Source of the DNA: Pseudomonadota bacterium
GTDB lineage: Bacteria; Desulfobacterota; Binatia; Binatales; Binataceae
Assembly: GCA_021325355.1 (NCBI GenBank)
Contig: JAJPHI010000011.1
Span: 62,001 to 126,000, forward strand
Direction of reading: 5' to 3'
DNA length: 64,000 bases
Numbering within the stretch: the stretch's first letter is position 1; every line of letters starts with the position of its first letter. The notes under the pieces are model-generated. The model did not search any database and was not told where the DNA came from. It saw only the letters and a program-made list of their open reading frames with translations. Of the stretch, positions 1 to 64,000 are shown piece after piece. Made by a program: the position numbers and the translations under genes.

Positions 1-24
1 AACTGTGGCATGCTCCGCTGCAGC

Positions 25-471
25 ATGAGCGTCGTCAAACGCACGTTGCCGCAGCCGATTGGCCTCACGATTTGTGAATTGCTGACGCGCTTCGATGCGG
101 AAGGTCGTTTCGATTTGGTGCGCCTGCTGCGGGTGTGGCCGGAGGTGGTCGGCGAAGGTATCGCCCGTCGCACCGAGGTCGTGCAGCTCAAGTTCAATGT
201 CGCGACCGTAAAAGTGGCGGGCGCGATGTGGCTGCAGGAGCTGAGCCTGATGAAACCGCAGATTCTCGAGCGTCTGCATCAGGTGCTCGGCGCCACGACC
301 ATCAAGGACCTGCGTTTCGTGCAGGGGCGGCTCAGCCGCCGCCAAACTCCACGCTTGCAGCCGCTGGCGCGCGGCCTGCGACGCGCCATCGCCTTGCCCG
401 AACTGGCGGACCCAGGGTTGCGACAGGCATTTGATTCGTTGATTGAAGCGTGGGGGCGCGCTCCGCGCTGA
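25..471 (+). CDS. DUF721/DciA-like protein
   Basis: A 148-residue basic protein with the DUF721 pattern: a W-PEVVG-IA-T stretch, an alternating hydrophobic strand followed by W-QEL, and a closing I-DLRF-G motif. DUF721 proteins related to DciA load or assist the replicative helicase in many bacteria that lack DnaC; applying that role here is inference from family. The frame opens at an earlier ATG (position 10), but the ATG at 25 gives the N-terminus more usual for the family; neither has a clear ribosome binding site within the window. It lies alone upstream of a secreted protein gene and is followed by a small hairpin. Confidence 0.72.
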   Translation: MSVVKRTLPQPIGLTICELLTRFDAEGRFDLVRLLRVWPEVVGEGIARRTEVVQLKFNVATVKVAGAMWLQELSLMKPQILERLHQVLGATTIKDLRFVQGRLSRRQTPRLQPLARGLRRAIALPELADPGLRQAFDSLIEAWGRAPR

Positions 472-486
472 TCCAGAGAGATGGTT

Positions 487-513
487 GGGAGCGCTGTAAA
501 CTCTCGCGCTCCC
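487..513 (+). terminator. Short hairpin after the DciA-like gene
   Basis: A 7-bp inverted repeat (GGGAGCG / CGCTCCC) with a 13-base loop lies 15 bases past the stop codon. There is only a weak pyrimidine tail, so it may be a weak terminator or a chance stem. Confidence 0.3.
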
Positions 514-539
514 GCTGCGTCTATTAAGGAGGAACGAGG

Positions 540-935
540 ATGAAAAAACGGTTTGGTTGGAAACAGGTGGTGGCGACCGGGATGATGAGTCTGTTCGCGG
601 CTACGGCTTCGGCGCAGATGGCGCAGGCGCCGCCGGTGCCCAATGCACCGCATCCTTATGTCAATCCCAATGCGCCGCATCCCTATGCGAATCCCAGCGC
701 GCCGCATCGCTATTACGACAAGCATCACCCCTACGCCACGCGGTTCGGCGACTTTCTCGACAGCCATCCGTCAATCGAATCGGACCTGACCAAGAACCCG
801 CGCCTGGCCGACAACCCGAAGTATCTGGAGGAGCATCCGGAACTGCGCGCATACCTCAAGGATCATCCCGACGTCCGGGCCCAGCTACACTCCGATCCTT
901 ACAGGTTCATGCATCGCGTGCATCACACGCAATAA
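540..935 (+). CDS. Secreted His/Pro-rich repeat protein, unknown function
   Basis: A 131-residue protein with a clear signal peptide (MKK start, hydrophobic core, cleavage near ASA-Q around residue 26). The mature N-terminus carries a 9-residue repeat (NAPHPY-NP type), encoded by a 27-bp tandem DNA repeat. The C-terminal half repeats a second pattern in which HP or NP pairs recur roughly every nine residues between short helical stretches (L--HP-L--L type). A strong AAGGAGG site at 526-532 fixes the start. I do not recognise a characterised family. The histidine-rich repeats could bind metal, which is a guess. It stands alone before the DUF1800 gene, 70 bases away. Confidence 0.7.
   Translation: MKKRFGWKQVVATGMMSLFAATASAQMAQAPPVPNAPHPYVNPNAPHPYANPSAPHRYYDKHHPYATRFGDFLDSHPSIESDLTKNPRLADNPKYLEEHPELRAYLKDHPDVRAQLHSDPYRFMHRVHHTQ
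642..722 (+). repeat. 27-bp tandem repeat, about three copies
   Basis: Units at 642-668, 669-695 and 696-722 are in frame and encode the nine-residue NAPHPY-NP type repeat of the secreted protein. The first two units differ at a few positions and the third has diverged more. Confidence 0.75.
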
Positions 936-1005
936 AGGCTGCGCGCTTCCGCGCCTCGCGGCAGAAGAGTAGTGGGCCGCCCGGGGGCACGATGGAATAA
1001 TCGAG

Positions 1006-2556
1006 ATGAGCGCGATTGGCGTCGCAAAACAGCCGCTGCACTTGGTTAACCGTCTTGCCTTCGGTCCACGCCCCGGCGATCTCGAGACTGTCGCGCGCCT
1101 GAAGCCGCAAGCGTGGCTGGCGCAGCAGCTTCATCCGGAGTCTTTGCCCGAGCCGCCGGCGCTGACCGAGGCTATCGCGCAGCTCGATACGCTGCGGATG
1201 ACGCCGCCCGAGCTTTTCGCCCAGTTTGGACCGCCGATGGCGGTGATGGGCGTCAAGCCGGATCCGGCGGTAGTCAAAGCCGCGCGCCGGGCCGCGCGCG
1301 TCGTGGTTCAGCAGGCGATGGCGGCGCGGGTTTATCGGGCGGTACTCGAAACGCGGCAATTGCGCGAGGTGATGGTCGCCTTCTGGTTCAATCACTTCAA
1401 CATTTTTGCCGATAAGGGCCTCGATTATCTGTGGGTCGGCGCATTCGAAGAGGACGCGATTCGCCCCCATGTCTTCGGCCGCTTTCGCGATTTGCTGGGT
1501 GCCACTGCCAGGCATCCGGCGATGCTGTTCTATCTCGACAACTGGCAGAACACGGCGCCTGACGCTCCCGGCGCGCGCCGTCGCTTCGAAGGAATCAACG
1601 AAAATTACGCGCGCGAGCTGATGGAGCTGCACACGCTGGGGGTCAACGGCGGCTACACCCAGGCCGACGTCACGGCGCTCGCGCATATCCTGACCGGATG
1701 GGGCATCGTACGACGCGAGAACCCGGCGCGACCCAACTTTGCCCGGCGCCAGCGGCGCCTCGCCGCGATGGGCGCGGTGCGCACGCGCGAGGGGTTTTTC
1801 TTCGATCCGACCCGCCACGATTTTGCCGATAAGGTCTGGCTCGGGCGCACGATCCACGGCAGCGGTATCGAGGAAGGCGAGAAGGCGCTCGACGTTCTGG
1901 CGCAAAGCCCGGCGACCGCCCATCATCTGAGCTTCAAGCTCTGCCAGTATTTCGTTGCCGACAATCCGCCCGCGGACCTGGTTGGGCGGCTCGCCCAACG
2001 TTATCTCGAAACCGACGGCAGTATCCGCGAAGTACTGCTCGGCCTCTTTGCCAGCAGCGAGTTCTGGGACCTCGGCCATTACGCGAACAAATTCAAATCA
2101 CCTTATGAGTTCGTGATTTCCGCCGTGCGCGCGACCGGTCTGCCGGTGCGCAATGTCCAACCGTTGATCGGCACGATGGCGATGCTCGGCATGCCGCTTT
2201 ACGGATGCCAGACGCCCGACGGCTACAAAAATACCCAGGATGCATGGCTCAATCCGGACGCGATGATGATGCGGCTGAGCTTCGCCGCGGCGCTCGGCGC
2301 CGGCCGGCTGCCGATCGACCGTCCGCCGACGGATTTCATGACCGACAATCCCCGTCATCCACCCCGCGCCCTCCTCGAGCGAACCGGGATGGCCGCCGAC
2401 GACGGGATTGCGGCCGAGGCAACGCCCGACCCGATCGAACTGGCGATGACGGTGGGCGACATGTTCTCGGCGCGGACCACGGCGGCCGTCGAAGCGGCGC
2501 CGAACAATCTCCGCGCGGCATTAATCCTGGGCAGTCCGGAATTCATGATGCGGTGA
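1006..2556 (+). CDS. DUF1800 family protein
   Basis: A 516-residue protein matching the DUF1800 family by its opening (HLVNRLAFGPRPGD), the central WFNHFN segment, the NENYARELMELHTLGV motif, the LTGWG segment and the C-terminal YK-TQDAWLNPDA stretch. DUF1800 proteins are widespread, poorly characterised and almost always encoded beside DUF1501 proteins. Here the DUF1501 gene starts 6 bases past the stop, so the two are surely co-transcribed. No signal peptide is visible, so export, if any, may depend on the Tat-signal partner. The start ATG has a short GAATAATCGAG leader without a strong ribosome site. Function is unknown. Confidence 0.88.
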   Translation: MSAIGVAKQPLHLVNRLAFGPRPGDLETVARLKPQAWLAQQLHPESLPEPPALTEAIAQLDTLRMTPPELFAQFGPPMAVMGVKPDPAVVKAARRAARVVVQQAMAARVYRAVLETRQLREVMVAFWFNHFNIFADKGLDYLWVGAFEEDAIRPHVFGRFRDLLGATARHPAMLFYLDNWQNTAPDAPGARRRFEGINENYARELMELHTLGVNGGYTQADVTALAHILTGWGIVRRENPARPNFARRQRRLAAMGAVRTREGFFFDPTRHDFADKVWLGRTIHGSGIEEGEKALDVLAQSPATAHHLSFKLCQYFVADNPPADLVGRLAQRYLETDGSIREVLLGLFASSEFWDLGHYANKFKSPYEFVISAVRATGLPVRNVQPLIGTMAMLGMPLYGCQTPDGYKNTQDAWLNPDAMMMRLSFAAALGAGRLPIDRPPTDFMTDNPRHPPRALLERTGMAADDGIAAEATPDPIELAMTVGDMFSARTTAAVEAAPNNLRAALILGSPEFMMR

Positions 2557-2562
2557 AGAGCG

Positions 2563-3825
2563 ATGATTAAGGCAGGGAAGGGCAGGGCGCTACGTATCGG
2601 ACGGCGCGAGTTCGTGAAGATCGCGGCGGCCGCTTCGGCGCGCGTTCTGCTGCTCGGGACTCACGGCTGGGTGGCGCGCGCGGCGACCGGCGACAGCAGC
2701 CGTAAGCGCCTGGTCGTGGTGTTCCTGCGCGGCGCGGTCGATGGGCTCAACGTCGTCGTGCCCTACGGCGACGACGCCTATTACGAGGCGCGGCCAACGC
2801 TCGCGATTCCGCGCCGCGGCGACGGCGCGGTGGTCGACCTCGACGGCCACTTCGGCCTTCATCCGGCGCTCGCCCCGCTGATGCCGCTGTGGCGCGACGG
2901 CACCCTGGCGTTCATCCATGCGTGTGGATCGCCCGATCCGACGCGGTCGCATTTCGATGCGCAGGACTACATGGAAAGCGGAACGCCCGGTATCAAAAGC
3001 ACGCCCGACGGCTGGATGAATCGTGTTCTCGGCGTCCTACCGGGTCATTCCGCGACCAGCGTCCTCAGCCTGGGCCCAGTCGTGCCGCGGATTCTCAGTG
3101 GACGGATGCCAGTTGCGAATCTGCCGCTCGGGCGTGGGGCGGCGCGCCCGATTGCCCTCGATAATCCCCGCATCGAGCAGGCCTTCGACCGCCTCTATGA
3201 CGGCGCCGATCCGTTGAGCCGCGCTTATCAGCAGGGTCGTCTTGCGCGCGCCCGGTTAATCGGCGAACTGCGCCAGGACATGATCGCCGCGGACAACGGT
3301 GCCCCGTCGCCGGAGGGATTTCCGCAGGACGCCGAGCGCCTTGCCGGGCTGATTCAGCACGATCCGAGCATCCGGCTCGCCTTCACCGCCTTGGGCGGAT
3401 GGGACACGCACGTCAACGAGGGGGCAAGCCGCGGACAGTTGGCAAATCATCTCGCGCAGCTCGGCCAGGGGCTCGCGCTATTCGCGAACCAGTTGGGTCC
3501 CGCGTGGGACGACACCGTGGTGCTGGTGATTTCCGAGTTTGGCCGCACGATGCACGAGAACGGTAACGGCGGCACCGATCATGGCCACGGGAATGTGATG
3601 TGGGTGATGGGGGGCGCGGTGCGCGGCGGCAAAGTTTATGGGAACTGGCCGGGACTGGGACGGGGCGAGCTCTACCAGGAGCGCGACCTGGCGGTCACGA
3701 CCGATTTCCGCGCGCCGATCCTCGCCGTCCTGCAAACTCATCTGGGCTTGACACCCACGCAGCTCGCGACGGTCTTTCCCGATGCGCCGACGACCGCTTC
3801 GACGCCCTGGCTGATCCGCGTTTGA
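2563..3825 (+). CDS. DUF1501 family protein with Tat signal
   Basis: A 420-residue protein with a twin-arginine signal (GRREFVK at residues 13-19, followed by an alanine-rich hydrophobic stretch). It has the DUF1501 hallmarks: a VVFLRGAVDGLN strand-loop, LHPAL-PL, the acidic D--RSHFDAQDYME segment, the GGWDTH motif and the late EFGRT and GTDHGHG motifs. The fold is related to alkaline phosphatase/sulfatase-type metalloenzymes, and the conserved Asp/His motifs look metal-binding. The activity is not established. It is translated immediately after its DUF1800 partner and probably acts outside the cytoplasmic membrane as a folded Tat substrate. Confidence 0.9.
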   Translation: MIKAGKGRALRIGRREFVKIAAAASARVLLLGTHGWVARAATGDSSRKRLVVVFLRGAVDGLNVVVPYGDDAYYEARPTLAIPRRGDGAVVDLDGHFGLHPALAPLMPLWRDGTLAFIHACGSPDPTRSHFDAQDYMESGTPGIKSTPDGWMNRVLGVLPGHSATSVLSLGPVVPRILSGRMPVANLPLGRGAARPIALDNPRIEQAFDRLYDGADPLSRAYQQGRLARARLIGELRQDMIAADNGAPSPEGFPQDAERLAGLIQHDPSIRLAFTALGGWDTHVNEGASRGQLANHLAQLGQGLALFANQLGPAWDDTVVLVISEFGRTMHENGNGGTDHGHGNVMWVMGGAVRGGKVYGNWPGLGRGELYQERDLAVTTDFRAPILAVLQTHLGLTPTQLATVFPDAPTTASTPWLIRV

Positions 3826-3831
3826 GCTCTC

Positions 3832-4785
3832 TCAGGACGTGGCGCGCCGGCGCCGTCGCGGACGCGATCGCCTGGGCGCGACGTCGGCATTCTCGCTCTC
3901 GGCGGCGCAAGGGATCAGGGTAAAGCGCGAGACTTCGGGCCGGCAGTTGATCCGGATGCGTAGCCAGAAGGTCCCCAATCCGCGATTGGTATAGATATAG
4001 AATTCATTGTAGCGGTTGAGTCCCGCACTGTACTGCTGCCCGATTTGCAGAATCGAGCGGATGAGCGACCCGTAGTAGGGAATTCTCACCACGCCGCCAT
4101 GAGTATGCCCGGAGAGCATCACGCCCGGTGCGAACGAGCGCAGATATGGCGCGGTATCGGGATTATGCGCGAGCACGATCGTGCAATCCTCGGGCTTAAG
4201 GCCGCTGAAGGCGCGCGCCGGCTCGGCCCGCCGCGACCATAAGTCGTCGATGCCGACGATGGTGAGCGGCTCACCGCGAACCAGCAGACGCTGATGCTCA
4301 TTGGCGAGCACGCGCGCGCCGCTGGCCTTCAACGCGTCGCTGATCATCGCCGCCGACGCCCAATGATCGTGATTACCAAGAATCGCGAAGACGCCGTGCA
4401 GCGGACTCAACTGGGCGATCGTGCGACTGAACTCGCCCAGATAGCGGCGCATGGTGTCGCCGCCCGAGAAGTAATCGCCGGTCAGGAAGACCAGTTCAGG
4501 TGATTGCGCGTTAATGATCCTGACGGCGTGTTCGAGACGCCGCAGGTCTTCTTCGCGGTCAACGTGGAGATCGCTTATCTGGCAGGCGACCAGGCCCGTC
4601 AGTCCGGGCGTCAATTGACGGACCGGCAGTGCCACCGGCATCACCTGGATGCCATCGATGGTCCGACGCCAGATGCGATGGAGTGGGCGCAGCGCGACCG
4701 GCGGTTTGCGCGGCTGATCGACACGAAGCGACCGCCGGCGCGCGACGCGTGAGTCGTCGAGGGTCCTCAAACCGGCGGTTGCCAT
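3832..4785 (-). CDS. Calcineurin-like metallophosphoesterase (YkuE/YaeI type)
   Basis: A 317-residue protein with the full metallophosphoesterase signature in order: D-L-H (residues 72-74), GD (103-104), GNHDH (137-141) and GHTHGG (226-231). These bind the dinuclear metal centre. Spacing and the short RIPYYGS tail resemble the YaeI/YkuE group, which hydrolyses phosphodiesters in the envelope, for example UDP-diacylglucosamine-like lipids. No convincing signal peptide is seen; the N-terminal 60 residues are arginine-rich. It converges on the DUF1501 gene with only 6 bases between the stops. Substrate is unknown. Confidence 0.85.
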   Translation of the reverse strand: MATAGLRTLDDSRVARRRSLRVDQPRKPPVALRPLHRIWRRTIDGIQVMPVALPVRQLTPGLTGLVACQISDLHVDREEDLRRLEHAVRIINAQSPELVFLTGDYFSGGDTMRRYLGEFSRTIAQLSPLHGVFAILGNHDHWASAAMISDALKASGARVLANEHQRLLVRGEPLTIVGIDDLWSRRAEPARAFSGLKPEDCTIVLAHNPDTAPYLRSFAPGVMLSGHTHGGVVRIPYYGSLIRSILQIGQQYSAGLNRYNEFYIYTNRGLGTFWLRIRINCRPEVSRFTLIPCAAESENADVAPRRSRPRRRRRATS

Positions 4786-4867
4786 CGGTCACACACTTTA
4801 GAACACGCAGACCCGATTGGGGAAGCTGGTTTCACTCTATAAAAGACGAAGCGACGGGCTGTTGGCT

Positions 4868-5683
4868 TCACTGCTTAATCCTTGATTGCTCAGAATGAAC
4901 TATGAATACTCGACCGCTCGGCGAGCGCATGACCTGAATATCCGTTTCGTAGACTGCGCTCAGGCGTTCGCCGGTGAGCGTCTCCGCGGGCGGTCCATAG
5001 CCAGCGCACCTGCCGGACTTCAGTATCAGCACACGATCAGCATAGAGCGCCGCGGCGTTGAGGTCGTGCAGGGTCACGATGATGGTCATGCCGGACTCAC
5101 GGCACAGGCGATGAAAACCGGCGAAGATGTCCGCGACGTGGCGCAGATCCAGATAGGCCGTGGGCTCATCGAGCAGCATCACGCGCGCCTCCTGAGCCAT
5201 CGCGCGGGCGAGGAAGACGCGCTTGCGTTCGCCGCCCGAGACTTCGTGAATCGGCCGGTCGGCGAGTTCGAGCAGATCAAATTGTCGCAGCGCCGCGGCG
5301 GCGACGGCGAGGTCGTGGGCGGTTTCGAGACGGAAGGATCCCAGATGAGGCGCGCGCCCCATCAGGACGATCTCGATGACCGAGTAGGGAAAGGCGACCA
5401 GGTTCTCCTGCGCCACGATCGCGACCGTGCGCGCGAGCTCGCGGCGCTCATAGCGCTCGAGCGCGCGTCCGAAAATCGTGACCGCACCGCGGGTTGGTTT
5501 GAGGGTGCCGGCCAGCACGCGCAGGAGCGTGGATTTGCCCGCACCGTTGGGTCCGAGGATCGCCAGCAGCTCGCCCGGTTGCGCTTCGAGCGAGACGTCG
5601 TGCAGCACCGTGCGTCCGCCATAACCCGCATCGATGGCGACCACCTGTACGGCGGGTGCCGCGTCGGCGCCGGCGCGCTTCAT
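4868..5683 (-). CDS. ABC transporter ATP-binding protein, FecE/BtuD/HmuV type
   Basis: A 271-residue ATPase with Walker A (GPNGAGKST, residues 44-52), Q-loop, signature VSGGER (148-153), Walker B with LDEP (about 168-174) and the H-loop in TLHDLN. The family energises import of cobalamin, haem or ferric siderophores. The chosen ATG overlaps the stop of the permease gene (ATGA), which decides the start over a longer frame opening at 5743. It is the last gene of a three-gene importer operon. A cobalamin substrate is suggested by the BtuF-like partner but not proved. Confidence 0.88.
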   Translation of the reverse strand: MKRAGADAAPAVQVVAIDAGYGGRTVLHDVSLEAQPGELLAILGPNGAGKSTLLRVLAGTLKPTRGAVTIFGRALERYERRELARTVAIVAQENLVAFPYSVIEIVLMGRAPHLGSFRLETAHDLAVAAAALRQFDLLELADRPIHEVSGGERKRVFLARAMAQEARVMLLDEPTAYLDLRHVADIFAGFHRLCRESGMTIIVTLHDLNAAALYADRVLILKSGRCAGYGPPAETLTGERLSAVYETDIQVMRSPSGRVFIVHSEQSRIKQ

Positions 5684-6762
5684 AAGGCCAGCGCGCGCCT
5701 TCCATGGCGCCGCAGGACCCAGATAAAAAACGGTCCGCCGCACAGCGCGGTGATCGCACCGACCGGCAGTTCCGCCGGCGCAATCACGACGCGCGCAATC
5801 AGATCGGCGGCGGCGGTGAACGCCGCGCCGCCGAGAATCGACGCCGGCAGCAGCAGACGATGGTCAGGTCCGAGCAGGCTGCGCAGGACGTGCGGCACGA
5901 TGAGGCCGACGAACGTGATGATGCCGCTGACGGATACCGCCGCCCCGATCATGATCGAGGTGGTGACAAAGATGAGGCGGCGCACGAACGTTACATCGAC
6001 GCCAAGTTCATGAGCGTCGTCGTCGCCGAGGCTCAGCAGGTTCATTTCGTGCGCCTGTCCGAGCAACACGGTAAAACCCGCCACACCGACGATCGCGACG
6101 AGGCCGACCTCGCGGTAGGTGGGAGCTTCGAAGCTGCCCATCAGCCAGAAAATAATGCTGTGGGTGAAGAAGAAGTTGACCACGCTGTTGACCAGCATGA
6201 TGGCCGCGGCCCAGATCGAATTGAAGATCACGCCGACCAGCAGCAGCGTGAACGGTTCGAGCCGGCCTTCGACCTGCGCCAGACGATAGACCGCGGCCGT
6301 CGCCGCCAGCGAAGCGGCAAAGGCCGCCACCGGGACGACCAGGTCAATCGCCGCGACGTGCGCGAAGAGTACGGTCGCAGCGACGGCACCCAGCGCCCCA
6401 CCGCCGGAGATGCCGAGGATGCCGCCCTCGGCCAGCGGATTGCGCACCAGCGCCTGGAGCGCCACACCCACCGCCGCGAGAATCCCGCCGACGATGAGGC
6501 CAATCAGGACGCGCGGGACGCGCACACCGACGAGAATCGCGCGATCGGGACTGGCGGCGTCAGTGAGGGCCCGGGCCAGGTCGATATGCATGCTGCCGCA
6601 GGTGATCGCGATGCCGGCAATGATCACCGTGACCGCGCTCAACCCGCCGAGCGCCGCGACCATCCGCGTGCGCGTCAGATGGGCGCGGAACTGAACGGCC
6701 TCGACGGGTGGCGCCGCGACCCCCGTCGTAGCGGACTCGAATCGGGGAGCGACGCGGTTCAT
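5680..6762 (-). CDS. FecCD/BtuC-type ABC transporter permease
   Basis: A 360-residue integral membrane protein with about ten hydrophobic segments. It has family motifs such as R-PRVLIGLIVGG early on, the QALVRNPLAEGGILGISGGGALGA region (the LGISSGA-type loop), and the C-terminal GLIVPHVLRSLLGPDHR-LLP coupling region that contacts the ATPase. It forms the channel of a cobalamin, haem or siderophore importer. Its start overlaps the stop of the binding-protein gene and its stop overlaps the start of the ATPase gene, both as ATGA, so the three subunits are translationally coupled. Confidence 0.9.
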   Translation of the reverse strand: MNRVAPRFESATTGVAAPPVEAVQFRAHLTRTRMVAALGGLSAVTVIIAGIAITCGSMHIDLARALTDAASPDRAILVGVRVPRVLIGLIVGGILAAVGVALQALVRNPLAEGGILGISGGGALGAVAATVLFAHVAAIDLVVPVAAFAASLAATAAVYRLAQVEGRLEPFTLLLVGVIFNSIWAAAIMLVNSVVNFFFTHSIIFWLMGSFEAPTYREVGLVAIVGVAGFTVLLGQAHEMNLLSLGDDDAHELGVDVTFVRRLIFVTTSIMIGAAVSVSGIITFVGLIVPHVLRSLLGPDHRLLLPASILGGAAFTAAADLIARVVIAPAELPVGAITALCGGPFFIWVLRRHGRRALAL

Positions 6763-7625
6763 TCAGCGCTCAGCCTTGGCTGCGTCGTGCCGAATGCCTC
6801 GGGGTGAATCCGTGCAGCGAGCAGATCGAGCGTCTGATCGATGCGCGGTCCGGGATGGAGCGTCGGATCATCCGGGTAGCCGAAAACGCGATGATGCCGC
6901 ACGGCGGGTAGCGACGGATAACGACTCCAGAAATAACTCGGCGATCCCGGGTCACTGCCCATCTGACCGTCGAGGATGACCTCGGGCGCACTGGCGAGGA
7001 TATATTCGAGGCTCAGCCGAGGCCATGCCTGATCCGACACGGCGCCGATATTGTCCGCGTGCGCGAGGGTCAAAAGATCGTTGAGAAAGTTGTCGCGACC
7101 GACCGCGACGAGCGGTTGATGGCCGACGATCATCAGGACCGATCGCGACGGCCGGCTGCGCAGGCGTTGCGCGGTGGCCGCCAGGCGGCGGCGCAGGTTC
7201 TCTTCGAGCCGCTGGGCGTCGGCGGCGCGCCCGATCGCCGCGCCGATTGATTCGATACTTCGTTCAATTGCGACCACCGAATCGTCGTCCACCATCAGCG
7301 TCGCGATGCCCATCGCGTTGAGCGCGCGAATTTCGCGCAAATCCGAGGAAGTGTTGAGCCCGATCACCAGCGTCGGACGCAGCGCGACGATTGCTTCCAG
7401 ATTCGGCGTCAGGAATGAGCCGATGCGTGGCAGGCGGCGCGCCGCCGGCGGATAATCGCAATACTGCGAGACCCCGACCACCTCGGCGCCGGCGCCGAGC
7501 GCAAACAGGGTTTCAGTCACGGCGGGGGTGAGCGAAATAATCCGCGGGGCGGTCGAGCGCAGGCTTGGTGAGCGCGCGCACGCCGCAGTGATCGCGAGCG
7601 CGGCCAGCAGTAACGGCGATCTCAT
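6759..7625 (-). CDS. BtuF-like periplasmic binding protein of the ABC importer
   Basis: A 288-residue substrate-binding protein with an N-terminal signal (MRSPLLLAALAITAAC). The cysteine may be a lipidation site, though ITAAC is not a canonical lipobox. The body has the helical-backbone TroA/BtuF pattern: RIISLTPAVTETLFALG, VG-S-YCDYPPAA, P-IGSFLTPNLEAI-ALRPTLVI. The CDYP motif is typical of cobalamin-binding members, so vitamin B12 uptake is the best guess, with iron chelates the alternative. A start at 7625 gives a normal signal peptide; the frame continues to 7661. It is first in the importer operon and divergent from the fused ETF gene. Confidence 0.85.
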   Translation of the reverse strand: MRSPLLLAALAITAACARSPSLRSTAPRIISLTPAVTETLFALGAGAEVVGVSQYCDYPPAARRLPRIGSFLTPNLEAIVALRPTLVIGLNTSSDLREIRALNAMGIATLMVDDDSVVAIERSIESIGAAIGRAADAQRLEENLRRRLAATAQRLRSRPSRSVLMIVGHQPLVAVGRDNFLNDLLTLAHADNIGAVSDQAWPRLSLEYILASAPEVILDGQMGSDPGSPSYFWSRYPSLPAVRHHRVFGYPDDPTLHPGPRIDQTLDLLAARIHPEAFGTTQPRLSAE

Positions 7626-7703
7626 ATCGGCGAAAGTATAGCAGGCATCCGCCGATTGCATCGGCGCGGCGAGGTTGATTACTTAGGCGGCGAGGGAATC
7701 TCC

Positions 7704-9530
7704 GTGCTTAAGATCGCAATTTGTGTCAAGCAAATTCCGCTGGTCGAAGACGCCAACTTCGACCCCGTAACCAAAACCATCCGACGCGACGGCGTTAACG
7801 TTATGAGCGCCTATGACCTGCGGGCGATTGCGCAGGCCGTCGAACTCAAGAACACTCTCGGCGCCGATACCACGGTCGTGACCATGGGACCGCCGCAAGC
7901 GCGTGACGTGCTGATCGATGCGCTCGGCATGGGGATCGATCACGCGGTTCACCTCGAGGATCGCGCCTTCGCCGGTTCCGATACTCTGGCCACCGCGGCC
8001 GCCCTCGCGCGATGGCTGCGGCGTGATCGCTTCGATCTCATTCTTCTTGGCAAGTACTCGCTCGATGCGGAGACGGGACAAGTCGGTCCCGAAATCGCCG
8101 AGTTGCTCGATATCGCGCAGGTAACCGGCGTGCGCCGACTCCGCCTCGAGGGGGGCACCCTTTATGCTGAACGCGAGAGCGACGAAGGCTACGACGAAGT
8201 CGAGTGCCGCCTGCCCGCGCTGCTGACCTGCGCCGAACGTCTGATCAACCCGCTGAAGATCAGTCCGGCCGTCCGCGAAGCCGCGATGACCCAGCCCATC
8301 ACGGTAGTGCGCGCCACTGAACTGGGCGCGGAGCCCGGCGAATTCGGCAAGGAAGGTTCGCCGACCTGGGTGCAATCGATCGTCGCGCAGGAAGCCCCGA
8401 AAGTCGAATGCCGGATGGTTGACGCGAGCGACCCGGAGCGCGCCGCGCTCGAAGTCATTCAGCTCCTGGAGCGCAGCGGCGCCTTGACGCCGCGGACGCG
8501 GCAGCGGCGCCGGATCGGCGCGACCGTCCGGCGGTCAGCGCGCGGCAAGGATGTCTGGGTAGTGGCCGAGACCGACCTCGCCGGCGCTGTTACCATCGGC
8601 ACGCTCGAGCTGATCTCGGCGGCCGATGGGCTTGCGGACAAGCTCGGCGGAGCCGTGACCGTGGTTGGCATCACGCCCGCGATCGCTGAGCACGCCGCCC
8701 TGCTCGCCAGTTACGGCGCCGACGGGATCGTCGTGGCGGAAAATCCGGCGCTGAGGAATTATTCGCCCGAGACGGTTGCCGCGGCGATCGCCGCGCTCGT
8801 CCGCGAGCGCGCGCCGTGGGGGGTGCTGCTGAACGCCAGCGAGCGTGGTCGCGACTGGGGTCCGCGTCTGGCCGCCCGCCTCAAACTCGGCCTGACCGGC
8901 GACGCCGTCGGTATCGAATTGGACGCGGAGGGGCGGATGGTCGCCTTGAAGCCGGCCTTCGGCGGCAACATTATCGCGCCGATCCTCTCGCGGACGTTTC
9001 CCCAGATGGCCACCGTGCGCCAGGGGGTGCTGGAGCTGGCGGAGCCCAATCCCGAGCGGACGGTGTCGCTCGAGACCGTCCCGGTCGAGGTCGGGCAGCC
9101 GCTCAGTCGGCTGGTCGCCGAACATTCAACGCTCGATCATACGCTGACGCCACTCGAAGGCGCGGAAGTTGTCGTCGGGGTCGGGATGGGCGTCGGCGGA
9201 CCCGAGGGGGTGGCGAAGTGTCGCGAGTTTGCCCGCGTGATCGGCGCCGCGATGTGCGCCTCGCGTCGCGTTACGGATAAGGGCTGGGTCCCGCGTCAGC
9301 TCCAGGTCGGGCTGACCGGCAAGGCGATTGCGCCGCGCCTCTATTTTTCGATCGGACTGCGCGGCGCACCGAATCACACTGTCGGCTTGAAGCGCGCCGA
9401 GACCGTGGTCGCGATCAACAACGATCCGGAGGCGACCTGTTTCGAACGCGCTAATATCGGTTTGGTCGGCGACTGGGAACCGCTGACCGCGGCCCTCACG
9501 GAGGCTTTTCGGCGGCGCGCGACTGCCTGA
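7704..9530 (+). CDS. Fused electron transfer flavoprotein (EtfB-EtfA)
   Basis: One 608-residue chain containing both ETF subunits. Residues 1 to about 250 are EtfB-like (KIAICVKQIP, R--GVN-MSAYDLRAIAQAVELK, GPPQARD-L-DALGMGIDHAVHL, TGQVGPEIAELLD). A basic linker near residues 265-285 leads into an EtfA-like half (VWVVAE, GLTGDAVGIELD, LKPAFGGNIIAPI) ending in the FAD-binding domain with LTGKAIAPRLYFSIGLRGAP-H and VAINNDPEA. ETFs carry electrons from acyl-CoA dehydrogenases to the quinone pool. Start: a GTG preceded by GAGGGA fits the family N-terminus; a longer frame opens at 7656. No frameshift or internal stop interrupts the join. Confidence 0.9.
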   Translation: MLKIAICVKQIPLVEDANFDPVTKTIRRDGVNVMSAYDLRAIAQAVELKNTLGADTTVVTMGPPQARDVLIDALGMGIDHAVHLEDRAFAGSDTLATAAALARWLRRDRFDLILLGKYSLDAETGQVGPEIAELLDIAQVTGVRRLRLEGGTLYAERESDEGYDEVECRLPALLTCAERLINPLKISPAVREAAMTQPITVVRATELGAEPGEFGKEGSPTWVQSIVAQEAPKVECRMVDASDPERAALEVIQLLERSGALTPRTRQRRRIGATVRRSARGKDVWVVAETDLAGAVTIGTLELISAADGLADKLGGAVTVVGITPAIAEHAALLASYGADGIVVAENPALRNYSPETVAAAIAALVRERAPWGVLLNASERGRDWGPRLAARLKLGLTGDAVGIELDAEGRMVALKPAFGGNIIAPILSRTFPQMATVRQGVLELAEPNPERTVSLETVPVEVGQPLSRLVAEHSTLDHTLTPLEGAEVVVGVGMGVGGPEGVAKCREFARVIGAAMCASRRVTDKGWVPRQLQVGLTGKAIAPRLYFSIGLRGAPNHTVGLKRAETVVAINNDPEATCFERANIGLVGDWEPLTAALTEAFRRRATA

Positions 9531-9663
9531 GGTGCAGCCAGCCAGGCAGGCGCCGTCAAGCCGCGGCCGCGTTGCTGAACTGATCCGGCGTCGATATGCG
9601 GCCGGATTTGCGGCCGGATCGACAGTGGGCTATGTTCGCCCCAGTTTCCTGGAGGATTTCCCC

Positions 9664-10515
9664 ATGCAGAGCTGGAAAATCGGCGACGTGAAGGTTACGC
9701 GGTTGCAGGAACAGGAGCCGGTGTGGCCCGGCACCATGATCACCTCGAACGCCACCCCCGACAACGTCAAGCGCGAAGGCGAGTGGCTCGCGCCGTTTAC
9801 CGATGAGAACGGGCGGTTTCGCCTGAGCATCCATTCCCTGCTGATCGAATCCGAAGGCCATCGGATCGTCGTCGATACCTGCGTCGGCAATAACAAAATC
9901 CGGCCGGGCTTCAAGGATTGGAACAATCTGCAACTGCCCTTCCTGCAGGACTTCGAGAAATCCTTCGCGCGCGATTCGGTCGATATGGTCGTCTGCACTC
10001 ATCTGCATCTGGATCACGTGGGTTGGAACACAGTTCTCGAAAATGGTCGCTGGGTGCCGACGTTTCCCAAAGCGCGGTACATGATGACGAAGCTGGAGTG
10101 GGAGCACTGGTCGAAGTTCGACGGCAGCCCCGACTTCAAAAATCCCATCGAGGATTCGGTTCGACCGGTGATTGATGCGAAACTGGCCGAACTGGTCGAG
10201 CCCAATCATCGCCTGACCGGCGAGGTATGGCTCGAATCGACGCCCGGGCATACCCCGGGCCACGTCAGCGTCCGGATCTCGTCGCGCGGCGAGAACGCGG
10301 TGATCACCGGCGACATGATCCATCATCCGATTCAGATCGCGCATCCGGATTGGGTTTGCGACTTTGATTACAATCCGGCGATGGCCGTCGAGACGCGCAA
10401 GGGCTTCGTCGAACGCTACTGCGACAAGCCGGTGCAGGTTTTCGGGACCCATTTCGCTGGACCGACCGGCGGCCATATCGCGCGGCGCAGCGGGGCGTTT
10501 CGTTTCGAGGCTTGA
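9664..10515 (+). CDS. MBL-fold metallo-hydrolase
   Basis: A 283-residue metallo-beta-lactamase-fold protein with the metal-binding motif HLHLDH (H113, H115, D117, H118), followed by TPGHTPGH, GDMIHHP and a terminal FGTHFAGP histidine. This order is that of the lactonase/hydrolase branch. The substrate cannot be read from sequence. The start is set by a CTGGAGGA ribosome site 7 bases before the ATG; an in-frame opening at 9532 lacks support. Upstream (about 9596-9622) is a short 10-bp direct repeat, GCGGCCGGAT. Confidence 0.85.
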   Translation: MQSWKIGDVKVTRLQEQEPVWPGTMITSNATPDNVKREGEWLAPFTDENGRFRLSIHSLLIESEGHRIVVDTCVGNNKIRPGFKDWNNLQLPFLQDFEKSFARDSVDMVVCTHLHLDHVGWNTVLENGRWVPTFPKARYMMTKLEWEHWSKFDGSPDFKNPIEDSVRPVIDAKLAELVEPNHRLTGEVWLESTPGHTPGHVSVRISSRGENAVITGDMIHHPIQIAHPDWVCDFDYNPAMAVETRKGFVERYCDKPVQVFGTHFAGPTGGHIARRSGAFRFEA

Positions 10516-10617
10516 GCCGGATGCGGTCCGCGCCCGTGAAGGCGGAGTCGTTTCAGCGGATGCGGAGCCGCTCTCACGGTATCGCTGCGCGACCGCTGAG
10601 GTAGGAGGGCCCGTTTC

Positions 10618-10818
10618 ATGATGGGGTTCATGCTGGTGTATGCGTTGTTCGCGGGAGCGCTGCTGGTGATCGTGCTCGGATTGCTGGTCGCCGGCGGCGT
10701 CGCGACCCTCCTCGGCAGGTTGCGCAAGCCGGTGGCGGATGCCAATCACCGGCGGCGCGCCGCCGGCCGCCGCGCCGCAGCGGTGGTGGATTTGCATCGG
10801 GCGCATCTGCGGCGCTAA
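10618..10818 (+). CDS. Small membrane protein, unknown
   Basis: A 66-residue protein: one long or two short hydrophobic segments (residues 3-35) followed by a strongly basic arginine/alanine tail, giving a positive-inside membrane anchor. A GGTAGGAGGG ribosome site precedes two adjacent ATG codons. No family is recognised. It sits 102 bases after the MBL gene and 46 before the SnoaL-like gene, all on the same strand. Confidence 0.5.
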   Translation: MMGFMLVYALFAGALLVIVLGLLVAGGVATLLGRLRKPVADANHRRRAAGRRAAAVVDLHRAHLRR

Positions 10819-10864
10819 GTTGCGGTCAAGAGCGGCCGACTTCGCACGGAAAGGATCGAATCTC

Positions 10865-11257
10865 ATGAGCGTCGAAGACAACAAAAAGATCGTCCTGGGT
10901 TTTTTCGAGAACTTCGCTAGCGGCAACGCGGTTGCGGCGATGAACGCCCTGGCGGACAACGCCACCTGGTGGGTAGCCGGCAACTTCGCGCTGTCCGGCA
11001 CCAAGACCAAGAGTCAGTTCGCCGAGCTCGGCGCCACCTTGGCCAGCAAAATCGACGGCGCCCTGCGCCTGACGCCGACCGGCGTCACCGCCGAGGGCGA
11101 TCGCGTTGCGGTCGAAGCCGAATCCTTCGCGAAGATGAAAAACGGCAAGACCTATCAGAACAAATATCATTTCCTGTTCACCGTCCGCGACGGCAAAATC
11201 CAGGCGGTCAAGGAGTATCTCGACACGATGCACGCTGCCGACGTGCTCTGCTCCTGA
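10865..11257 (+). CDS. SnoaL-like / NTF2-fold protein
   Basis: A 130-residue single-domain protein with the NTF2-like cone-fold pattern: helical start (KKIVLGFFENFASG), MNALADNATWWV, then alternating strands ending in YHFLFTVRDGKIQAVKEYLDTMHA. Family members include ketosteroid isomerase-like enzymes, epoxide hydrolases and non-enzymatic binders. The ATG has GGAAAGGA upstream. The frame extends back to 10739 but that part has no homologous look. The terminator-like hairpin at 11292 follows. Confidence 0.8.
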   Translation: MSVEDNKKIVLGFFENFASGNAVAAMNALADNATWWVAGNFALSGTKTKSQFAELGATLASKIDGALRLTPTGVTAEGDRVAVEAESFAKMKNGKTYQNKYHFLFTVRDGKIQAVKEYLDTMHAADVLCS

Positions 11258-11291
11258 GCCATCGGCCAAAGACAGAACGTTCCGAAATCGT

Positions 11292-11323
11292 GGACAGGGC
11301 TCTCCGCCAGGGTGGCCCTGTCC
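11292..11323 (+). terminator. Hairpin after the SnoaL-like gene
   Basis: A perfect 9-bp stem (GGACAGGGC / GCCCTGTCC) around a 14-base loop, followed by a pyrimidine-rich CTCTCTCCC run. It fits an intrinsic terminator between the SnoaL-like and SMP-30 genes. Confidence 0.5.
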
Positions 11324-11386
11324 CTCTCTCCCGCTGCACCCCGCAGCGTTTTTCAGTCCACCGTTAATTCTGCTGGAGGCTATCCG

Positions 11387-12244
11387 ATGGAGTTCGAAAC
11401 GCTGGCGACTGGATACGGGCTGGTCGAAGGCCCGCGTGTTGATGATCAAAACCGGCTGTATTACAGCGATATTCGCGGCGGCGGAGTCTTCCGCCGCAAC
11501 CCCGACGGCCGGATCGAAACGCTCATTGCCGACCGTAAGTTTGTCGGCGGCATCGCCCTCAATGCCGGCGGCGGTTTGATTGTCAGCGGCCGCACCCTCG
11601 CCCATTGGGACGAGTCAACCGGCAAGCTCCGCGATCTGTTCAGCGAATGGGACGGCAAGCCCCTGTTCGGAATCAACGATCTCACGACCGACGACCAGGG
11701 CCGCGTTTGGTTCGGTACCTTCGGCTTCGATATCCATGCGGGCTTTGATTTCAAATCGAAACCGCCGACCGGCTCGCTCTTCCGCATCGACTCCTCCGGC
11801 AAGGCGACAAAACTTTGGGATGGCGTCGAAATCACCAACGGACTCGGCTTCAGTCCTGATCGCAAGCTGCTCTATCACTGCGATTCGAACGTCGGCGTGA
11901 TGGTTTACGACGTGCGCAGCGACGGCTCGGTAAGTGATCGGCGGCTGTTCGCCAAGCTTCCGGAAGGTTCGCCCGACGGCATGACCGTCGATGCGGAGGG
12001 CGGGGTGTGGGTTGCGGTGGTGATGGGTCCGGGCGAGGTGGTGCGTTTTCGACCGGACGGCACCCTTGATCGTCGGGTGAAGGTGCCGGCGAAATCCGTT
12101 ACGAGCGTTTCGTTCGGCGGTCCCGACCTGATGGACTTCTATGCGGTGACGGCGAACAATTCGAATGATCGCGCGCTCAAGGGCACGGTCTTTCGCGCGC
12201 GCGCCGACATTGCCGGACTGCCGGTGCCGAAGGCGCGGTTCTAG
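11387..12244 (+). CDS. SMP-30/gluconolactonase-like protein
   Basis: A 285-residue six-bladed beta-propeller of the SMP-30/gluconolactonase/LRE family. Motifs include the opening L-EGPRVDDQNRLYYSDI-GG (first metal ligand Glu), GINDLTTDDQGRVWFGTFG, ITNGLGFSPDRKLLYHCD (the N-GLGFSPD metal loop) and SPDGMTVDAEGGVWVAV (last Asp ligand). The family hydrolyses sugar lactones or similar esters in a calcium- or zinc-dependent way. The start is fixed by CTGGAGG 9 bases upstream; an in-frame opening at 11312 overlaps the hairpin. No signal peptide, so probably cytoplasmic. Confidence 0.85.
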   Translation: MEFETLATGYGLVEGPRVDDQNRLYYSDIRGGGVFRRNPDGRIETLIADRKFVGGIALNAGGGLIVSGRTLAHWDESTGKLRDLFSEWDGKPLFGINDLTTDDQGRVWFGTFGFDIHAGFDFKSKPPTGSLFRIDSSGKATKLWDGVEITNGLGFSPDRKLLYHCDSNVGVMVYDVRSDGSVSDRRLFAKLPEGSPDGMTVDAEGGVWVAVVMGPGEVVRFRPDGTLDRRVKVPAKSVTSVSFGGPDLMDFYAVTANNSNDRALKGTVFRARADIAGLPVPKARF

Positions 12245-12329
12245 GTCGGGCGGCATCCCGCGCAACGGGCGAACGCAGGGCAAACGGGGCGATCGAGCTG
12301 CGCCGCGTCGCCCGCGAGGCCTTGGGCGC

Positions 12330-13865
12330 TTAGCGCGCGAGACTGATTTCGAGATCGTTCGGGATTGGTTTCCAAGGTCCGCCGCGGCAGACGGCCTCGT
12401 TGCCGCTGATGGGCACCCGTTCGTCGCGTGGTCCGTCGACACTCCACTCCGCAGCGAGATTCCCGACGTTGGCGAGCGCGCCGTCGGGTTCGCGCAGGAC
12501 CACTTGGGAATTGGCCAGATCGGGGAACTCCGGCCACGGGAACGCCACGAAATGCGCGCGCATCCCGCTGTAATAGACCAGCGTCGGCAGTTCATTGCCG
12601 ACGAAAACCAGCTCGCGATCGCCATGCGCGGCGCCCAACGCTCGCGCCCTGACGCCCAGGTCATAGGCGGGCCGGCTGCGATCGCGTTCGGCGGCGAAGG
12701 CTTCATTGATCGCGCGCCAATGCGCCGGCATCTCGATGACCAGCAGCGCCACGGCCACCATCCCGAGCTCCCGCACATAGTACTCGCCGCTCCGGCGGGT
12801 TAGCGCCACGCCCAGGATTGATCCGCATAAGAGGGCAACCGGCGGCAGGGCAGGCAGAACATACCAGCTCAGCTTGGTGCGCACGGCGCAGGCGACAGCA
12901 AGCTCGAGCACCATCCAGATAGTCCACAGGATAACCGGAGAGGGAAGCCGGCGGAGGAAGCGCCCCAGCGAATGGCGCGTGACCTGTGATCCAATCAAGC
13001 CCGCCAGGGGGAGCAGAACGACCCACAGGAAACGAATTTCGCGCAGGAAGGTCGGCAGCGTGGCGGCAGTGCGATCGCGATGATCCTCGATATGGGACGC
13101 GATCCGCATCAGGCTTTCCTGCTTGACAAATACGTCCCAGAAGAGTCGCGGATTAGTGGTTATCTCGAACCACAGCCACGGCAGGATGACGGCGGTCATC
13201 ACGGCGGCGACCATCAGCGCACCGCCAAGACCGATATTCGCGAAGTCCGGCACCAGGAGCAGCGCTGCGAAGGTCAAACCCAGCGGCACCAGTCCGGCGA
13301 GTCCCTTGCTGAGGACAGCCAGACCGATCGCCAGACCGACTAAACCGAGCCAGCGCCGGTCCGCGCGCGATCTCATCAGGGCAAAGACCGCGAGCGTGTT
13401 GAAAAACACCAAAGGTCCGTCGGTGGCGCATTCGCGTCCGCCGCGCAGGACAAAAAGATAGAACCCGAGCGGCAGTAATCCGGCGAAGACGCCGGCGAGT
13501 CGTCCAATCTCCGCCGCCATGAAATACAGGAGCAACAGAGTACCGAGTCCGGCGAGCACCGAAGGCAGTCGCGCCGCCCAGGGACTTTCGCCAAAACAAC
13601 GAAAACTGCCGATCATCATCCAGAACAGGAGCGGCGGTTTCTTCAGATAAGCATCGCCGTTCCAGGTAAAGTGCAGATAGTTACGGGACGCGACGGCTTC
13701 GTGCGCCACCTCGGCGTAGGTCGCCTCGTCCCAGTCAACTAGGGGTGCCTCGCGCATCCCGGTCGCCAGCGCCAGAACTCCGCAAAGAAGGATCACCAGA
13801 AGCTCAACGCGCAGGCGCGAGGCGGTGACGACCGCGGTTTGAAGAGCGGAGCGCGACTGGTTCAT
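12330..13865 (-). CDS. GT39-type membrane glycosyltransferase (ArnT/PMT-like)
   Basis: A 511-residue polytopic protein with about ten to eleven membrane segments in the N-terminal two thirds. The DWDEATYAEVAHEA motif after the first membrane helix is the acidic catalytic loop of polyprenyl-phosphate-sugar transferases, and KKPPLLFWM and GGRECATDGPL follow in the expected places. Members move sugars from lipid carriers onto lipid A, proteins or other acceptors on the outer face of the membrane. The start is uncertain: ATGs at 13865 and 13901 and a GTG at 13910 are in frame, none with a clear ribosome site. It converges on the SMP-30 gene. Confidence 0.85.
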   Translation of the reverse strand: MNQSRSALQTAVVTASRLRVELLVILLCGVLALATGMREAPLVDWDEATYAEVAHEAVASRNYLHFTWNGDAYLKKPPLLFWMMIGSFRCFGESPWAARLPSVLAGLGTLLLLYFMAAEIGRLAGVFAGLLPLGFYLFVLRGGRECATDGPLVFFNTLAVFALMRSRADRRWLGLVGLAIGLAVLSKGLAGLVPLGLTFAALLLVPDFANIGLGGALMVAAVMTAVILPWLWFEITTNPRLFWDVFVKQESLMRIASHIEDHRDRTAATLPTFLREIRFLWVVLLPLAGLIGSQVTRHSLGRFLRRLPSPVILWTIWMVLELAVACAVRTKLSWYVLPALPPVALLCGSILGVALTRRSGEYYVRELGMVAVALLVIEMPAHWRAINEAFAAERDRSRPAYDLGVRARALGAAHGDRELVFVGNELPTLVYYSGMRAHFVAFPWPEFPDLANSQVVLREPDGALANVGNLAAEWSVDGPRDERVPISGNEAVCRGGPWKPIPNDLEISLAR

Positions 13866-14412
13866 GGGCGGACGGCCGAAGGCAAGCAATTGACGCACCA
13901 TATATATCACGCCAGCGGCGATCTAGCGTTCATATGATCTATGTGAATCCATATGAATGAATGGCGGTCTACATCTTCGCGTCAAAGTTATCACCGAGAG
14001 CACGTCTCCTGTCCGCAACCCCATCCGGTATGCAAACTGCTTACGCATTAGGAGCGCTGCACGCATCAGAAGCCGATTCCTGACAATCAGCTCGACCGTT
14101 TTCTTAAGTACTAAGACGGATCTTTTTGCAAGCCGTTTCAGACGGATTGGGCCTGCGTTGAGCAGCGAGCTAATCCCGCTTCGCCAAGCGTCGGATCTGA
14201 GGCGCTCTCGTATCCCTTTGCAAACGCTACTTACCTGATTTCCGTGGTGGGGCGCGAGTCTGCGGCTGCCTGGCGGCGGCGTCCTTTCATTAGCCGCGTC
14301 CGACGAGACGCGTCGCCCAGAGGGCACGATCTTTGGTTTCGTCTCGAGGTGGGTCTGCTGCTCTCCCAGGCATGAGCGGCTTTACCAGGGGGCTTGGACG
14401 GATGAATCGATA
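13866..14412. other. Gene-free interval, about 550 bases
   Basis: This stretch separates two divergently oriented genes and has a lower GC content than its flanks in its first two thirds. Two short CATATGA-type palindromes lie near 13931-13957. Open frames on both strands (for example 13957-14238 plus, 13923-14327 minus) have no recognisable domains, no ribosome sites and unusual composition. I see no tRNA or mobile element. It probably holds the promoters of both flanking genes. Confidence 0.4.
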
Positions 14413-16035
14413 ATGCCTTTGCGGCGAATCAAAATTGGGCCGAAACGATGGCTCCCTGGAGTCGTAGCGCTGCTGCTGGTGGGCTTGTTTGCCGGGTCCT
14501 ATCTCCTCGACGGGATCGTGCGCAGCCGCACCGAAGCTGCGATTAACGCGCGGCTCAAGGGCTACCATGCGGTCCTGCCCTACGCCCATCTGCAGCTTCT
14601 CGGCGGCACGCTGACGCTGCGCGGCCTCGCCATTGTGCAGCTCGCCCATCCGACGCCGCCTGTGCTGCGGCTGCCGATGATGCGCTTTCAGATCGAATGG
14701 CTTGAGTTGTTCGACGGCAAGATAGTGGCTGACCTGCTTCTATGGCATCCGGAGCTGGATCTCGTTAAGCCGCAGCTCGTGGCTGAGGAACGGAATCCGG
14801 TGCCGATCAAACAGCAAGGCTGGCAGGATGCGATCGAGGCGGTTTACCCCTTCAAAATCAACCGCGTCCGGATCGTCCAGGGTGACATAACCTATGTCGA
14901 GGACGAGCGGAGCGCCCCGCTTCATCTTGAAAAGCTGAATCTGACGACCGCGAACATCCGCAATATCCGCGCGCCCAACGCGGTCTATCCCTCCACTATC
15001 GACGCCTCGGCGGTGGTCTTCGGAAGTGGTTACGCCGCAATAAAGGGCCGGGCGAACTACCTCGAGAAGCCGTTTCCCGGGATTAAAGTGCGGTATGTTG
15101 TGCGCGAGATTCCGCTGAAGCCGGTGACACCGGCATTGCGTTGGACCAAAATCGCGTTCGACGGCGGGCGCCTCGCCAGCGACGGGCTTCTCGAGTACTC
15201 GCCGAGAGGGATCAACGTCGACGTAAACACTGCGACGATCGACCATGTGAAGGTCACCTACCTGCACGACAGGTCCACGAGCGAGATCGAAGCTGCACAC
15301 GTCAAACGCGTCGGAGAGGGAGTCGAGCGGGCGAATAATAACCCGGCGGCCGAATTTCTCATCCGCCGCTTCGACGTCGTCGAGAGTGACTTTATCGTGA
15401 TCGACCGCGCCACCGACCCTGAGTATCGGCTGACGCTCGATCAGGCGAATCTGACGATCGCGAATCTGTCAAACCGTGAAGCGCAGGGTCGCTCGGAACT
15501 GTCGCTCGACGGCAGGTTCATGGGGAGCGGCGATACCCGTCTCGCCGGATGGTTTCTGGCGGCCGCGGCCGGACCAACCTTTAACGTCAGTCTGGCGATC
15601 AATGACACCAACCTGCCGTCGCTGAATGATTTGCTGCGCGCCTACGGCCGCTTCGAGGTGGCCGCCGGGCAGTTTTCGCTCTACTCGCAGATGGCGGTTC
15701 AGAACGACAATCTTACCGGTTACGTCAAGCCGTTGTTTTCCAACGTCGAGGTCTACAGCCATCAGAAAGAGCAGGGCACCGGGGTTCTCCATCAGGCCAA
15801 AGAGGTCGGTATCGGCGTGCTGGCGCATGTTTTCCGCAATCAGAATACGCAGAAAGTTGCGACGAAAGTGAATCTCAGCGGGAAGCTATCGCAACCCAAT
15901 GTTTCGACCTGGCAGTCCGTCGTTGAAGTTCTGCGCAATGCGTTCGTGCAGGCTATCCTGCCCGGGTTCGATCGCGCTGCCGGCGCCTCGTCCGCATCCG
16001 CCGCACCCTCGACCGTGCCGCGATCCGCGAGGTGA
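14413..16035 (+). CDS. DUF748 (AsmA-like) envelope protein
   Basis: A 540-residue protein with a single N-terminal membrane anchor (residues about 13-33), then long alternating strands typical of DUF748/AsmA-superfamily proteins. Recognisable pieces are L-LLGGTLTLRGLAI near the start, LLWHPELDLVKP, a KIAFDGGRLASDGLLEY middle, NLTIANLSN, and the C-terminal QKEQGTGVLHQAKEVG-GVLAHVF segment. AsmA-like proteins are thought to bridge the periplasm and assist lipid transport to the outer membrane. That role here is inference from family. It is monocistronic, with rnpB convergent downstream. Confidence 0.8.
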   Translation: MPLRRIKIGPKRWLPGVVALLLVGLFAGSYLLDGIVRSRTEAAINARLKGYHAVLPYAHLQLLGGTLTLRGLAIVQLAHPTPPVLRLPMMRFQIEWLELFDGKIVADLLLWHPELDLVKPQLVAEERNPVPIKQQGWQDAIEAVYPFKINRVRIVQGDITYVEDERSAPLHLEKLNLTTANIRNIRAPNAVYPSTIDASAVVFGSGYAAIKGRANYLEKPFPGIKVRYVVREIPLKPVTPALRWTKIAFDGGRLASDGLLEYSPRGINVDVNTATIDHVKVTYLHDRSTSEIEAAHVKRVGEGVERANNNPAAEFLIRRFDVVESDFIVIDRATDPEYRLTLDQANLTIANLSNREAQGRSELSLDGRFMGSGDTRLAGWFLAAAAGPTFNVSLAINDTNLPSLNDLLRAYGRFEVAAGQFSLYSQMAVQNDNLTGYVKPLFSNVEVYSHQKEQGTGVLHQAKEVGIGVLAHVFRNQNTQKVATKVNLSGKLSQPNVSTWQSVVEVLRNAFVQAILPGFDRAAGASSASAAPSTVPRSAR

Positions 16036-16152
16036 CGGAGCTCACCGATGAGCGTCGGTGTCGCGCAAGGCCATCGACGCGGATGAGCCGGCGAGGGTCG
16101 TCATCTCGGCGCGATCCGCGCGCCGTCTCAGCGAAACGTCGAAGACAACCGG

Positions 16153-16508
<356 letters not shown>

Positions 16509-16513
16509 GTCTC

Positions 16514-16522
16514 ATTCTAGCA
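16514..16522 (-). promoter_or_regulatory. Extended -10 promoter element of rnpB
   Basis: On the minus strand TGC-TAGAAT forms a TG-N extended -10 box about seven bases before the expected RNA 5' end. No good -35 is seen at 17 bases, which is usual for extended -10 promoters. Confidence 0.5.
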
Positions 16523-16625
16523 CGACGCCAGCGGCAGGCGCACGAACGAATGACCGGCGTGGCCCGATTAGCGCCGATGCGCAACTCGTTGTATAGGATC
16601 GGCGAGACGAGGAGGCAGCACCATC

Positions 16626-17462
16626 ATGGCCACGGATTACAGCGCGTATGAGTTTCTTAAAGTCGAGGTAAAAGAGCGGGTGGCAACCCTGACGATCAAC
16701 CGTCCGGACCGGCTCAACGCGGTCAACACCGCGCTCCATCACGAACTCGAGCAGGTCTGGATCGATCTCGCGGCGGACACCGACGTCAACGCAATCGTCT
16801 TCACCGGAGCGGGCCGCGCCTTCTGCGCCGGCGGCGATGTCAAGGGCATGGCCGAGGGCGGCTTCGTCGACTCGACCAAGAAGAGCAAGAGCGCGGGCCG
16901 CGGACCGATTACGGCTTCCAACGGCCGGCGGCTGGTCGAAAATATACTTGACGTCGAGCAGCCGATAATCGGCGCGATCAACGGTGATGCGATCGGTCTT
17001 GGCGCGACCCTCGCGCTTCTGTGCGATATCACGGTGGTTTCGGAGAAAGCGCGCTTTGCCGATACCCACGTCAAAGTCGGTGTGGTTGCCGGCGACGGCG
17101 GCGCGGTGATCTGGCCGTTGCTCATCGGACCCCATCGCGCGAAGGAATTCCTGATGCGCGGCCATATGATCAATGGGGCCGAGGCTTATCGAATCGGCAT
17201 GGTCAATTACGCCGTACCGCAGGATCAGGTGATGAGCCGGGCGATGGAACTCGCGCAGGAGCTGGCCGACGGACCGACTTACGCGATTCGCTGGAGCAAG
17301 CTCGCGGTCAACAAATGGCTCAAAGAGCAGGCCAATCTGATCATGGATACGGGCCTCGCGTACGAGATGATGACGTTCAACACGTGGCATCATAAGGAGG
17401 CCGTGAGAGCGTTCGTCGAGAAGCGCAAGCCGAACTTCGTCAAGGAGCCGGAGAGCAAGTAG
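16626..17462 (+). CDS. Enoyl-CoA hydratase/isomerase family protein
   Basis: A 278-residue crotonase-fold protein. The oxyanion-hole segments are present: GRAFCAGGDVKGM and the GDAIGLGATLALLCDI turn. The usual catalytic Glu position in the family is replaced around VGVVAGDGGAV, where an Asp follows, so the exact reaction may differ from classical hydration. Substrates are acyl-CoA thioesters. A GAGGAGG ribosome site decides the start. It faces a pseudouridine synthase gene across a perfect hairpin. It is likely a beta-oxidation enzyme alongside the acyl-CoA dehydrogenases at 23-25 kb. Confidence 0.88.
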   Translation: MATDYSAYEFLKVEVKERVATLTINRPDRLNAVNTALHHELEQVWIDLAADTDVNAIVFTGAGRAFCAGGDVKGMAEGGFVDSTKKSKSAGRGPITASNGRRLVENILDVEQPIIGAINGDAIGLGATLALLCDITVVSEKARFADTHVKVGVVAGDGGAVIWPLLIGPHRAKEFLMRGHMINGAEAYRIGMVNYAVPQDQVMSRAMELAQELADGPTYAIRWSKLAVNKWLKEQANLIMDTGLAYEMMTFNTWHHKEAVRAFVEKRKPNFVKEPESK

Positions 17463-17486
17463 CGTTGCGTGCGAAGCTGCGCGCGC

Positions 17487-17534
17487 GGCTGAAGCGCGCC
17501 GCCAGCCGGCATCGGCCGGCGGCGCGCTTCAGCC
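17487..17534. terminator. Bidirectional hairpin between convergent genes
   Basis: A perfect 17-bp inverted repeat (17487-17503 with 17518-17534) around a 14-base centre that can itself fold as GCCG-GCAT-CGGC. It includes the stop codon of the pseudouridine synthase on the minus strand and lies 24 bases past the hydratase stop. It probably terminates both transcripts. Confidence 0.6.
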
Positions 17535-18440
17535 GGCGCGCGCCAGCGCGGCGCGAAGATCCTGCGCGAGCGGGGCGTCGACCTGGAGTCGCCCGCCTCC
17601 GGCGGGCGAATCCAGGTCGAGCCCCTGCAGATGCAGCCAGAAGCGGCCCGCCGCGAGCTCGGCCAGCGGCGGGCCGCCATACAGCGTATCGCCCACGATC
17701 GGATGCCGGATGCTCGCCAGATGCACGCGAATCTGATGCCGCCGGCCGGTGCGCGGCAAGACCTGCACCAGCGTGAAGTCGCCATAGCGCCTGAGCGGCT
17801 TAACCAGGGTTTCGGCGGCGCGTGATGCGCCCCCAGGGCGCGCATCACGCGCGCCCGCAACGGTCATTTTGCGCGGGTTCCGATGGTGCGCGAGGGGCGT
17901 GGTGATGACGTATTCGCGGCTCAGATGGCCCACGATTAACGCACGATAGTCTCGTCGAATCTGTCCCGCCTGTAGCGCGTCCCGCAGCCTCTGCCAGGCG
18001 GGCGCGGTCCGCGCGATCATCACCGTGCCCGACGTGCCGTTATCGAGCCGATGCACCAGACCCCCTTCGAGCGGCTTGGCAAAAGGCCGGGCAGCCTCCG
18101 GATAGCGATACGCAATGAAGTTGAGGAGCGTCGTATCCTCGGTTGCCTTCAGCGGATGACACGGCAGGAGGCCCGGCTTGGCGACAATCAGCAAAGCCGG
18201 CTCTTCGTGCAGGACGGCAACGGTGAGGTTCGGATTGGCGATTATCGAGGTTCGGTCGGGCGCCGGCTGCACCTCGACGCGGTCCCCTCGCGCAACTACG
18301 GAGCCTTTTTGCGCGCGACGCCCGTTGACATGGACCGCGCCCTCGGCAATCAGTGCTGCCGCCACTCGGCGCGACGAGGCGAACCCGCGACGAATCAGAT
18401 AGCGGTCGAGACGCTCGGCGACCTCCGTCTCGACGCTCAT
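17529..18440 (-). CDS. RluA-family pseudouridine synthase with S4 domain
   Basis: A 303-residue enzyme that isomerises uridine to pseudouridine in RNA. Residues 10-57 form an S4 RNA-binding domain (RLDRYLIRRGF-SSRR, GAVHVNG). The catalytic core has HRLDNGTSG with the catalytic Asp at residue 133, followed by K/R-rich RDYRALIVG and the late GRRHQIRVHLA-I-HPIVGDTLYGG motif, all diagnostic of the RluA/RluC/RluD branch. Its exact rRNA or tRNA target cannot be told. It is the last gene of a minus-strand cluster after the UvrA paralogue. No Shine-Dalgarno sequence precedes the ATG. Confidence 0.9.
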   Translation of the reverse strand: MSVETEVAERLDRYLIRRGFASSRRVAAALIAEGAVHVNGRRAQKGSVVARGDRVEVQPAPDRTSIIANPNLTVAVLHEEPALLIVAKPGLLPCHPLKATEDTTLLNFIAYRYPEAARPFAKPLEGGLVHRLDNGTSGTVMIARTAPAWQRLRDALQAGQIRRDYRALIVGHLSREYVITTPLAHHRNPRKMTVAGARDARPGGASRAAETLVKPLRRYGDFTLVQVLPRTGRRHQIRVHLASIRHPIVGDTLYGGPPLAELAAGRFWLHLQGLDLDSPAGGGRLQVDAPLAQDLRAALARAG

Positions 18441-18474
18441 TCGAGGCGCGCGGCGGAGGGCTTAGCGGCCGGCC

Positions 18475-19050
18475 TCAATTGTTCGATAACCCCTGCCGTA
18501 CCCAGCCTTCGATCTGCTGAAAAAATCCGGCGAACGGATCTTCTCCGGGGGCCGGCGCAAAATAGCATTTGCGCATGAAATCCAGGGCGCCTGAATACTG
18601 CTCGAAACGTCGACCGAGCTCCTCGAACAGGAGAAAGCCCGGTTGGTACATCGAGACGTCCAGCGACGACACCGCCTGATACGAGCGCGCGCCCTCTTCC
18701 ATGTAATATCCGAGATAACCGCCACGCTCGACGAACCGGCGAAACAGTCCCGTCATGAAGAGCGTGTAATCGCCGACATACTTGCGCAACGAGCGTTCCC
18801 ATTGCACGCGCGACATCCCGACGGCCTCCTGGTCGGCGCGCGCCAGCAGCATCTCGACCGTGCTGGTCAGCCGACGTCCCTCGCTGTCGCGCAAGCGAAG
18901 CCATCGGCTGGAGTGGCTGAACTCGGCGAGCACGCCGGCGATATAATCGAAGACCTCCGAATCGCTGATGCCGAGCTGGTGGAAGCTCCTGCGGACCAAC
19001 TGCAGAAAGAACTCGTGAAGTTTCGGCGAGGCCAAGGGCGCAAATGCCAT
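18475..19050 (-). CDS. Conserved-looking hypothetical protein, helical
   Basis: A 191-residue protein with no membrane segment or signal peptide and a largely helical pattern (FFLQLVRRSFHQLG, VFDYIAGVLAEFSHSSRWLRL, FEELGRRFEQYSGALDFMRKCYF). A textbook GGAGGTAACCG ribosome site precedes the ATG at 19050. It lies between the UvrA paralogue (95 bases upstream) and the pseudouridine synthase (34 bases downstream) on the same strand, so all are probably co-expressed. I do not recognise the family. A role near nucleic acid repair is only suggested by neighbourhood. Confidence 0.7.
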   Translation of the reverse strand: MAFAPLASPKLHEFFLQLVRRSFHQLGISDSEVFDYIAGVLAEFSHSSRWLRLRDSEGRRLTSTVEMLLARADQEAVGMSRVQWERSLRKYVGDYTLFMTGLFRRFVERGGYLGYYMEEGARSYQAVSSLDVSMYQPGFLLFEELGRRFEQYSGALDFMRKCYFAPAPGEDPFAGFFQQIEGWVRQGLSNN

Positions 19051-19145
19051 CGGTTACCTCCGGGAACGGAACGAAACTGCTCCTCTATTTTAACGAGTGG
19101 CACGCTTGCGTGTTAAGCGAATCGCCTGCCCTCGATGCCACCGGT

Positions 19146-22025
19146 CTAGCGCGCCACCGCCTTCAGCGAGGGCTTCCGTCCGGCCATCGCGGAGCTTCGC
19201 CCAAGCCCCAGCAGGCGGCTCAACTCGCGTCCGGTCAGAGATCGCTTGTTGGCGGCAATCTGCAGCGGATCACCGACCGCGACCACCGCGCCGCCGTCAT
19301 CGCCGCCGCCGGGACCGAGATCGATTACGTGATCGGCCTGGGCGATAAATTCGAGATTGTGCTCGATCACCACCAGCGTGTTGCCCTCGTTGATAAGCCG
19401 ACGCAGCATCCGCACCAGCCCCTTGATATCGGACGAGGCCAGCCCAGTGGTCGGCTCGTCGAGCAGAAAGACCCGCGTGAGGCGGCGGTCGCGCGCGCCG
19501 GCGGGCGGCGGTTCGAGATCGGCGAGGAGGAAGCGGGCGAGTTTGAGGCGCTGCATCTCCCCGCCGGACAGCGTCGAGGTCGGCTGTCCCAATTGCAGAT
19601 AGCCGAGCCCCGCCGCGGCCAGCGGTTCGAGTCGGCGGGTGACGCCGGGATACTTTTGAAAGAAGCGCTGCGCTTCCTCGACGGTCAGACTCAGCACGTC
19701 ATTGATGGTGTACCCGTGGAAACGGACAGCGAGGACCTGCGACTGGAAGCGCCGGCCGTCGCACAGGTCGCACGTCACCTCGAGATCGGCCATGAAATGC
19801 ATCTCGAGTGTAACGGTTCCCGTGCCCTGGCAGCGTTCGCAGCGCCCGCCCGCGACATTGAAGGAGAAGTCGCGGGATTTGATACGGCCGCGGCGCGCAT
19901 CGTCGGTGGCGGCAAACAATCCGCGTATCTCATCGTAAACTTTAAGATAGGTGGCGGGATTCGAACGCAGCGAGCGGGCCGGCAACTCCTGTCCCATGTG
20001 GACCATCGCGCCGACCAGCTCCAACCCTTCGACGCGCCGGCATTCACCGACTTCGCTCACCGGCTCGCCGAGCCGCCGCAAATAATTGTTGTAGAGCACG
20101 GTTTCCATCAGGGTCGATTTGCCCGAGCCGGAGACGCCGCTGAGACAGGTGAGCCGTCGGAGCGGAATCTCGACGTCGATATCGCGCAGGTTATGCGCAC
20201 GCGCGCCGATAATCCGGATCGCCTGCCCACGATCACGCGGAGGTTGCTGATGAGCCAGCGCGCGCATCAGCAGGGCGCGCCCCGCCGAGGCGCCGTTGCC
20301 GTTCGATGATCCGGGCGTTGTCGGGGCGCCCGCGGCGACCAGATGGCCGCCCTCATGCCCTCCTACGGGTCCGAGCTGGACGACATAGTCGGCGCCCTCA
20401 ATCATGGCCGGGTCGTGCTCGACCACCAGCACCGAGTTGCCGAGGTCGCGAAGGCGGCGGAGAACCTCGAGCAGCGCTCGCGAATCGGCGGCGTGCAGGC
20501 CCACGGTCGGCTCGTCGAGCGCGTAGAGCGTGCCGGTGAGCAGACTGCCCAGCGCGCCGGCCAGATGGATACGCTGCGCTTCGCCGCCCGCGAGCGTCCG
20601 CGCCTGTCGTTCGAGCGTCAGGTAGCCGAGACCGACCTGGATCAAATAGTTAACGCGATTCTTTAACTCGCGTAGAAGGACGGTGGCGCGCGCCGCCAGC
20701 GCCTCTTGGCTCGCCAGCTCATCCAGCCATCGCGGCAACTCGCGGATCGGCAGCCTTCCGACCTCGGCGATGGTCTTGTCGCCGACGCGCACGTTGAGCG
20801 CCTCAGTCTTGAGCTTCGAACCCTCGCAGGACGGGCAGGGGGTGAAGCGGCGGTAACGCGCGAGCAGGATCCGGACGTGGGTCTTGTAGCGTTTACGTTC
20901 GAGCCAGCGAAAGAACCCGCGCACGCCGGGCCAGCGCGCATCCCAGTCCTTGTCGGCCGCGGACTCGCCGTCGAGCAGCCAGGCGCGCTCGACCTCCGAC
21001 ATCTCGCTGAGCGGCGCCGTCGTGCGGATATGCGAGCGCTTCGCGCAGCGCAACATCCAGCTCTGCATCTCGCGGTAAGCCGGCGTGCGGAAGGGCGCCA
21101 CCAGCCCCTGGCGGAGCGAAAGGTTGGGATCCGGCAGAATCTTGTCGAGGTCGAGTTCGCTTATCCGCCCGAAGCCCTCGCAATGCGGGCAGGCGCCGAG
21201 CGGGCTGTTGGACGAGAACAGCGCCGGTGAAGGCTCCGGGAATTCGGCGCCGCAGCCGTCACAATTAAAGCGACGGTCGAACTTCAGCGTGGCCGCGGGC
21301 TTGCCTTGCGCGTCGAGCCTGACCGCCTCGGCGCGCCCGCCGCCCAGATGAAAGGCGCGCTCGAGCGCCTCGCGCACGCGCCCGAGGGCGCCGTCGCTCA
21401 CGGTGACGCGGTCGAGCACGATCGCGATCGTGTCAAGGGCCTCAAAATCGGCGAGGCTTTCGAGCCAGGTCGAGGCCTCGACGATCAAACCGTCGCGATA
21501 GATCCGATGGTGACCGGTCGCGGCCAGAAAGGCGGATAGTTCGCGCGGCGAGCGGGAGCCGACGGCGAATGGGGCGAGGAAAATGTACGCTCCCGGCGTC
21601 TCCAGAACTCGCTGCGCCGCGCTCGCCACGCTGTCGCGGGTGACCACGCTCCGGCAGCGGGGGCAGATCGTCTGACCGACACTGGCGAACAGCAGACGCA
21701 GATAATCATTGATCTCGGTAACCGTGCCGACCGTCGAGCGCGCGTTCTTGATGGTGTTTTTCTGCTTCAGGGCGAGGGCCGGCGGGATATCGCTGATGGT
21801 ATCGACGTCGGGCCGTTCCAGGCGTTCGAGGAACAGGCGCGCATAGGTCGAAAGGCTCTGCACGTACCGCCGCTGGCCTTCGGCGTAGACGGTGTCGAAG
21901 ACCAGGCTCGACTTGCCCGAGCCGGAAACGCCGGTAACTACGGTCAAGCGCCCGTGGGGGATATCGAGCGAGATGTTCTTGAGATTATGGGTGCGCGCGC
22001 CGCGAATCCTGATGAAACGATCCAA
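19146..22025 (-). CDS. UvrA-like excinuclease ATPase, probable paralogue
   Basis: A 959-residue protein with two ABC ATPase halves. The first Walker A is GVSGSGKSS near residue 32, with a signature [12 protein letters not shown] (Ala in place of the usual Ser). The second Walker A is GVSGSGKST, with signature [12 protein letters not shown]. Zinc-type cysteine pairs appear as CPRC, CDGC/CPHC, CPSC and CERC/CDLC. The segment [16 protein letters not shown] replaces the usual EQK---NPRSTVGT of canonical UvrA, and the region between is divergent, so I read it as a UvrA paralogue rather than the main repair subunit. It starts at a TTG six bases after the upstream small gene, suggesting translational coupling. 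UvrA binds damaged DNA. Confidence 0.88.
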
Positions 22026-22031
22026 AGGAGC

Positions 22032-22253
22032 TCAGTGTGGATCGACCAGGGGCCGGGCGACGGTTTTGCGCTCGCCGGGATATTCGCCGGCGACCTTGGC
22101 GTAAAGCTCGCGCAGCCGGATATCGAACTGGGCCTCCAGGCGCTTAACGGCCGCCTGCCGTTCCGCTTCCGGCATCGGTGGCAGCCCGCGAATCTGGTCT
22201 TCCAGTTCCCACATCAGGCGATTGCGCTGTACAAGATACTGATAACCGTCCAT
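22032..22253 (-). CDS. Small hypothetical protein upstream of the UvrA paralogue
   Basis: A 73-residue charged, helical protein ([40 protein letters not shown]). Its stop is separated from the TTG start of the UvrA paralogue by six bases, so it is the first gene of that operon and may couple translation. No known family is recognised. It diverges from pgeF with 64 bases between the starts. Confidence 0.6.
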
Positions 22254-22317
22254 ATGTCGCTTAAATAAAGACTCCCAGCAAACTCAGTATAGGTTATGCT
22301 TTTGTTGCGGAACAACC

Positions 22318-23118
22318 ATGAATGACCTGGGATCGAATCCGGCCGCGGCGCATCCCGAGCAGCCGCAGTTTCTGACGCCGTGGATGCTGCCGGGCCTGCG
22401 CTGCGGCTTTGGCGGACGCCTCGGGGGCGTCAGCGCGGGACCGTTCGCTTCGTTCAACCTCGCCGGATGGATTGGGGATGATCCCTCGGCGGTGGCCGAG
22501 AACTGGCGGCGCTGGCAAATGATGTATCCGACGATGGCGGCGGTGCGCTCCAACCAGGTGCATGGCGCGCGGGTCCGGAAAATCACACGCGCCGATGCGG
22601 CAAGCGTCGAAGACGCCGACGGGATGGTTACGGCGGTCGCGGGACTCGCCTTGTGCGTATATACGGCCGACTGTGTGCCAATCCTGATGGTCGACCCGGA
22701 GCGGCGCCTGGTCGGCGCGTTGCATGCGGGATGGCGCGGGACCCTGCGCAATATCGCGGCTGCCGGCGTTGCGGCGATGGTTAGGCTGGGGGCCCGGCGT
22801 GAGACCCTCCGGGTGGCGCTCGGGCCCGCTATCGGGCGCTGCTGCTTCGAGGTGGATCACGAGCTGGTCGATGACTTCGCCCGCGCGTTCCCCGCGTCGG
22901 CGCGTCATTCACGCGCTGGCAAACCGGGCAAGGCTTATCTCGATCTGCGTGCCATCAACTGCGCTCAGCTCTCTGCCGAAGGGATTGCGCGCCAAAACCT
23001 GATGCAGGTTGGTCCGTGCACGCGATGCGCTAACGCGCAATTCTTCTCGCGCCGCGCCGTTCCCGGCGGGACGAGCGGCTTGCAGATGAGCTTCATTGGT
23101 TTTGTCGATGAGGACTGA
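22318..23118 (+). CDS. pgeF: Peptidoglycan editing factor / purine nucleoside phosphorylase (YfiH family)
   Basis: A 266-residue member of the multicopper-polyphenol-oxidase-like (YlmD/YfiH, LACC1) family. Diagnostic pieces are NQVHG (residues 79-83), YTADCVP (115-121), HAGWRGT (136-142) and GPAIGRCCFEV; H82, C119 and H136 form the conserved zinc-binding triad. E. coli PgeF removes misincorporated serine-containing peptidoglycan precursors, and relatives act on purine nucleosides. The C-terminal GPCTRCAN-QFFSRR segment is also typical. It overlaps the next small gene by 11 bases and is divergent from the UvrA-paralogue operon. Confidence 0.9.
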   Translation: MNDLGSNPAAAHPEQPQFLTPWMLPGLRCGFGGRLGGVSAGPFASFNLAGWIGDDPSAVAENWRRWQMMYPTMAAVRSNQVHGARVRKITRADAASVEDADGMVTAVAGLALCVYTADCVPILMVDPERRLVGALHAGWRGTLRNIAAAGVAAMVRLGARRETLRVALGPAIGRCCFEVDHELVDDFARAFPASARHSRAGKPGKAYLDLRAINCAQLSAEGIARQNLMQVGPCTRCANAQFFSRRAVPGGTSGLQMSFIGFVDED

Positions 23119-23263
23119 GGGGCCGAAAAAAGGCCGCCGGCGGTCGCTTATCGAAAAGCTCCGCAAGCCCCTCGCGCCGCCGACCCGGGTCGCGGAGGAT
23201 GAGCACAAATATAAACGGGCGCGCGAGCGCGAGCGGCAGCGTCGCGAAGACCCGAAGGAATAG
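23108..23263 (+). CDS. Small basic protein overlapping pgeF
   Basis: A 51-residue highly charged frame starting at an ATG inside the last codons of pgeF (11-base overlap). It is rich in Arg, Lys and Glu, with the central LRKPLAPPTRVAED stretch and a basic helix (HKYKRARERERQRRE). The overlap, same-strand placement and a non-random composition argue for a real translationally coupled gene, perhaps nucleic-acid binding. It is too short for certainty, and I recognise no characterised family. Confidence 0.5.
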   Translation: MRTEGPKKGRRRSLIEKLRKPLAPPTRVAEDEHKYKRARERERQRREDPKE

Positions 23264-23291
23264 ATTGACGCAAACCAGGCTGGTCAAAGGC

Positions 23292-23297
23292 TATAAT
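23292..23297 (+). promoter_or_regulatory. Consensus -10 box just upstream of an acyl-CoA dehydrogenase
   Basis: TATAAT at 23292-23297 is a perfect -10 hexamer. A TTGACG at 23265-23270 resembles a -35 box but the 21-base spacer is too long. Transcription would begin at or within two bases of the ATG at 23306, and no ribosome site lies between, so the mRNA may be leaderless. Confidence 0.4.
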
Positions 23298-23305
23298 ACC
23301 TCACA

Positions 23306-24412
23306 ATGATCAACTTCGAGCTCGACGACGATCAAAAGCTGATCCGCGAAACCGTCGCCGCCTTTGCTGCGGAGCAGATACGTCCCGCGGCGCGCGCCGC
23401 GGACGAATCCGGCGTCATCCCGCCGGAACTGGTGGCGAAAGGCCACGAACTCGGCCTCGTGCGTGGCGCGATCCCGGAGGCTTATGGCGGCTACGGCGAT
23501 GCCCGCTCGGCGGTCACGGGCGCGATCGTGATGGAGGAACTGGCCTGGGGCGATCTCGCGATCGCCGTCCATCTGCTGGCGCCCCGTCTACTGGTCACGC
23601 CGCTGATCGAAGCCGGCGGCGCGCCACTGCAACAGCGCTGGCTTCCGCCGCTGGCACAGGATCAGTTTGTCGCGGCCACCGCGGCCCTCAATGAGCCGCG
23701 CTTCGACTTTGATCCCGCCGCGATGAAGACCGTCGCGCGGCGGGAGGGTCAGGACTTTGTGCTCAGCGGTGTCAAGTGTTGCGTGCCGTTGGCGCAGGAG
23801 TCATCTGCTCTGCTGGTGTACGCATCGGGCGGCAGCGAGGGCTTTGATGCGGTCGAGGGGTTCGTGATCGGGCGCGAGACGCCCGGGCTGGAAATCTCTC
23901 CGCGCGAGGAGAATATGGGACTCAAGGGCGTTGCGACCTACACGCTCACGCTCAATGATTGCCGAGTTGATCGCTCCGCGCGGCTCGGCGGCGAAAGTGG
24001 TCTCAACTTCACGCGGCTGTTGAGTGAATCGCGGGTGGCGATCGCGGCGATGGCGGTCGGCGTCGCACGCGCCGCCTTCGAGTATGCGCGCGACTATGCG
24101 CGGGAGCGCAAAGCCTTCGGCGTGCCGATCGCAACCAAGCAGGCGATCGCGTTCATGCTGGCCGAGATGGCTATCGAGATTGACGCGGCGCGGCTGCTGG
24201 TCTGGGAAGCGGCGGCGCGCCTCGACAAGGGCGAGAACGGGCTCAAGGAGAGCTACCAGGCGCGCAACTACGCGGCTCAGGCGGCGCTGACCGTGACCGA
24301 CAACGCCGTGCAGGTTCTCGGCGGTCACGGCTATATCCGCGAGCATCCGGTCGAGATGTGGCTGCGCAATGCCCGCGGCTTCGCCGTGCTGGAAGGCCTC
24401 GCAACCGTATAG
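23306..24412 (+). CDS. Acyl-CoA dehydrogenase family protein, short C-terminus
   Basis: A 368-residue flavoenzyme of the acyl-CoA dehydrogenase family: N-terminal helical domain (FELDDDQKLIRETVAAFAAEQI), central beta-domain with an unusual CCVPLAQESSALLVYA stretch, and the C-terminal helical domain with ARERKAFGVPI--KQAIAFMLAEM and VLGGHGYIREHPVEMWLRNAR. It ends in VLEGLATV, where the Glu (about residue 363) aligns with the catalytic base of the usual YEGT motif, but the following 15 or so residues found in most members are missing. It oxidises acyl-CoA and passes electrons to ETF. Paired with the next gene, 12 bases downstream. Confidence 0.87.
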   Translation: MINFELDDDQKLIRETVAAFAAEQIRPAARAADESGVIPPELVAKGHELGLVRGAIPEAYGGYGDARSAVTGAIVMEELAWGDLAIAVHLLAPRLLVTPLIEAGGAPLQQRWLPPLAQDQFVAATAALNEPRFDFDPAAMKTVARREGQDFVLSGVKCCVPLAQESSALLVYASGGSEGFDAVEGFVIGRETPGLEISPREENMGLKGVATYTLTLNDCRVDRSARLGGESGLNFTRLLSESRVAIAAMAVGVARAAFEYARDYARERKAFGVPIATKQAIAFMLAEMAIEIDAARLLVWEAAARLDKGENGLKESYQARNYAAQAALTVTDNAVQVLGGHGYIREHPVEMWLRNARGFAVLEGLATV

Positions 24413-24424
24413 GGGAAGCATTCG

Positions 24425-25642
24425 ATGATCGACTTTGAACTCGAACCGCAAGTCGTCAACCAGCTCAAGATGTATCATCTGGCCGCGGCGCAACTGATGC
24501 GACCGATCTCGCGCGAGTTCGATGAGCGGGAACACAGCGAACCGCGGGCGTTCTGGGAAGCGATGTGGACGGCCTCGCAGAATCTGGGCGAGCCGGCCGA
24601 CGCGAAGCCGCGTGCAGGCGAAGGCGCCTCGCGCTTGCGCAACCTCAACACGTGCCTCAGCGTAGAGGAGCTGTGCTGGGGCGATGCCGGGCTGTTCCTG
24701 TCGATCCCGGGCGGCGGCTTGGGCGGCGCGGCCGTCGCCGCCGCCGGAACTGCCGAGCAGCGTGAGCGGTTTTTGCGGCGCTTTCGCGAGGGCCAGCCGA
24801 AATGGGGCGCGATGGCGATAACCGAGCCGGGATGCGGTTCGGACTCGGCGGCGATTACCACGACCGCCACCCGCGACGGCGATCATTGGGTCATTAACGG
24901 CACCAAGATCTTTTGTACCGCGGGCCAGATGGCGGCGGAGAAATCGGAAGGCTTCGTCGTGGTTTGGGCGACGGTCGACAGGCAGGCGGGGCGTGCTGGG
25001 ATCAAACCCTTCGTGGTCGAGCATCACACGCCCGGCATGACCGTCGTCCGCGTCGAAAACAAACTCGGTATCCGCGCGTCCGACACCGCGATGATCGTCT
25101 TCGAGAATTGTCGCGTGCCCGCGGACCATCTGCTGGGCAGCGCCGAGGTCAAGCGCGACGGCGGCTTCAAGGACGTGATGGCGACGTTCGACGCCACCCG
25201 TCCGATCGTGGCGGCGATGGCGATCGGCGTCGGCCGAGCGGCGCTCGACTTCGTGCGCGACTTCCTCGCGCAGAACAATATCCCGGTCCGCTACGGCATC
25301 TCCCCGCGACGCTTGACGGCGCTCGAACGCGATTTCATGGAGATGGAAGTTCAACTCAAGGCCGCGCGGCTGCTGACGTGGCGGGCAGCCTGGATGCTCG
25401 ACATGGGCAAACGCAACAACCTCGAAGCCTCGATGGCGAAGGCCAAGGCCGGCAAAGCGGTCACCCAGATCACGCAAAAGGCGGTCGAGCTGCTCGGCCC
25501 GGTGGGTTACTCGCGCAAGGAGCTGGTCGAGAAGTGGATGCGCGACGCCAAGATCAACGATATCTTCGAAGGCACGCAGCAGATCAACCTGATGATCGTT
25601 GCCCGTCGCATCCTTGACTACAGCAGCCGCGAATTGAACTGA
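24425..25642 (+). CDS. Acyl-CoA dehydrogenase family protein
   Basis: A 405-residue acyl-CoA dehydrogenase with a complete domain set: helical N-terminus, AITEPGCGSDSAAITTTA (the FAD/substrate loop), INGTKIFCTAGQMA, and the C-terminal IFEGTQQINLMIVARRIL with the catalytic Glu in FEGT. A GGGGAAG site precedes the ATG. It is translated after the shorter dehydrogenase; together they may form a heteromeric enzyme such as those acting on steroid or branched side chains. That idea is inference from the pairing. It converges on the Mla operon with only 9 bases between the stops. Confidence 0.9.
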   Translation: MIDFELEPQVVNQLKMYHLAAAQLMRPISREFDEREHSEPRAFWEAMWTASQNLGEPADAKPRAGEGASRLRNLNTCLSVEELCWGDAGLFLSIPGGGLGGAAVAAAGTAEQRERFLRRFREGQPKWGAMAITEPGCGSDSAAITTTATRDGDHWVINGTKIFCTAGQMAAEKSEGFVVVWATVDRQAGRAGIKPFVVEHHTPGMTVVRVENKLGIRASDTAMIVFENCRVPADHLLGSAEVKRDGGFKDVMATFDATRPIVAAMAIGVGRAALDFVRDFLAQNNIPVRYGISPRRLTALERDFMEMEVQLKAARLLTWRAAWMLDMGKRNNLEASMAKAKAGKAVTQITQKAVELLGPVGYSRKELVEKWMRDAKINDIFEGTQQINLMIVARRILDYSSRELN

Positions 25643-25651
25643 AAGTCCGGA

Positions 25652-26323
25652 CTAGCGCCGCTCGAGGCTGACCAGTTCGGCGGCGATCTGATAGGCGAAT
25701 TGCGCCGCGGCCTGGCTCAGGGTCGCGGCGCGCGCCGCGGCTCCGGCCGCGCCCGCAACCTCGATCTCCGAGGACGTCGCGTAAAGCACTCGATTGTTCG
25801 CGACCTCGATTACGTTCCACAGCGCCGACAGGTGAGCGGTGCCGCGGCTATCGGTCTCGAAGCGATTGATCGTCACCTGCACGCGCATCGTGAAGGGCGG
25901 CGCGGCGCCGAAGAAGGGGAATTCGGTAACGCTCGCCCCGCCCAGCGCGCGCGACAGGTCCTCGGCGAGGACGCGCCTGAAGGTGATATCGAGCGGTTCG
26001 GCCCAGCGGTTGCGCGCGGAGAACTGGATGCGGTTGTCGGCCGTCCGCGTCACCATCTCGTTGCGCGCGAGATACTGAGGAAAGCTGATCGGACCCAGGC
26101 CGACGGCAGTCGCGGCCGCTGATCCGGAAGCGGCTACATTGGGACCGGCAGCGACCGCGCTCAGGATAAAGAAGCGCGTCGTATCCGGCCGCGGCGCAAG
26201 CACGTTCGAGCATCCGGCGCACAGCACCACGATGGCCGCTGTATACCATCCGAAGACGGTCCGGGTTGCGGCCGTCGTTGAACGGCGCGAGCGGGTTCCT
26301 GTCAGCAGTTTGCCGGGGTTCAA
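25652..26323 (-). CDS. PqiC/ABC-transport auxiliary lipoprotein (DUF330-like)
   Basis: A 223-residue protein with a signal peptide ending in an LCAGC lipobox, so it is probably a lipoprotein. The body shows the PqiC/YmbA-like pattern: FFILSA--A, a VGLGPISFPQYLARNEMVTR strand-helix, RWAEPLDITFRRVLAEDLS and VTINRFETDSRGTAHLSALW. Such lipoproteins accompany MCE-type lipid ABC systems in the outer membrane. Its start overlaps the MlaD stop (ATGA), making it the last gene of the operon. Confidence 0.8.
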   Translation of the reverse strand: MNPGKLLTGTRSRRSTTAATRTVFGWYTAAIVVLCAGCSNVLAPRPDTTRFFILSAVAAGPNVAASGSAAATAVGLGPISFPQYLARNEMVTRTADNRIQFSARNRWAEPLDITFRRVLAEDLSRALGGASVTEFPFFGAAPPFTMRVQVTINRFETDSRGTAHLSALWNVIEVANNRVLYATSSEIEVAGAAGAAARAATLSQAAAQFAYQIAAELVSLERR

Positions 26324-27306
26324 TGGGCCTCGGAGGCGCGTCCGCGGACCAGCGCGCTGGGGTTCTGATTCAGGTAGTCGGCAAGTTCCCGCGTCGAGCG
26401 CGCCGCTTGATCGAGATCGACGAGGGTCTGGCCAAGCTGGTAATTCAACGACGACGCCGGACCGACCGTCTGCGTGATCGCCTGCAACGTCGCCTGGGTT
26501 TGTTGCAGGGCGGCGGTCGCGCTTAACGACGTCTGGCGCAGCGCATGGGTCGTCGCCGCCATCTCCGTATCGGTGTTGGCCGCCAGACGCTGAATCGATT
26601 GCGCCGCCGCGCTCAGATGGTTGATCGCCGCCGGCAAAGAATTGACCGCGGCGCGCAGTTGCGGTGAGCCGACCAACTCGTTCAACCTGCCGACCGTATC
26701 CGTCAACTCGGCGATGACCCGGGGGAAATCAACCTGGCTGAGTTGAGTCATGATGCGCATCGCCACTTCCTGAACCTGTTCGAACGCGGTCGGTACGGTG
26801 GGAATTTCGACATAGTGCGAGTTCTTCGGCGCGAGAAAGCGCGCCGGGGCATTCGGGCGAAGATCGAGACTGATATACAGCACCCCGGTGACCAGACTCT
26901 CCGAGGCGATTTGACCGCGCAGGCCGTCGGCAATCAGCTTGCGCACCACCTTCGGGTTATCGAGATCGAGAAAGCCGCTTTCTTCAGACGAGACCAGCGT
27001 GTCAACGTGCACGACGGCATTGGAATAGAGCGAGACAATCACCGGTATCGTGAGCGACGGCTGCGAGCTGCCGTAGAAGCCGCTCATCCGCAGAAAAATC
27101 CGATCAACGGAGCCGACCTGCACGCCTTTGAACTTAACCGGCGCCCCGGGATGCAGGCCGCTCACGTCGCCCCGGAAGTAAAGGACGTACTGATGGCTGC
27201 GCGTGAACAGGCGGCCGCCCCAGAGGATCATCACGGCAATCAGGGCGAGGACCGCGGCGCCGATGACGAAAATGCCGGTGGCGACAGCGCTGGTGGATTT
27301 TTTCAT
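26320..27306 (-). CDS. MCE/MlaD-family lipid-binding protein
   Basis: A 328-residue protein with one N-terminal membrane helix (residues 9-29) and a periplasmic MCE domain: YFRGDVSGLHPGAPVKFKGVQVGSV is the family signature, followed by a long coiled-coil-like helical tail (LPAAINHLSAAAQSIQRL, TALQQTQATLQAITQTV). MCE proteins form hexamers that carry phospholipids between membranes. Start and stop overlap their neighbours by the ATGA pattern, so the subunits are translated together. The longer tail suggests a tunnel-forming YebT/PqiB-like or Mce-like arrangement, which is inference. Confidence 0.88.
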   Translation of the reverse strand: MKKSTSAVATGIFVIGAAVLALIAVMILWGGRLFTRSHQYVLYFRGDVSGLHPGAPVKFKGVQVGSVDRIFLRMSGFYGSSQPSLTIPVIVSLYSNAVVHVDTLVSSEESGFLDLDNPKVVRKLIADGLRGQIASESLVTGVLYISLDLRPNAPARFLAPKNSHYVEIPTVPTAFEQVQEVAMRIMTQLSQVDFPRVIAELTDTVGRLNELVGSPQLRAAVNSLPAAINHLSAAAQSIQRLAANTDTEMAATTHALRQTSLSATAALQQTQATLQAITQTVGPASSLNYQLGQTLVDLDQAARSTRELADYLNQNPSALVRGRASEAH

Positions 27307-28142
27307 CGGGTCTCGGCCGCAGCGGAATCCTCGCGTCCGCGGGTCAAAAAGCGGCGCACGCGCCGATCACTGCAATGGGCCAGCAACTCATGAGGATTGC
27401 CCTGAGCGGTGAGGCGCCGGGTTTCGCCATCGAGGAAGATGGCATCGTCGGCAATCGCAAAGATGCTCGCCAGTTCGTGGGTGACCACCACCACGGTGGT
27501 GCCCAGATTAGCCCGCAGTTCGAGGATGAGATCGTCGATCAGGCTCGAGGTAATCGGATCGAGTCCGGCCGACGGCTCGTCGAAAAACAGCACCTGCGGA
27601 TCGAGCGCGATCGCGCGGGCGACGCCCGCCCGCTTCTGCATCCCGCCGCTGATTTCCGAGGGGTAGGCATTTTCAAAGCCTTTGAGTCCGACCATCGCGA
27701 GCTTCAGCCGCGCGACCTGGTCGATCTCCTCGGGCGCCAGATCGGTGAACTGCGCGAGCGGCAGGCCGACATTCTCAAGCAGCGTCATCGAGCTCCAGAG
27801 CGCGCCGTTCTGGTACAACACGCCGCACTGTCGCAGCATCGCGGTCCGTTCGGGCGCGCTCGCCCGGGTGAAACTGCGCCCGCTGTAGAGGATGTCGCCG
27901 GTGACCGGTTCCTCGAGTCCCAGCAGATTGCGCAACAGCGTGCTTTTGCCGCAGCCGCTGCCGCCCATGATGACGAAGACCTGGCCCCGCTGCACATCGA
28001 AACTGACCTCGCGCAACACCACGTACTCGCCATAGGCCATCGTCAGATTACGCACGGAAATCGCCGGCGTTGCGTCGTGGTCAGCGGTCCGCGCTGCCGG
28101 CGGCGAGGTTGGCCGAACGCGCGCGTCAGATGTTGAGGACAT
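27303..28142 (-). CDS. MlaF/MkL-type ABC ATP-binding protein
   Basis: A 279-residue ATPase of the lipid-transport (Mla) branch: Walker A GGSGCGKST, Q-loop VLYQNGALWSSMTLLENVGLPL, signature EISGGMQKRAGVARAIAL, and Walker B LFFDEPSAGLDP. The GGMQKR and ENV-LPL elements are characteristic of MlaF. The start at 28142 overlaps the MlaE gene by 17 bases; a longer frame opens at 28193. It powers lipid movement by the permease and MCE protein encoded beside it. Confidence 0.92.
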   Translation of the reverse strand: MSSTSDARVRPTSPPAARTADHDATPAISVRNLTMAYGEYVVLREVSFDVQRGQVFVIMGGSGCGKSTLLRNLLGLEEPVTGDILYSGRSFTRASAPERTAMLRQCGVLYQNGALWSSMTLLENVGLPLAQFTDLAPEEIDQVARLKLAMVGLKGFENAYPSEISGGMQKRAGVARAIALDPQVLFFDEPSAGLDPITSSLIDDLILELRANLGTTVVVVTHELASIFAIADDAIFLDGETRRLTAQGNPHELLAHCSDRRVRRFLTRGREDSAAAETR

Positions 28143-29274
28143 TAAAAACCATGGCGAAGATGCCGCAGGCCACAACCACCAGAACGATCCCATTCACTAC
28201 CGCCGCAGTGGTCGCCTGCCCTACCGCGGCTGCGCTGTTGCCGCAGCGGATGCCCTGGTAGCAGCCGGCGAGTCCGATAAGGATACCGTAGATGAAGCTT
28301 TTGAACATCCCGCCGACGAAGGTCATCGGCCAGATCGAATGGGCGCTGGTGATGAGGTAGGTGGTGAGGGAAAGGTGGAGCATGCTGACGCCTATCGCGG
28401 CGCCGCCGAACACGCCGATAAAATCGGCATAGAGCGCCAGCAGCGGCATCATCAGGACCAGCGGGATAAGACGCGGCAGCACGAGGAATTCGATCGGCGA
28501 GATGCCCATGGTTTCGAGCGCCTCGACCTCCTGCCGCACCTTCATCGTGCCGAGTTGAGCGGCGAACGAAGCGCCCGTCCGACCCGCCATGATAACCGCG
28601 GTCATCATCGGCCCCATCTCGCGCACCATCGCGATCGCGACCAGATTCGCGACGTAGATTTGCGCGCCGAACTGTTGCAGTTGGACCGCCCCCATAAAGG
28701 CCAGAATCGTCCCTGATAGAAAACTGATGAGCGCGACGATCCCGAGCGCATCGATGCCGCAGGCGCGGATCATTTCGAGAAAGTCGGCGCCGCGAAAGCG
28801 CGCGCGAGCCCGCAGCATCCGGCCGAAGGCAGCGCTCACTTCGCCGACAAAGGCCAATGGCGCTTCGAGGGCCGCGCCCATACCGATCACCGCGAGACCG
28901 ACCCGTTCGAGAAAGCTCGGCACGCGCTGTGGCGGCATCTGCGCCGCCGACACGGGGGCACCCGCGGCAAGCTCGAGCAGGCGGCGCGCGCCCTGGGGAA
29001 GTCCCGCCTGGTCGATCGCGACACTGCGCGCGCGGCAGAGTTCCGCGATCTCATCCAGAAAGGCCAGGAGCGAGCTATCCCAGGACTGGATGCGGCTCGC
29101 ATCGAAGCTGACGCGCGACGGCGCGGTGGCGCCCGTCAATGCGCGGCGAATGTCCTCGACCTCTGCGCCGAAGCCGTGATGCAGGCGCCATACGCCGGCC
29201 AACCGGATCACCATTTCACCGTCGGCACCGCGGACGACGGCCATCTGGCGCGTGGATGAATCGGTCGAGCGCAT
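28126..29274 (-). CDS. MlaE-family permease with N-terminal STAS domain
   Basis: A 382-residue fusion. Residues 1 to about 105 resemble a STAS domain (VSFDASRIQSWDSSLLAFLDEI, ARRLLELAAG), the role played by the separate MlaB subunit in E. coli. Residues from about 130 are an MlaE permease with five membrane segments and the conserved LREMGPMMTAVIMAGRTGASFAAQLGTMKV-EEVEALETMG type region. It moves phospholipid through the inner membrane. The fused STAS arrangement is known in many bacteria. It is the first gene of the operon, 48 bases after an esterase gene on the same strand. Confidence 0.9.
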   Translation of the reverse strand: MRSTDSSTRQMAVVRGADGEMVIRLAGVWRLHHGFGAEVEDIRRALTGATAPSRVSFDASRIQSWDSSLLAFLDEIAELCRARSVAIDQAGLPQGARRLLELAAGAPVSAAQMPPQRVPSFLERVGLAVIGMGAALEAPLAFVGEVSAAFGRMLRARARFRGADFLEMIRACGIDALGIVALISFLSGTILAFMGAVQLQQFGAQIYVANLVAIAMVREMGPMMTAVIMAGRTGASFAAQLGTMKVRQEVEALETMGISPIEFLVLPRLIPLVLMMPLLALYADFIGVFGGAAIGVSMLHLSLTTYLITSAHSIWPMTFVGGMFKSFIYGILIGLAGCYQGIRCGNSAAAVGQATTAAVVNGIVLVVVACGIFAMVFNVLNI

Positions 29275-29322
29275 CAGGCGCGGCGGTCGGCGTCCTGCTC
29301 CTGCTTCAATAATCGCGTGCCG

Positions 29323-30408
29323 CTAACCCGCGCGCGGCGGGAGACTCTCGAACCACGGCAGCACGAGCTGTTCGTTGATCGAGTACGGAAACGCATGACC
29401 CCAATCCGGCAGCTCTTCATACTTGAGATTGTAGTTGAGCGACGTCAGCAGCTCGTTGGTCTGGCGGGTGTAGGTCACCGGGAAAATAAAATCGTGGACG
29501 CCGTGAATCACGAAGATCGGCACCTCGCGGCCCGTGCCGGTGCGCAGCATCGGATCGGCCGCCATATGCAATGCGCCGGCGACCGGCGAGATCCCCGCGA
29601 AAAGCTCGTGGCGCTCGAGGCCCATGATATAGGTGAAAATGCCGCCGTCCGAGAGCCCGGTCAGGTAGATGCGCGAGCGGTCGACATTGTAGGCGGCGGC
29701 GACCTCGTCGAGCATCTTCATGACCGAGCGCGTATCGACGCTGCCCATCGTCATCGTCCAGGTCTCAGCGATCGATTTCGGCGCCAGCAGGATGTAACCG
29801 CGGCTGCGGGCCGAGCGCAGCCAGGTCCAGATATACTCGAATCCCTGCCCGTAACCGCCGTGCAGGCAGATGATCAGCGGCCACGGGCGATCGCTCACAT
29901 AGTTCTCCGGCACGTAGAGCGTGTACTGGCCGCGTTCGTTCGTGCGCTCGAAATGCGAGAAGCCGCGCTTGACCGAATCGCCGTTGGCCGCGACCGGCGG
30001 CGTCGCGCCCTCGATCAGAAAGTAGGCGCTCAACGTGGGGAGCCGATCGCGCAATTCATAGAGGGAATAGAGCCCCCGAACGAAGGCGTTGCGGCTGTGC
30101 ATGAAGGCCAGCGTCCAGTTCGGACTGGGCTCGGTCAAAAAAAGATTGAACGAGCGCTCGAGCTGCGCCACCGCGACGACGAACTCGCGATGGAATTCGC
30201 TCAGCTCCGCCGGCGGCATCCGCTCGACGAATTCCGCGTTGAAGCGGCGGAAAGTCGCGCCGGTCGCTTCGACCAGACGCGCCTGGCTGGATCGCACCTC
30301 GTGCAGGCGGAGATTTTCCTGGATCTCTTCGAGTGTGCGCAGGTAGGTGAGCAGGTCGCGCTCGAATGAGGCCAGGGCCTTGCCATAGTCGCCGTCGTCA
30401 GATGCCAT
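29323..30408 (-). CDS. Alpha/beta hydrolase (PHB depolymerase/feruloyl esterase-like)
   Basis: A 361-residue protein. Residues 1 to about 130 form a helical region (ERDLLTYLRTLEEIQENLRLHE) of unknown role. The rest is an alpha/beta hydrolase: the YVPENYVSDRPWPLIICLHGGYGQG oxyanion strand, nucleophile elbow GLSDGG, PIFVIHGVHDFIFPV with the acid, and WGHAFP with the catalytic His. This order fits the esterase family of the LpqC/poly(3-hydroxybutyrate) depolymerase type. The start is set by GGAGG eight bases before the ATG at 30408; the frame remains open to 30627. It sits upstream of the Mla operon and may share its transcript. Confidence 0.82.
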   Translation of the reverse strand: MASDDGDYGKALASFERDLLTYLRTLEEIQENLRLHEVRSSQARLVEATGATFRRFNAEFVERMPPAELSEFHREFVVAVAQLERSFNLFLTEPSPNWTLAFMHSRNAFVRGLYSLYELRDRLPTLSAYFLIEGATPPVAANGDSVKRGFSHFERTNERGQYTLYVPENYVSDRPWPLIICLHGGYGQGFEYIWTWLRSARSRGYILLAPKSIAETWTMTMGSVDTRSVMKMLDEVAAAYNVDRSRIYLTGLSDGGIFTYIMGLERHELFAGISPVAGALHMAADPMLRTGTGREVPIFVIHGVHDFIFPVTYTRQTNELLTSLNYNLKYEELPDWGHAFPYSINEQLVLPWFESLPPRAG

Positions 30409-30768
30409 CGTGATAGCCTCCGTGAGCTTCGAGCTTAGCCTATAGCGGCGCCTTGCACACCCGCCGCCAGGTCCCGATCGCCGGAGGGCCGTCGCCGGGC
30501 GCCGCGCAACCCCCGGTATCCGCGTAAACGAAACCGCATCCGGCCGGACGCCGCCGCTTGTCGCGATTCGGGCAATGCGCGGACACGGTCTGTGTTGGGA
30601 GACATTTGAAGTGGCCGGAAGTGGCAACTCTCAGACGGGGACGCGGGATCAAGCGGGACTACTCCGGGACGAAGTGGGATGCTGGAAAAAGGCCGAGTGA
30701 TTCAAGGGCTTTTCGGCAATTCGGTAAATCGACTCCGACGCCCGAGCCGAAATTGAGCCGCGCTAAAG

Positions 30769-30831
30769 CGGCCATTGTAGATGTCCGGCGATTTTGGCGG
30801 AAAGTGCCGAATCGGACATTTGAGATGACCG
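30769..30831. repeat. Paired copies of the 17-bp motif, inverted
   Basis: One plus-strand copy at 30769-30785 and one minus-strand copy at 30815-30831 can pair to give an imperfect hairpin. Both share CGG-CA and ATGTC cores with the copies right of the gene. Confidence 0.6.
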
Positions 30832-30925
30832 TCCTGTTGAGGCGTTCGACGGCGCGCTAAACAACATTAAGTCCGCGAGCGGATTGGGAAATCGCGCGAG
30901 ATGAGTGCTGGGCGGGACAGTCGCG

Positions 30926-30960
30926 AAGTGGAAAGTAAGTGGAAAGTCGAAGTGAAAAGT
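30926..30960 (+). repeat. Triple 11-bp repeat
   Basis: AAGTGGAAAGT occurs at 30926-30936 and 30937-30947, and a one-base variant at 30950-30960. It lies about 30 bases past the stop of the minus-strand gene at 30992. Confidence 0.6.
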
Positions 30961-30991
30961 CAGGCTCGATAGAACCTCTGACCAAGATAGC

Positions 30992-31648
30992 TTAGGGTAC
31001 CGACGCACGCATCTCAAGTTCGTCCTCTAGATACATCAAAAGCTCGCCTTCGATTCTCTCAAGAAAGTCACACAGCCTCTCCATGCATTCGGCGAGCGCT
31101 CGGATATTGATGTGGCGGATTCCCCGAAGATGCGGGGCGCCTTTACTGGAGACCGGATAACGAAAAGCTTGAGACTTTGGATCGACGCCGCTCACTTGGC
31201 GAATGTAGGAGTCAGCGCCTTCGATCGCGGAGCGATCCGGCAATTCGAGGTTGGCTTTTTCGTACGCGGACCGTAGCCGTTGTTTTACCTGCGCCCAGAG
31301 CTGATCCAGTTCGTGCCGTCCGAAGAGCCTCTGGGCTTCCGAGCCGGTTAATGGAACGTCGGAGACAATTGCAGTGATTTGGACAATGCGCTTGAGCGCC
31401 AATTCGAGGTGATGGCGGTACAGGAAGACGATTGGAAAAATCAAGGTATCTTGATCGGAGTGTGTTTCGAGGACATGGTTTGCGAGCCGCTGAGCCCCCT
31501 CACGATAACCGAGCGCATAGAATGAATCGGGCTGCCACTCGGTGTTCACGCAGGCATTGCTCCATGGATCGCGCGAACTAAAGCCAAACAGCACGTCACT
31601 TTTCTTTGGCGGCGGAAGCGGTTCAGGGAAATCAGCGGAGATCTTCAT
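30992..31648 (-). CDS. Possible HEPN-like accessory protein
   Basis: A 218-residue, mostly helical soluble protein, visibly lower in GC than its neighbours. The central IFPIVFLYRHHLELALKRIVQI segment and the later HELDQLWAQVKQRL segment resemble a group of helical proteins often found on mobile DNA and near defence genes, which may be HEPN-related. A classic R-4-6-H HEPN active site is not certain. The gene is alone between arrays of a 17-bp repeat, so horizontal acquisition is likely. A role in defence, or as a toxin, is speculation. Confidence 0.6.
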   Translation of the reverse strand: MKISADFPEPLPPPKKSDVLFGFSSRDPWSNACVNTEWQPDSFYALGYREGAQRLANHVLETHSDQDTLIFPIVFLYRHHLELALKRIVQITAIVSDVPLTGSEAQRLFGRHELDQLWAQVKQRLRSAYEKANLELPDRSAIEGADSYIRQVSGVDPKSQAFRYPVSSKGAPHLRGIRHINIRALAECMERLCDFLERIEGELLMYLEDELEMRASVP

Positions 31649-31678
31649 GGACGGAATCTTAATTTAGAAGCCGGCCTG

Positions 31679-31740
31679 CGGCCATCGTAAATGTCTCGGT
31701 TCGGCCATTTCTAGCGTCCGACACGGCCAACTCAAGTGTC
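31679..31740 (+). repeat. Three direct copies of the 17-bp motif
   Basis: Copies at 31679-31695, 31702-31718 and 31724-31740 share CGGCCA at one end and GTC at the other, with centres that vary. They form the right boundary of the proposed insert, about 100 bases upstream of the diiron protein gene. Confidence 0.65.
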
Positions 31741-31838
31741 CCGGCCGCGGTCTGCTGTGCTTGACATCTTTGCCGCGATGCGACTAAACTTCGCACCAAG
31801 CAATCGTTTGCTATGCACCGCTCGAGGAGGCAGCGCCG

Positions 31839-32855
31839 ATGACCGCCGAGACCGAACATGTCGTGGAAAGCCGCTATGAAACCATCTATCAGCGCGACTA
31901 CGCCGTCCACGCCGCGGACATGCGCCGACTTTACGAGAACGCCAAACGCGACCAGTGGAATGTGTCGAAGGATATCGATTGGTCGCAGCCGGTCGACCTC
32001 GAGGCCGGTATTTTCGCTGACGGCATGATCGACGGTTACGGCGGTGAGCTCTGGAACAAGCTCGATCGCAAGACCCAGCGCGATCTGAACGTCGAGTTCT
32101 CCTGCTGGCGCCTCTCGCAGCTCCTGCACGGCGAAGCGGGTGCGATGCTCGCCTGCTCGCAGCTCGTCAATATCGTTCCCACCACTGACGGCAAGTTCTT
32201 TCAGTCCACCCAGGTGGTCGATGAGGCCCGTCACGCCGAAGCCCTCGCGCGCTATCTCGAAGAGAAATGCGATGGCCGCGTCTATCCGTTCTCCGGCAAT
32301 CTGAAGATTCTGTTCGATCAATTGCTCGGCGAAGGCAAGTGGTATTTGAAGACCGTCGGGCTGCAACTCGTCGGTGAAACGTTTGCGGTCGGCCTCTTCA
32401 GAATGATTGCCGAGAGCGCCCCTGACCCGCTCCTGCGCTCGATCAGCAAGCGCATCCTCTCTGACGAATCGCGGCACATGGGATTTTCCGTGCTCGGTCT
32501 GCCTAACCTGATCGCCAATCTCAGCGAGTCCGAACTGCGCGAGGTCGAAGACTTTACCGTCGAAGCCTGCCGGTTGGTGCTGCGCGGTCAGTTCCCGCGT
32601 CCGGCCTTCGAGCGGATCGGCTTCAGCGAAGACGAGATCAAGGAGATCCAGCGGGTTCGCGTTGAGAACGCGAAAAGCAACGAGTACGTGATGTTCCGCC
32701 AGATGTTCCGGCGTGAGATGTACACCCAGGTCGTCGCCAACATGCGCAAGGTAGGCCTGCTGACACCGCGGGTCGCCGAGGGCCTGCGCAAGCTCGGCAT
32801 CGATCCTTCGGTCGACGGGCGAGCGTATTCGCTTGAGTCGCAGGTGGGCGCGTAA
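31839..32855 (+). CDS. Ferritin-like diiron protein
   Basis: A 338-residue four-helix-bundle protein with two E--H pairs and further acidic ligands: E99 (HGEAG), E129 and H132 (DEARH), E180 (VGE) and E210 and H213 (DESRH). This is the carboxylate-bridged diiron pattern of ribonucleotide-reductase R2-like and AurF-like oxygenases. A substrate cannot be read from sequence; oxygenation of a hydrophobic or CoA-bound compound is possible. A GAGGAGG ribosome site lies eight bases before the ATG. A TetR regulator gene follows 47 bases downstream on the same strand. Confidence 0.83.
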   Translation: MTAETEHVVESRYETIYQRDYAVHAADMRRLYENAKRDQWNVSKDIDWSQPVDLEAGIFADGMIDGYGGELWNKLDRKTQRDLNVEFSCWRLSQLLHGEAGAMLACSQLVNIVPTTDGKFFQSTQVVDEARHAEALARYLEEKCDGRVYPFSGNLKILFDQLLGEGKWYLKTVGLQLVGETFAVGLFRMIAESAPDPLLRSISKRILSDESRHMGFSVLGLPNLIANLSESELREVEDFTVEACRLVLRGQFPRPAFERIGFSEDEIKEIQRVRVENAKSNEYVMFRQMFRREMYTQVVANMRKVGLLTPRVAEGLRKLGIDPSVDGRAYSLESQVGA

Positions 32856-32902
32856 GCGACCGCGGCGGTCTGCTGAGTAAACGTCCGGAAGGCAGGTCTG
32901 AA

Positions 32903-33493
32903 GTGGCGGGATCGTCGCAATCGCTGACGCGCTCGCCGCGCCCGGATAATCGCCGCGAACTGCTCCTCGACGCTGCGGCCAGGCTGTTCAGCGACGAAGG
33001 CTTTCATGCCGCCTCGATGCGCGATATCGCGAAGGCGGCCGGGATGCTCTCCGGATCGATTTATTATCACTTCGAATCGAAGGAAGAGCTGCTGCTCGCA
33101 ATCTACGAGGAAGGCGCGCGGCGGCTCGCCGAAGCCGTCGAGAACGCGATCGCCAGGGAGACCGATCCCTGGGCGCGGCTCGAAGCGGCCTGCGCCGCCC
33201 ATCTCGGCGGTCTCATCGCGCATCGCGACTATGCGCGCGTGATGATCCAGACGCCGCCCGACGCCGGCGGCAGTGTCGAATCACGAATCCGCGATCTGCG
33301 TCGCAGGTACGAGGCCCGTTTCCGCGCGCTGATCGAAGCGCTGCCTGCGCCCGGCGACATCGACCGCCGTTATCTGCGGATGCTGCTGTTCGGCGCGCTC
33401 AACTGGTCGCCGGTCTGGTTCCGTCCCGAGCGTGATTCCCCCGAGACGGTAGCGAAACAGTTCATCGCGATGCTGCGACGCTCCTTGAACTGA
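32903..33493 (+). CDS. TetR family transcriptional regulator
   Basis: A 196-residue repressor-type protein. The N-terminal helix-turn-helix (RRELLLDAAARLFSDEGFHAASMRDIAKAAGMLSGSIYYHFESKEELLLAIY) is typical of TetR proteins. The C-terminal ligand domain ends in LLFGALNWSPVWFRPERDSPE, a pattern shared with KstR2- and FadR-like regulators that sense acyl-CoA thioesters. It begins at GTG, preceded by GGAAGG. It may control the diiron gene just upstream or nearby lipid genes; this is inference from position and family. Confidence 0.88.
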   Translation: MAGSSQSLTRSPRPDNRRELLLDAAARLFSDEGFHAASMRDIAKAAGMLSGSIYYHFESKEELLLAIYEEGARRLAEAVENAIARETDPWARLEAACAAHLGGLIAHRDYARVMIQTPPDAGGSVESRIRDLRRRYEARFRALIEALPAPGDIDRRYLRMLLFGALNWSPVWFRPERDSPETVAKQFIAMLRRSLN

Positions 33494-33653
33494 TCGCTCG
33501 CCCGCGCCGTCCTTGACCTCCCTCCCGCGGCTCGCTGTTCTAAATTGGGTTTAGCAACATTCAGTTGTCTAAACCTTTTCCCCGCGCTACCGTGCGCTGA
33601 GATTATCAGGGTTCGCCGACGCCTGCGGTCACACGACCCTGAAGGGGGTCAAA

Positions 33654-36600
33654 ATGAGCGTCGAATCGCGAAGCTCCCGCGCCGGCACCTTGATTTGGGT
33701 CGCCTTGACTGCGCTCGCAGTCCTCCTGATCATGCCGCGCCCCGTCATGGCCGCGACCTGCAACGACGCTGTCGGCGAGCACCTTATCAGCGGTAACGCG
33801 ACCACGGACCTCGAAGTGACCGGTCCCTGCGAAGTGAAGGCCGGCACCTACACTTTCCACAATATCAATATATTTTCGCCGACGGGCGCGCCCAACGGCG
33901 GCAGTCTCACGTTCGACGACGCCAAAATCGATCTGTTTGCGGAGTCGATAGTCGTCGAGGCCGGCGGCGCGCTTATCGCGGGGTCGCCGTCGGCGCCGAT
34001 CGGCACCAACGGCGGCGTCGTGACTATCCACTTGTGGGGACGCTCGAGCGATCCGGGCGTGACCTGCAAAACCAACAGTCAATGCGGTGTTCCAAATACC
34101 ATCTGGAGCAGCAACACGCTCGGCAATTTCAACCCGTCGTCATGTACGGTTTCGGTGCTTCCGGGCGACGTCTCGGATTGCTTTTATTCCTACGAAACGC
34201 TCGACGATGGTGATATCAGCGGTGCCTACTTCGGCCACAAGGTGCTCGCGCTCTCGTACGACGGCACGATCCAAATGTTCGGCAAAACCGGCGCGACCTA
34301 TCCGGGCAGTGAGATTTCCAATTGCAAGGAAAGTGATCCGTCATGCTCGGGCACGAGTTGGGTTCGCCTCGATGGTTCGCTCAAGCCTGGCGATCAGAGT
34401 CTCACGGTTGACGGTCTGGTGGACTGGCAGGTCGGCAATCATATCGTTGTGACGACGACTGACTATCTGCCGGGTCATTCCGAGGAACTCATCATCAGCG
34501 ATATTCCCGCGGTCAGCAATGCGACGACTACGATAAAATTTACCAACGCCGACGGCGTGACGACCGGGGTCAAGTGGCCCCATAACGGTCAACAGTATGA
34601 CTACAGCGTGGTGCCGGCCCGCCTTGGTCTTAAAGGCACCAAGGCCGAGACGCGGGCGGCGGTCGGTCTCCTTTCACGCAATATTCGCATCGTCTCCGAA
34701 GGCAATGCCCCGGTAGCCGCTTCATTCGTGCAGGAATCGGGCAATTACTATGGCGGTCATACGATAGTCCGGCAGGGCTTTCGCAGCTACCAGGTGCAGG
34801 GCGTCGAGTTTTATCAGCTCGGGCAGGGCGGCAGCATCATGCACTACCCGGTGCATTTTCACATGGCCCGCCATACGCCCGAGACCAGCCCTACGGCGTC
34901 GCCGATCACTTTCGTCAAGGATTGCTCGATTCACGACTCGATGACGCGATGGATAACGATCCATGCGACGCAGGGAGTCTTGCTCGCCCGCAATGTTGGT
35001 TATCTGTCGATCGGCCACGGCTTCTATCTGGAGGACGGCACCGAGACCGACAACAAACTCTATTCCAACCTGGGCGTGTTTGCGCGGGCCGCGGTGGCTA
35101 ATGTCCAGAATCCGCGCGACGTACCCGGGATTCTGACTCATGCCGACAGTCCGGGCCCGCCCGGCTTTGACAATTTTCCGTATTTCTCCGACGCCAACCA
35201 TCCGGCGGTGTTCTGGATCATGAATGGCGCCAATGATTTCGAATATAACATGGCGGCCGGCGCCGGCACCTGCGGCGCCTGCTACTGGTTCGTGCCCGGC
35301 GCGATCAGCGGCACCTCGCAAAAGGAAAAATGGTTCGGTTACGCGAGCATGCAGCAGGGCGCCGGGCGCGCCGGCATCACGCCGCTGACCACCTTCGTCG
35401 GCAACTATTGTACTTCAGCGATGAATGGCTTTACGGTCAACAGCGATACGGCTACATGCAATGGCGTGAATTTCCAGACCTCGCCGCCTCACCCCAACAC
35501 TACGCTCCAGATGCTGCCCTCGACGAAGGCGACGGCGAACTATCCGCCACCCGCCAATGATACCTACTGGCCAATTGTCAGCGGCGGCGGTCGGCTCGCG
35601 ACCCTCTGTCCGGCTGCCGAAGCGGTTGACGGCAATACAGATACCACGACCGATTGTTCAGGGGTGCATCTTTGCGCCAACGGCAACGAAGCTAACTGCG
35701 CCGTGACGACGCTGGCCAACTTTACTACCTCTTTTAACTGGGCGCAGCAGAATTTTGCCTCGATTTGGATTCGGCCGTTCTGGGGCCTCGTTACCGATAG
35801 CTTTGTCAGCGACGCGCAGAACGGCGGTATCAACTTCGTGACCAGCGGCGGCTATAGCAAGGCCGACGTGATCAACGGTTTCTGGGCCCTGGCGCGCAAG
35901 ACCGTCTTCGTCGGCAGCACGCAGACCGACAATCCGCTCGCCTCCGAGGCGGGTCCCTTCAATCCGCTGGTCAGCAGCGATGGCAAGGTTAAGGGATTGA
36001 CTTGCGCGGTTGATCCGATAAGCGGCGGCTACAATGCTTCGGACTGCCTGTCGAAGGATGAAGGCGTCGCGATCCAACTGAGCAATTTTTCCCTCGCGCA
36101 GCGTTTTTTCAGCGTGTACGACGGACCCGCCTATCAGGATTCGAATGCATATCTGAATATCCATCCGACCTATCTGACCAGCGACGGCACCGTGACCGGC
36201 ACACCATTGTGCGCGCCCAGCACCACGAATGGTAATCCGTGCGTGAATTCCGGTTTCATGAATGCGGGACTGGCCGGGCTCAAGGCGGATCAGGTGCACA
36301 AACTCTGCTATTTCCCCAACGCCGGCATCGGCTGGAAACAGCCGAATGGTTTCTATTACGCGCCGGCGTTTCACTCCGACAACCTCTTCTTCGACGGGGT
36401 TGATATCAGGCATTTCGTCACCGAGCCGCTTTTTCTGCCCGGCACCTTCAACACCGACGTCAGCGCAACCCAGAACGAATACTGCTTCTGGGGCGCGCAA
36501 CCGCAGCCGGGCACCTTCACCGGCTTCACCGATATCGATCGGGAAACCGTGCTGAATGACGATGATGGATCGCTGACCGGTTTGACGAGTCAGGTGAATA

Positions 36601-37766
36601 ATCCGCCGACCTTGAAATCCGAGACGATCTCGGTCAACAAGGAGAATTTCTTCAACGCTCCCGTATGCACTGCGGAGTGCGCGTCCGATCTGGCGCTCAA
36701 CCCCACCGGCGACGCCAAACTGCCGCCGAACACGGCCAACACGAGCCCTTATGAATACGTTACGGCCGCGGTATTTCCGGAATGCGCCCTCACGGTGCCC
36801 GATTCGGGAGCGCCGGTGCGGTTCTGCGCGGACGGCAACTGGGGTAGCGCCTGTACCACGTCGGATCCCTCACAGAACAATGCCTGCGTTGGCCTGCCGC
36901 TCTATCGCCAGTATCTCAACGCGGGCGAGACGGCGGGACTGGCCCAGCAGAAGCGGATGATGGGGCAAAATACGTTTCAGCGCAGCGGCCTCACCGCGAA
37001 CCATGGTGTCTATTACATCGACACGACGGTTTCGGCGGCGACGCAGAAAAGTGAGGGCGCGATTAGTATCAATGCCTTTACCGGGGGCGATGTGTACGAT
37101 TTGTTCTTTCTATATTCCAACGCCGCTACCACGCAGAAGTATATTTTATATCTCGGCACTGGCGAGCCGGCGAACCTCGGGACAACCAATGTGAAGTTCG
37201 GATTGGTTGATATCACGACCGCGAAATACCGCTTCAGAGCGGCAAATGGCGGCGCGCTGCCGCCGGGATGGTCGAGCGTTTATGAACCTTCGACCGGATA
37301 TCTGACGATTACCACCGACATGAGTTCCCTCGCCGACGCCTTCGATCTGACCAAGCCGGCGGCGAATCCGCTGGGCGCGTCGCTATGTCAGCCGTCGTCG
37401 ATGTGCGCATGGAACACTTCGACCAGTCAGTGTCAGTGCAATATCAGTGATCCGACGAACTATCTGTACGCGGCCTGCCATGAGAAAAACGCCGCCGGAC
37501 AGGACGCCATCTGCAGTTGGTCGGTGAAGGACCTGGATTGTCCCGCGGGCGGTTGCCCGGCGGTGCAGATTACCTTCCCGACCAACTTCGTGCCGGACGA
37601 CGCCGCCAACCACCATCGGCCGGCGCCGGTTCTGTTCACCGCGGATCCCGGCTTCGAAAAGAACTGGAACGTTCCCTTTAATGCCGAAGCCGCCGGCATC
37701 GCCGGAGCGCAATGTGCGTACAGCAGTGGGGAACCGCCGGATACGTCTTGTCCGACGAGTCCGTAA
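33654..37766 (+). CDS. Very large secreted G8/CEMIP-like beta-helix protein
   Basis: A 1370-residue protein with a signal peptide (hydrophobic residues 12-28, cleavage near PVMA-A). The first ~300 residues resemble a G8 domain (GTYTFHNINIF, GGSLTFDDAKIDLFAESIVVEAGGALIAGS). It continues with RAAVGLLSRNIRIVSEG at about 335-350, MHYPVHFHM near 396-404 and GHGFYLEDGTETDNKLYSNLG near 454-474, which are the conserved segments of the CEMIP/TMEM2 and fibrocystin group. The rest is repetitive, Cys- and Asn/Gly-rich, ending in a CAWNTSTSQCQC region. A right-handed beta-helix that binds or cleaves glycans is likely. CEMIP degrades hyaluronan; activity here is unknown. No anchor is seen at the C-terminus. 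A GGGGG ribosome site precedes the ATG. Confidence 0.82.
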   Translation: MSVESRSSRAGTLIWVALTALAVLLIMPRPVMAATCNDAVGEHLISGNATTDLEVTGPCEVKAGTYTFHNINIFSPTGAPNGGSLTFDDAKIDLFAESIVVEAGGALIAGSPSAPIGTNGGVVTIHLWGRSSDPGVTCKTNSQCGVPNTIWSSNTLGNFNPSSCTVSVLPGDVSDCFYSYETLDDGDISGAYFGHKVLALSYDGTIQMFGKTGATYPGSEISNCKESDPSCSGTSWVRLDGSLKPGDQSLTVDGLVDWQVGNHIVVTTTDYLPGHSEELIISDIPAVSNATTTIKFTNADGVTTGVKWPHNGQQYDYSVVPARLGLKGTKAETRAAVGLLSRNIRIVSEGNAPVAASFVQESGNYYGGHTIVRQGFRSYQVQGVEFYQLGQGGSIMHYPVHFHMARHTPETSPTASPITFVKDCSIHDSMTRWITIHATQGVLLARNVGYLSIGHGFYLEDGTETDNKLYSNLGVFARAAVANVQNPRDVPGILTHADSPGPPGFDNFPYFSDANHPAVFWIMNGANDFEYNMAAGAGTCGACYWFVPGAISGTSQKEKWFGYASMQQGAGRAGITPLTTFVGNYCTSAMNGFTVNSDTATCNGVNFQTSPPHPNTTLQMLPSTKATANYPPPANDTYWPIVSGGGRLATLCPAAEAVDGNTDTTTDCSGVHLCANGNEANCAVTTLANFTTSFNWAQQNFASIWIRPFWGLVTDSFVSDAQNGGINFVTSGGYSKADVINGFWALARKTVFVGSTQTDNPLASEAGPFNPLVSSDGKVKGLTCAVDPISGGYNASDCLSKDEGVAIQLSNFSLAQRFFSVYDGPAYQDSNAYLNIHPTYLTSDGTVTGTPLCAPSTTNGNPCVNSGFMNAGLAGLKADQVHKLCYFPNAGIGWKQPNGFYYAPAFHSDNLFFDGVDIRHFVTEPLFLPGTFNTDVSATQNEYCFWGAQPQPGTFTGFTDIDRETVLNDDDGSLTGLTSQVNNPPTLKSETISVNKENFFNAPVCTAECASDLALNPTGDAKLPPNTANTSPYEYVTAAVFPECALTVPDSGAPVRFCADGNWGSACTTSDPSQNNACVGLPLYRQYLNAGETAGLAQQKRMMGQNTFQRSGLTANHGVYYIDTTVSAATQKSEGAISINAFTGGDVYDLFFLYSNAATTQKYILYLGTGEPANLGTTNVKFGLVDITTAKYRFRAANGGALPPGWSSVYEPSTGYLTITTDMSSLADAFDLTKPAANPLGASLCQPSSMCAWNTSTSQCQCNISDPTNYLYAACHEKNAAGQDAICSWSVKDLDCPAGGCPAVQITFPTNFVPDDAANHHRPAPVLFTADPGFEKNWNVPFNAEAAGIAGAQCAYSSGEPPDTSCPTSP

Positions 37767-37779
37767 CCGTGCGGACTCG
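37756..37779 (+). terminator. Hairpin at the end of the G8 gene
   Basis: A perfect 8-bp stem (CGAGTCCG / CGGACTCG) around an 8-base loop that holds the TAA stop codon. It could act as a terminator for the convergent gene pair. There is no U-rich tail. Confidence 0.4.
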
Positions 37780-37819
37780 GCGCAAAACCGTCGCGACTTA
37801 CCCGATCGGACTTGGGCGA

Positions 37820-38239
37820 TCAGGCGTTGGCTTTCGGGGTCTTTGATCCGGGTTCGACCGGTCCGCCGGCCTCCTGCCAGGCGCGAAAGCCGCCCGCGAT
37901 GTGGCATACCGGTTCGAGACCCATCCGCTGCAGTTGCTGCGTGGCGAGAGCCGAGCGGAGTCCGCCCGCGCAGAAGAACACGAACTTCTTGCCGGAGTCG
38001 AAGATCTCGCGATGGTACGGAGTTGCGGGATCGACCCAGAACTCGAGCATGCCGCGCGGCGCATGCAGGGCGCCCGGTACCCGTCCGTCGCGATCCAGTT
38101 CCCGGATATCGCGAATATCAACAAAAACCACGTTCGGATCGGATTTAAGCTTGATAGCTTCCGCCGCGCTGATCGTTTCGATTTCCGCGTTCGCTTCCGC
38201 GACCAGTTCAGCAACCGTCTTCTTCAATTTGAGCGGCAT
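37820..38239 (-). CDS. Rhodanese-like domain protein
   Basis: A 139-residue single rhodanese domain with the active-site cysteine at residue 90 (FFCAGGLRSAL), preceded by VFVDIRDIRELDRDGRVPGALHAPRG and followed by HIAGGFRAWQEAGGPV. Rhodaneses transfer sulfane sulfur or act as binding domains; the active-site loop sequence differs from the classic CRxGxR type (C-A-G-G-L-R). It is the last of three minus-strand genes after the CLC channel and HPP protein genes. Confidence 0.9.
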   Translation of the reverse strand: MPLKLKKTVAELVAEANAEIETISAAEAIKLKSDPNVVFVDIRDIRELDRDGRVPGALHAPRGMLEFWVDPATPYHREIFDSGKKFVFFCAGGLRSALATQQLQRMGLEPVCHIAGGFRAWQEAGGPVEPGSKTPKANA

Positions 38240-38263
38240 GTGGCTTTCCTTTTGATCCTTGAA

Positions 38264-39259
38264 TCAGCCCGCGGTTTCACGCGTCCAGTAAGGTTCGATA
38301 TGCGATTGGTATAACAGAAACCATACTGTGCAGGTGAGCGTGCCGATGCCGACCGAGATTGGGTACCATACGGTCGGATGATCCATCACCATCGGCAGCA
38401 GCGCGACCGCCAAAGCGGGGGGCACATGTAGATTGAACCAGCGCAGGACCAGGATGCCCCAGGCCATGCTGCATCCGGCAGTAAGGAAATTAAAGCCGAA
38501 CAGCCGATAAACCACGAGCCCGCCGAAAGCGGTCAGGAAGCACGCCACGGGGAGCCATAGCGGGCGCTGCGCCCATGGGCAGATCGCCGTATGTCCGAAC
38601 ATCTCGAAGCCGATGACCACGAGCGGCGGAAACAGGATGAAGCGGAGTCCGGTCAGTTTCACGATAAAAGTAGCGACCAGCACGAACGTCAGCAGCGGCG
38701 CTAGCCACAGATAGCCGCTGCCGGTCTCTTCGAGCGCGTCGTCGACGGGGTGATCGCGAGGCGGGTTGTCCGCCGCCGGAGCCGCGATCTTCTTCCATAG
38801 GATTGATAGTCCCGCGAGCGCAAAGGTGCCGAGCATGATGCCCGGCGCGTACCACCAACTGGTGACGTTGATGACGCGAGGCAGCAGTCCGGCCGAAATA
38901 GCCGGCGCGACCGGCGACTTGAGCAGCTCGATTATCAGGATCGAGGCGCCCACGATCAGCATCACGGAGGCGTAGCCGTACGGCAGCCAGTTGGTCACGG
39001 CGACCCCGACGGCGCCGGTCAGAACCGGGGTTACCGCCAGCATCATCGGGCTCCGCGCCCAGGTGCCGCGCGGTCGCGTGAAGACGTCGTGGGACAGCGC
39101 GCCCAGCTCGGGAAACATCACGTAGAACGCCCCCGTCAGCGACGCGATGGTCGCGATCAACGCGATGTACGCGAGCGCCACGGCTTCGCCGGCAAACCCG
39201 GTGTGCGCCGGCGGCTGCTCTGGGCCGATCGATTCCTTAAGTGCGCCTATCGTGCTCAT
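38264..39259 (-). CDS. HPP-family integral membrane protein
   Basis: A 331-residue protein with around eight hydrophobic segments in two similar halves. The N-terminal half has the HPP pattern FPELGALSHDVFTRPRGTWARSPMMLAVTPVLTGAVG, and the second half repeats the layout (FPPLVVIGFEMFGHTAICPWAQRPLWLPVACFLTAFGG). HPP proteins are linked to nitrite transport in plants and cyanobacteria; the substrate here is unknown. Its start overlaps the end of the CLC gene by 23 bases, and the rhodanese gene follows after 24 bases. Confidence 0.8.
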   Translation of the reverse strand: MSTIGALKESIGPEQPPAHTGFAGEAVALAYIALIATIASLTGAFYVMFPELGALSHDVFTRPRGTWARSPMMLAVTPVLTGAVGVAVTNWLPYGYASVMLIVGASILIIELLKSPVAPAISAGLLPRVINVTSWWYAPGIMLGTFALAGLSILWKKIAAPAADNPPRDHPVDDALEETGSGYLWLAPLLTFVLVATFIVKLTGLRFILFPPLVVIGFEMFGHTAICPWAQRPLWLPVACFLTAFGGLVVYRLFGFNFLTAGCSMAWGILVLRWFNLHVPPALAVALLPMVMDHPTVWYPISVGIGTLTCTVWFLLYQSHIEPYWTRETAG

Positions 39260-41039
39260 CGCGCGCAGTATCTAAAGGAACGGCGTCGACGCCGCAAGAC
39301 GCTTCGGACGCCGGAGGAACGGCGAGCAGATAACGCAGTAAGGCGCTCTTCGTCACGACCCCTTCGGGCGAGCCGTCCGCGCCGATAACCATCGCGCTCT
39401 GTTCGCCGTCGCGCTGAGCAAACAGGCGCAGGACTTCGATTACATCAGTCCGGTCGGAGACCTGTACGGCCGCGCGATCACACGCCTCCGCCGCCGTGAC
39501 CTTGTCCCAACCGTCAGGCGGCGCGTGGTCGAGTCGCGCGATGTCGAGCACGCCAATCGGCGTCGCGCCGTCGACAACGGGAAACACCGTCGGTCCCGCC
39601 GCCGCCGTCGCCGCTAAATTGGCCATCCTCATCGTTGCGGGAATTGCCGCGATCCGGCTCATCACCTCACGGATTGGCACCCCGGTGATGCCGCTGAGTT
39701 TCACGACTTCGTGCAGTCGCTGATCGCGCGAGGCGGACGCTTCGCCCGAAATCGCATAGGCGCAGGCTGCCCCGACCAGGCTCGGGATCAGAAAAGCATG
39801 TCCCGCCGTGGTTTCGGCGACGAAGACCACGGCCGCCAACGGCGTCTTGTAGCCGGCCGCGATAAACGCCGCCATCCCGACGGCCGCATAAAGATCGAAC
39901 GTCGTCGTATGCACGACGGATTGCGCGAACGCGCTGCCGAAGCAGCCGCCGACCAGGAACAAGGGCACGAACATCGCGCTGACGCCACCGCTTCCCAACG
40001 AAAACAGCGTCGCCAGCAGCTTCAGGACCGCAAACGTGATCAGTTCGAGGGAACCGTGCGGCACCATCAAAACCTCGCGTACGGCTTCGTAATTCGGTCC
40101 GATCGGAATCAGATTGCCGGGAAATATGGCGATGAACAGCAGACCGCAAAGCGCCGTCAGCGCCCCGCCAATCAGCAGTTTCGTCGTGTGCGGCATCTTC
40201 GCGTTGATGGCGAAGGCGCGCGCGCGACGGAACCCGGTCGTGTAGATCATCGCGATAACGCCGATAATCAGGCCGAGCAACGCCGACCACAGGATATCCA
40301 TCGGCGAAAAGGTGGCGGTCCCGACGAAGCCGAACAACGGCTGCGAACCGACGATCCCGATAAGCACCGCATAGGCCACCACCGAGGCGATGAGCGACGG
40401 CAGCAAAGCCTCGTGCGCAAGGTCGTCCTTGTAGGGCATCTCGAGGGCAAAGACGAGACCGGTCAGCGGCGCGCGGAAGACCGCGGCCATACCCGCCGCA
40501 GCCCCGCTGATCAGCATGATGCGGCGGTCGCGCAGCGGCAGGCGGAAGCGCGTCAACACGCTCCACAACCACGAACCGATGGCTCCGCCCGCATAGATGC
40601 TCGGACCCTCGAGCGCAGCGCTGCCACCGAACCCTACCGTCGTGACCGCTGCCAGCAGCTTCCACCAGAAGGGCCCGACATCAACCGCGCCCTGCCGATG
40701 ATGGTACGCGACGATAATCTCTTCGGTCGAATGTTCATCGGGATTGGGCGTGCGGTACTGCATAATCAGACCGGTGCAGACAAAGCCGAAAAGTAACCCC
40801 GGCAGAATCAGCCACGGATGGTGCAGATAGTGCGGGAGCAGTCGCGCCCACAATCCATTGAGGATCACCAGGGTTACCGCGGTGACGACCAGTCCGCTCA
40901 CGACACCGATGATGGGCGCGACCAGCAGCCATTTTTGAATATCGCGCGAGTAGATCGTCTGCAGATCCTCGCGCACCAGACCGTAGCATCGGCGGATCAA
41001 CGGATACTCATCCAGCCGAGCGACAAGCTGTTTCACCAT
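39237..41039 (-). CDS. CLC-type chloride channel/antiporter with CBS pair
   Basis: A 600-residue protein: about twelve membrane segments in the first ~430 residues, then a C-terminal pair of CBS domains (IREVMSRIAAIPATMRMANL; VQVSDRTDVIEVLRLF). CLC motifs are visible: GFGGSAALEGPSIYAGGAIGS, where the Glu of -EGP- is the gating glutamate of the chloride/proton pathway, and GGVSAMFVPLFLVGG in place of the GxFxP loop. The gating Glu suggests an exchanger, but a channel is not excluded. CBS domains commonly bind nucleotides and regulate transport. It is the first gene of a three-gene group. Confidence 0.9.
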   Translation of the reverse strand: MVKQLVARLDEYPLIRRCYGLVREDLQTIYSRDIQKWLLVAPIIGVVSGLVVTAVTLVILNGLWARLLPHYLHHPWLILPGLLFGFVCTGLIMQYRTPNPDEHSTEEIIVAYHHRQGAVDVGPFWWKLLAAVTTVGFGGSAALEGPSIYAGGAIGSWLWSVLTRFRLPLRDRRIMLISGAAAGMAAVFRAPLTGLVFALEMPYKDDLAHEALLPSLIASVVAYAVLIGIVGSQPLFGFVGTATFSPMDILWSALLGLIIGVIAMIYTTGFRRARAFAINAKMPHTTKLLIGGALTALCGLLFIAIFPGNLIPIGPNYEAVREVLMVPHGSLELITFAVLKLLATLFSLGSGGVSAMFVPLFLVGGCFGSAFAQSVVHTTTFDLYAAVGMAAFIAAGYKTPLAAVVFVAETTAGHAFLIPSLVGAACAYAISGEASASRDQRLHEVVKLSGITGVPIREVMSRIAAIPATMRMANLAATAAAGPTVFPVVDGATPIGVLDIARLDHAPPDGWDKVTAAEACDRAAVQVSDRTDVIEVLRLFAQRDGEQSAMVIGADGSPEGVVTKSALLRYLLAVPPASEASCGVDAVPLDTARDEHDRRT

Positions 41040-41201
41040 CGACTGCCGTACCTCCCAGGCGGCTGATTGCTGATTACCGACCGGGCAGACGAAGCCGTCT
41101 GCGCCGCGCGGATGCAGCGCTCGAGCAGGATGATATCAAGTAAGACCGGCGACCACACATACGGTCGCCGTCAGCAGGGCAGGGAGTGGACGATCGCGGG
41201 A

Positions 41202-42731
41202 TTAGCTCGACTGGAGCGCTGCCAGCAGCGTCTCGAGCTCGACGGGCTTGTGCAGGACGCGGAACCCTTTTTCGCGCGCCGTCTCGAGCCGACGATCGAT
41301 TACGTCTCCGGTCAAAATGATCGGCTTTATCGCGGGGAAACGCCGAACCGCCATCTCAGCCACTTCGATCCCGGTGCGGTCCGGCAGCCGGAAATCGGAG
41401 ATCAGAAATTGAAAGCTCTGCACGGTTCCTTCCAGACGCTGGGCCGCTTCGTCCGCCGAACGCACCAGCGTGGTCTCGAAACCCTTGAGCTCGAGCAGTT
41501 GGGTCAATGCTTCACCGACGTCGCTGCTGTCCTCGACCACCAGAACCCGTCCTCCTAAAGCCGACCAGTTCGATCGTTTCACGTGGTCCTCATTTCCGGG
41601 CCGAGAAAGTGGCAACGAGATACTGAAGGTGCTGCCGCGACCGAGCTCGGAATTCATATCAATCGGATGATCGATGAGCGCGCCGAGCCGGGCCACGATT
41701 GATAGACCCAGACCGAGAACTCGATATTCATCACCCTCGCTCTGCGGAAAGTGGCGGAAAGCTTTGGCCATCTCGGTCGCGCGTTCGAGCGCCAGCCCAA
41801 TCCCTGTATCATTAACGGTGATGCGAACCGTCTCGTTTACGCCGTCACCGTCCGCGGTGGGCGCTACCCGTCCCGCCGCCACCGCCACCTTCCCGCCCGG
41901 CGGCGTGTAACGGATCGCATTTTCCAGCAGATTGCTGATCATACGTTTCAGCAGGGTGAAATCGCTCAGCACGTGAAGATCGGTTGGTTCGATCACCAGT
42001 GCAAGCTCGGCGGCCGATGCGGCCGGTTCGAATTCAGTCCGCAACTCGCTGAACAGCCCCTCCAGGCTAAAGCTTTGCAGATTGATCGAAGGGTTGCCGG
42101 ATTCGAACTGCGCGAGCTGCACCAGCGCGTTGAGCAGGTTCGTCAGATTGGTTATGGCGCGATCAGCGCGGGCGATGAGCCGGGCCTCGTCTGCTTCGTG
42201 CGGGACGGCGCGCAGCGCGCCCATCACCGCCGCCAAAGTCTGCAGCGGCTGGCGCAGATCGTGGCTCACGGTCGCCAGAAAATGCGCTTTGTCAGTGCCG
42301 GCCTGCGCGGCTTCGCTGGCGACGCGACGCCCCTCGTTCTCGCGCGTGCCCTCAGTCATCACCATCAACCAGTCGGAGTCGTCCTCCGCGCCGAGGAGGC
42401 GAATCCCGGTACAGCGGAATGATCGGTAATCCCGATGAGTAGCCGACCAGACCCGCGCCGCAATCTGGAAAGACGTCCGAATGGTGGTCCAGTCGTGCCA
42501 GGTACGGATAAGCTGGTCGCGGTCGTCAGGATGAACTGCGGCGAGCCAGCCGCGACCGCGACAGTCCTGCCAGGTCTGCGCCGTATATTTTTCCCAACCT
42601 GCGTGCGGTTCAACGAACTCGCCATCTGCATTGGCGGTCCACGCGATAGCGCCGAATGCCTCGAGCAGCGCCTGATAGCGGCGAGCGATCCGGCGCAACT
42701 CTTTCAGTTCATTCGGCTTCATACTGAACAC
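41202..42731 (-). CDS. Hybrid histidine kinase (PAS, HisKA, HATPase, receiver)
   Basis: A 509-residue soluble sensor. Residues about 15-130 look like a PAS domain (LLEAFGAIAWTANADGEFVE). The phosphoacceptor is H157 in VSHDLRQPLQ, followed by the ATPase boxes LLENAIRYTPPGG (N), VNDTGIGL (G1) and RGSTFSISLPL (G2). A C-terminal receiver domain has VVEDSS near the acidic pocket, the phosphoacceptor D446 (ISDFRLPD) and K-P near the end. No membrane segment is seen, so it senses a cytoplasmic signal. No output regulator is encoded beside it; the attached receiver may pass phosphate to an unlinked partner. Confidence 0.93.
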   Translation of the reverse strand: MFSMKPNELKELRRIARRYQALLEAFGAIAWTANADGEFVEPHAGWEKYTAQTWQDCRGRGWLAAVHPDDRDQLIRTWHDWTTIRTSFQIAARVWSATHRDYRSFRCTGIRLLGAEDDSDWLMVMTEGTRENEGRRVASEAAQAGTDKAHFLATVSHDLRQPLQTLAAVMGALRAVPHEADEARLIARADRAITNLTNLLNALVQLAQFESGNPSINLQSFSLEGLFSELRTEFEPAASAAELALVIEPTDLHVLSDFTLLKRMISNLLENAIRYTPPGGKVAVAAGRVAPTADGDGVNETVRITVNDTGIGLALERATEMAKAFRHFPQSEGDEYRVLGLGLSIVARLGALIDHPIDMNSELGRGSTFSISLPLSRPGNEDHVKRSNWSALGGRVLVVEDSSDVGEALTQLLELKGFETTLVRSADEAAQRLEGTVQSFQFLISDFRLPDRTGIEVAEMAVRRFPAIKPIILTGDVIDRRLETAREKGFRVLHKPVELETLLAALQSS

Positions 42732-43142
42732 CTGGGAAGATTTTCTTATCTTTCGCCAATGAAGCGCTCCAAATCAAATCATCAAACGCGCGCCGGATTG
42801 CCTACTCGCGCGTTGACTCGATTTGTCGCAGGTCAGGCTCGCTTCAGACCCGGTGCAAGGCTTATGCCCTTAAAGTGCTATCCCTTCGCTGCAAGGTCGC
42901 ACGTGTTGAGTTTGGGAAGACGGCAAAAGAATATTCGCATCGCGAAATTATCGCTTGCGCTTTGAAATAACGACGATCAGGCTGCACGCCGAATCTACTT
43001 CGTCGCTGCACAGATGACTGAATGACGCTGAGCCGCGGAAACGGACGAGGACAGCCGCCCGGAGTCGGAACAGATGCGCTAGTTTGCCCTTCCGCCCGAT
43101 CGGAGCGGGCGGAAGGGCATCACCACTAATGCGAACAGCGCT
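42732..43142. other. Gene-free interval, about 410 bases
   Basis: This lies between the start of the kinase gene and the end of the next minus-strand gene, with lower GC content than its flanks. It contains a perfect hairpin at 43085-43119 and no RNA gene that I can recognise. Confidence 0.5.
43085..43119 (-). terminator. Hairpin after the LLM flavin monooxygenase gene
   Basis: A perfect 14-bp stem (TGCCCTTCCGCCCG with its complement) around a 7-base loop, 24 bases past the stop of the minus-strand monooxygenase. No U-tract follows, so it may be a Rho-aided or weak intrinsic terminator. Confidence 0.5.
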
Positions 43143-44375
43143 CTAGCGATAACGCGGGAGGATCTCCTTGCCGAAGATCTCGAGCTGCCGCTTGACCTGA
43201 TCCAGCGGCAGAAAGCCCTGATCGCTCTGCCACACGAACCACTCAGGATGGACGTTCTCGACCACCGCGTCCATCTCCCGGATAACGTCCGAGGGAGTCC
43301 CGAAGTACGCGAACTTGTTCTTCTCGAAGCGATCCATGGTCAGTTCTGACGCCGGCAGCATCACTTTGCCACTCGGATAGCGCGCTTCGTCTTCCGGCAG
43401 ACGGAAGGCTTCGGAGAAACCGAAGTGATGGAAGAACTGCTTGAAGCCGACGCCAAGGATGCCCTGCTCGGCCAGCTCGTAGGCTTTTTGTTTGTTCTCC
43501 GCGATATTGACGCAGTGCAGGACGCCGAAACTCTCGCCGAGCTTCAGCTTGCGTCCCGCCTTCTCGGCTTCCGCCTGATAAGCCTCGGCAAATTGCCGCA
43601 CCACGGGCGGCTGCGGCAGCAGCACCGTCGGAATGATGCTCTCCTGCGCGCACCATCGAATCGTCGCTTCGCTGACGGAGAAGGCCTGGAAGAGCGGCGG
43701 ATGCGGTTTCTGATACGGTTTGGGTACGATGTTGATCTTCTGAATCCGCCCGAGCTCGTCCACCTCGCCGGGGAAGCCGTATTGACGGGTCCAGTCGGCC
43801 GCCGGCCAAGGCGTGCCTTCCTGCGGATGCGGATACTCGTAGTACTTGCCCTTGAAGCTGAAGGGCTCGGTGCCCCAGGCGAGCTTAAGGAAGCGGAAGA
43901 CCTCTTCGAACGCCTCGCGGTTGACCCGGTCGGTCTCTGATTTATCGCTCATGGTGGCCGAGACATCGACCTTCTGCGCCATCTGATTGAGCCATCGCGT
44001 CTGATAGCCGCGCGCGAAGCCGACAAAGGTGCGACCCTTGGTGAGCTGATCCAGCCATGCGATCTCGAGGGCAAGGCGCAGCGGATTCCATCCCGGCAGG
44101 ACGTAGCCTATCGGACCGACCTTGATCCGCTTGGTGTTATGAATGACGTGTTGGGTGAGCACCGGCAGACTGCCCATCTCGACGCCTTCGCTGTGCAGGT
44201 GATGTTCGGGGAAGCAGAAGCCGTCGAAGCCGACCTCCTCAGCCAATTGAGCGCATTCCACGACCTCCTGGATCATGCGGTCCCAGCGCTCCTGATGCAT
44301 CGCGATCGGGCGGAGGCGCTTACGCTCCTCAAGCGTCGCCGGCAGCGTCGGCAGGACAAAGAACATGAACTTCAT
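43143..44375 (-). CDS. Luciferase-like (LLM class) flavin-dependent oxidoreductase
   Basis: A 410-residue bacterial-luciferase-like monooxygenase: the family opening MKFMFFVLPTLP, CFPEHHLHSEGVEMG and PLRLALEIAWLDQLTKGRTFVGFARG are the coenzyme-pocket segments. It oxidises an organic substrate using reduced flavin; the substrate is unknown. Start: GGAGGCCCC lies before the ATG at 44375; the frame opens at 44417. A second LLM gene lies 2.2 kb away beyond an amidohydrolase. Confidence 0.85.
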   Translation of the reverse strand: MKFMFFVLPTLPATLEERKRLRPIAMHQERWDRMIQEVVECAQLAEEVGFDGFCFPEHHLHSEGVEMGSLPVLTQHVIHNTKRIKVGPIGYVLPGWNPLRLALEIAWLDQLTKGRTFVGFARGYQTRWLNQMAQKVDVSATMSDKSETDRVNREAFEEVFRFLKLAWGTEPFSFKGKYYEYPHPQEGTPWPAADWTRQYGFPGEVDELGRIQKINIVPKPYQKPHPPLFQAFSVSEATIRWCAQESIIPTVLLPQPPVVRQFAEAYQAEAEKAGRKLKLGESFGVLHCVNIAENKQKAYELAEQGILGVGFKQFFHHFGFSEAFRLPEDEARYPSGKVMLPASELTMDRFEKNKFAYFGTPSDVIREMDAVVENVHPEWFVWQSDQGFLPLDQVKRQLEIFGKEILPRYR

Positions 44376-44487
44376 AGATGGGGCCTCCGTCAAAAGATGG
44401 GTGTAGTTTCCGCGCACACCCGCGCGTTAAGTTATAGCTTCCCTCACGGGCACAGAGCAAAACCCGTTGCTCCAGCTCCGGAAAAGA

Positions 44488-44514
44488 CAGGCACGGAGTG
44501 GAACTCCGTGCCTG
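44488..44514 (-). terminator. Intrinsic terminator after the amidohydrolase gene
   Basis: On the minus strand a perfect 12-bp stem (CAGGCACGGAGT with its complement) with a 3-base loop is followed by TCTTTTCC. It lies 36 bases past the stop of the amidohydrolase and separates it from the monooxygenase gene. Confidence 0.75.
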
Positions 44515-44550
44515 CCGATCCCGGAGACGATCCGAACCTGCGTAAAATCC

Positions 44551-46266
44551 TCAGGCGCCGTGACGCAGGAGACGTCCCGGCGTTGCGCCGGTGCTCTTGC
44601 CGTCCTCGAAGATCACCTCACCGTTCACCATGATGGTGTGATAACCTTCGGCGCGCTGCACCCGTCGCCACTCGCCGGCCGGGAAGTCGCGGACGATTTC
44701 CATCGGCGTGATGTTCAGCTTGTTCAAATCGTAGACCACCACGTCGGCCGCCGATCCTTCAACCAGGGTGCCGCGATTCCTGAACCCGGCGCACATCGCC
44801 GCATGAGCGCTCAGGCGGAAATGCGCCTCTTCGAGCGTCAGGACGTGATTGTCGCGCACCAAACGGATCAGCGTTTCGGTGGGCCAGCGGCCGCCGGTGA
44901 AGAACTTGGTGTGCGCGCCGCCGTCAGAGACCCCGAAGATCGCCATCGAGGGTGAGTTAACAATCTCGGCCATGTAATCCACGCGGCTGTTGATCGGCGG
45001 CGAGTAGAACTCGGCGTTAAGCCCGTCCGCGCACGCGATATCGAGCATCGCGTCGACTTCGTGCTTGCCTTCCATTTTGGCGATTTCGCCAATCTTCATG
45101 TTCTCGTACTTCTTGAGAGCCGGGTCCTTGCACTCGAGCACGAAGATGTCGGTGAAGTTGTTGGTCACCAGTCCGCTTTGCTGGGTGGCGCGCAGCGCCG
45201 GACGCCGCTCGGGATCGCTCAGCTTCATCAGCCGATCTTCGATCGAGCCCGTCGTGCATTCGCGCCACGCCGGCAGATCGTCCCACAGATTCCAGTCCTT
45301 GAACGTGAAGGCGAAGCCGACTTCGAGCGTTGCGGTCTGCGGATAGACGCGAATCCCGCGCTCGACGCAGCTTTCGAGCCACTTCAACTGCGTGCGATGG
45401 CGCTCCGGATAGAAATCGTTGGAGGCGACCGCGTTATACAGAATCGGCCGTCCGCTGATCTCGGCGAGCTCCTCGAAATGACGCTCGGCATAGGTCTGCA
45501 GGTCGCCTTCGTAGTCCCCCGCATCCGGCGCGAAGGTCATCTGGATGAAGCCCTCACCGCGTTCGCCCAGCACTCTGGCCATCTCGATCGCGGTCTCGTT
45601 CTTCATGATGTCCGTGACCATCGGCGTGCCGTCGAAGTCGGCCTGAACGCTGTTGCGGCCGAGCCGCTGCGCCGACCATCCGCAGGCCCCATGATCCATC
45701 GCCTCATGCAGCAGACGCCGCATCTCGGCATGCTCGGCCTCGGTCGGCATCCGCCCCGACTTCGCGTCTTCGAGGCCCATGACCCAGGTCATCAGCGGGG
45801 CGAGCGGCATGAACGGCAGCATATTGATGCCCTTCGGACGACGGTCGATGCTGTCGAGGAACTCTGGATAGGTCACCCAGTCCCATGGCAGGCCGGCCTG
45901 CATCGAGGGGTACGGGATCGCCTCCGTGCGCGTCATCGTGAGCATCGAGCGGTCGCGCATATCCGGCTTGACCGGCGCAAAGCCGAACCCGCAGTTGCCG
46001 ATCACCACCGAAGTGACTCCGTGCCAGCTCGAGATGGTGCAGTAGGGGTCCCAGAAGAGCTGCGCATCATAATGGGTATGCAGATCGACAAACCCGGGAA
46101 CGACGAACTGCCCCGCGGCGTCGATCACTTTGCGGGCCTGATGATTCTTCAGGTACCCAATCTTGGCGATTTTGCCGTCCTTGATCCCGACGTCGCTGCG
46201 GAAACGCGGCATCCGCGTACCGTCGATGATCGTTCCGCCTCTGATAATGGTATCGAACTCTGCCAT
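44551..46266 (-). CDS. Amidohydrolase family protein (N-acyl-D-amino-acid deacylase-like)
   Basis: A 571-residue metal-dependent hydrolase of the amidohydrolase superfamily, D-aminoacylase/dihydroorotase-like branch. H63 and H65 in VDLHTHYDAQLFWDP form the first metal-binding motif, and the late GVSDGGAHTKFF segment provides the Asp ligand. A short N-terminal beta-sandwich precedes it (IIRGGTIIDGT---FRSDVGIKDGKIAKIG) and returns at the C-terminus (VVYDLNKLNITPMEIVRD). N-acyl-D-amino-acid deacylases and related amidases share this form; the substrate is unknown. Promoter elements and a shared operator-like motif lie upstream at 46326-46374. Confidence 0.87.
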   Translation of the reverse strand: MAEFDTIIRGGTIIDGTRMPRFRSDVGIKDGKIAKIGYLKNHQARKVIDAAGQFVVPGFVDLHTHYDAQLFWDPYCTISSWHGVTSVVIGNCGFGFAPVKPDMRDRSMLTMTRTEAIPYPSMQAGLPWDWVTYPEFLDSIDRRPKGINMLPFMPLAPLMTWVMGLEDAKSGRMPTEAEHAEMRRLLHEAMDHGACGWSAQRLGRNSVQADFDGTPMVTDIMKNETAIEMARVLGERGEGFIQMTFAPDAGDYEGDLQTYAERHFEELAEISGRPILYNAVASNDFYPERHRTQLKWLESCVERGIRVYPQTATLEVGFAFTFKDWNLWDDLPAWRECTTGSIEDRLMKLSDPERRPALRATQQSGLVTNNFTDIFVLECKDPALKKYENMKIGEIAKMEGKHEVDAMLDIACADGLNAEFYSPPINSRVDYMAEIVNSPSMAIFGVSDGGAHTKFFTGGRWPTETLIRLVRDNHVLTLEEAHFRLSAHAAMCAGFRNRGTLVEGSAADVVVYDLNKLNITPMEIVRDFPAGEWRRVQRAEGYHTIMVNGEVIFEDGKSTGATPGRLLRHGA

Positions 46267-46325
46267 AGAACCTCCCCGAGCTGTGCGCGGCCTGTCCCTG
46301 CCGCGGTTGCGTGATTGTCGGATCT

Positions 46326-46344
46326 CAACTGTTGCCGGAGTTAA
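46326..46344 (-). promoter_or_regulatory. Operator-like 19-bp element upstream of the amidohydrolase
   Basis: On the plus strand the motif CAACTGTTGCC-3-GTTAA. It overlaps the expected transcription start of the amidohydrolase gene, just past its -10 box, and matches the element at 47763-47781 at 15 of 19 positions. Confidence 0.5.
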
Positions 46345-46346
46345 GC

Positions 46347-46374
46347 TTTAGATCCACCGTGATCGTTTTGTCAA
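46347..46374 (-). promoter_or_regulatory. Promoter of the amidohydrolase gene
   Basis: On the minus strand TTGACA (46369-46374) is a perfect -35 box. TCTAAA (46347-46352) follows after a 16-base spacer as a fair -10 box. Start of transcription would fall near 46340. Confidence 0.55.
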
Positions 46375-46568
46375 GGGAACGAGCAACTCCCGGTTAACAG
46401 ATGGACGGCGCGCCGCGCGAGGCGCTTCGGCGCAGCGACGCCCCTTCGCGACGGCACGGCAAGGACTCGCGCGCACCGTCTATCAGCGGACCGGCGCGGC
46501 ACAGGCCTTCGCGATTCTTCATGCGGTCGGCCGTCGGGCCCGTAAGCGGAGTTTGACGGGAAAAAGAT

Positions 46569-46611
46569 GCCGGTGCGGGCGCGGTCGGCGATGACCGCAC
46601 CCAACACCGGC
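46569..46611 (-). terminator. Intrinsic terminator after the second LLM gene
   Basis: A 7-bp outer stem (GCCGGTG/CACCGGC) and an inner near-perfect 10-bp stem lie directly past the stop of the minus-strand LLM gene. On that strand the stem is followed by ATCTTTTTCCC, a good U-tract. Confidence 0.7.
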
Positions 46612-46622
46612 GATGATTCAGC

Positions 46623-47747
46623 CTACCTACCGGCGGCAGCCAGCGAGATTTCCTCGCTGGCGATCGTGCGATGTGGATTGAAGTGCGGCAGCACGTGCTT
46701 TCCGATGAGCCGCAGCGACTTCATGATGTTCTGGTGCGGGATGCGGCCCGCCTGCTTGAACATGATGACCTGGTCGATGCCGGTTTTTTCGAACGCCTCG
46801 AGCTTGCGGCAGACCTCGTCCGGATTGCCGACCACCACCATGTGATGCTGCTTCAGTTGCGCGTCGGGCGCGTCCTTCGGATCGAGATCCATGTTCATCA
46901 GGTGGCGCAGATATTCGTACGAATACAGCTTGTTCTTGACCATCAGCGGTTCGAACAGCTTGGCGACGTTGTGCATGAACCAGCGCGCGCCCTCGATCCC
47001 GATGGCTTCCTCCTCCTTGTTCTCCGCCACATGGCAGATGATGAGGCCCGCGAACTGATCGTTCGGCACCTTCGGCACCTGGTCGGAGCGTTTGGCGAAA
47101 GCCTTCTTGTGGGCTTCCATGCTCTTCTGCACCTGCTCGAAATTAAGGCTGAAGCTAAGCGCCCCGAGCCCGCGGTCGCCGGCCAGCTCATACGAGTCGG
47201 GCGCCACGCACGCCATCCACATCGGCGGATGCGGCTTCTGGATCGGCTTGGGCACCACCCGCCGCGGCGGGATCTTCATCAGCTTGCCATCGAATTCGAG
47301 AATCTCGTCGGTCCAGGCCTTGACGATAATTTCGAGCGCTTCGCGGACTTCCTGGCGCGTGCGATCGTAGTCAACCGAAAAGCCGTCAAGCTCCTGCGCC
47401 GTGGTCGAACGCCCGGTCCCGAGCTCCATCCGCCCGTTGCTCATAATATCGAGCACGGCGGCCTGTTCTGCTACTTTAATTGGGTTATTGAAATTGAAGG
47501 GCAACAGTCGCACGCCGTGTGCGATGCGGATATTTTTGGTACGCTGACTGACGGCGCCATAAAAGACCTCTGGCGCCGAACTATGGGAGTACTCTTCGAG
47601 GAAGTGATGCTCGACTTCCCACACATAGTCGATGCCGATGCGGTCGGCGAGCTCGATCTGCGCGAGCGCCTGCCAGTATATGTTATACTCACTCAGCGCG
47701 TTCCATGGCCGCGGCGTCTCCATCTCGTACAACATGCCGAATTTCAT
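46623..47747 (-). CDS. Luciferase-like (LLM class) flavin-dependent oxidoreductase
   Basis: A 374-residue LLM-fold monooxygenase: MKFGMLYEMETPRP start, YVWEVEHHFLEEYSHSSAPEV (active-site histidine region), LDIMSNGRMELGTGRS (flavin phosphate loop) and KPIQKPHPPMWMA. It resembles the first LLM protein in layout but is distant in sequence. The reaction is flavin-dependent oxygenation with an unknown substrate. GGAGGG lies nine bases before the ATG. It is divergent from a MarR gene, with the shared operator-like element between them. Confidence 0.88.
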   Translation of the reverse strand: MKFGMLYEMETPRPWNALSEYNIYWQALAQIELADRIGIDYVWEVEHHFLEEYSHSSAPEVFYGAVSQRTKNIRIAHGVRLLPFNFNNPIKVAEQAAVLDIMSNGRMELGTGRSTTAQELDGFSVDYDRTRQEVREALEIIVKAWTDEILEFDGKLMKIPPRRVVPKPIQKPHPPMWMACVAPDSYELAGDRGLGALSFSLNFEQVQKSMEAHKKAFAKRSDQVPKVPNDQFAGLIICHVAENKEEEAIGIEGARWFMHNVAKLFEPLMVKNKLYSYEYLRHLMNMDLDPKDAPDAQLKQHHMVVVGNPDEVCRKLEAFEKTGIDQVIMFKQAGRIPHQNIMKSLRLIGKHVLPHFNPHRTIASEEISLAAAGR

Positions 47748-47762
47748 GCAGCACCCTCCATT

Positions 47763-47781
47763 TAACTGTTGCCCTGGTTAA
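47763..47781. promoter_or_regulatory. Operator-like 19-bp element between LLM and MarR genes
   Basis: TAACTGTTGCCCTGGTTAA has imperfect dyad symmetry (TTAAC at 47762-47766, GTTAA at 47777-47781). It sits at the -10 region of the LLM promoter (-35-like TTGACT on the minus strand at 47799-47804) and upstream of the marR promoter, and resembles the element before the amidohydrolase. Confidence 0.55.
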
Positions 47782-47785
47782 TGAT

Positions 47786-47814
47786 TTGTCTCCGCTCCAG
47801 TCAAGCGCTACACT
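47786..47814 (+). promoter_or_regulatory. Promoter of the MarR gene
   Basis: TTGTCT (47786-47791) and TACACT (47809-47814) are separated by 17 bases and would start transcription near 47821, about 18 bases before the first start codon. The 19-bp element lies immediately upstream. Confidence 0.5.
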
Positions 47815-47838
47815 GCGGTCCTGTCAAGGAAAAGCCAG

Positions 47839-48462
47839 GTGCCTTTGACTGCACTTAGGAAAATGGAGAACGAATCCTCGACCAACCCCTCGTCATCGAT
47901 TCGCCGCCAATCGGCCGAACTGCTCGAGATGTTCTATGCGGTGCACTACGGCAGCAACATGGCGCTCGAGGATGCGATGCGCGGTGAACTCACCCGCAAG
48001 CAGGCCGCGATTCTGTGGCTCATCCGCTCCGAAGGCGAGAGTGCTCGCGGGATGCGCCGCAAGGATATCTTTCGCAAGCTCCAGGACTGGTTCGATATCA
48101 CCAGCCCCGCCGTGACCAAGGCCCTGCGGGCCATGATGCGGCCGCCGCTCGGCCTGGTGCGGCTCGCGGAGAGCGCCGACTCGGCTCGCGAAAAGACGGT
48201 GTTCCTGACTCCGCGCGGGGAGCAGTTCCTCGGCACGATGGTTTCGCGGGGGCTCGAATACCTGCGGCGAATCCTTGAAGAAACCGCCAAGGAAATCTCG
48301 AGCGACGAGATCGACGGTGGGATCAAGTTTCTGCGCGCCGGCATCGGCGGTTCAGAGCGGATCCGCGCGATCGATGCCGCTCGCGATCGCGAAGCCGCCG
48401 CCGAGCCGCGTACCCGGCCGCTCCGCCGTCCGGCGCGCTCGCGCCTCGCCGCCGCTCCGTAG
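47839..48462 (+). CDS. MarR family winged-helix regulator
   Basis: A 207-residue DNA-binding protein with a MarR-type layout: dimerisation helices, LTRKQAAILWLIRSEGESARGMRRKDIFRKLQDWFDITSPAVTKALRAM (helix-turn-helix with recognition helix) and VRLAES-DSAREKTVFLTPRGEQFL (the wing). The C-terminal 40 residues are an arginine/alanine-rich tail not usual for the family. The start is a GTG preceded by AAGGA, with an ATG eight codons on as an alternative. Divergent from the LLM gene and next to the shared 19-bp element, it is the best candidate for regulator of this block. Confidence 0.83.
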   Translation: MPLTALRKMENESSTNPSSSIRRQSAELLEMFYAVHYGSNMALEDAMRGELTRKQAAILWLIRSEGESARGMRRKDIFRKLQDWFDITSPAVTKALRAMMRPPLGLVRLAESADSAREKTVFLTPRGEQFLGTMVSRGLEYLRRILEETAKEISSDEIDGGIKFLRAGIGGSERIRAIDAARDREAAAEPRTRPLRRPARSRLAAAP

Positions 48463-48507
48463 CCGGCTCGAAGATTACGGTTGCGACACCCTTCGTTGCG
48501 AGGGTTG

Positions 48508-49725
48508 CTAGTAAATCACCTTTTCTTCCATTAGCCGGCTGATTTCCGCCTCCGACAAGCCCAGCAGGCCGCCGAACACTTCGCGATTGTGCTGGCCCAG
48601 GTCGGGTGGCGGCGAATAATTGAATTGCGGCACCTTGCTCATCTTCACCGGCATCCCGGGAACGATCCGTTCGCCGACCTCGCGATGATTTAGCCGCCAC
48701 CAGTAGCCCCATTCCCACAGATGCGGGTCCTGATGGATCTGCACGCTGTCCAACACTGGCCCGGCGGGAACGCCGGCTTCCTGCAGCTTCGTGGCCAGCT
48801 CCATATGATCGTGCTGACTGGTCCAGGAGCGCAGATGGGCATCGATTTCGTCGCGGTGCTGATGGCGTCCGAACTGATCGGCGAATTTCGGATCGTGGGC
48901 CCATTCCGGATTGCCCATCACGCGGCATAAGCTCTGCCATTCACTATCGTTGCCGACCGCGATCGCGATCCATTTATCCTCGCCGCGGCATTTATAGGTA
49001 TTGTGCGGCGCCATCACGTCGTCGGCATTGGCGCGCTTCCCGCGCTCGCGCCCGTGCATGAAGTACTCGGTGTAGTATTCGTGCATCTGACCGATCACGG
49101 TCTCGCCCATGCTCGCGTCGATCCACTGGCCTTCGCCGGTGCGATTGCGATGACGCAGGGCGGCGAGCGCATGAAAGACCACCGTCGAGGCGATTGCATA
49201 GTCGGGCCAGGTGCCGCCGGTCTGACGCGGGGGGCCGCCGGGATATCCTTGAGCGTCGAAGAGACCGGCAAAGCAGCACGCCAGCGGACCCCATCCGACC
49301 CAGCGCGAAGGCTCAGTACCCGTCTTGCCCAGAAGCGAGACCGAAATCATGATGATGTCGCGCTTCACCTGCTTGATCACGTCGTAGGTCAAGCCGAGCT
49401 TTTCCGAAATCGGCGTCGGAAAACATTCCAGCACGAAATCGCTCTTGCGGATCAGCGCATGGGCCAGGTCACGGCCGCGATCGGTCGCCAGATTCAGATT
49501 GACCGCCTTCTTGCCGTAGTTGAGCATGTGGTAAAAGCCATTGCTGTTGTAGCCCTTGGCGTCGCGCGGCAGGCCCGCGGGGTTGGTCCGCCCGATATCG
49601 ATGTAGACCTGCGACTCGATCTTGATAACTTCGGCACCCATCACCGCCATCCACTGGGCGATTTGGGGACCATTGATAATCCAACTGAAGTCGGCAATCC
49701 GGATTCCCGCAAGCGGCAGCGCCAT
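48508..49725 (-). CDS. CaiB/BaiF family CoA-transferase
   Basis: A 405-residue class III CoA-transferase: GIRIADFSWIINGPQIAQWMAVMGAEVIKIES at the start, FVLECFPTPISEKLGLTYD, GEGQWIDASMGE, and a late WGYWWRLNHREVGER segment. The usual catalytic Asp region near residue 160 is not clear by eye. Such enzymes move CoA between carboxylic acids without ATP. The family includes formyl-CoA, carnitine and benzylsuccinate transferases. The substrate is unknown. A second CoA-transferase gene lies immediately upstream (85 bases), so both may act in one pathway. Confidence 0.88.
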   Translation of the reverse strand: MALPLAGIRIADFSWIINGPQIAQWMAVMGAEVIKIESQVYIDIGRTNPAGLPRDAKGYNSNGFYHMLNYGKKAVNLNLATDRGRDLAHALIRKSDFVLECFPTPISEKLGLTYDVIKQVKRDIIMISVSLLGKTGTEPSRWVGWGPLACCFAGLFDAQGYPGGPPRQTGGTWPDYAIASTVVFHALAALRHRNRTGEGQWIDASMGETVIGQMHEYYTEYFMHGRERGKRANADDVMAPHNTYKCRGEDKWIAIAVGNDSEWQSLCRVMGNPEWAHDPKFADQFGRHQHRDEIDAHLRSWTSQHDHMELATKLQEAGVPAGPVLDSVQIHQDPHLWEWGYWWRLNHREVGERIVPGMPVKMSKVPQFNYSPPPDLGQHNREVFGGLLGLSEAEISRLMEEKVIY

Positions 49726-49810
49726 GGTTTCTCCTTAATCCTCCGAGGCAGCCGCGACGCCCTTCGGCTGCGCGATACCTCGTGCCATCGAATGCCTCAG
49801 CAATCCTTGC

Positions 49811-51016
49811 TCAGATAACTCCGGCGGCGCGCAGGGCCTGTTGCTGAGCTGCCGATAGCCCCAACTTCCCGAAAATTTCGCTGTTGTGCTCGCCCAGCAG
49901 CGGCGCGCGATCAGGCTTCGGCGGCGTCGCCGTCAGTGACACCAAATGATGCGGGATCGTGATCCGTCCGGCGAGCGGATGTTCGATTTCCACGAAGGCG
50001 TCGCGCGCCTTCAGATGGGAATGATTGGCCGCCTGCCCAACCGTATACACCGGACCGATCGTCAGCCCGAGGCGCTGCCCTTCGCTGACCAGATATTCCA
50101 TGTCGTGCTTCGCCAGTTCCGCGCGGATCAGCGGCCGCAGAACATCATCGTGTTCATGCCGTCCGGCGAGGTTGTCAAAGATTTCGCTATCGAGCACTTC
50201 CGGATTGCCGAGCAGCTTTTTGAGCGCGATCCAGTGCGCGTCCGCCGCCCACAGCACATAGACATAGCCGTCGCGACAGGGCAGCGGTTCGAGACCGACT
50301 GAGACGTTCTTCCGTAGCCGGCTGAAAGGCATCCCGACGTAGCTCCAGATCGCCATCTCGATCTTGGCGGTGTTGACCACCGCCTGCCAGCACGGCACGT
50401 CGAGCCACTGTCCCTCGCCGGTGGCGTCGCGATGGAACAGCGCCATCATCGCCGCCGCCGCGGCATTCGCCGCGCCCATCGTTTCCGCCGCGTGCCCGGG
50501 TGCCCTGAGCGGGTTCTCGCGATTCTCGTCGTCGACCAGGGTGGGCGTGTTGTAACCCGTCAGGCTCATCGCCCATTCGATAAGGTCGGTCCCCTTCCAG
50601 TCGCGGTATGGGCCGCTCTGACCGAAAGGCGAAATCGAGACGAGAATCAGCCGGGGATTGAGCGCCTTCAGCGTCTCGTAGCCGAGACCAATCCCCTCGA
50701 GATACCCCGGGGGATGATTCTCGATGAGCATATCGGCGCCCTTGACCAATTCGCGGAAAAGCGCGGCGCCCGAAGGCTTCGCCGGATCCAGCGTCACGCT
50801 TTTTTTCGAGGTGTTGAGATAAAAGAAAAAGCCGCTCTGCTCCGGATGCGGGCGGTCGTTGACGAAGGGCGGCAGCGTGCGACTCGGATCGCCGATACCC
50901 GGGCGTTCCAGCTTGATAACTTCCGCGCCCATGTCAGCGAACATCTTGCCGCACATCGGACCCGAAACCATTTCCGCGAATTCCAGTACGATGAGATCGT
51001 CGAGCGCTAGTCCCGC
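49811..51016 (-). CDS. CaiB/BaiF family CoA-transferase
   Basis: A 401-residue class III CoA-transferase: VLEFAEMVSGPMCGKMFADMGAEVIKLERPGIGDPSR, SVTLDPAKPSGAALFRELVKGADMLIENHPPGYLEGIGLGYETL, ISPFGQSGPYRDWKGTDL (the Asp region of the active site), GEGQWLDV. The start chosen is a GTG at 51016 with GGAG upstream; the frame runs to 51076. Together with the neighbouring transferase (stop to start 85 bases) it could form a two-component or two-step CoA exchange. Confidence 0.88.
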   Translation of the reverse strand, partial: AGLALDDLIVLEFAEMVSGPMCGKMFADMGAEVIKLERPGIGDPSRTLPPFVNDRPHPEQSGFFFYLNTSKKSVTLDPAKPSGAALFRELVKGADMLIENHPPGYLEGIGLGYETLKALNPRLILVSISPFGQSGPYRDWKGTDLIEWAMSLTGYNTPTLVDDENRENPLRAPGHAAETMGAANAAAAAMMALFHRDATGEGQWLDVPCWQAVVNTAKIEMAIWSYVGMPFSRLRKNVSVGLEPLPCRDGYVYVLWAADAHWIALKKLLGNPEVLDSEIFDNLAGRHEHDDVLRPLIRAELAKHDMEYLVSEGQRLGLTIGPVYTVGQAANHSHLKARDAFVEIEHPLAGRITIPHHLVSLTATPPKPDRAPLLGEHNSEIFGKLGLSAAQQQALRAAGVI

Positions 51017-51210
51017 CACTTGCTTCTCCGTGCCGGCGCTGGCAGCAGCCGACGCTCGGACTATAGCGCAGGCCAATCAATTTGCCAGAAGCCCGCGTCG
51101 CCCCGCCATGACCTCATTCCGGTCGCCCTGCCGCCGCGCCTTGACCGCCGAAGGCGTCCGGTCCTAGTCTCGACTGTTGGCTAATCTCCCGTCTGCTGGA
51201 GTGGATCGTC

Positions 51211-51849
51211 ATGGCCGATTATCCGCGCGTGATACCGCTGTTTCCGCTCCCCGACTTCGTCCTGTTCCCCGACGTTACCGTGCCGCTGCATATTTTCGAG
51301 CCGCGCTATCGGCAGATGGTGCACGACGCCAGCGCCGGCGACGGCATCATCGGCATGACCATGCTCAAGAGCAACTGGGAGCGCGACTACTATGCTTACC
51401 CCGACGTATACGAGATCGGCTGCGCCGGTCGTATCAGTGCGTTATCGCGGCTGAGCGACGGGCGCTACAATCTGCTGCTCGACAGTTTCGGGGCCTTTCG
51501 GATTGTGCGTGAATCACGCGATCACGCTTATCGCACGGCCGAGATTGAATGGCTGCCGAGCGCGATGGAGCGGCTCGACGAGATCGACGGGCTCCATCGG
51601 CTCCTCAAGGAGTTTATCGGCGCTTCCGCCGACACCCTGTGGCGCTCCCTGGTCGACGAGCGCAAACTGACCGGCGCCGCTCTGGTCAACTATATCTGCT
51701 TCCATCTGGATATCGCTCCCCTCGAAAAGCAGACCCTCCTTGAAGCTGGCGCTTCGCGCGTCAGTTGCCTTGCAGATGTGCTCACCTTCAAGCTCGAGGA
51801 ACGGAAACTCGGCCTCGAGCGCCGCCGCGGTCATGGCCAGGTGCAATGA
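51211..51849 (+). CDS. LON substrate-binding domain protein (stand-alone)
   Basis: A 212-residue protein with the N-terminal domain of Lon proteases only: VIPLFPLPDFVLFPDVTVPLHIFEPRYRQMV is the hallmark, followed by GRISALSRLSDGRYNLLLDSFGAFRIV. No AAA+ or protease part follows. Stand-alone LON-domain proteins are common but poorly understood. GGAG lies 9 bases before the ATG. Confidence 0.9.
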   Translation: MADYPRVIPLFPLPDFVLFPDVTVPLHIFEPRYRQMVHDASAGDGIIGMTMLKSNWERDYYAYPDVYEIGCAGRISALSRLSDGRYNLLLDSFGAFRIVRESRDHAYRTAEIEWLPSAMERLDEIDGLHRLLKEFIGASADTLWRSLVDERKLTGAALVNYICFHLDIAPLEKQTLLEAGASRVSCLADVLTFKLEERKLGLERRRGHGQVQ

Positions 51850-52245
51850 ACGAATGCCTGCGCCGTTCGCCTTTTGCGAGAATTTGTAGCGTTCAGCGAA
51901 AAGGCCCTTAAGCGCGCCGAACGGAGTAAGCGCGACAGCGTGGGCGCAAGGAAATCCAAATCTTCCGCAAAGATTCGCCGCTCTTATAGATACCTCACCT
52001 TAAATTTACCCAATCTTATCCATCACGCAGATTTAGCCAAAGCATAACCTGCCGTTTTCCGGCTCATTGCAGATGACGGCTAATGCTCCCATCGACGGCA
52101 CCGGTGGGCGCCGCGCTAAAATCGTCGCGATGATGCGGCACATAGCTTGCTTCATTTCAACGCCTAAACCGGACTGGCTAAGAGTCTCGTGGTTCTCAGC
52201 GGCGATCGCACGAGGCGGTCGCGTTGGGGGAATGGGTAGTTGCCG
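51850..52245. other. Gene-free interval, about 395 bases
   Basis: Lower-GC stretch between two plus-strand genes, with AT-rich segments near 51985-52040. An open frame at 52067-52294 overlaps the next gene and has no features, so it is not called. No RNA gene was seen. It probably contains the next gene's promoter. Confidence 0.4.
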
Positions 52246-52683
52246 ATGGACTGGGAAAATGGCGCACTGGGTTCAATCTTCGTTCCGGATATAGTCACGC
52301 CCGAGCAGTTTTACGACTGCCGTCGCGATGACAGTACGCTCACGCCGGTGAAGCGTCTGATGATGGCGGTGCTGGAGGATGCGCTGCGTTGCTTTCAGAA
52401 CAATGCGACGGCCACTAGCGGCCCGCGCAAGCGGCTCTTCGCCGAAGCCGAGCAGTGGCTCTGCAACGACTCGAGCGACGGCCTGTTCTCCTTCACGACG
52501 GTTTGCGAAACCCTGGGAATCGAGCCGCGATTCCTTCGCGCGGGTCTGCGCCAATGGCGCATGCAGCAACTGGCGGGTGATTCAGCGCGGCGCCTCGCGC
52601 GCCGCTCGCCCGTGGTGCGCAGCGGCAAGATTTCGGCGCCCAGCCGTCGCGCCTCGCGCGGGCGGCTGAGCGAAGCCGTCTGA
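52246..52683 (+). CDS. Hypothetical protein, helical
   Basis: A 145-residue protein. The core (LMMAVLEDALRCFQNN, RKRLFAEAEQWLCND, FSFTTVCETLGIEPRFLRAGLRQWR) reads as a helical domain with a helix-turn-helix-like end, resembling a conserved hypothetical family of soil bacteria, though I cannot name it. The tail is rich in Arg and Ser. An in-frame TTG lies at 52240. It ends 40 bases before a 13-bp perfect hairpin shared with the convergent hydrolase gene. Confidence 0.6.
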   Translation: MDWENGALGSIFVPDIVTPEQFYDCRRDDSTLTPVKRLMMAVLEDALRCFQNNATATSGPRKRLFAEAEQWLCNDSSDGLFSFTTVCETLGIEPRFLRAGLRQWRMQQLAGDSARRLARRSPVVRSGKISAPSRRASRGRLSEAV

Positions 52684-52723
52684 CCACGGCCGCAATAACG
52701 CGCCCGCTCCTGATTTGTACCTT

Positions 52724-52768
52724 GACGAACGGCTTGGCAGCGCCCTTGGCGTCTTCAAGCCGTTCGTC
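52724..52768. terminator. Bidirectional hairpin between convergent genes
   Basis: A perfect 13-bp inverted repeat (GACGAACGGCTTG, 52724-52736, with its complement at 52756-52768) around a 19-base loop, followed by CTTTGGCTTG on the plus strand. It lies midway between two convergent stop codons. Confidence 0.65.
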
Positions 52769-52789
52769 CTTTGGCTTGTCGTTTAGCCG

Positions 52790-53788
52790 TCAGACCGCCT
52801 GATAGAGCGCAACGCCGTCGCGATCGATCCGCCGCGCGCGCCCCTCAATCCGCGCCAGTTCAAGATGCGCCAGCGTCTCGAACGTCGCCGCCATCACATG
52901 CGCGATCGGCCGCTCTTCATCACCGAAAACCTGCGACGCCACCTCAAACGCACACTTCGGCCGCCGCCGCACGAGGTCGAGCATCTCCGCTTCACGATAA
53001 CGATGATGCTCGATGAGCTGGTTGGCGCGATGGCGATGGTCGTGGAAAACGCCACCGTGAGCCGGCAGCACCAGCTCAACATCGAAGCGCTGCACCTTCA
53101 TCTGCGAATTGATGAAATCGCCCAGCGGGTTACCGGTCGGCGCCGACGGATAAAGCCCGACGTGCGGCGTGATCTTCGGCAACAGATGGTCCCCGACGAT
53201 CATGACCTTTTCCTTGCGCAGGTAAATCACGCAATGGCCCGGCGCATGCCCGGGAGTCCACACAATCTCGAACTGCCGATCACCGACCGGAACCACGTCG
53301 CCGTCGTTCAGGTAACGGTCGGGACGATCCAGCGGACTGTACATGTCCGTCCCGAACCACATCGGCCGCATCGCTTCGGGCGGATGCTTCTCGATCGGAA
53401 ACCCGTTCGTGCGGAAAAACTCCATGGCTTCCGGACGCTCGGAAATCGGCCCGCCCAGACTGAGCATCCGGTTGATCCGCTCGGTCTCCAGTTGATGGAG
53501 CAGGGCGGTCACCTGCGGGGAACGGCGCTTGATGGTCGAGGATGCGCCAAAATGATCTACGTGATGATGGGTGCCGAACAGCACCGTCAGATCCTCGAGG
53601 CGGATACCCACCTGACTGAAAGCATCCTCCAGGGTCGCGACGCTGTCGGGCGTGTTCATTCCGGTATCGATCAGGGCCCAGGCCCCATGACAATCGACCA
53701 GGTAGACATTGATGATGGTCGGGCGCATCGGGAGCGGCAGGAAGATTTCGTAGATTCCCGGATGAACTTCAGCAATTTTCGCAGGCAT
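52790..53788 (-). CDS. MBL-fold metallo-hydrolase
   Basis: A 332-residue metallo-beta-lactamase-fold protein with THHHVDH (H74, H76, D78, H79), TPGHAPGH, VGDHLL and PAHGGVFHDH metal ligands. The long C-terminal extension, with HHRYREAEMLDLVRRRPKCAFEVA, is the winged-helix-like tail of the glyoxalase II-like/LACTB2 branch. Substrate unknown. It differs from the MBL protein at 9.7 kb in length and sequence. Confidence 0.87.
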   Translation of the reverse strand: MPAKIAEVHPGIYEIFLPLPMRPTIINVYLVDCHGAWALIDTGMNTPDSVATLEDAFSQVGIRLEDLTVLFGTHHHVDHFGASSTIKRRSPQVTALLHQLETERINRMLSLGGPISERPEAMEFFRTNGFPIEKHPPEAMRPMWFGTDMYSPLDRPDRYLNDGDVVPVGDRQFEIVWTPGHAPGHCVIYLRKEKVMIVGDHLLPKITPHVGLYPSAPTGNPLGDFINSQMKVQRFDVELVLPAHGGVFHDHRHRANQLIEHHRYREAEMLDLVRRRPKCAFEVASQVFGDEERPIAHVMAATFETLAHLELARIEGRARRIDRDGVALYQAV

Positions 53789-53929
53789 AAGATCGACTTT
53801 CTGGACCGGCTCAGTCCACCATAACCGCGCTCAAGCGTCGGTTCAGCGCGAGGTCGGTCCGTGGCAAGAGTTCACTTCCAATCGCGGCCGGCAGTCTTAA
53901 ACCGCTCAGTCCACTGCAAGTGAAACGTT

Positions 53930-54142
53930 TTATTCATGCAGTTGATCGCGCACCAGGAAGGTCGCCTTCAAAGCGACGCGCCACTGCTTCACCTGATTGT
54001 CTTCGACCACCGCCGAGATATCCTCGACGTGCGCATGATGGATCCCCTTGACCGTCACCCCCGCGCGGGCAAGCGCAATCTGCACCGCATCTTCGATCGA
54101 ATTCGATGAAATTCCGATCAGATCGATGATTTTCTCTACCAT
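53930..54142 (-). CDS. Dodecin family protein
   Basis: A 70-residue protein with the dodecin pattern (KIIDLIGISSNSIEDAVQIALARA, then a strand region ending KQWRVALKATFLV). Dodecins form twelve-subunit flavin-storage spheres. Most sequences carry a conserved Trp for stacking; here the W in KQWRVALK is in the right place. AAGGAG precedes the ATG at 54142; an earlier start at 54160 is in frame. Confidence 0.9.
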   Translation of the reverse strand: MVEKIIDLIGISSNSIEDAVQIALARAGVTVKGIHHAHVEDISAVVEDNQVKQWRVALKATFLVRDQLHE

Positions 54143-54362
54143 GGCGAGCTCCTTAACCAAATTTTACGACGCCCCGGATGGGCTTGAATTCCTTTTGTCT
54201 CAGGCAGGACGCTAGAGCCTTATTTGCGCACATGGCTGCAGGAGACACAAGCTCCGTCCGCGCTGCGGTTTGACCGCCGCGCTTACCGAGCGTTAGGTTG
54301 ATGACCGACTATTCCTGCATGAAACAGCGGCTAAGGTTGCCGGTGTCCGACCCGGAGGAGCG

Positions 54363-56492
54363 ATGAGTTACGACCGCGATTCGGTAAGCAAGCTGCTCGA
54401 GGCGGCGCGGGCCGCCGCCCGAACCCATCTGGGGCCCGCCGAGGGCCGTGCGCTGTGCGAGGCTTATGGCATCCCGGTGCCGGCCGAGCGCCTCGCTCGC
54501 GAATCGCGGGAAGCGGCCCGTCTCGCTGCCGAAATCGGCTTTCCGGTCGTCATGAAGATCGTCTCTCCGGATATCCTTCACAAGACTGAAGCGGGTGGCG
54601 TGGTGGTCGGGGTCAGGAGTCCCGAAGCGGCCGCCGAAACCTATGATGAAATCATCGCCAAAGCCCGGGCCCACCAACCTGCGGCCCAGATCGAGGGCGT
54701 GCTCATCCAGCGGATGGTCACCGGCGGCCAGGAGGTAATCGTCGGTGCGCTCACCGACCCCAGTTTCGAGAAGGTCGTCGCCTTCGGGCTCGGCGGCGTT
54801 CTGGTCGAGGTGCTCAAGGACGTCACCTTTCGCCTCGCCCCGGTCACCGAAGCCGAGGCCCTTTCGATGCTCGACAGTATCGCCGCGAGCGAGATCCTGC
54901 GCGGCGTGCGCGGCGGCGACCCGGTTAATCGGCTGGCGATCGCGCGCATCATCGTCGCCGTGTCGCACCTCGTCAGCGATTTTCCCCAAATCCGGGAACT
55001 CGACCTGAACCCGATTTTCGCGACCAAAGAAGGCGCCACCGCGGTGGACGTGCGCGTGCTGCTCGACTTTGCGCCGCCGGCGCAACGCTATCGGCCCTCG
55101 CGCGACGAAATCCTGCGCGCCATGAACCGGATCATGCGGCCCGAAGCGGTCGCCGTTATCGGCGCCTCCCCCGAGGACGGCAAAATCGGCAACTCCGTGA
55201 TGAAGAATCTCATCAACGGCGGCTATCAGGGCCACATCTACCCGATCCATCCCAAAGCGCCCGAGGTGCTCGGCCGCAAGGCCTACAAAAGCGTCAAGGA
55301 GATCCCCGGGCCGGTCGACGTGGCGGTCTTCGCCATCCCCGCGACGCTGGTCCCCGCCGCCCTCAAGGAATGCGGTGAGAAGCAGATTCCCGGCGCCGTT
55401 CTGATCCCCTCCGGCTTTGCCGAAACCGGCAACGTCGAGGGCCAGCGCGAACTCGTGAAGATCGCGCGCGAATACAACGTGCGCCTGATGGGTCCCAATA
55501 TCTACGGCTTCTACTACACCCACAAAAACCTCTGCGCCACCTTCTGCACCCCCTACGACGTCAAGGGCACCGCCGCCCTGTCCTCGCAGAGCGGCGGCGT
55601 CGGGATGGCGATCATCGGCTTCAGCCGTTCGGCCAAGATGGGCGTCTCGGCGATCGTCGGCCTCGGCAACAAAGCCGACATCGATGAAGACGATCTGCTC
55701 ACCTTCTTCGAACAGGATCCCAATACCCAGGTCGTCGCGATGCACGTCGAGGACCTCAAGGACGGCCGCTCCTTCGCCGAGGTGGCGCGGCGGGTTTCCC
55801 GACAAAAGCCGGTAATCGTCCTGAAGGCAGGACGCACCGCGATGGGGGCGCGCGCCGCGCAGTCCCATACCGCCGCCCTCGCCGGCAACGATCGTATCTA
55901 TGACGATATCCTCGGGCAGAGCGGCGTGGTTCGCGCCTATGCGCTCAATGACATGCTCGAATTCGCCCGCTGCCTGCCGATGCTGCCGACGCCCAAGGGT
56001 GAGAACGTGCTGATTATCACCGGTGCCGGCGGCTCGGGCGTGTTGCTCTCTGACGCATGTGTCGACAACCGTCTCAAGCTGATGGCGATGCCGGACGATC
56101 TCGATGCCGCCTTCCGCAAGTTTATCCCGCCGTTCGGCGCCGCCGGTAATCCGGTCGATATCACCGGCGGTGAGCCGCCGACCACCTATCGCAACACCAT
56201 CGCCCTGGGTCTCCAGGACCCGCGCATCCACGCCCTGATCCTCGGCTACTGGCACACCATCATCACTCCGCCGATGGTTTTTGCGCAGTTGTGCGCGGAA
56301 GTCGTCGAGGAGTACCGCCGCAAGGGCATCGATAAGCCGGTCGTCGCGTCACTAGTGGGCGACGTCCAGGTCGAGGAGGCCAGCAGCTATCTCTTCGATC
56401 ACGGCATCCCGGCCTATCCCTATACGACCGAGAAACCGGTCGCCGTGCTCGGCGCGAAGTATCGCTGGGCCCGCGCCGCGGGTTTGATCTGA
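54363..56492 (+). CDS. NDP-forming acyl-CoA synthetase (acetate-CoA ligase type)
   Basis: A 709-residue enzyme of the ADP-forming acyl-CoA synthetase family. The N-terminal third is an ATP-grasp domain (GIPVPAERLARESREAARLAAEIGFPVVMKIVSPDILHKTEAGGV), and the rest is a CoA-binding domain (VAVIGASPEDGKIGNSVMKNLINGGYQGHIYPIHPKA) with ligase-like domains. The phosphorylated His is expected at H502 in AQSHTAALAG. The ATP-grasp-first order is a known permutation. It converts acid, CoA and ATP to acyl-CoA, ADP and phosphate, or runs in reverse to make ATP. GGAGGAG is just before the ATG. Confidence 0.92.
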   Translation: MSYDRDSVSKLLEAARAAARTHLGPAEGRALCEAYGIPVPAERLARESREAARLAAEIGFPVVMKIVSPDILHKTEAGGVVVGVRSPEAAAETYDEIIAKARAHQPAAQIEGVLIQRMVTGGQEVIVGALTDPSFEKVVAFGLGGVLVEVLKDVTFRLAPVTEAEALSMLDSIAASEILRGVRGGDPVNRLAIARIIVAVSHLVSDFPQIRELDLNPIFATKEGATAVDVRVLLDFAPPAQRYRPSRDEILRAMNRIMRPEAVAVIGASPEDGKIGNSVMKNLINGGYQGHIYPIHPKAPEVLGRKAYKSVKEIPGPVDVAVFAIPATLVPAALKECGEKQIPGAVLIPSGFAETGNVEGQRELVKIAREYNVRLMGPNIYGFYYTHKNLCATFCTPYDVKGTAALSSQSGGVGMAIIGFSRSAKMGVSAIVGLGNKADIDEDDLLTFFEQDPNTQVVAMHVEDLKDGRSFAEVARRVSRQKPVIVLKAGRTAMGARAAQSHTAALAGNDRIYDDILGQSGVVRAYALNDMLEFARCLPMLPTPKGENVLIITGAGGSGVLLSDACVDNRLKLMAMPDDLDAAFRKFIPPFGAAGNPVDITGGEPPTTYRNTIALGLQDPRIHALILGYWHTIITPPMVFAQLCAEVVEEYRRKGIDKPVVASLVGDVQVEEASSYLFDHGIPAYPYTTEKPVAVLGAKYRWARAAGLI

Positions 56493-56510
56493 ACCCGGGC
56501 GCCGTAACGC

Positions 56511-57062
56511 ATGGAACTCGCGGGCGCCGGCTATCTCTATGCCCTGGCGACGCTATCGATCACCTTTTCCGGCTTTTCCGCACTGATCACGGTGCTGCGC
56601 CAAGCCGCGGGCGGCACGCTCTCGCGTTACGACGCCTTCCTGATGGTCAATTACTTCATGAGCGGATTTGCGATCGCGGTGGTCTGCCTGCTGCCGCCGC
56701 TCATCTGTGGTTTGGGCGCAAGCCCCACGGCGGCCTGGCGCGGTTCAAGTCTCTTTGCCGGCAGCCTCGGGTTTCTGGTCGAAGGAATCACCTGGATGCG
56801 GCGCCGCAGCGAAGTCGGCGGCCCAATGCCATTTCACGTAATCGCCATCAGTCTCTCGTACTGGCCGGGATTTCTGCTGCTTCTCCTTAGCGGCTGTAGC
56901 CTCGCCGTTGCGCCCGGTTTCGGACCTTTTGCCGCGTCCCTGACCTGGACCTTCCTGATGGCCGGCATCGATTATGTGATCGCCCTCCACCTGCTGTTCA
57001 GCCGCGATTTCTTCAACGATGCGCCGAACCCACCGGTTCACCCTCTCCGCGGCGGCTGGTAG
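56511..57062 (+). CDS. Four-helix hypothetical membrane protein
   Basis: A 183-residue protein with about four hydrophobic segments (residues 8-28, 47-70, 105-135, 145-165) and no known motif. It follows the acyl-CoA synthetase by 18 bases on the same strand and stops one base before the convergent cobalamin-binding protein gene. No clear ribosome site. Function unknown. Confidence 0.65.
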   Translation: MELAGAGYLYALATLSITFSGFSALITVLRQAAGGTLSRYDAFLMVNYFMSGFAIAVVCLLPPLICGLGASPTAAWRGSSLFAGSLGFLVEGITWMRRRSEVGGPMPFHVIAISLSYWPGFLLLLLSGCSLAVAPGFGPFAASLTWTFLMAGIDYVIALHLLFSRDFFNDAPNPPVHPLRGGW

Positions 57063-57992
57063 CTAAAGTTCCCGCCATCCCGCGCCCCGATGAGCTGGGG
57101 CGAACGCCTCCGGATGAAGAATCTCGCAGAGAATCTCCAGAGACTCGACGATACGCGGCCCCGGTCGATTGAAGAACTGATTGCCGTCAGTAACGAAGAC
57201 CTTCCCTTCCCGCACGGCCCTGAGCCGCGCCCAAAGCGGATTACCGGTCAGTCGCGGCAGCTCCTGCAGGGTCCGCGCGATATCGTAGCCGCAAGGCATC
57301 AGCAGGATCGTCTCGGGATCGGCGGCCGCGAGGTCGTCAAACTTGATCCACGGCGCATGCGCGCCCGCCGCGCCGAACAGATTTTCACCACCGGCCATCG
57401 CCACCAGTTCAGGCATCCAGTTGCCCGCCGCCATCAGCGGATCGATCCACTCGATACAGGCGACGCGTGGTCGGCCGCCGCAACTTTTGGCCCGCGCTTC
57501 GAGCTCGCTCATCCGACGGCTCAGCGTGGTGACATACTCGATTCCCCGGCTCCCGACACCCAGTCCCATCGCGACGCGCCCGATATCGTTCAGCACATCG
57601 CCAAGGTTATACTGCGCGAGCGAGATGATTTTCGGCGGCGTTCCGCCGATCCATTCGGCGACCGCCTCTTCCACATCGCGCATACTCACCGCACAGACCT
57701 CGCATTGCGACTGCGTGACGATGACGTCGGGCTGGAGGGCGCGCAGTTGCTGGGTATCGACGCGGTAAACCGAGAGCGCCTCGGCCACGATGCGTTTGAC
57801 GGTTTCATCGATCGCCGCGCTCGATCCCTGCGGATCGAATTTCGGCGCCGTAAGCGCCGGTAGCGCCTTCACGTCCGGTGGATAGTCGCATTCGTGCGAT
57901 CGTCCGACCAGTTGATCAGCAAAGCCAAGTGCGCAGACAATCTCGGTGGCGCTCGGCAGCAGGGAGACAATTCGATGCCTTGGCGACTCCAT
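57063..57992 (-). CDS. Cobalamin-binding (BtuF-like) protein without signal peptide
   Basis: A 309-residue TroA/BtuF-fold protein (HRIVSLLPSATEIVCALGFADQLVGRSHECDYPPDVKALPALT, VTQSQCEVCAVS, GSRGIEYV). The HECDYP motif and VTQSQCEVC are typical of cobalamin-binding family proteins. It has no signal peptide and no transporter genes beside it, unlike the full importer at 4.8-7.6 kb. It may act as a cytoplasmic cobamide handler or recruit the distant transporter; both are inference. Confidence 0.83.
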   Translation of the reverse strand: MESPRHRIVSLLPSATEIVCALGFADQLVGRSHECDYPPDVKALPALTAPKFDPQGSSAAIDETVKRIVAEALSVYRVDTQQLRALQPDVIVTQSQCEVCAVSMRDVEEAVAEWIGGTPPKIISLAQYNLGDVLNDIGRVAMGLGVGSRGIEYVTTLSRRMSELEARAKSCGGRPRVACIEWIDPLMAAGNWMPELVAMAGGENLFGAAGAHAPWIKFDDLAAADPETILLMPCGYDIARTLQELPRLTGNPLWARLRAVREGKVFVTDGNQFFNRPGPRIVESLEILCEILHPEAFAPAHRGAGWREL

Positions 57993-58081
57993 GGCTTTTA
58001 CTTAGCCTGCGCGTCGCGGCGTGCCAACCACCCTGCCGATGCATGGTTTGACCGCAGCAATCGTCCGATCTGAGGCAGATG

Positions 58082-58930
58082 ATGAATCGCACCACACAGG
58101 CGGAGAAGGCCGAAAGCTTTCGCGCGATGCACGACCGGCAGCACATTCTTGTCCTGCCCAACGCCTGGGATGCCGCCAGCGCGCGGATTTTCGAAGCGGC
58201 CGGTTTCAGCGCGATCGCGACGACCAGCGCCGGACTCTCGCACACCGCCGGGTATGCCGACGGCGAGCGCATTCCACGCGCGGACATGCTGACGCTCGTG
58301 CGCTGGATCGCGTCGAGCGTGAACGTGCCGGTTTCGGCGGATATCGAGTCGGGCTTTGGCGAAGATGACGCGGCGCTGACGGCGACGATCTCTGCGATTA
58401 TCGAAGTCGGTGCCGTCGGCATAAATCTCGAAGACTCGCGCAAGACGGCCCAACGCGAACTCTACAGTCTCGACGAGGCCGTCGCTCGAATCCGCGTCGC
58501 CCGCGCGGCCGCCAGCCGCGCCGGCGTGCCGCTCGTCATCAACGCGCGAACGGACGTCTTTCTGCTGGGCGTCGGCGACAAGTCCCGGCGGGTTGACCTG
58601 GCCATCGAGCGCCTGAACGCCTACCGCCGCGCCGGCGCGGATTGTCTCTACCCGATCGGCTATCTCGATCACGATACGATCGCCCGCCTCGCGCGGGAGA
58701 TCGACGGCCCGATCAACGTTATGGGCGCTCCCGGCGTGCCGTCGGTCAGCGACCTCGAGCGACTGGGCGTCGCGCGGGTCAGCACGGCCTCAGGTCCCGC
58801 CCGCGTGGCGATGACCGCGACGATGAAACTGGCCGAGCAGCTCAGGCGCGACGGCTCCTTCGCTGTCTTCGGCGGCGACGTGATGACGCCGCAGGCGGCG
58901 AATGCGCTGATGGCGCGCGCGCCGCGTTGA
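58082..58930 (+). CDS. Isocitrate lyase/PEP mutase family protein
   Basis: A 282-residue TIM-barrel enzyme: ILVLPNAWDAASARIFEAAGFSAIATTSAGLSHTAGYADGE, VSADIESGFGED, VGAVGINLEDSRK and LVINARTDVFLLG are the metal and substrate segments of the PEP mutase/oxaloacetate decarboxylase branch. The family cleaves or rearranges C-C or P-C bonds in 2-oxo-acids; substrate unknown. Two adjacent ATGs are possible starts; GAGGCAG spacing favours the second. It is followed 12 bases on by the alkA-like gene. Confidence 0.85.
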   Translation: MNRTTQAEKAESFRAMHDRQHILVLPNAWDAASARIFEAAGFSAIATTSAGLSHTAGYADGERIPRADMLTLVRWIASSVNVPVSADIESGFGEDDAALTATISAIIEVGAVGINLEDSRKTAQRELYSLDEAVARIRVARAAASRAGVPLVINARTDVFLLGVGDKSRRVDLAIERLNAYRRAGADCLYPIGYLDHDTIARLAREIDGPINVMGAPGVPSVSDLERLGVARVSTASGPARVAMTATMKLAEQLRRDGSFAVFGGDVMTPQAANALMARAPR

Positions 58931-58942
58931 AGAATACGCCCG

Positions 58943-59827
58943 GTGAGCCGAGCGACACTGACCTTCGCGGCGCCGATCGATTTTCCTGCGAGTTTCGCGA
59001 TTTTTCGCCGTTCCGGTGATGATCTGCTCGATCGTTGGGACGGCGCGACGCTGATGCGCACCGCGCGCATCAACGGCAAATCCCTGGCCTATGCCGCGCG
59101 CGTGACGGGTTCTCCGGATCGTCCGGCCCTGCTGATCGAAGCGGAAGATGACGCCATGAGCGAAGCTGTCGTGGCGGCCGTCGCTGACTCGTTTGCGCCG
59201 CTCCGTGACGAGTTCGTCTCGCTGCGCGAGACCGACACGGTGGTGGGACGGCTCGCCCGACTTCATGCGGGCTTCCGTCCCGTCCTTCATCCGGATCTGT
59301 TCCTTGCGCTCGTTCGCTGCATCAGCGCGCAGCAGGTCAATCTGCGTTGGGCGGCCACCGTGCGCCGCCGCCTCGCCGAGCGCTTCGGCGATCGTCATAC
59401 GGTCGGCGCGCTCGAGGTTTACAGCCTGAATGCTGAACGAATTGCGGCGGCCGATATCAGCGAGATCCGCGAGCTGCAATTCACCACGCGCAAAGCCGAG
59501 TACATCATCAATGTTGCGCAGGCCATCATCAGCGGCACGCTTGATCTCGAGGTGCTGCGCGCGATGTCGGACGAGGACGTTATCGGACGAATCACCGCGG
59601 TGCGCGGGCTCGGCGTCTGGAGCGCGGAATGGATCCTGGCGCGCACGCTCGGTCGCGCGCGGGTCTCGGCGTTTGATCTTGGCGTGCGGAAAGCGGTCGG
59701 CAAGGCTTACTTGGGGGGTCGGATGCCGTCGCCGGACGAGGTGCGGGCGGCGACCGCCCATTGGAGAGGCGGTGCGAACTACGCCCAGGAGTTGCTGCTG
59801 CACGCGCAGCATCAGAAGACCCTGTGA
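58943..59827 (+). CDS. DNA-3-methyladenine glycosylase (AlkA-like, HhH-GPD)
   Basis: A 294-residue base-excision DNA glycosylase. It has the AlkA layout with FHPVLHPDLFLALVRCISAQQVNLRWA, the helix-hairpin-helix (GRITAVRGLGVWSAEWILARTLGRA) and catalytic Asp D245 in SAFDLGVRKA. AlkA excises alkylated bases. It starts at a GTG, 12 bases after the PEP-mutase family gene. Its stop codon lies within a 26-bp perfect hairpin. Confidence 0.9.
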   Translation: MSRATLTFAAPIDFPASFAIFRRSGDDLLDRWDGATLMRTARINGKSLAYAARVTGSPDRPALLIEAEDDAMSEAVVAAVADSFAPLRDEFVSLRETDTVVGRLARLHAGFRPVLHPDLFLALVRCISAQQVNLRWAATVRRRLAERFGDRHTVGALEVYSLNAERIAAADISEIRELQFTTRKAEYIINVAQAIISGTLDLEVLRAMSDEDVIGRITAVRGLGVWSAEWILARTLGRARVSAFDLGVRKAVGKAYLGGRMPSPDEVRAATAHWRGGANYAQELLLHAQHQKTL

Positions 59828-59876
59828 GGGCGGGAGGTGCGGCGCCCTTTGGGCGCCGCACCTCCCGCCCTCACAG
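59822..59876. terminator. Perfect 26-bp hairpin at the end of the AlkA-like gene
   Basis: An exact 26-bp inverted repeat (59822-59847 with 59851-59876) with only TTT as loop. The left arm contains the stop codon. It is far longer than needed for a terminator and lies 35 bases from a second perfect hairpin. Confidence 0.7.
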
Positions 59877-59911
59877 CATCCGCCGATTCCGGGCGCCTCG
59901 CCCGCAAACGC

Positions 59912-59960
59912 GCCGCCGAGGGGCGGAGAGCGCGTACCGCGCTCTCCGCCCCTCGGCGGC
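59912..59960. repeat. Perfect 23-bp hairpin
   Basis: A perfect 23-bp inverted repeat (59912-59934 with 59938-59960) around a TAC loop, GC-rich with CGGCGG ends. It lies 8 bases beyond the stop of the convergent SnoaL-like gene at 59968. Together with the previous hairpin it may be a dispersed palindromic repeat family or a double bidirectional terminator. Confidence 0.65.
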
Positions 59961-59967
59961 CCACCCT

Positions 59968-60378
59968 CTACCCGTGGCCGTCGATATGCACCCGACGGCT
60001 CTCGAAACGCCAGCGGCCGTTGACCTTCCGCAATTGATCCTCGTAGCGCCCGAGTGCGCTCAGCGAAACCTTGCCGTCCCGGCAGTGATAATAGTTGAGA
60101 TAGCAACTGCCGGTCGCGCGGTCGCCACTGATTTCGAACATCACGTTCGTCATCATGTGCCGAACCTGCGCCGCGCCGTTCGATTCCTTATAGATCGCGG
60201 TGAAGCGCCGCAGCCCTTCGACACCCTGGTAGCGGCCGAAGCGCGGACTCTCGAAAACCCCGTCGCTGGTAAAGCACTCGATCCATTCCTCGTAGCGTCC
60301 CAGGTCAACGGCGTGCGCGTAACGCGCATACAGATCGCGGATTTGTTCGTGATCCTCCCACGTGCCGGAGCTCGTCAT
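59968..60378 (-). CDS. SnoaL-like / NTF2-fold protein
   Basis: A 136-residue single NTF2-like domain: EQIRDLYARYAHAVDLGRYEEWIECFTSDGVFESPRFGRYQGVEGLRRF is the typical SnoaL/ketosteroid isomerase-like start, with a later HMMTNVMFEISGDRATGSCYLNYYHCRDGK strand region. A TTG opens the frame at 60393; the ATG at 60378 with GAGG 9 bases before it is preferred. It is separated by 39 bases from the third CoA-transferase gene. Confidence 0.82.
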   Translation of the reverse strand: MTSSGTWEDHEQIRDLYARYAHAVDLGRYEEWIECFTSDGVFESPRFGRYQGVEGLRRFTAIYKESNGAAQVRHMMTNVMFEISGDRATGSCYLNYYHCRDGKVSLSALGRYEDQLRKVNGRWRFESRRVHIDGHG

Positions 60379-60417
60379 ATCGTCATGCCTCAACCTTGGA
60401 GTGTTGATCCGCTCGCC

Positions 60418-61632
60418 TCAGAGCACCCCCTCCTCGCGCAGCCGGGCGATGTCGTCCCAGCCGTAGCCCAGCAGTTCGGTGAGGAGCAGCTCGGTATTCT
60501 CACCCAGTTCCGGCGCGCGTCCGCGCGCGTTACCGGGCGTCTTGCTGAGAATTATCGGGACGCCGACCAACTGGGTTTTGCCGAAGGTCTCGTGCTCGTA
60601 ATCGACGATGTAATCGTTGGCGCGTACCTGGGGATCATCGGGTAGGTCGTTGATCGTGTTGACGACGGTATAGATGAAGTCACCGCCTTCCTTGAGCCGC
60701 TTCATCCATTCGTCGCGAGTCCTGCTGGCGAACACGCGATCCAGGATCGCCACCAGCTCGCGATGGTTCTTGCCGCGCGCCTTCAGGGAGTTGAACCGTT
60801 CGTCGTCGATCAGTTCGGGGATGCCGAGCGTGTTGCAGAAGTCCTTCCAGTAGCGATCGGTCTGCAGCATCCCGAGACAAATCCAGAGTCCGTCCGCGCA
60901 CTTGTAGTGATTCCACAGCGGATTGAAGGCATCGTCGCGCGTGTTGCGCGGGAATTCCTTGCCCATGATGGTCCGCATCGAGACGTTGAGCCCCTGCAGC
61001 GCGATCATTGAACCCAGATGCGACGCGTTGACCTCCTGGCCGACGCCATAACGCTCGCGGGCGACCAGTGCGGTCATGACGCCGTAGGCGAGCATGATCG
61101 CGCCCATCTGGTCGGCGATCCCGCCCGTCAGGTAGATCGGTTCATCGGCGTTGTAGCAGGCGATATTCATGACTCCCGATCGCGCCTGTGCCATATAGTC
61201 AAACGACGGTTCGCCGGCGTCTGGGCCGTTGGGCCCGTAACCGGTCGCATTCGCATAGATGATTTTCGGATTGCGCGCGCTCAGGTCCTTGTAGCCAAGA
61301 CCGAGGCGATCGGCGACGCCTTTGCGGAAATTCTGCACGAAGACGTCGCTGCGTTCCGCGAGCTTGTAGACGATCTCGCGTGCCGCCGGTTTGCTCAGGT
61401 CGAGTGCGATACTTTTCTTATGGCGATTGTTGGCCTCGAAATAGTAATTCAGACCCTGGCGCTGCGCCGACGCGCCGCCCATCGAAAAGATCGAGCGGCC
61501 CGGGTCCCCCTTCTCGCGTTCCTCGATCTTGATAACCTCCGCGCCCATGTCAGCCAGCATCGCGGTGGCGACCGGCCCCTGCTGCCAAATCGTCCAGTCG
61601 ATTACCCTGATACCCTTGAGTGGTGCGTCCAT
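60418..61632 (-). CDS. CaiB/BaiF family CoA-transferase (third copy)
   Basis: A 404-residue class III CoA-transferase: LKGIRVIDWTIWQQGPVATAMLADMGAEVIKIEEREKGDPGRS, VFVQNFRKGVADRLGLGYKDL, ATGYGPNGPDAGEPSFDYMAQARSG and a late NDYIVDYEHETFGKTQLVGVPI. The Asp in PSFDYMAQARSG fits the active-site aspartate. It lies upstream of a SnoaL-like gene on the same strand and so may form a small operon with it. GAGGCGCC precedes the ATG; the frame opens at 61650. Substrate unknown. Confidence 0.9.
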   Translation of the reverse strand: MDAPLKGIRVIDWTIWQQGPVATAMLADMGAEVIKIEEREKGDPGRSIFSMGGASAQRQGLNYYFEANNRHKKSIALDLSKPAAREIVYKLAERSDVFVQNFRKGVADRLGLGYKDLSARNPKIIYANATGYGPNGPDAGEPSFDYMAQARSGVMNIACYNADEPIYLTGGIADQMGAIMLAYGVMTALVARERYGVGQEVNASHLGSMIALQGLNVSMRTIMGKEFPRNTRDDAFNPLWNHYKCADGLWICLGMLQTDRYWKDFCNTLGIPELIDDERFNSLKARGKNHRELVAILDRVFASRTRDEWMKRLKEGGDFIYTVVNTINDLPDDPQVRANDYIVDYEHETFGKTQLVGVPIILSKTPGNARGRAPELGENTELLLTELLGYGWDDIARLREEGVL

Positions 61633-61745
61633 GGCGCCTCTATAGCACATACGGTCGCGATGCGGTTAGCTCTGCGCCCCTCCCAAGACATGAGCGGTTC
61701 GCGGGTTGATGAGCCGGCTGGTGGCGCTTAAAGTCTAGTGCGTTG

Positions 61746-62477
61746 ATGCTTCGGTACCTCGTCAATTTTGTCTTTCCGCCGCGATGCGCCGGGTGCGGCA
61801 TCCGCCTGCCAATCGACGGCCGCGCGCGGCTCTGTTCCGCCTGTCTCGCGGGGATCGAAAGGCTCCATGGCCCGCTCTGCGTCACGTGCGGCATCCCGCT
61901 TTACGACCGCGCCGCGGACGGCGGCGAGCCCTCATGCGGCGTCTGCCGCCAGACGCCGCCTCATTTCACCGCCGCGCGCGCCGTCACCAGGTACCGCTCG
62001 AGCGAGGAGGCCACGGCTGTCGTCCCCTCGCTCATCCGCCGCCATAAGTATGGGCGCGACCAGTCGCTGAGCCATGCGCTCGCCGAGTGCCTGACCGATC
62101 CGTTGCCGCTTGCCGAAAACGGCTACGACCTTGTCCTGCCCGTGCCGCTCCATCCGGAGCGGCTGCGCTGGCGCGGTTTCAACCAGGCGGCCCTGCTCGG
62201 CATGGAGGTCGCGCGGCGTCTCGGCAGCAGGCTTGCGGTCAACGTGCTGATGCGCACCCGGGCAACTCCGGCGCAGACCGCCCAGGATCGCCGTCAGCGG
62301 CAGCGCAACGTGCACGACGCCTTCCGCGTCGCCCGGCCGGCGGCGGTCGCAAGTCGCCGGGTGCTGCTGGTGGACGACGTGATGACCACCGGGGCCACGG
62401 TCGATGAGTGTGCGCGGACCCTGCTCGGCAGCGGCGCGCGCCGCGTCGATGTTCTTGCACTGGCGCGCGCGCTATGA
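61746..62477 (+). CDS. comF: ComF family phosphoribosyltransferase-like protein
   Basis: A 243-residue ComF protein: two zinc-type cysteine pairs (CAGC and CSAC; CVTC and CGVC), a linker with SLIRRHKYGRDQSLSHALAE, and a PRTase domain with VLPVPLHPERLRWRGFNQAALL and the PRPP loop VLLVDDVMTTGAT. ComF is needed for DNA uptake in competent bacteria and for related functions elsewhere. The first ATG is in a TTG-ATG pair. The methyltransferase gene overlaps it by ATGA. Confidence 0.9.
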   Translation: MLRYLVNFVFPPRCAGCGIRLPIDGRARLCSACLAGIERLHGPLCVTCGIPLYDRAADGGEPSCGVCRQTPPHFTAARAVTRYRSSEEATAVVPSLIRRHKYGRDQSLSHALAECLTDPLPLAENGYDLVLPVPLHPERLRWRGFNQAALLGMEVARRLGSRLAVNVLMRTRATPAQTAQDRRQRQRNVHDAFRVARPAAVASRRVLLVDDVMTTGATVDECARTLLGSGARRVDVLALARAL

Positions 62478-63046
62478 GCCTCGTGCGACGCGCATCGTGG
62501 GAGAAACGTCATCGCGACGCGGCTCCCGGCCCACCCGAACCCTGCTTGCTCGAGCTGCTGCCGGTGATCCCGCCCGGTCTCGCGCTCGATATAGCTGCCG
62601 GTACCGGACGCAACGCGATCGCTCTCGCCCGCGCCGGCTTTCGCGTCGTCGCGGCCGACTACTCGGTCGCGGCGATGCGCACGGTCGGGCGGCTCGCGGC
62701 GCTCGAGCATCTGCCGATCTTCCCGCTCATCACCGACCTCGAAGAGTCCTTCCCGTTTCGCCACGCGGTCTTCGACCTCGTCGTCAACATCTCCTACCTC
62801 GACCGCCGGCTCGTGCCGCAGTTGAAACGCGCGCTGCGGATCGGTGGCGTGCTGCTGTTCGATACCTTTACGATAGCTCAGCTTCCGCTCGGCCATCCCC
62901 ATGATCCGAAGTTCATGCTGCAGCATGACGAACTGCGCGCGATACTTGCCGACATGGAGATGCTTCACTACCGCGAGGGCCTGACGACCTATGCTTCTGG
63001 GCGGCAGGCGTGGCGCGCGACGGCCCTCGCTCGGCGTATCGCGTAA
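62474..63046 (+). CDS. SAM-dependent methyltransferase (class I, TehB-like)
   Basis: A 190-residue class I methyltransferase: ALDIAAGTGRNAIALARAGFRVVAADYS (motif I and the acidic loop that holds SAM), FDLVVNISYLDRRLVP (motif IV region) and ALRIGGVLLFDTFTIAQL. The pattern resembles the TehB/ubiquinone-type small methyltransferases. Substrate unknown. It starts inside the ComF stop (ATGA) and is followed after one base by purM. Confidence 0.85.
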   Translation: MSLVRRASWEKRHRDAAPGPPEPCLLELLPVIPPGLALDIAAGTGRNAIALARAGFRVVAADYSVAAMRTVGRLAALEHLPIFPLITDLEESFPFRHAVFDLVVNISYLDRRLVPQLKRALRIGGVLLFDTFTIAQLPLGHPHDPKFMLQHDELRAILADMEMLHYREGLTTYASGRQAWRATALARRIA

Positions 63047-63047
63047 A

Positions 63048-64000
63048 ATGGCGCGCTTAACCTACAAGGCCGCGGGCGTCGATATTGAGCGCAAGGAACG
63101 GCTGGTGCCGATCTTTCGCCGGCTCTCGCGCGCGACGCTGTCAAAACAGGTGCTGGGTGCGATCGGCGGCTTCGGTGCGATGATCGATCTGGACGGCGCC
63201 GCCCGTCTCGCACGACCCGTGCTGGTGGCCGGCGCCGACGGCGTCGGCACCAAGCTCAAGATTGCCTTCGCGACCGGCCGCCATGACAGCGTCGGCATCG
63301 ATTGCGTCGCGATGTGCGTCAACGACATCGTCTGCCATGGCGCGCGCCCGCTGTTTTTTCTTGATTACATCGGTTGCGGCCGTCTCGACGAGGCAACCGC
63401 CATCGCCATCGTTCGGGGGCTTGCCCGCGGATGCAAACTGGCGGGCGCGTCGCTGGTCGGCGGCGAAACGGCGCAGATGCCCGGACTGTACCAGCCCGGC
63501 GAGTACGACCTTGCCGGCTTCGCCGTCGGTATCGTTCCGCGCGATCGCATCCCGCAGCCGGCAACGATGCGTGTCGGCGACGTGCTCGTCGGGCTGGCGT
63601 CGAGCGGATTGCACTCGAACGGCTTCTCACTCGCGCGCAAGGTCCTGCTGGAACGCGGCCGATTGCGCCTCGGCGCGCATCTGGCCGAGCTTGGCTGCAC
63701 GCTCGGCGATGAGCTTCTGCGTCCCACCATCATTTATGTAAAACTCGCCCTCGAACTGTTCGAGCGGTTTGCCATCAAGGGGCTCGCTAACATCACCGGC
63801 GGCGGCATCCCGGAGAACCTCCCGCGCGTGCTGCCGAAGGGATTGCGCGCTACCATCGCACGCGGGAGCTGGCCCGTACCGCCGATCTTTGATCTGATTC
63901 AGCGCCGCGGCAAAATCGATCGCGCCGAGATGGACCGCGCCTTCAACAATGGCATCGGGATGGTTGCCGTGGCCGCGCCCGACCAGGCTGACGCGATCGT
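63048..64000 (+). CDS. purM: Phosphoribosylformylglycinamidine cyclo-ligase (AIR synthetase), truncated by the window edge
   Basis: The reading frame has no stop before the window ends, so only the first ~317 residues are seen. Signature pieces are TYKAAGVDIERKERLV, VAGADGVGTKLKIAFATGRHDSVGIDCVAMCVNDIVCHGARPLFFLDYIG, SLVGGETAQMPGLYQPGEYDLAGFAVGIV and LHSNGFSLAR, with ITGGGIPENLPRVLP later. PurM makes aminoimidazole ribonucleotide in purine synthesis. The start ATG is one base past the methyltransferase stop. Confidence 0.93.
   Translation, partial: MARLTYKAAGVDIERKERLVPIFRRLSRATLSKQVLGAIGGFGAMIDLDGAARLARPVLVAGADGVGTKLKIAFATGRHDSVGIDCVAMCVNDIVCHGARPLFFLDYIGCGRLDEATAIAIVRGLARGCKLAGASLVGGETAQMPGLYQPGEYDLAGFAVGIVPRDRIPQPATMRVGDVLVGLASSGLHSNGFSLARKVLLERGRLRLGAHLAELGCTLGDELLRPTIIYVKLALELFERFAIKGLANITGGGIPENLPRVLPKGLRATIARGSWPVPPIFDLIQRRGKIDRAEMDRAFNNGIGMVAVAAPDQADAI

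Follow-up and report, generated by a model that had tools for sequence, protein, structure and literature searches.

Predicted operators of a MarR-type regulator beside amidohydrolase and luciferase-like monooxygenase genes in an uncultured member of the Binatia

According to PMC5487221, MarR proteins characterized so far are mostly repressors, are often autoregulatory, and may be encoded divergently from a catabolic operon, as exemplified by HucR with uricase and by PcaV of the pca operon. The locus analyzed here resembles HucR/PcaV-type repressors in its MarR fold (predicted in our case), the divergent gene order, a putative operator between the divergent genes, a further candidate site at an enzyme gene, and targets of a catabolic type. 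It differs in that the regulator matches Pfam HTH_27 only and no NCBIfam model, and in its presumed targets, a luciferase-like monooxygenase (LLM) and an Amidohydro_3 enzyme. This type of system is well known and its mechanism is ordinary. Judging from sequence, the locus most likely encodes a MarR repressor that controls its own gene, the amidohydrolase gene, and, in the genome studied, the LLM gene. In this analysis, these uncultured soil bacteria are represented solely by metagenome-assembled genomes. Once the operator of a regulator is defined, jointly controlled genes can be recognized, and a route opens to the inducer, and hence to the substrate of the LLM and the amidohydrolase.

The regulator and its neighboring genes

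The window, a stretch of 64,000 nucleotides, corresponds to C14:62001-126000 of a 3.36-Mb genome in 35 contigs. Its relevant features are listed in Table 1. The regulator's AlphaFold model (pLDDT, 82.4; pTM, 0.66) has the topology a1-a2-b1-a3-a4-b2-b3-a5-a6 with a winged helix. A Foldseek search of this model against the PDB returned 109 matches at an E value of ≤0.001, the best 50 of which are mostly MarR-family proteins. At the sequence level, a profile search against solved proteins yielded only distant matches, to MepR (E value, 5.1e-4) and Tm0710 (E value, 9.3e-4). Staphylococcus aureus MepR, the best PDB sequence match, is similar in the winged-helix region (E value, 5e-4; 23 bits); it is distant and regulates a multidrug efflux pump. 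All 13 regulator-family members compared with Pfam match HTH_27 (PF13463), the only other hit being DUF6293_C in three of them, and none of the 13 matches a MarR-named Pfam model or an NCBIfam model. The regulator is thus MarR type by its predicted fold and lies outside the named sequence models tested. A literature search turned up no paper on it. Its homologues mostly align only from residue 12 or later, and translation may in fact begin at a downstream ATG, at 47863.

TABLE 1 Genes, predicted operators, and possible promoter elements of the locus
Feature	Position	Strand	Description
MarR-type regulator	47839..48462	+	207 aa; Pfam HTH_27 only; predicted fold
LLM	46623..47747	-	374 aa; PF00296 (Bac_luciferase), E 7.1e-50
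Amidohydrolase	44551..46266	-	571 aa; PF07969 (Amidohydro_3), E 3.2e-20
Second LLM	43143..44417	-	PF00296, E 1.3e-32; 133 bp after the amidohydrolase gene
Operator 1 (predicted)	46326..46344		CAACTGTTGCCGGAGTTAA; upstream of the amidohydrolase gene
Operator 2 (predicted)	47762..47781		TTAACTGTTGCCCTGGTTAA; between the divergent LLM and MarR-type genes
Possible regulator promoter	47786..47814	+	TTGTCT-N17-TACACT; by eye, 8/12 consensus letters, below scan threshold
Possible amidohydrolase -35 element	46369..46374	-	TTGACA; by eye, 24 bp from operator 1
Possible LLM -35 element	47799..47804	-	TTGACT; by eye, 17 bp from operator 2

The solved chain nearest to the LLM is 7bip (E value, 1.6e-32). 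The second LLM gene is possibly cotranscribed with the amidohydrolase gene, and two CoA-transferase family III genes follow on the minus strand. The amidohydrolase, whose nearest solved chain is 3gip, an N-acyl-D-glutamate deacylase (E value, 1.7e-32), belongs to the same Amidohydro_3 fold family as that enzyme and D-aminoacylase (1m7j); its HxH motif, Cys92, and Asp448 are invariant in ten relatives. D-aminoacylases have two further metal-binding histidines in the mid-barrel, giving a ligand set of HxH, Cys, two His, and Asp. Unlike these enzymes, the ten relatives contain no invariant or near-invariant histidine at residues 83 to 451, and the profile left the middle region unaligned to solved structures. 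Since no invariant histidine is found where D-aminoacylases bind metal, the substrate is uncertain, and the metal site of this subfamily may differ from that of D-aminoacylase.

Two 19-bp elements and their recurrence with a regulator clade

An earlier note on this DNA had reported that the sequences at 46326-46344 and 47763-47781 agree at 15 of 19 positions, and both the positions and the count were borne out. The 19-mer of the second site, TAACTGTTGCCCTGGTTAA, is part of TTAAC-N10-GTTAA (47762-47781), a candidate palindrome that is less perfect at operator 1. The first site lies 60 to 78 bp upstream of the amidohydrolase ATG (46266) and the second 16 to 34 bp upstream of the LLM ATG (47747). 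Allowing up to three mismatches, the pattern occurs three times in the window, against 0.19 expected. Across the 3.36-Mb genome, the two window sites are the only full matches, and a tolerance of two mismatches adds a single occurrence with two mismatches (reversed-pattern control, one). The genome scan proposed in the earlier note therefore revealed a rare pattern, not one common by chance. The additional near-match (C1:85926) falls within the coding sequence of a different LLM gene and was set aside.

Shuffled promoter pairs equaled the best 19-mer match between the two promoters in 26 of 2,000 cases, so that on its own this similarity is suggestive, only moderately unusual, and not decisive; whether the sites exceed chance is decided by the comparison with relatives. 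A sigma-70 scan of positions 46200 to 47900 on both strands passed no promoter, so that all transcription starts are tentative. The regulator promoter, described as convincing in the earlier note, was thus overstated: read by eye, it is a weak-looking element just downstream of operator 2.

Counting the window genome, 27 of the 145 genomes searched contain homologues of the regulator (40 matches in total), and the 39 loci other than the window's (L034 to L072) were retrieved for comparison. In a tree of 38 sequences, from which L063 (a 37-aa frame) and L072 (87 aa) were excluded, the window regulator falls in a clade of six (support, 100/97) together with L034 (genome G022), L035 (G005), L036 (G019), L044 (G021), and L045 (G020). 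Promoters were scored with a matrix built from nine sites; same-genome sites were excluded for site-bearing loci, and site-negative loci were scored with the full matrix, which favors finding a site there. On this scale, the clade promoters reach 26.5 (window, operator 2), 23.3 (L034), 19.0 (L035), 23.1 (L036), and 15.1 (L044) bits, each at the floor of 300 simulations (P of about 0.003), while L045 is without a site (7.9 bits; P = 0.053). Four of six clade members thus have the site ahead of the regulator gene, and a fifth has a weaker one. The recognition-helix stretch SPAVTKALR is identical in the four regulators with the strongest sites and differs in L044 (SPAITSALQ) and L045 (NPAITTSLQ). 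Operator 1, scored with own-genome sites likewise excluded, gives 22.0 bits, again at the floor of 300 simulations. Among the 34 homologues outside the clade, only the tree sisters L048 (16.0 bits) and L056 (14.8 bits) score above 10 bits; the other 32 stay below.

A degenerate pattern matched 18 times across the 145 genomes, with 10 matches in the six clade genomes and 8 in the other 139, an excess that is partly built in because 8 of the 10 had served in the design of the pattern. The clade-genome matches comprise two in the window genome (G000), four in G005, three in G019, and one in G022, with none in G020 or G021. The reversed control gave 17 matches, one of them in a clade genome, and the eight outside matches were viewed as ORF maps only. 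One of the two nondesign matches, G005:C22, is probably due to chance, as it lies inside a 918-aa ORF. The other, G005:C6, is located between MmgE/PrpD and CoA-transferase genes, in the promoter orthologous to that of the G019:C258 site (MmgE/PrpD identity between the two genomes, 64%). Both genus g5 genomes thus carry a site between divergent MmgE/PrpD and CoA-transferase III genes (L193:1921-1938 and L205:1501-1518). An MmgE/PrpD orthologue was found only in G005 and G019 among ten genomes searched, and this arm is therefore not relevant to the window genome. A half-site search with GTTAAY-N10-GTTAAC and one mismatch was uninformative, with matches in 100 of 145 genomes and a reversed control that was more common in most.

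Amidohydrolase and LLM promoters as targets

The promoters of all 16 listed amidohydrolase orthologues (at least 74% identity, the window's included) were scored. The site is present in four, namely, the window gene, two in G019, and one in G005, all from genomes with the regulator clade; one of the G019 sites sits between divergent amidohydrolase and regulator genes. Three of the seven orthologues from clade genomes are without it (a 76% paralogue in the window genome, one in G005, and one in G021), as are all nine from genomes in which the clade was not found (two each in G001 and G006, and one each in G007, G030, G033, G035, and G037; G006 is only 53% complete). The association between site and clade among the 16 has a Fisher P value of 0.019. 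In addition, amidohydrolase relatives occur in 7 of the 39 regulator loci (L036, L037, L038, L045, L046, L055, and L070), and in L036 to L038 the amidohydrolase gene is the divergent neighbor of the regulator.

The LLM comparison covered 35 listed orthologues with at least 72% identity, one half-length match being uncounted. Scores were obtained for 16 of the 35 promoters, that of the window among them; one promoter was covered over just 169 bp. Of the 15 others, 14 lack the site, at 3.1 bits or less. In G001, a genome of the same genus, the LLM promoter carries a related but different palindrome, AATTGTTGCCTGCGGCAA (L167:3481-3498; 9.7 bits; P of about 0.02), 14 to 31 bp from the LLM start. 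In that genome, the LLM gene is followed by the amidohydrolase gene and, after a gap of about 2.3 kb, by the second LLM gene (L167); in G044, the amidohydrolase and LLM genes are adjacent. Because the neighborhood is kept in these two genomes, it is plausible that LLM and amidohydrolase are functionally linked also where they have no operator in common.

Taken together, it is quite probable that both elements serve the MarR-type protein as operators, through which it would repress the LLM gene, the amidohydrolase gene, and its own gene until released by a ligand. The protein, presumably as a dimer, would bind operator 2 at the start region of the LLM gene, upstream of its own presumed promoter, as well as operator 1 at the amidohydrolase promoter. 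Bound in this way, it would repress all three genes, a small molecule of the pathway would release it, and read-through from the amidohydrolase gene could then extend into the second LLM gene. Activation was also considered; the operator positions favor repression. The earlier note had proposed one MarR protein acting on both promoters and on itself. For the predicted autoregulation and amidohydrolase control, this is well supported by the recurrence of the site with the clade and its absence from all nine orthologues elsewhere, whereas LLM control is plausible from the position of operator 2 in the window genome. Correspondingly, the comparison of orthologous promoters that the note had suggested revealed conservation for the regulator and some amidohydrolases, and not for the LLM.

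The regulator could instead control only itself and the amidohydrolase, with the LLM promoter merely lying beside the regulator's own operator. The 14 site-free LLM promoters agree with such an arrangement, as does the finding that none of the 39 regulator loci has an LLM orthologue with at least 40% identity (best, about 36%). Nevertheless, we regard it as rather unlikely, given that operator 2 is just 16 to 34 bp upstream of the LLM ATG, that the LLM and amidohydrolase genes are also neighbors in G001 and G044, and that a related palindrome is found in the G001 LLM promoter.

Another DNA-binding protein might read the sites, with the MarR-type gene among its targets; a TetR-like N terminus, for example, is readable by eye in the ORF at 32903-33493. 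From genome to genome, however, the site goes with the MarR-type clade, and in five of six members it is found at the regulator's own promoter, which makes a different binder improbable. Least credible is that the resemblance between the two promoters reflects chance or the trace of a duplication: the shuffled pairs that equal it would allow for this, yet the flanks are unrelated (7/40 and 10/40 identical), and G005, G019, and G022 also carry the site at promoters of regulator or amidohydrolase genes. In view of the comparative site scores, we consider this explanation very improbable.

A proposed wider regulator family in the Binatia

For 33 of the 39 homologues, the nearest ORF upstream that spans at least 110 aa is divergent. 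These neighbors were chosen by hand as ORFs, without a gene caller, and identified by Pfam (L036 to L038 by tblastn). They comprise nine P450s, three phenol/alkene hydroxylases (that of L063 about 1.5 kb away), three acyl-CoA dehydrogenases, three Amidohydro_3 proteins, and one each of Amidohydro_2, Abhydrolase_10, Metal_hydrol, Cyclase, NTP_transf_5, DUF1329, and a BNR-repeat protein; the other eight have no Pfam match. Since the 13 genomes examined hold just 6 to 16 P450 matches each, a share of 9 in 33 is far above background. Several of the loci are related: L065, L069, and L070 belong to one clade, and L072 is too short for the tree. Even so, six independent P450 cases in 33, assuming that 0.3% of genes are P450s, are very unlikely to arise by chance.

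With middling confidence, we propose that these proteins form a lineage-expanded, undescribed MarR-type family of the Binatia, whose paralogues would lie beside different oxidative or hydrolytic genes (P450, phenol/alkene hydroxylase, acyl-CoA dehydrogenase, LLM, and amidohydrolase) and use clade-specific operators. If so, regulator and operator together would label substrate-induced pathways of these uncultured bacteria, and the same approach to finding inducers would extend to the P450 and hydroxylase neighbors. In a general dyad scan of 39 promoters, operators could not be told apart from shuffled sequence in most cases, and no palindrome is therefore claimed for every homologue.

The regulators of L040, L041, L043, L046, L047, and L049 are preceded by a different element, TGTCC..GGACA; they comprise five of the six members of another regulator clade, plus L047 outside it. 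In L056, a palindrome (ATTGTTGCCTCAGGCAACAAT) is located some 110 bp before the point at which the regulator alignment starts. Like the L167 palindrome, it resembles the left half of the window operators, and both are assigned to other regulators or to no identified one.

A search of genome contigs for close relatives confirmed nothing when a single regulator protein served as the query, and yielded 23 loci with an alignment query. Homologue-bearing records are titled Candidatus Binataceae, Binatia, Binatota, or just Deltaproteobacteria or Proteobacteria, apart from two odd labels: this regulator type is also carried by L227, labeled a Klebsiella pneumoniae metagenome-assembled genome, and by L237, labeled an Acidimicrobiia metagenome-assembled genome. 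The K. pneumoniae label is likely wrong, as the contig seems to be that of the class relative G076.
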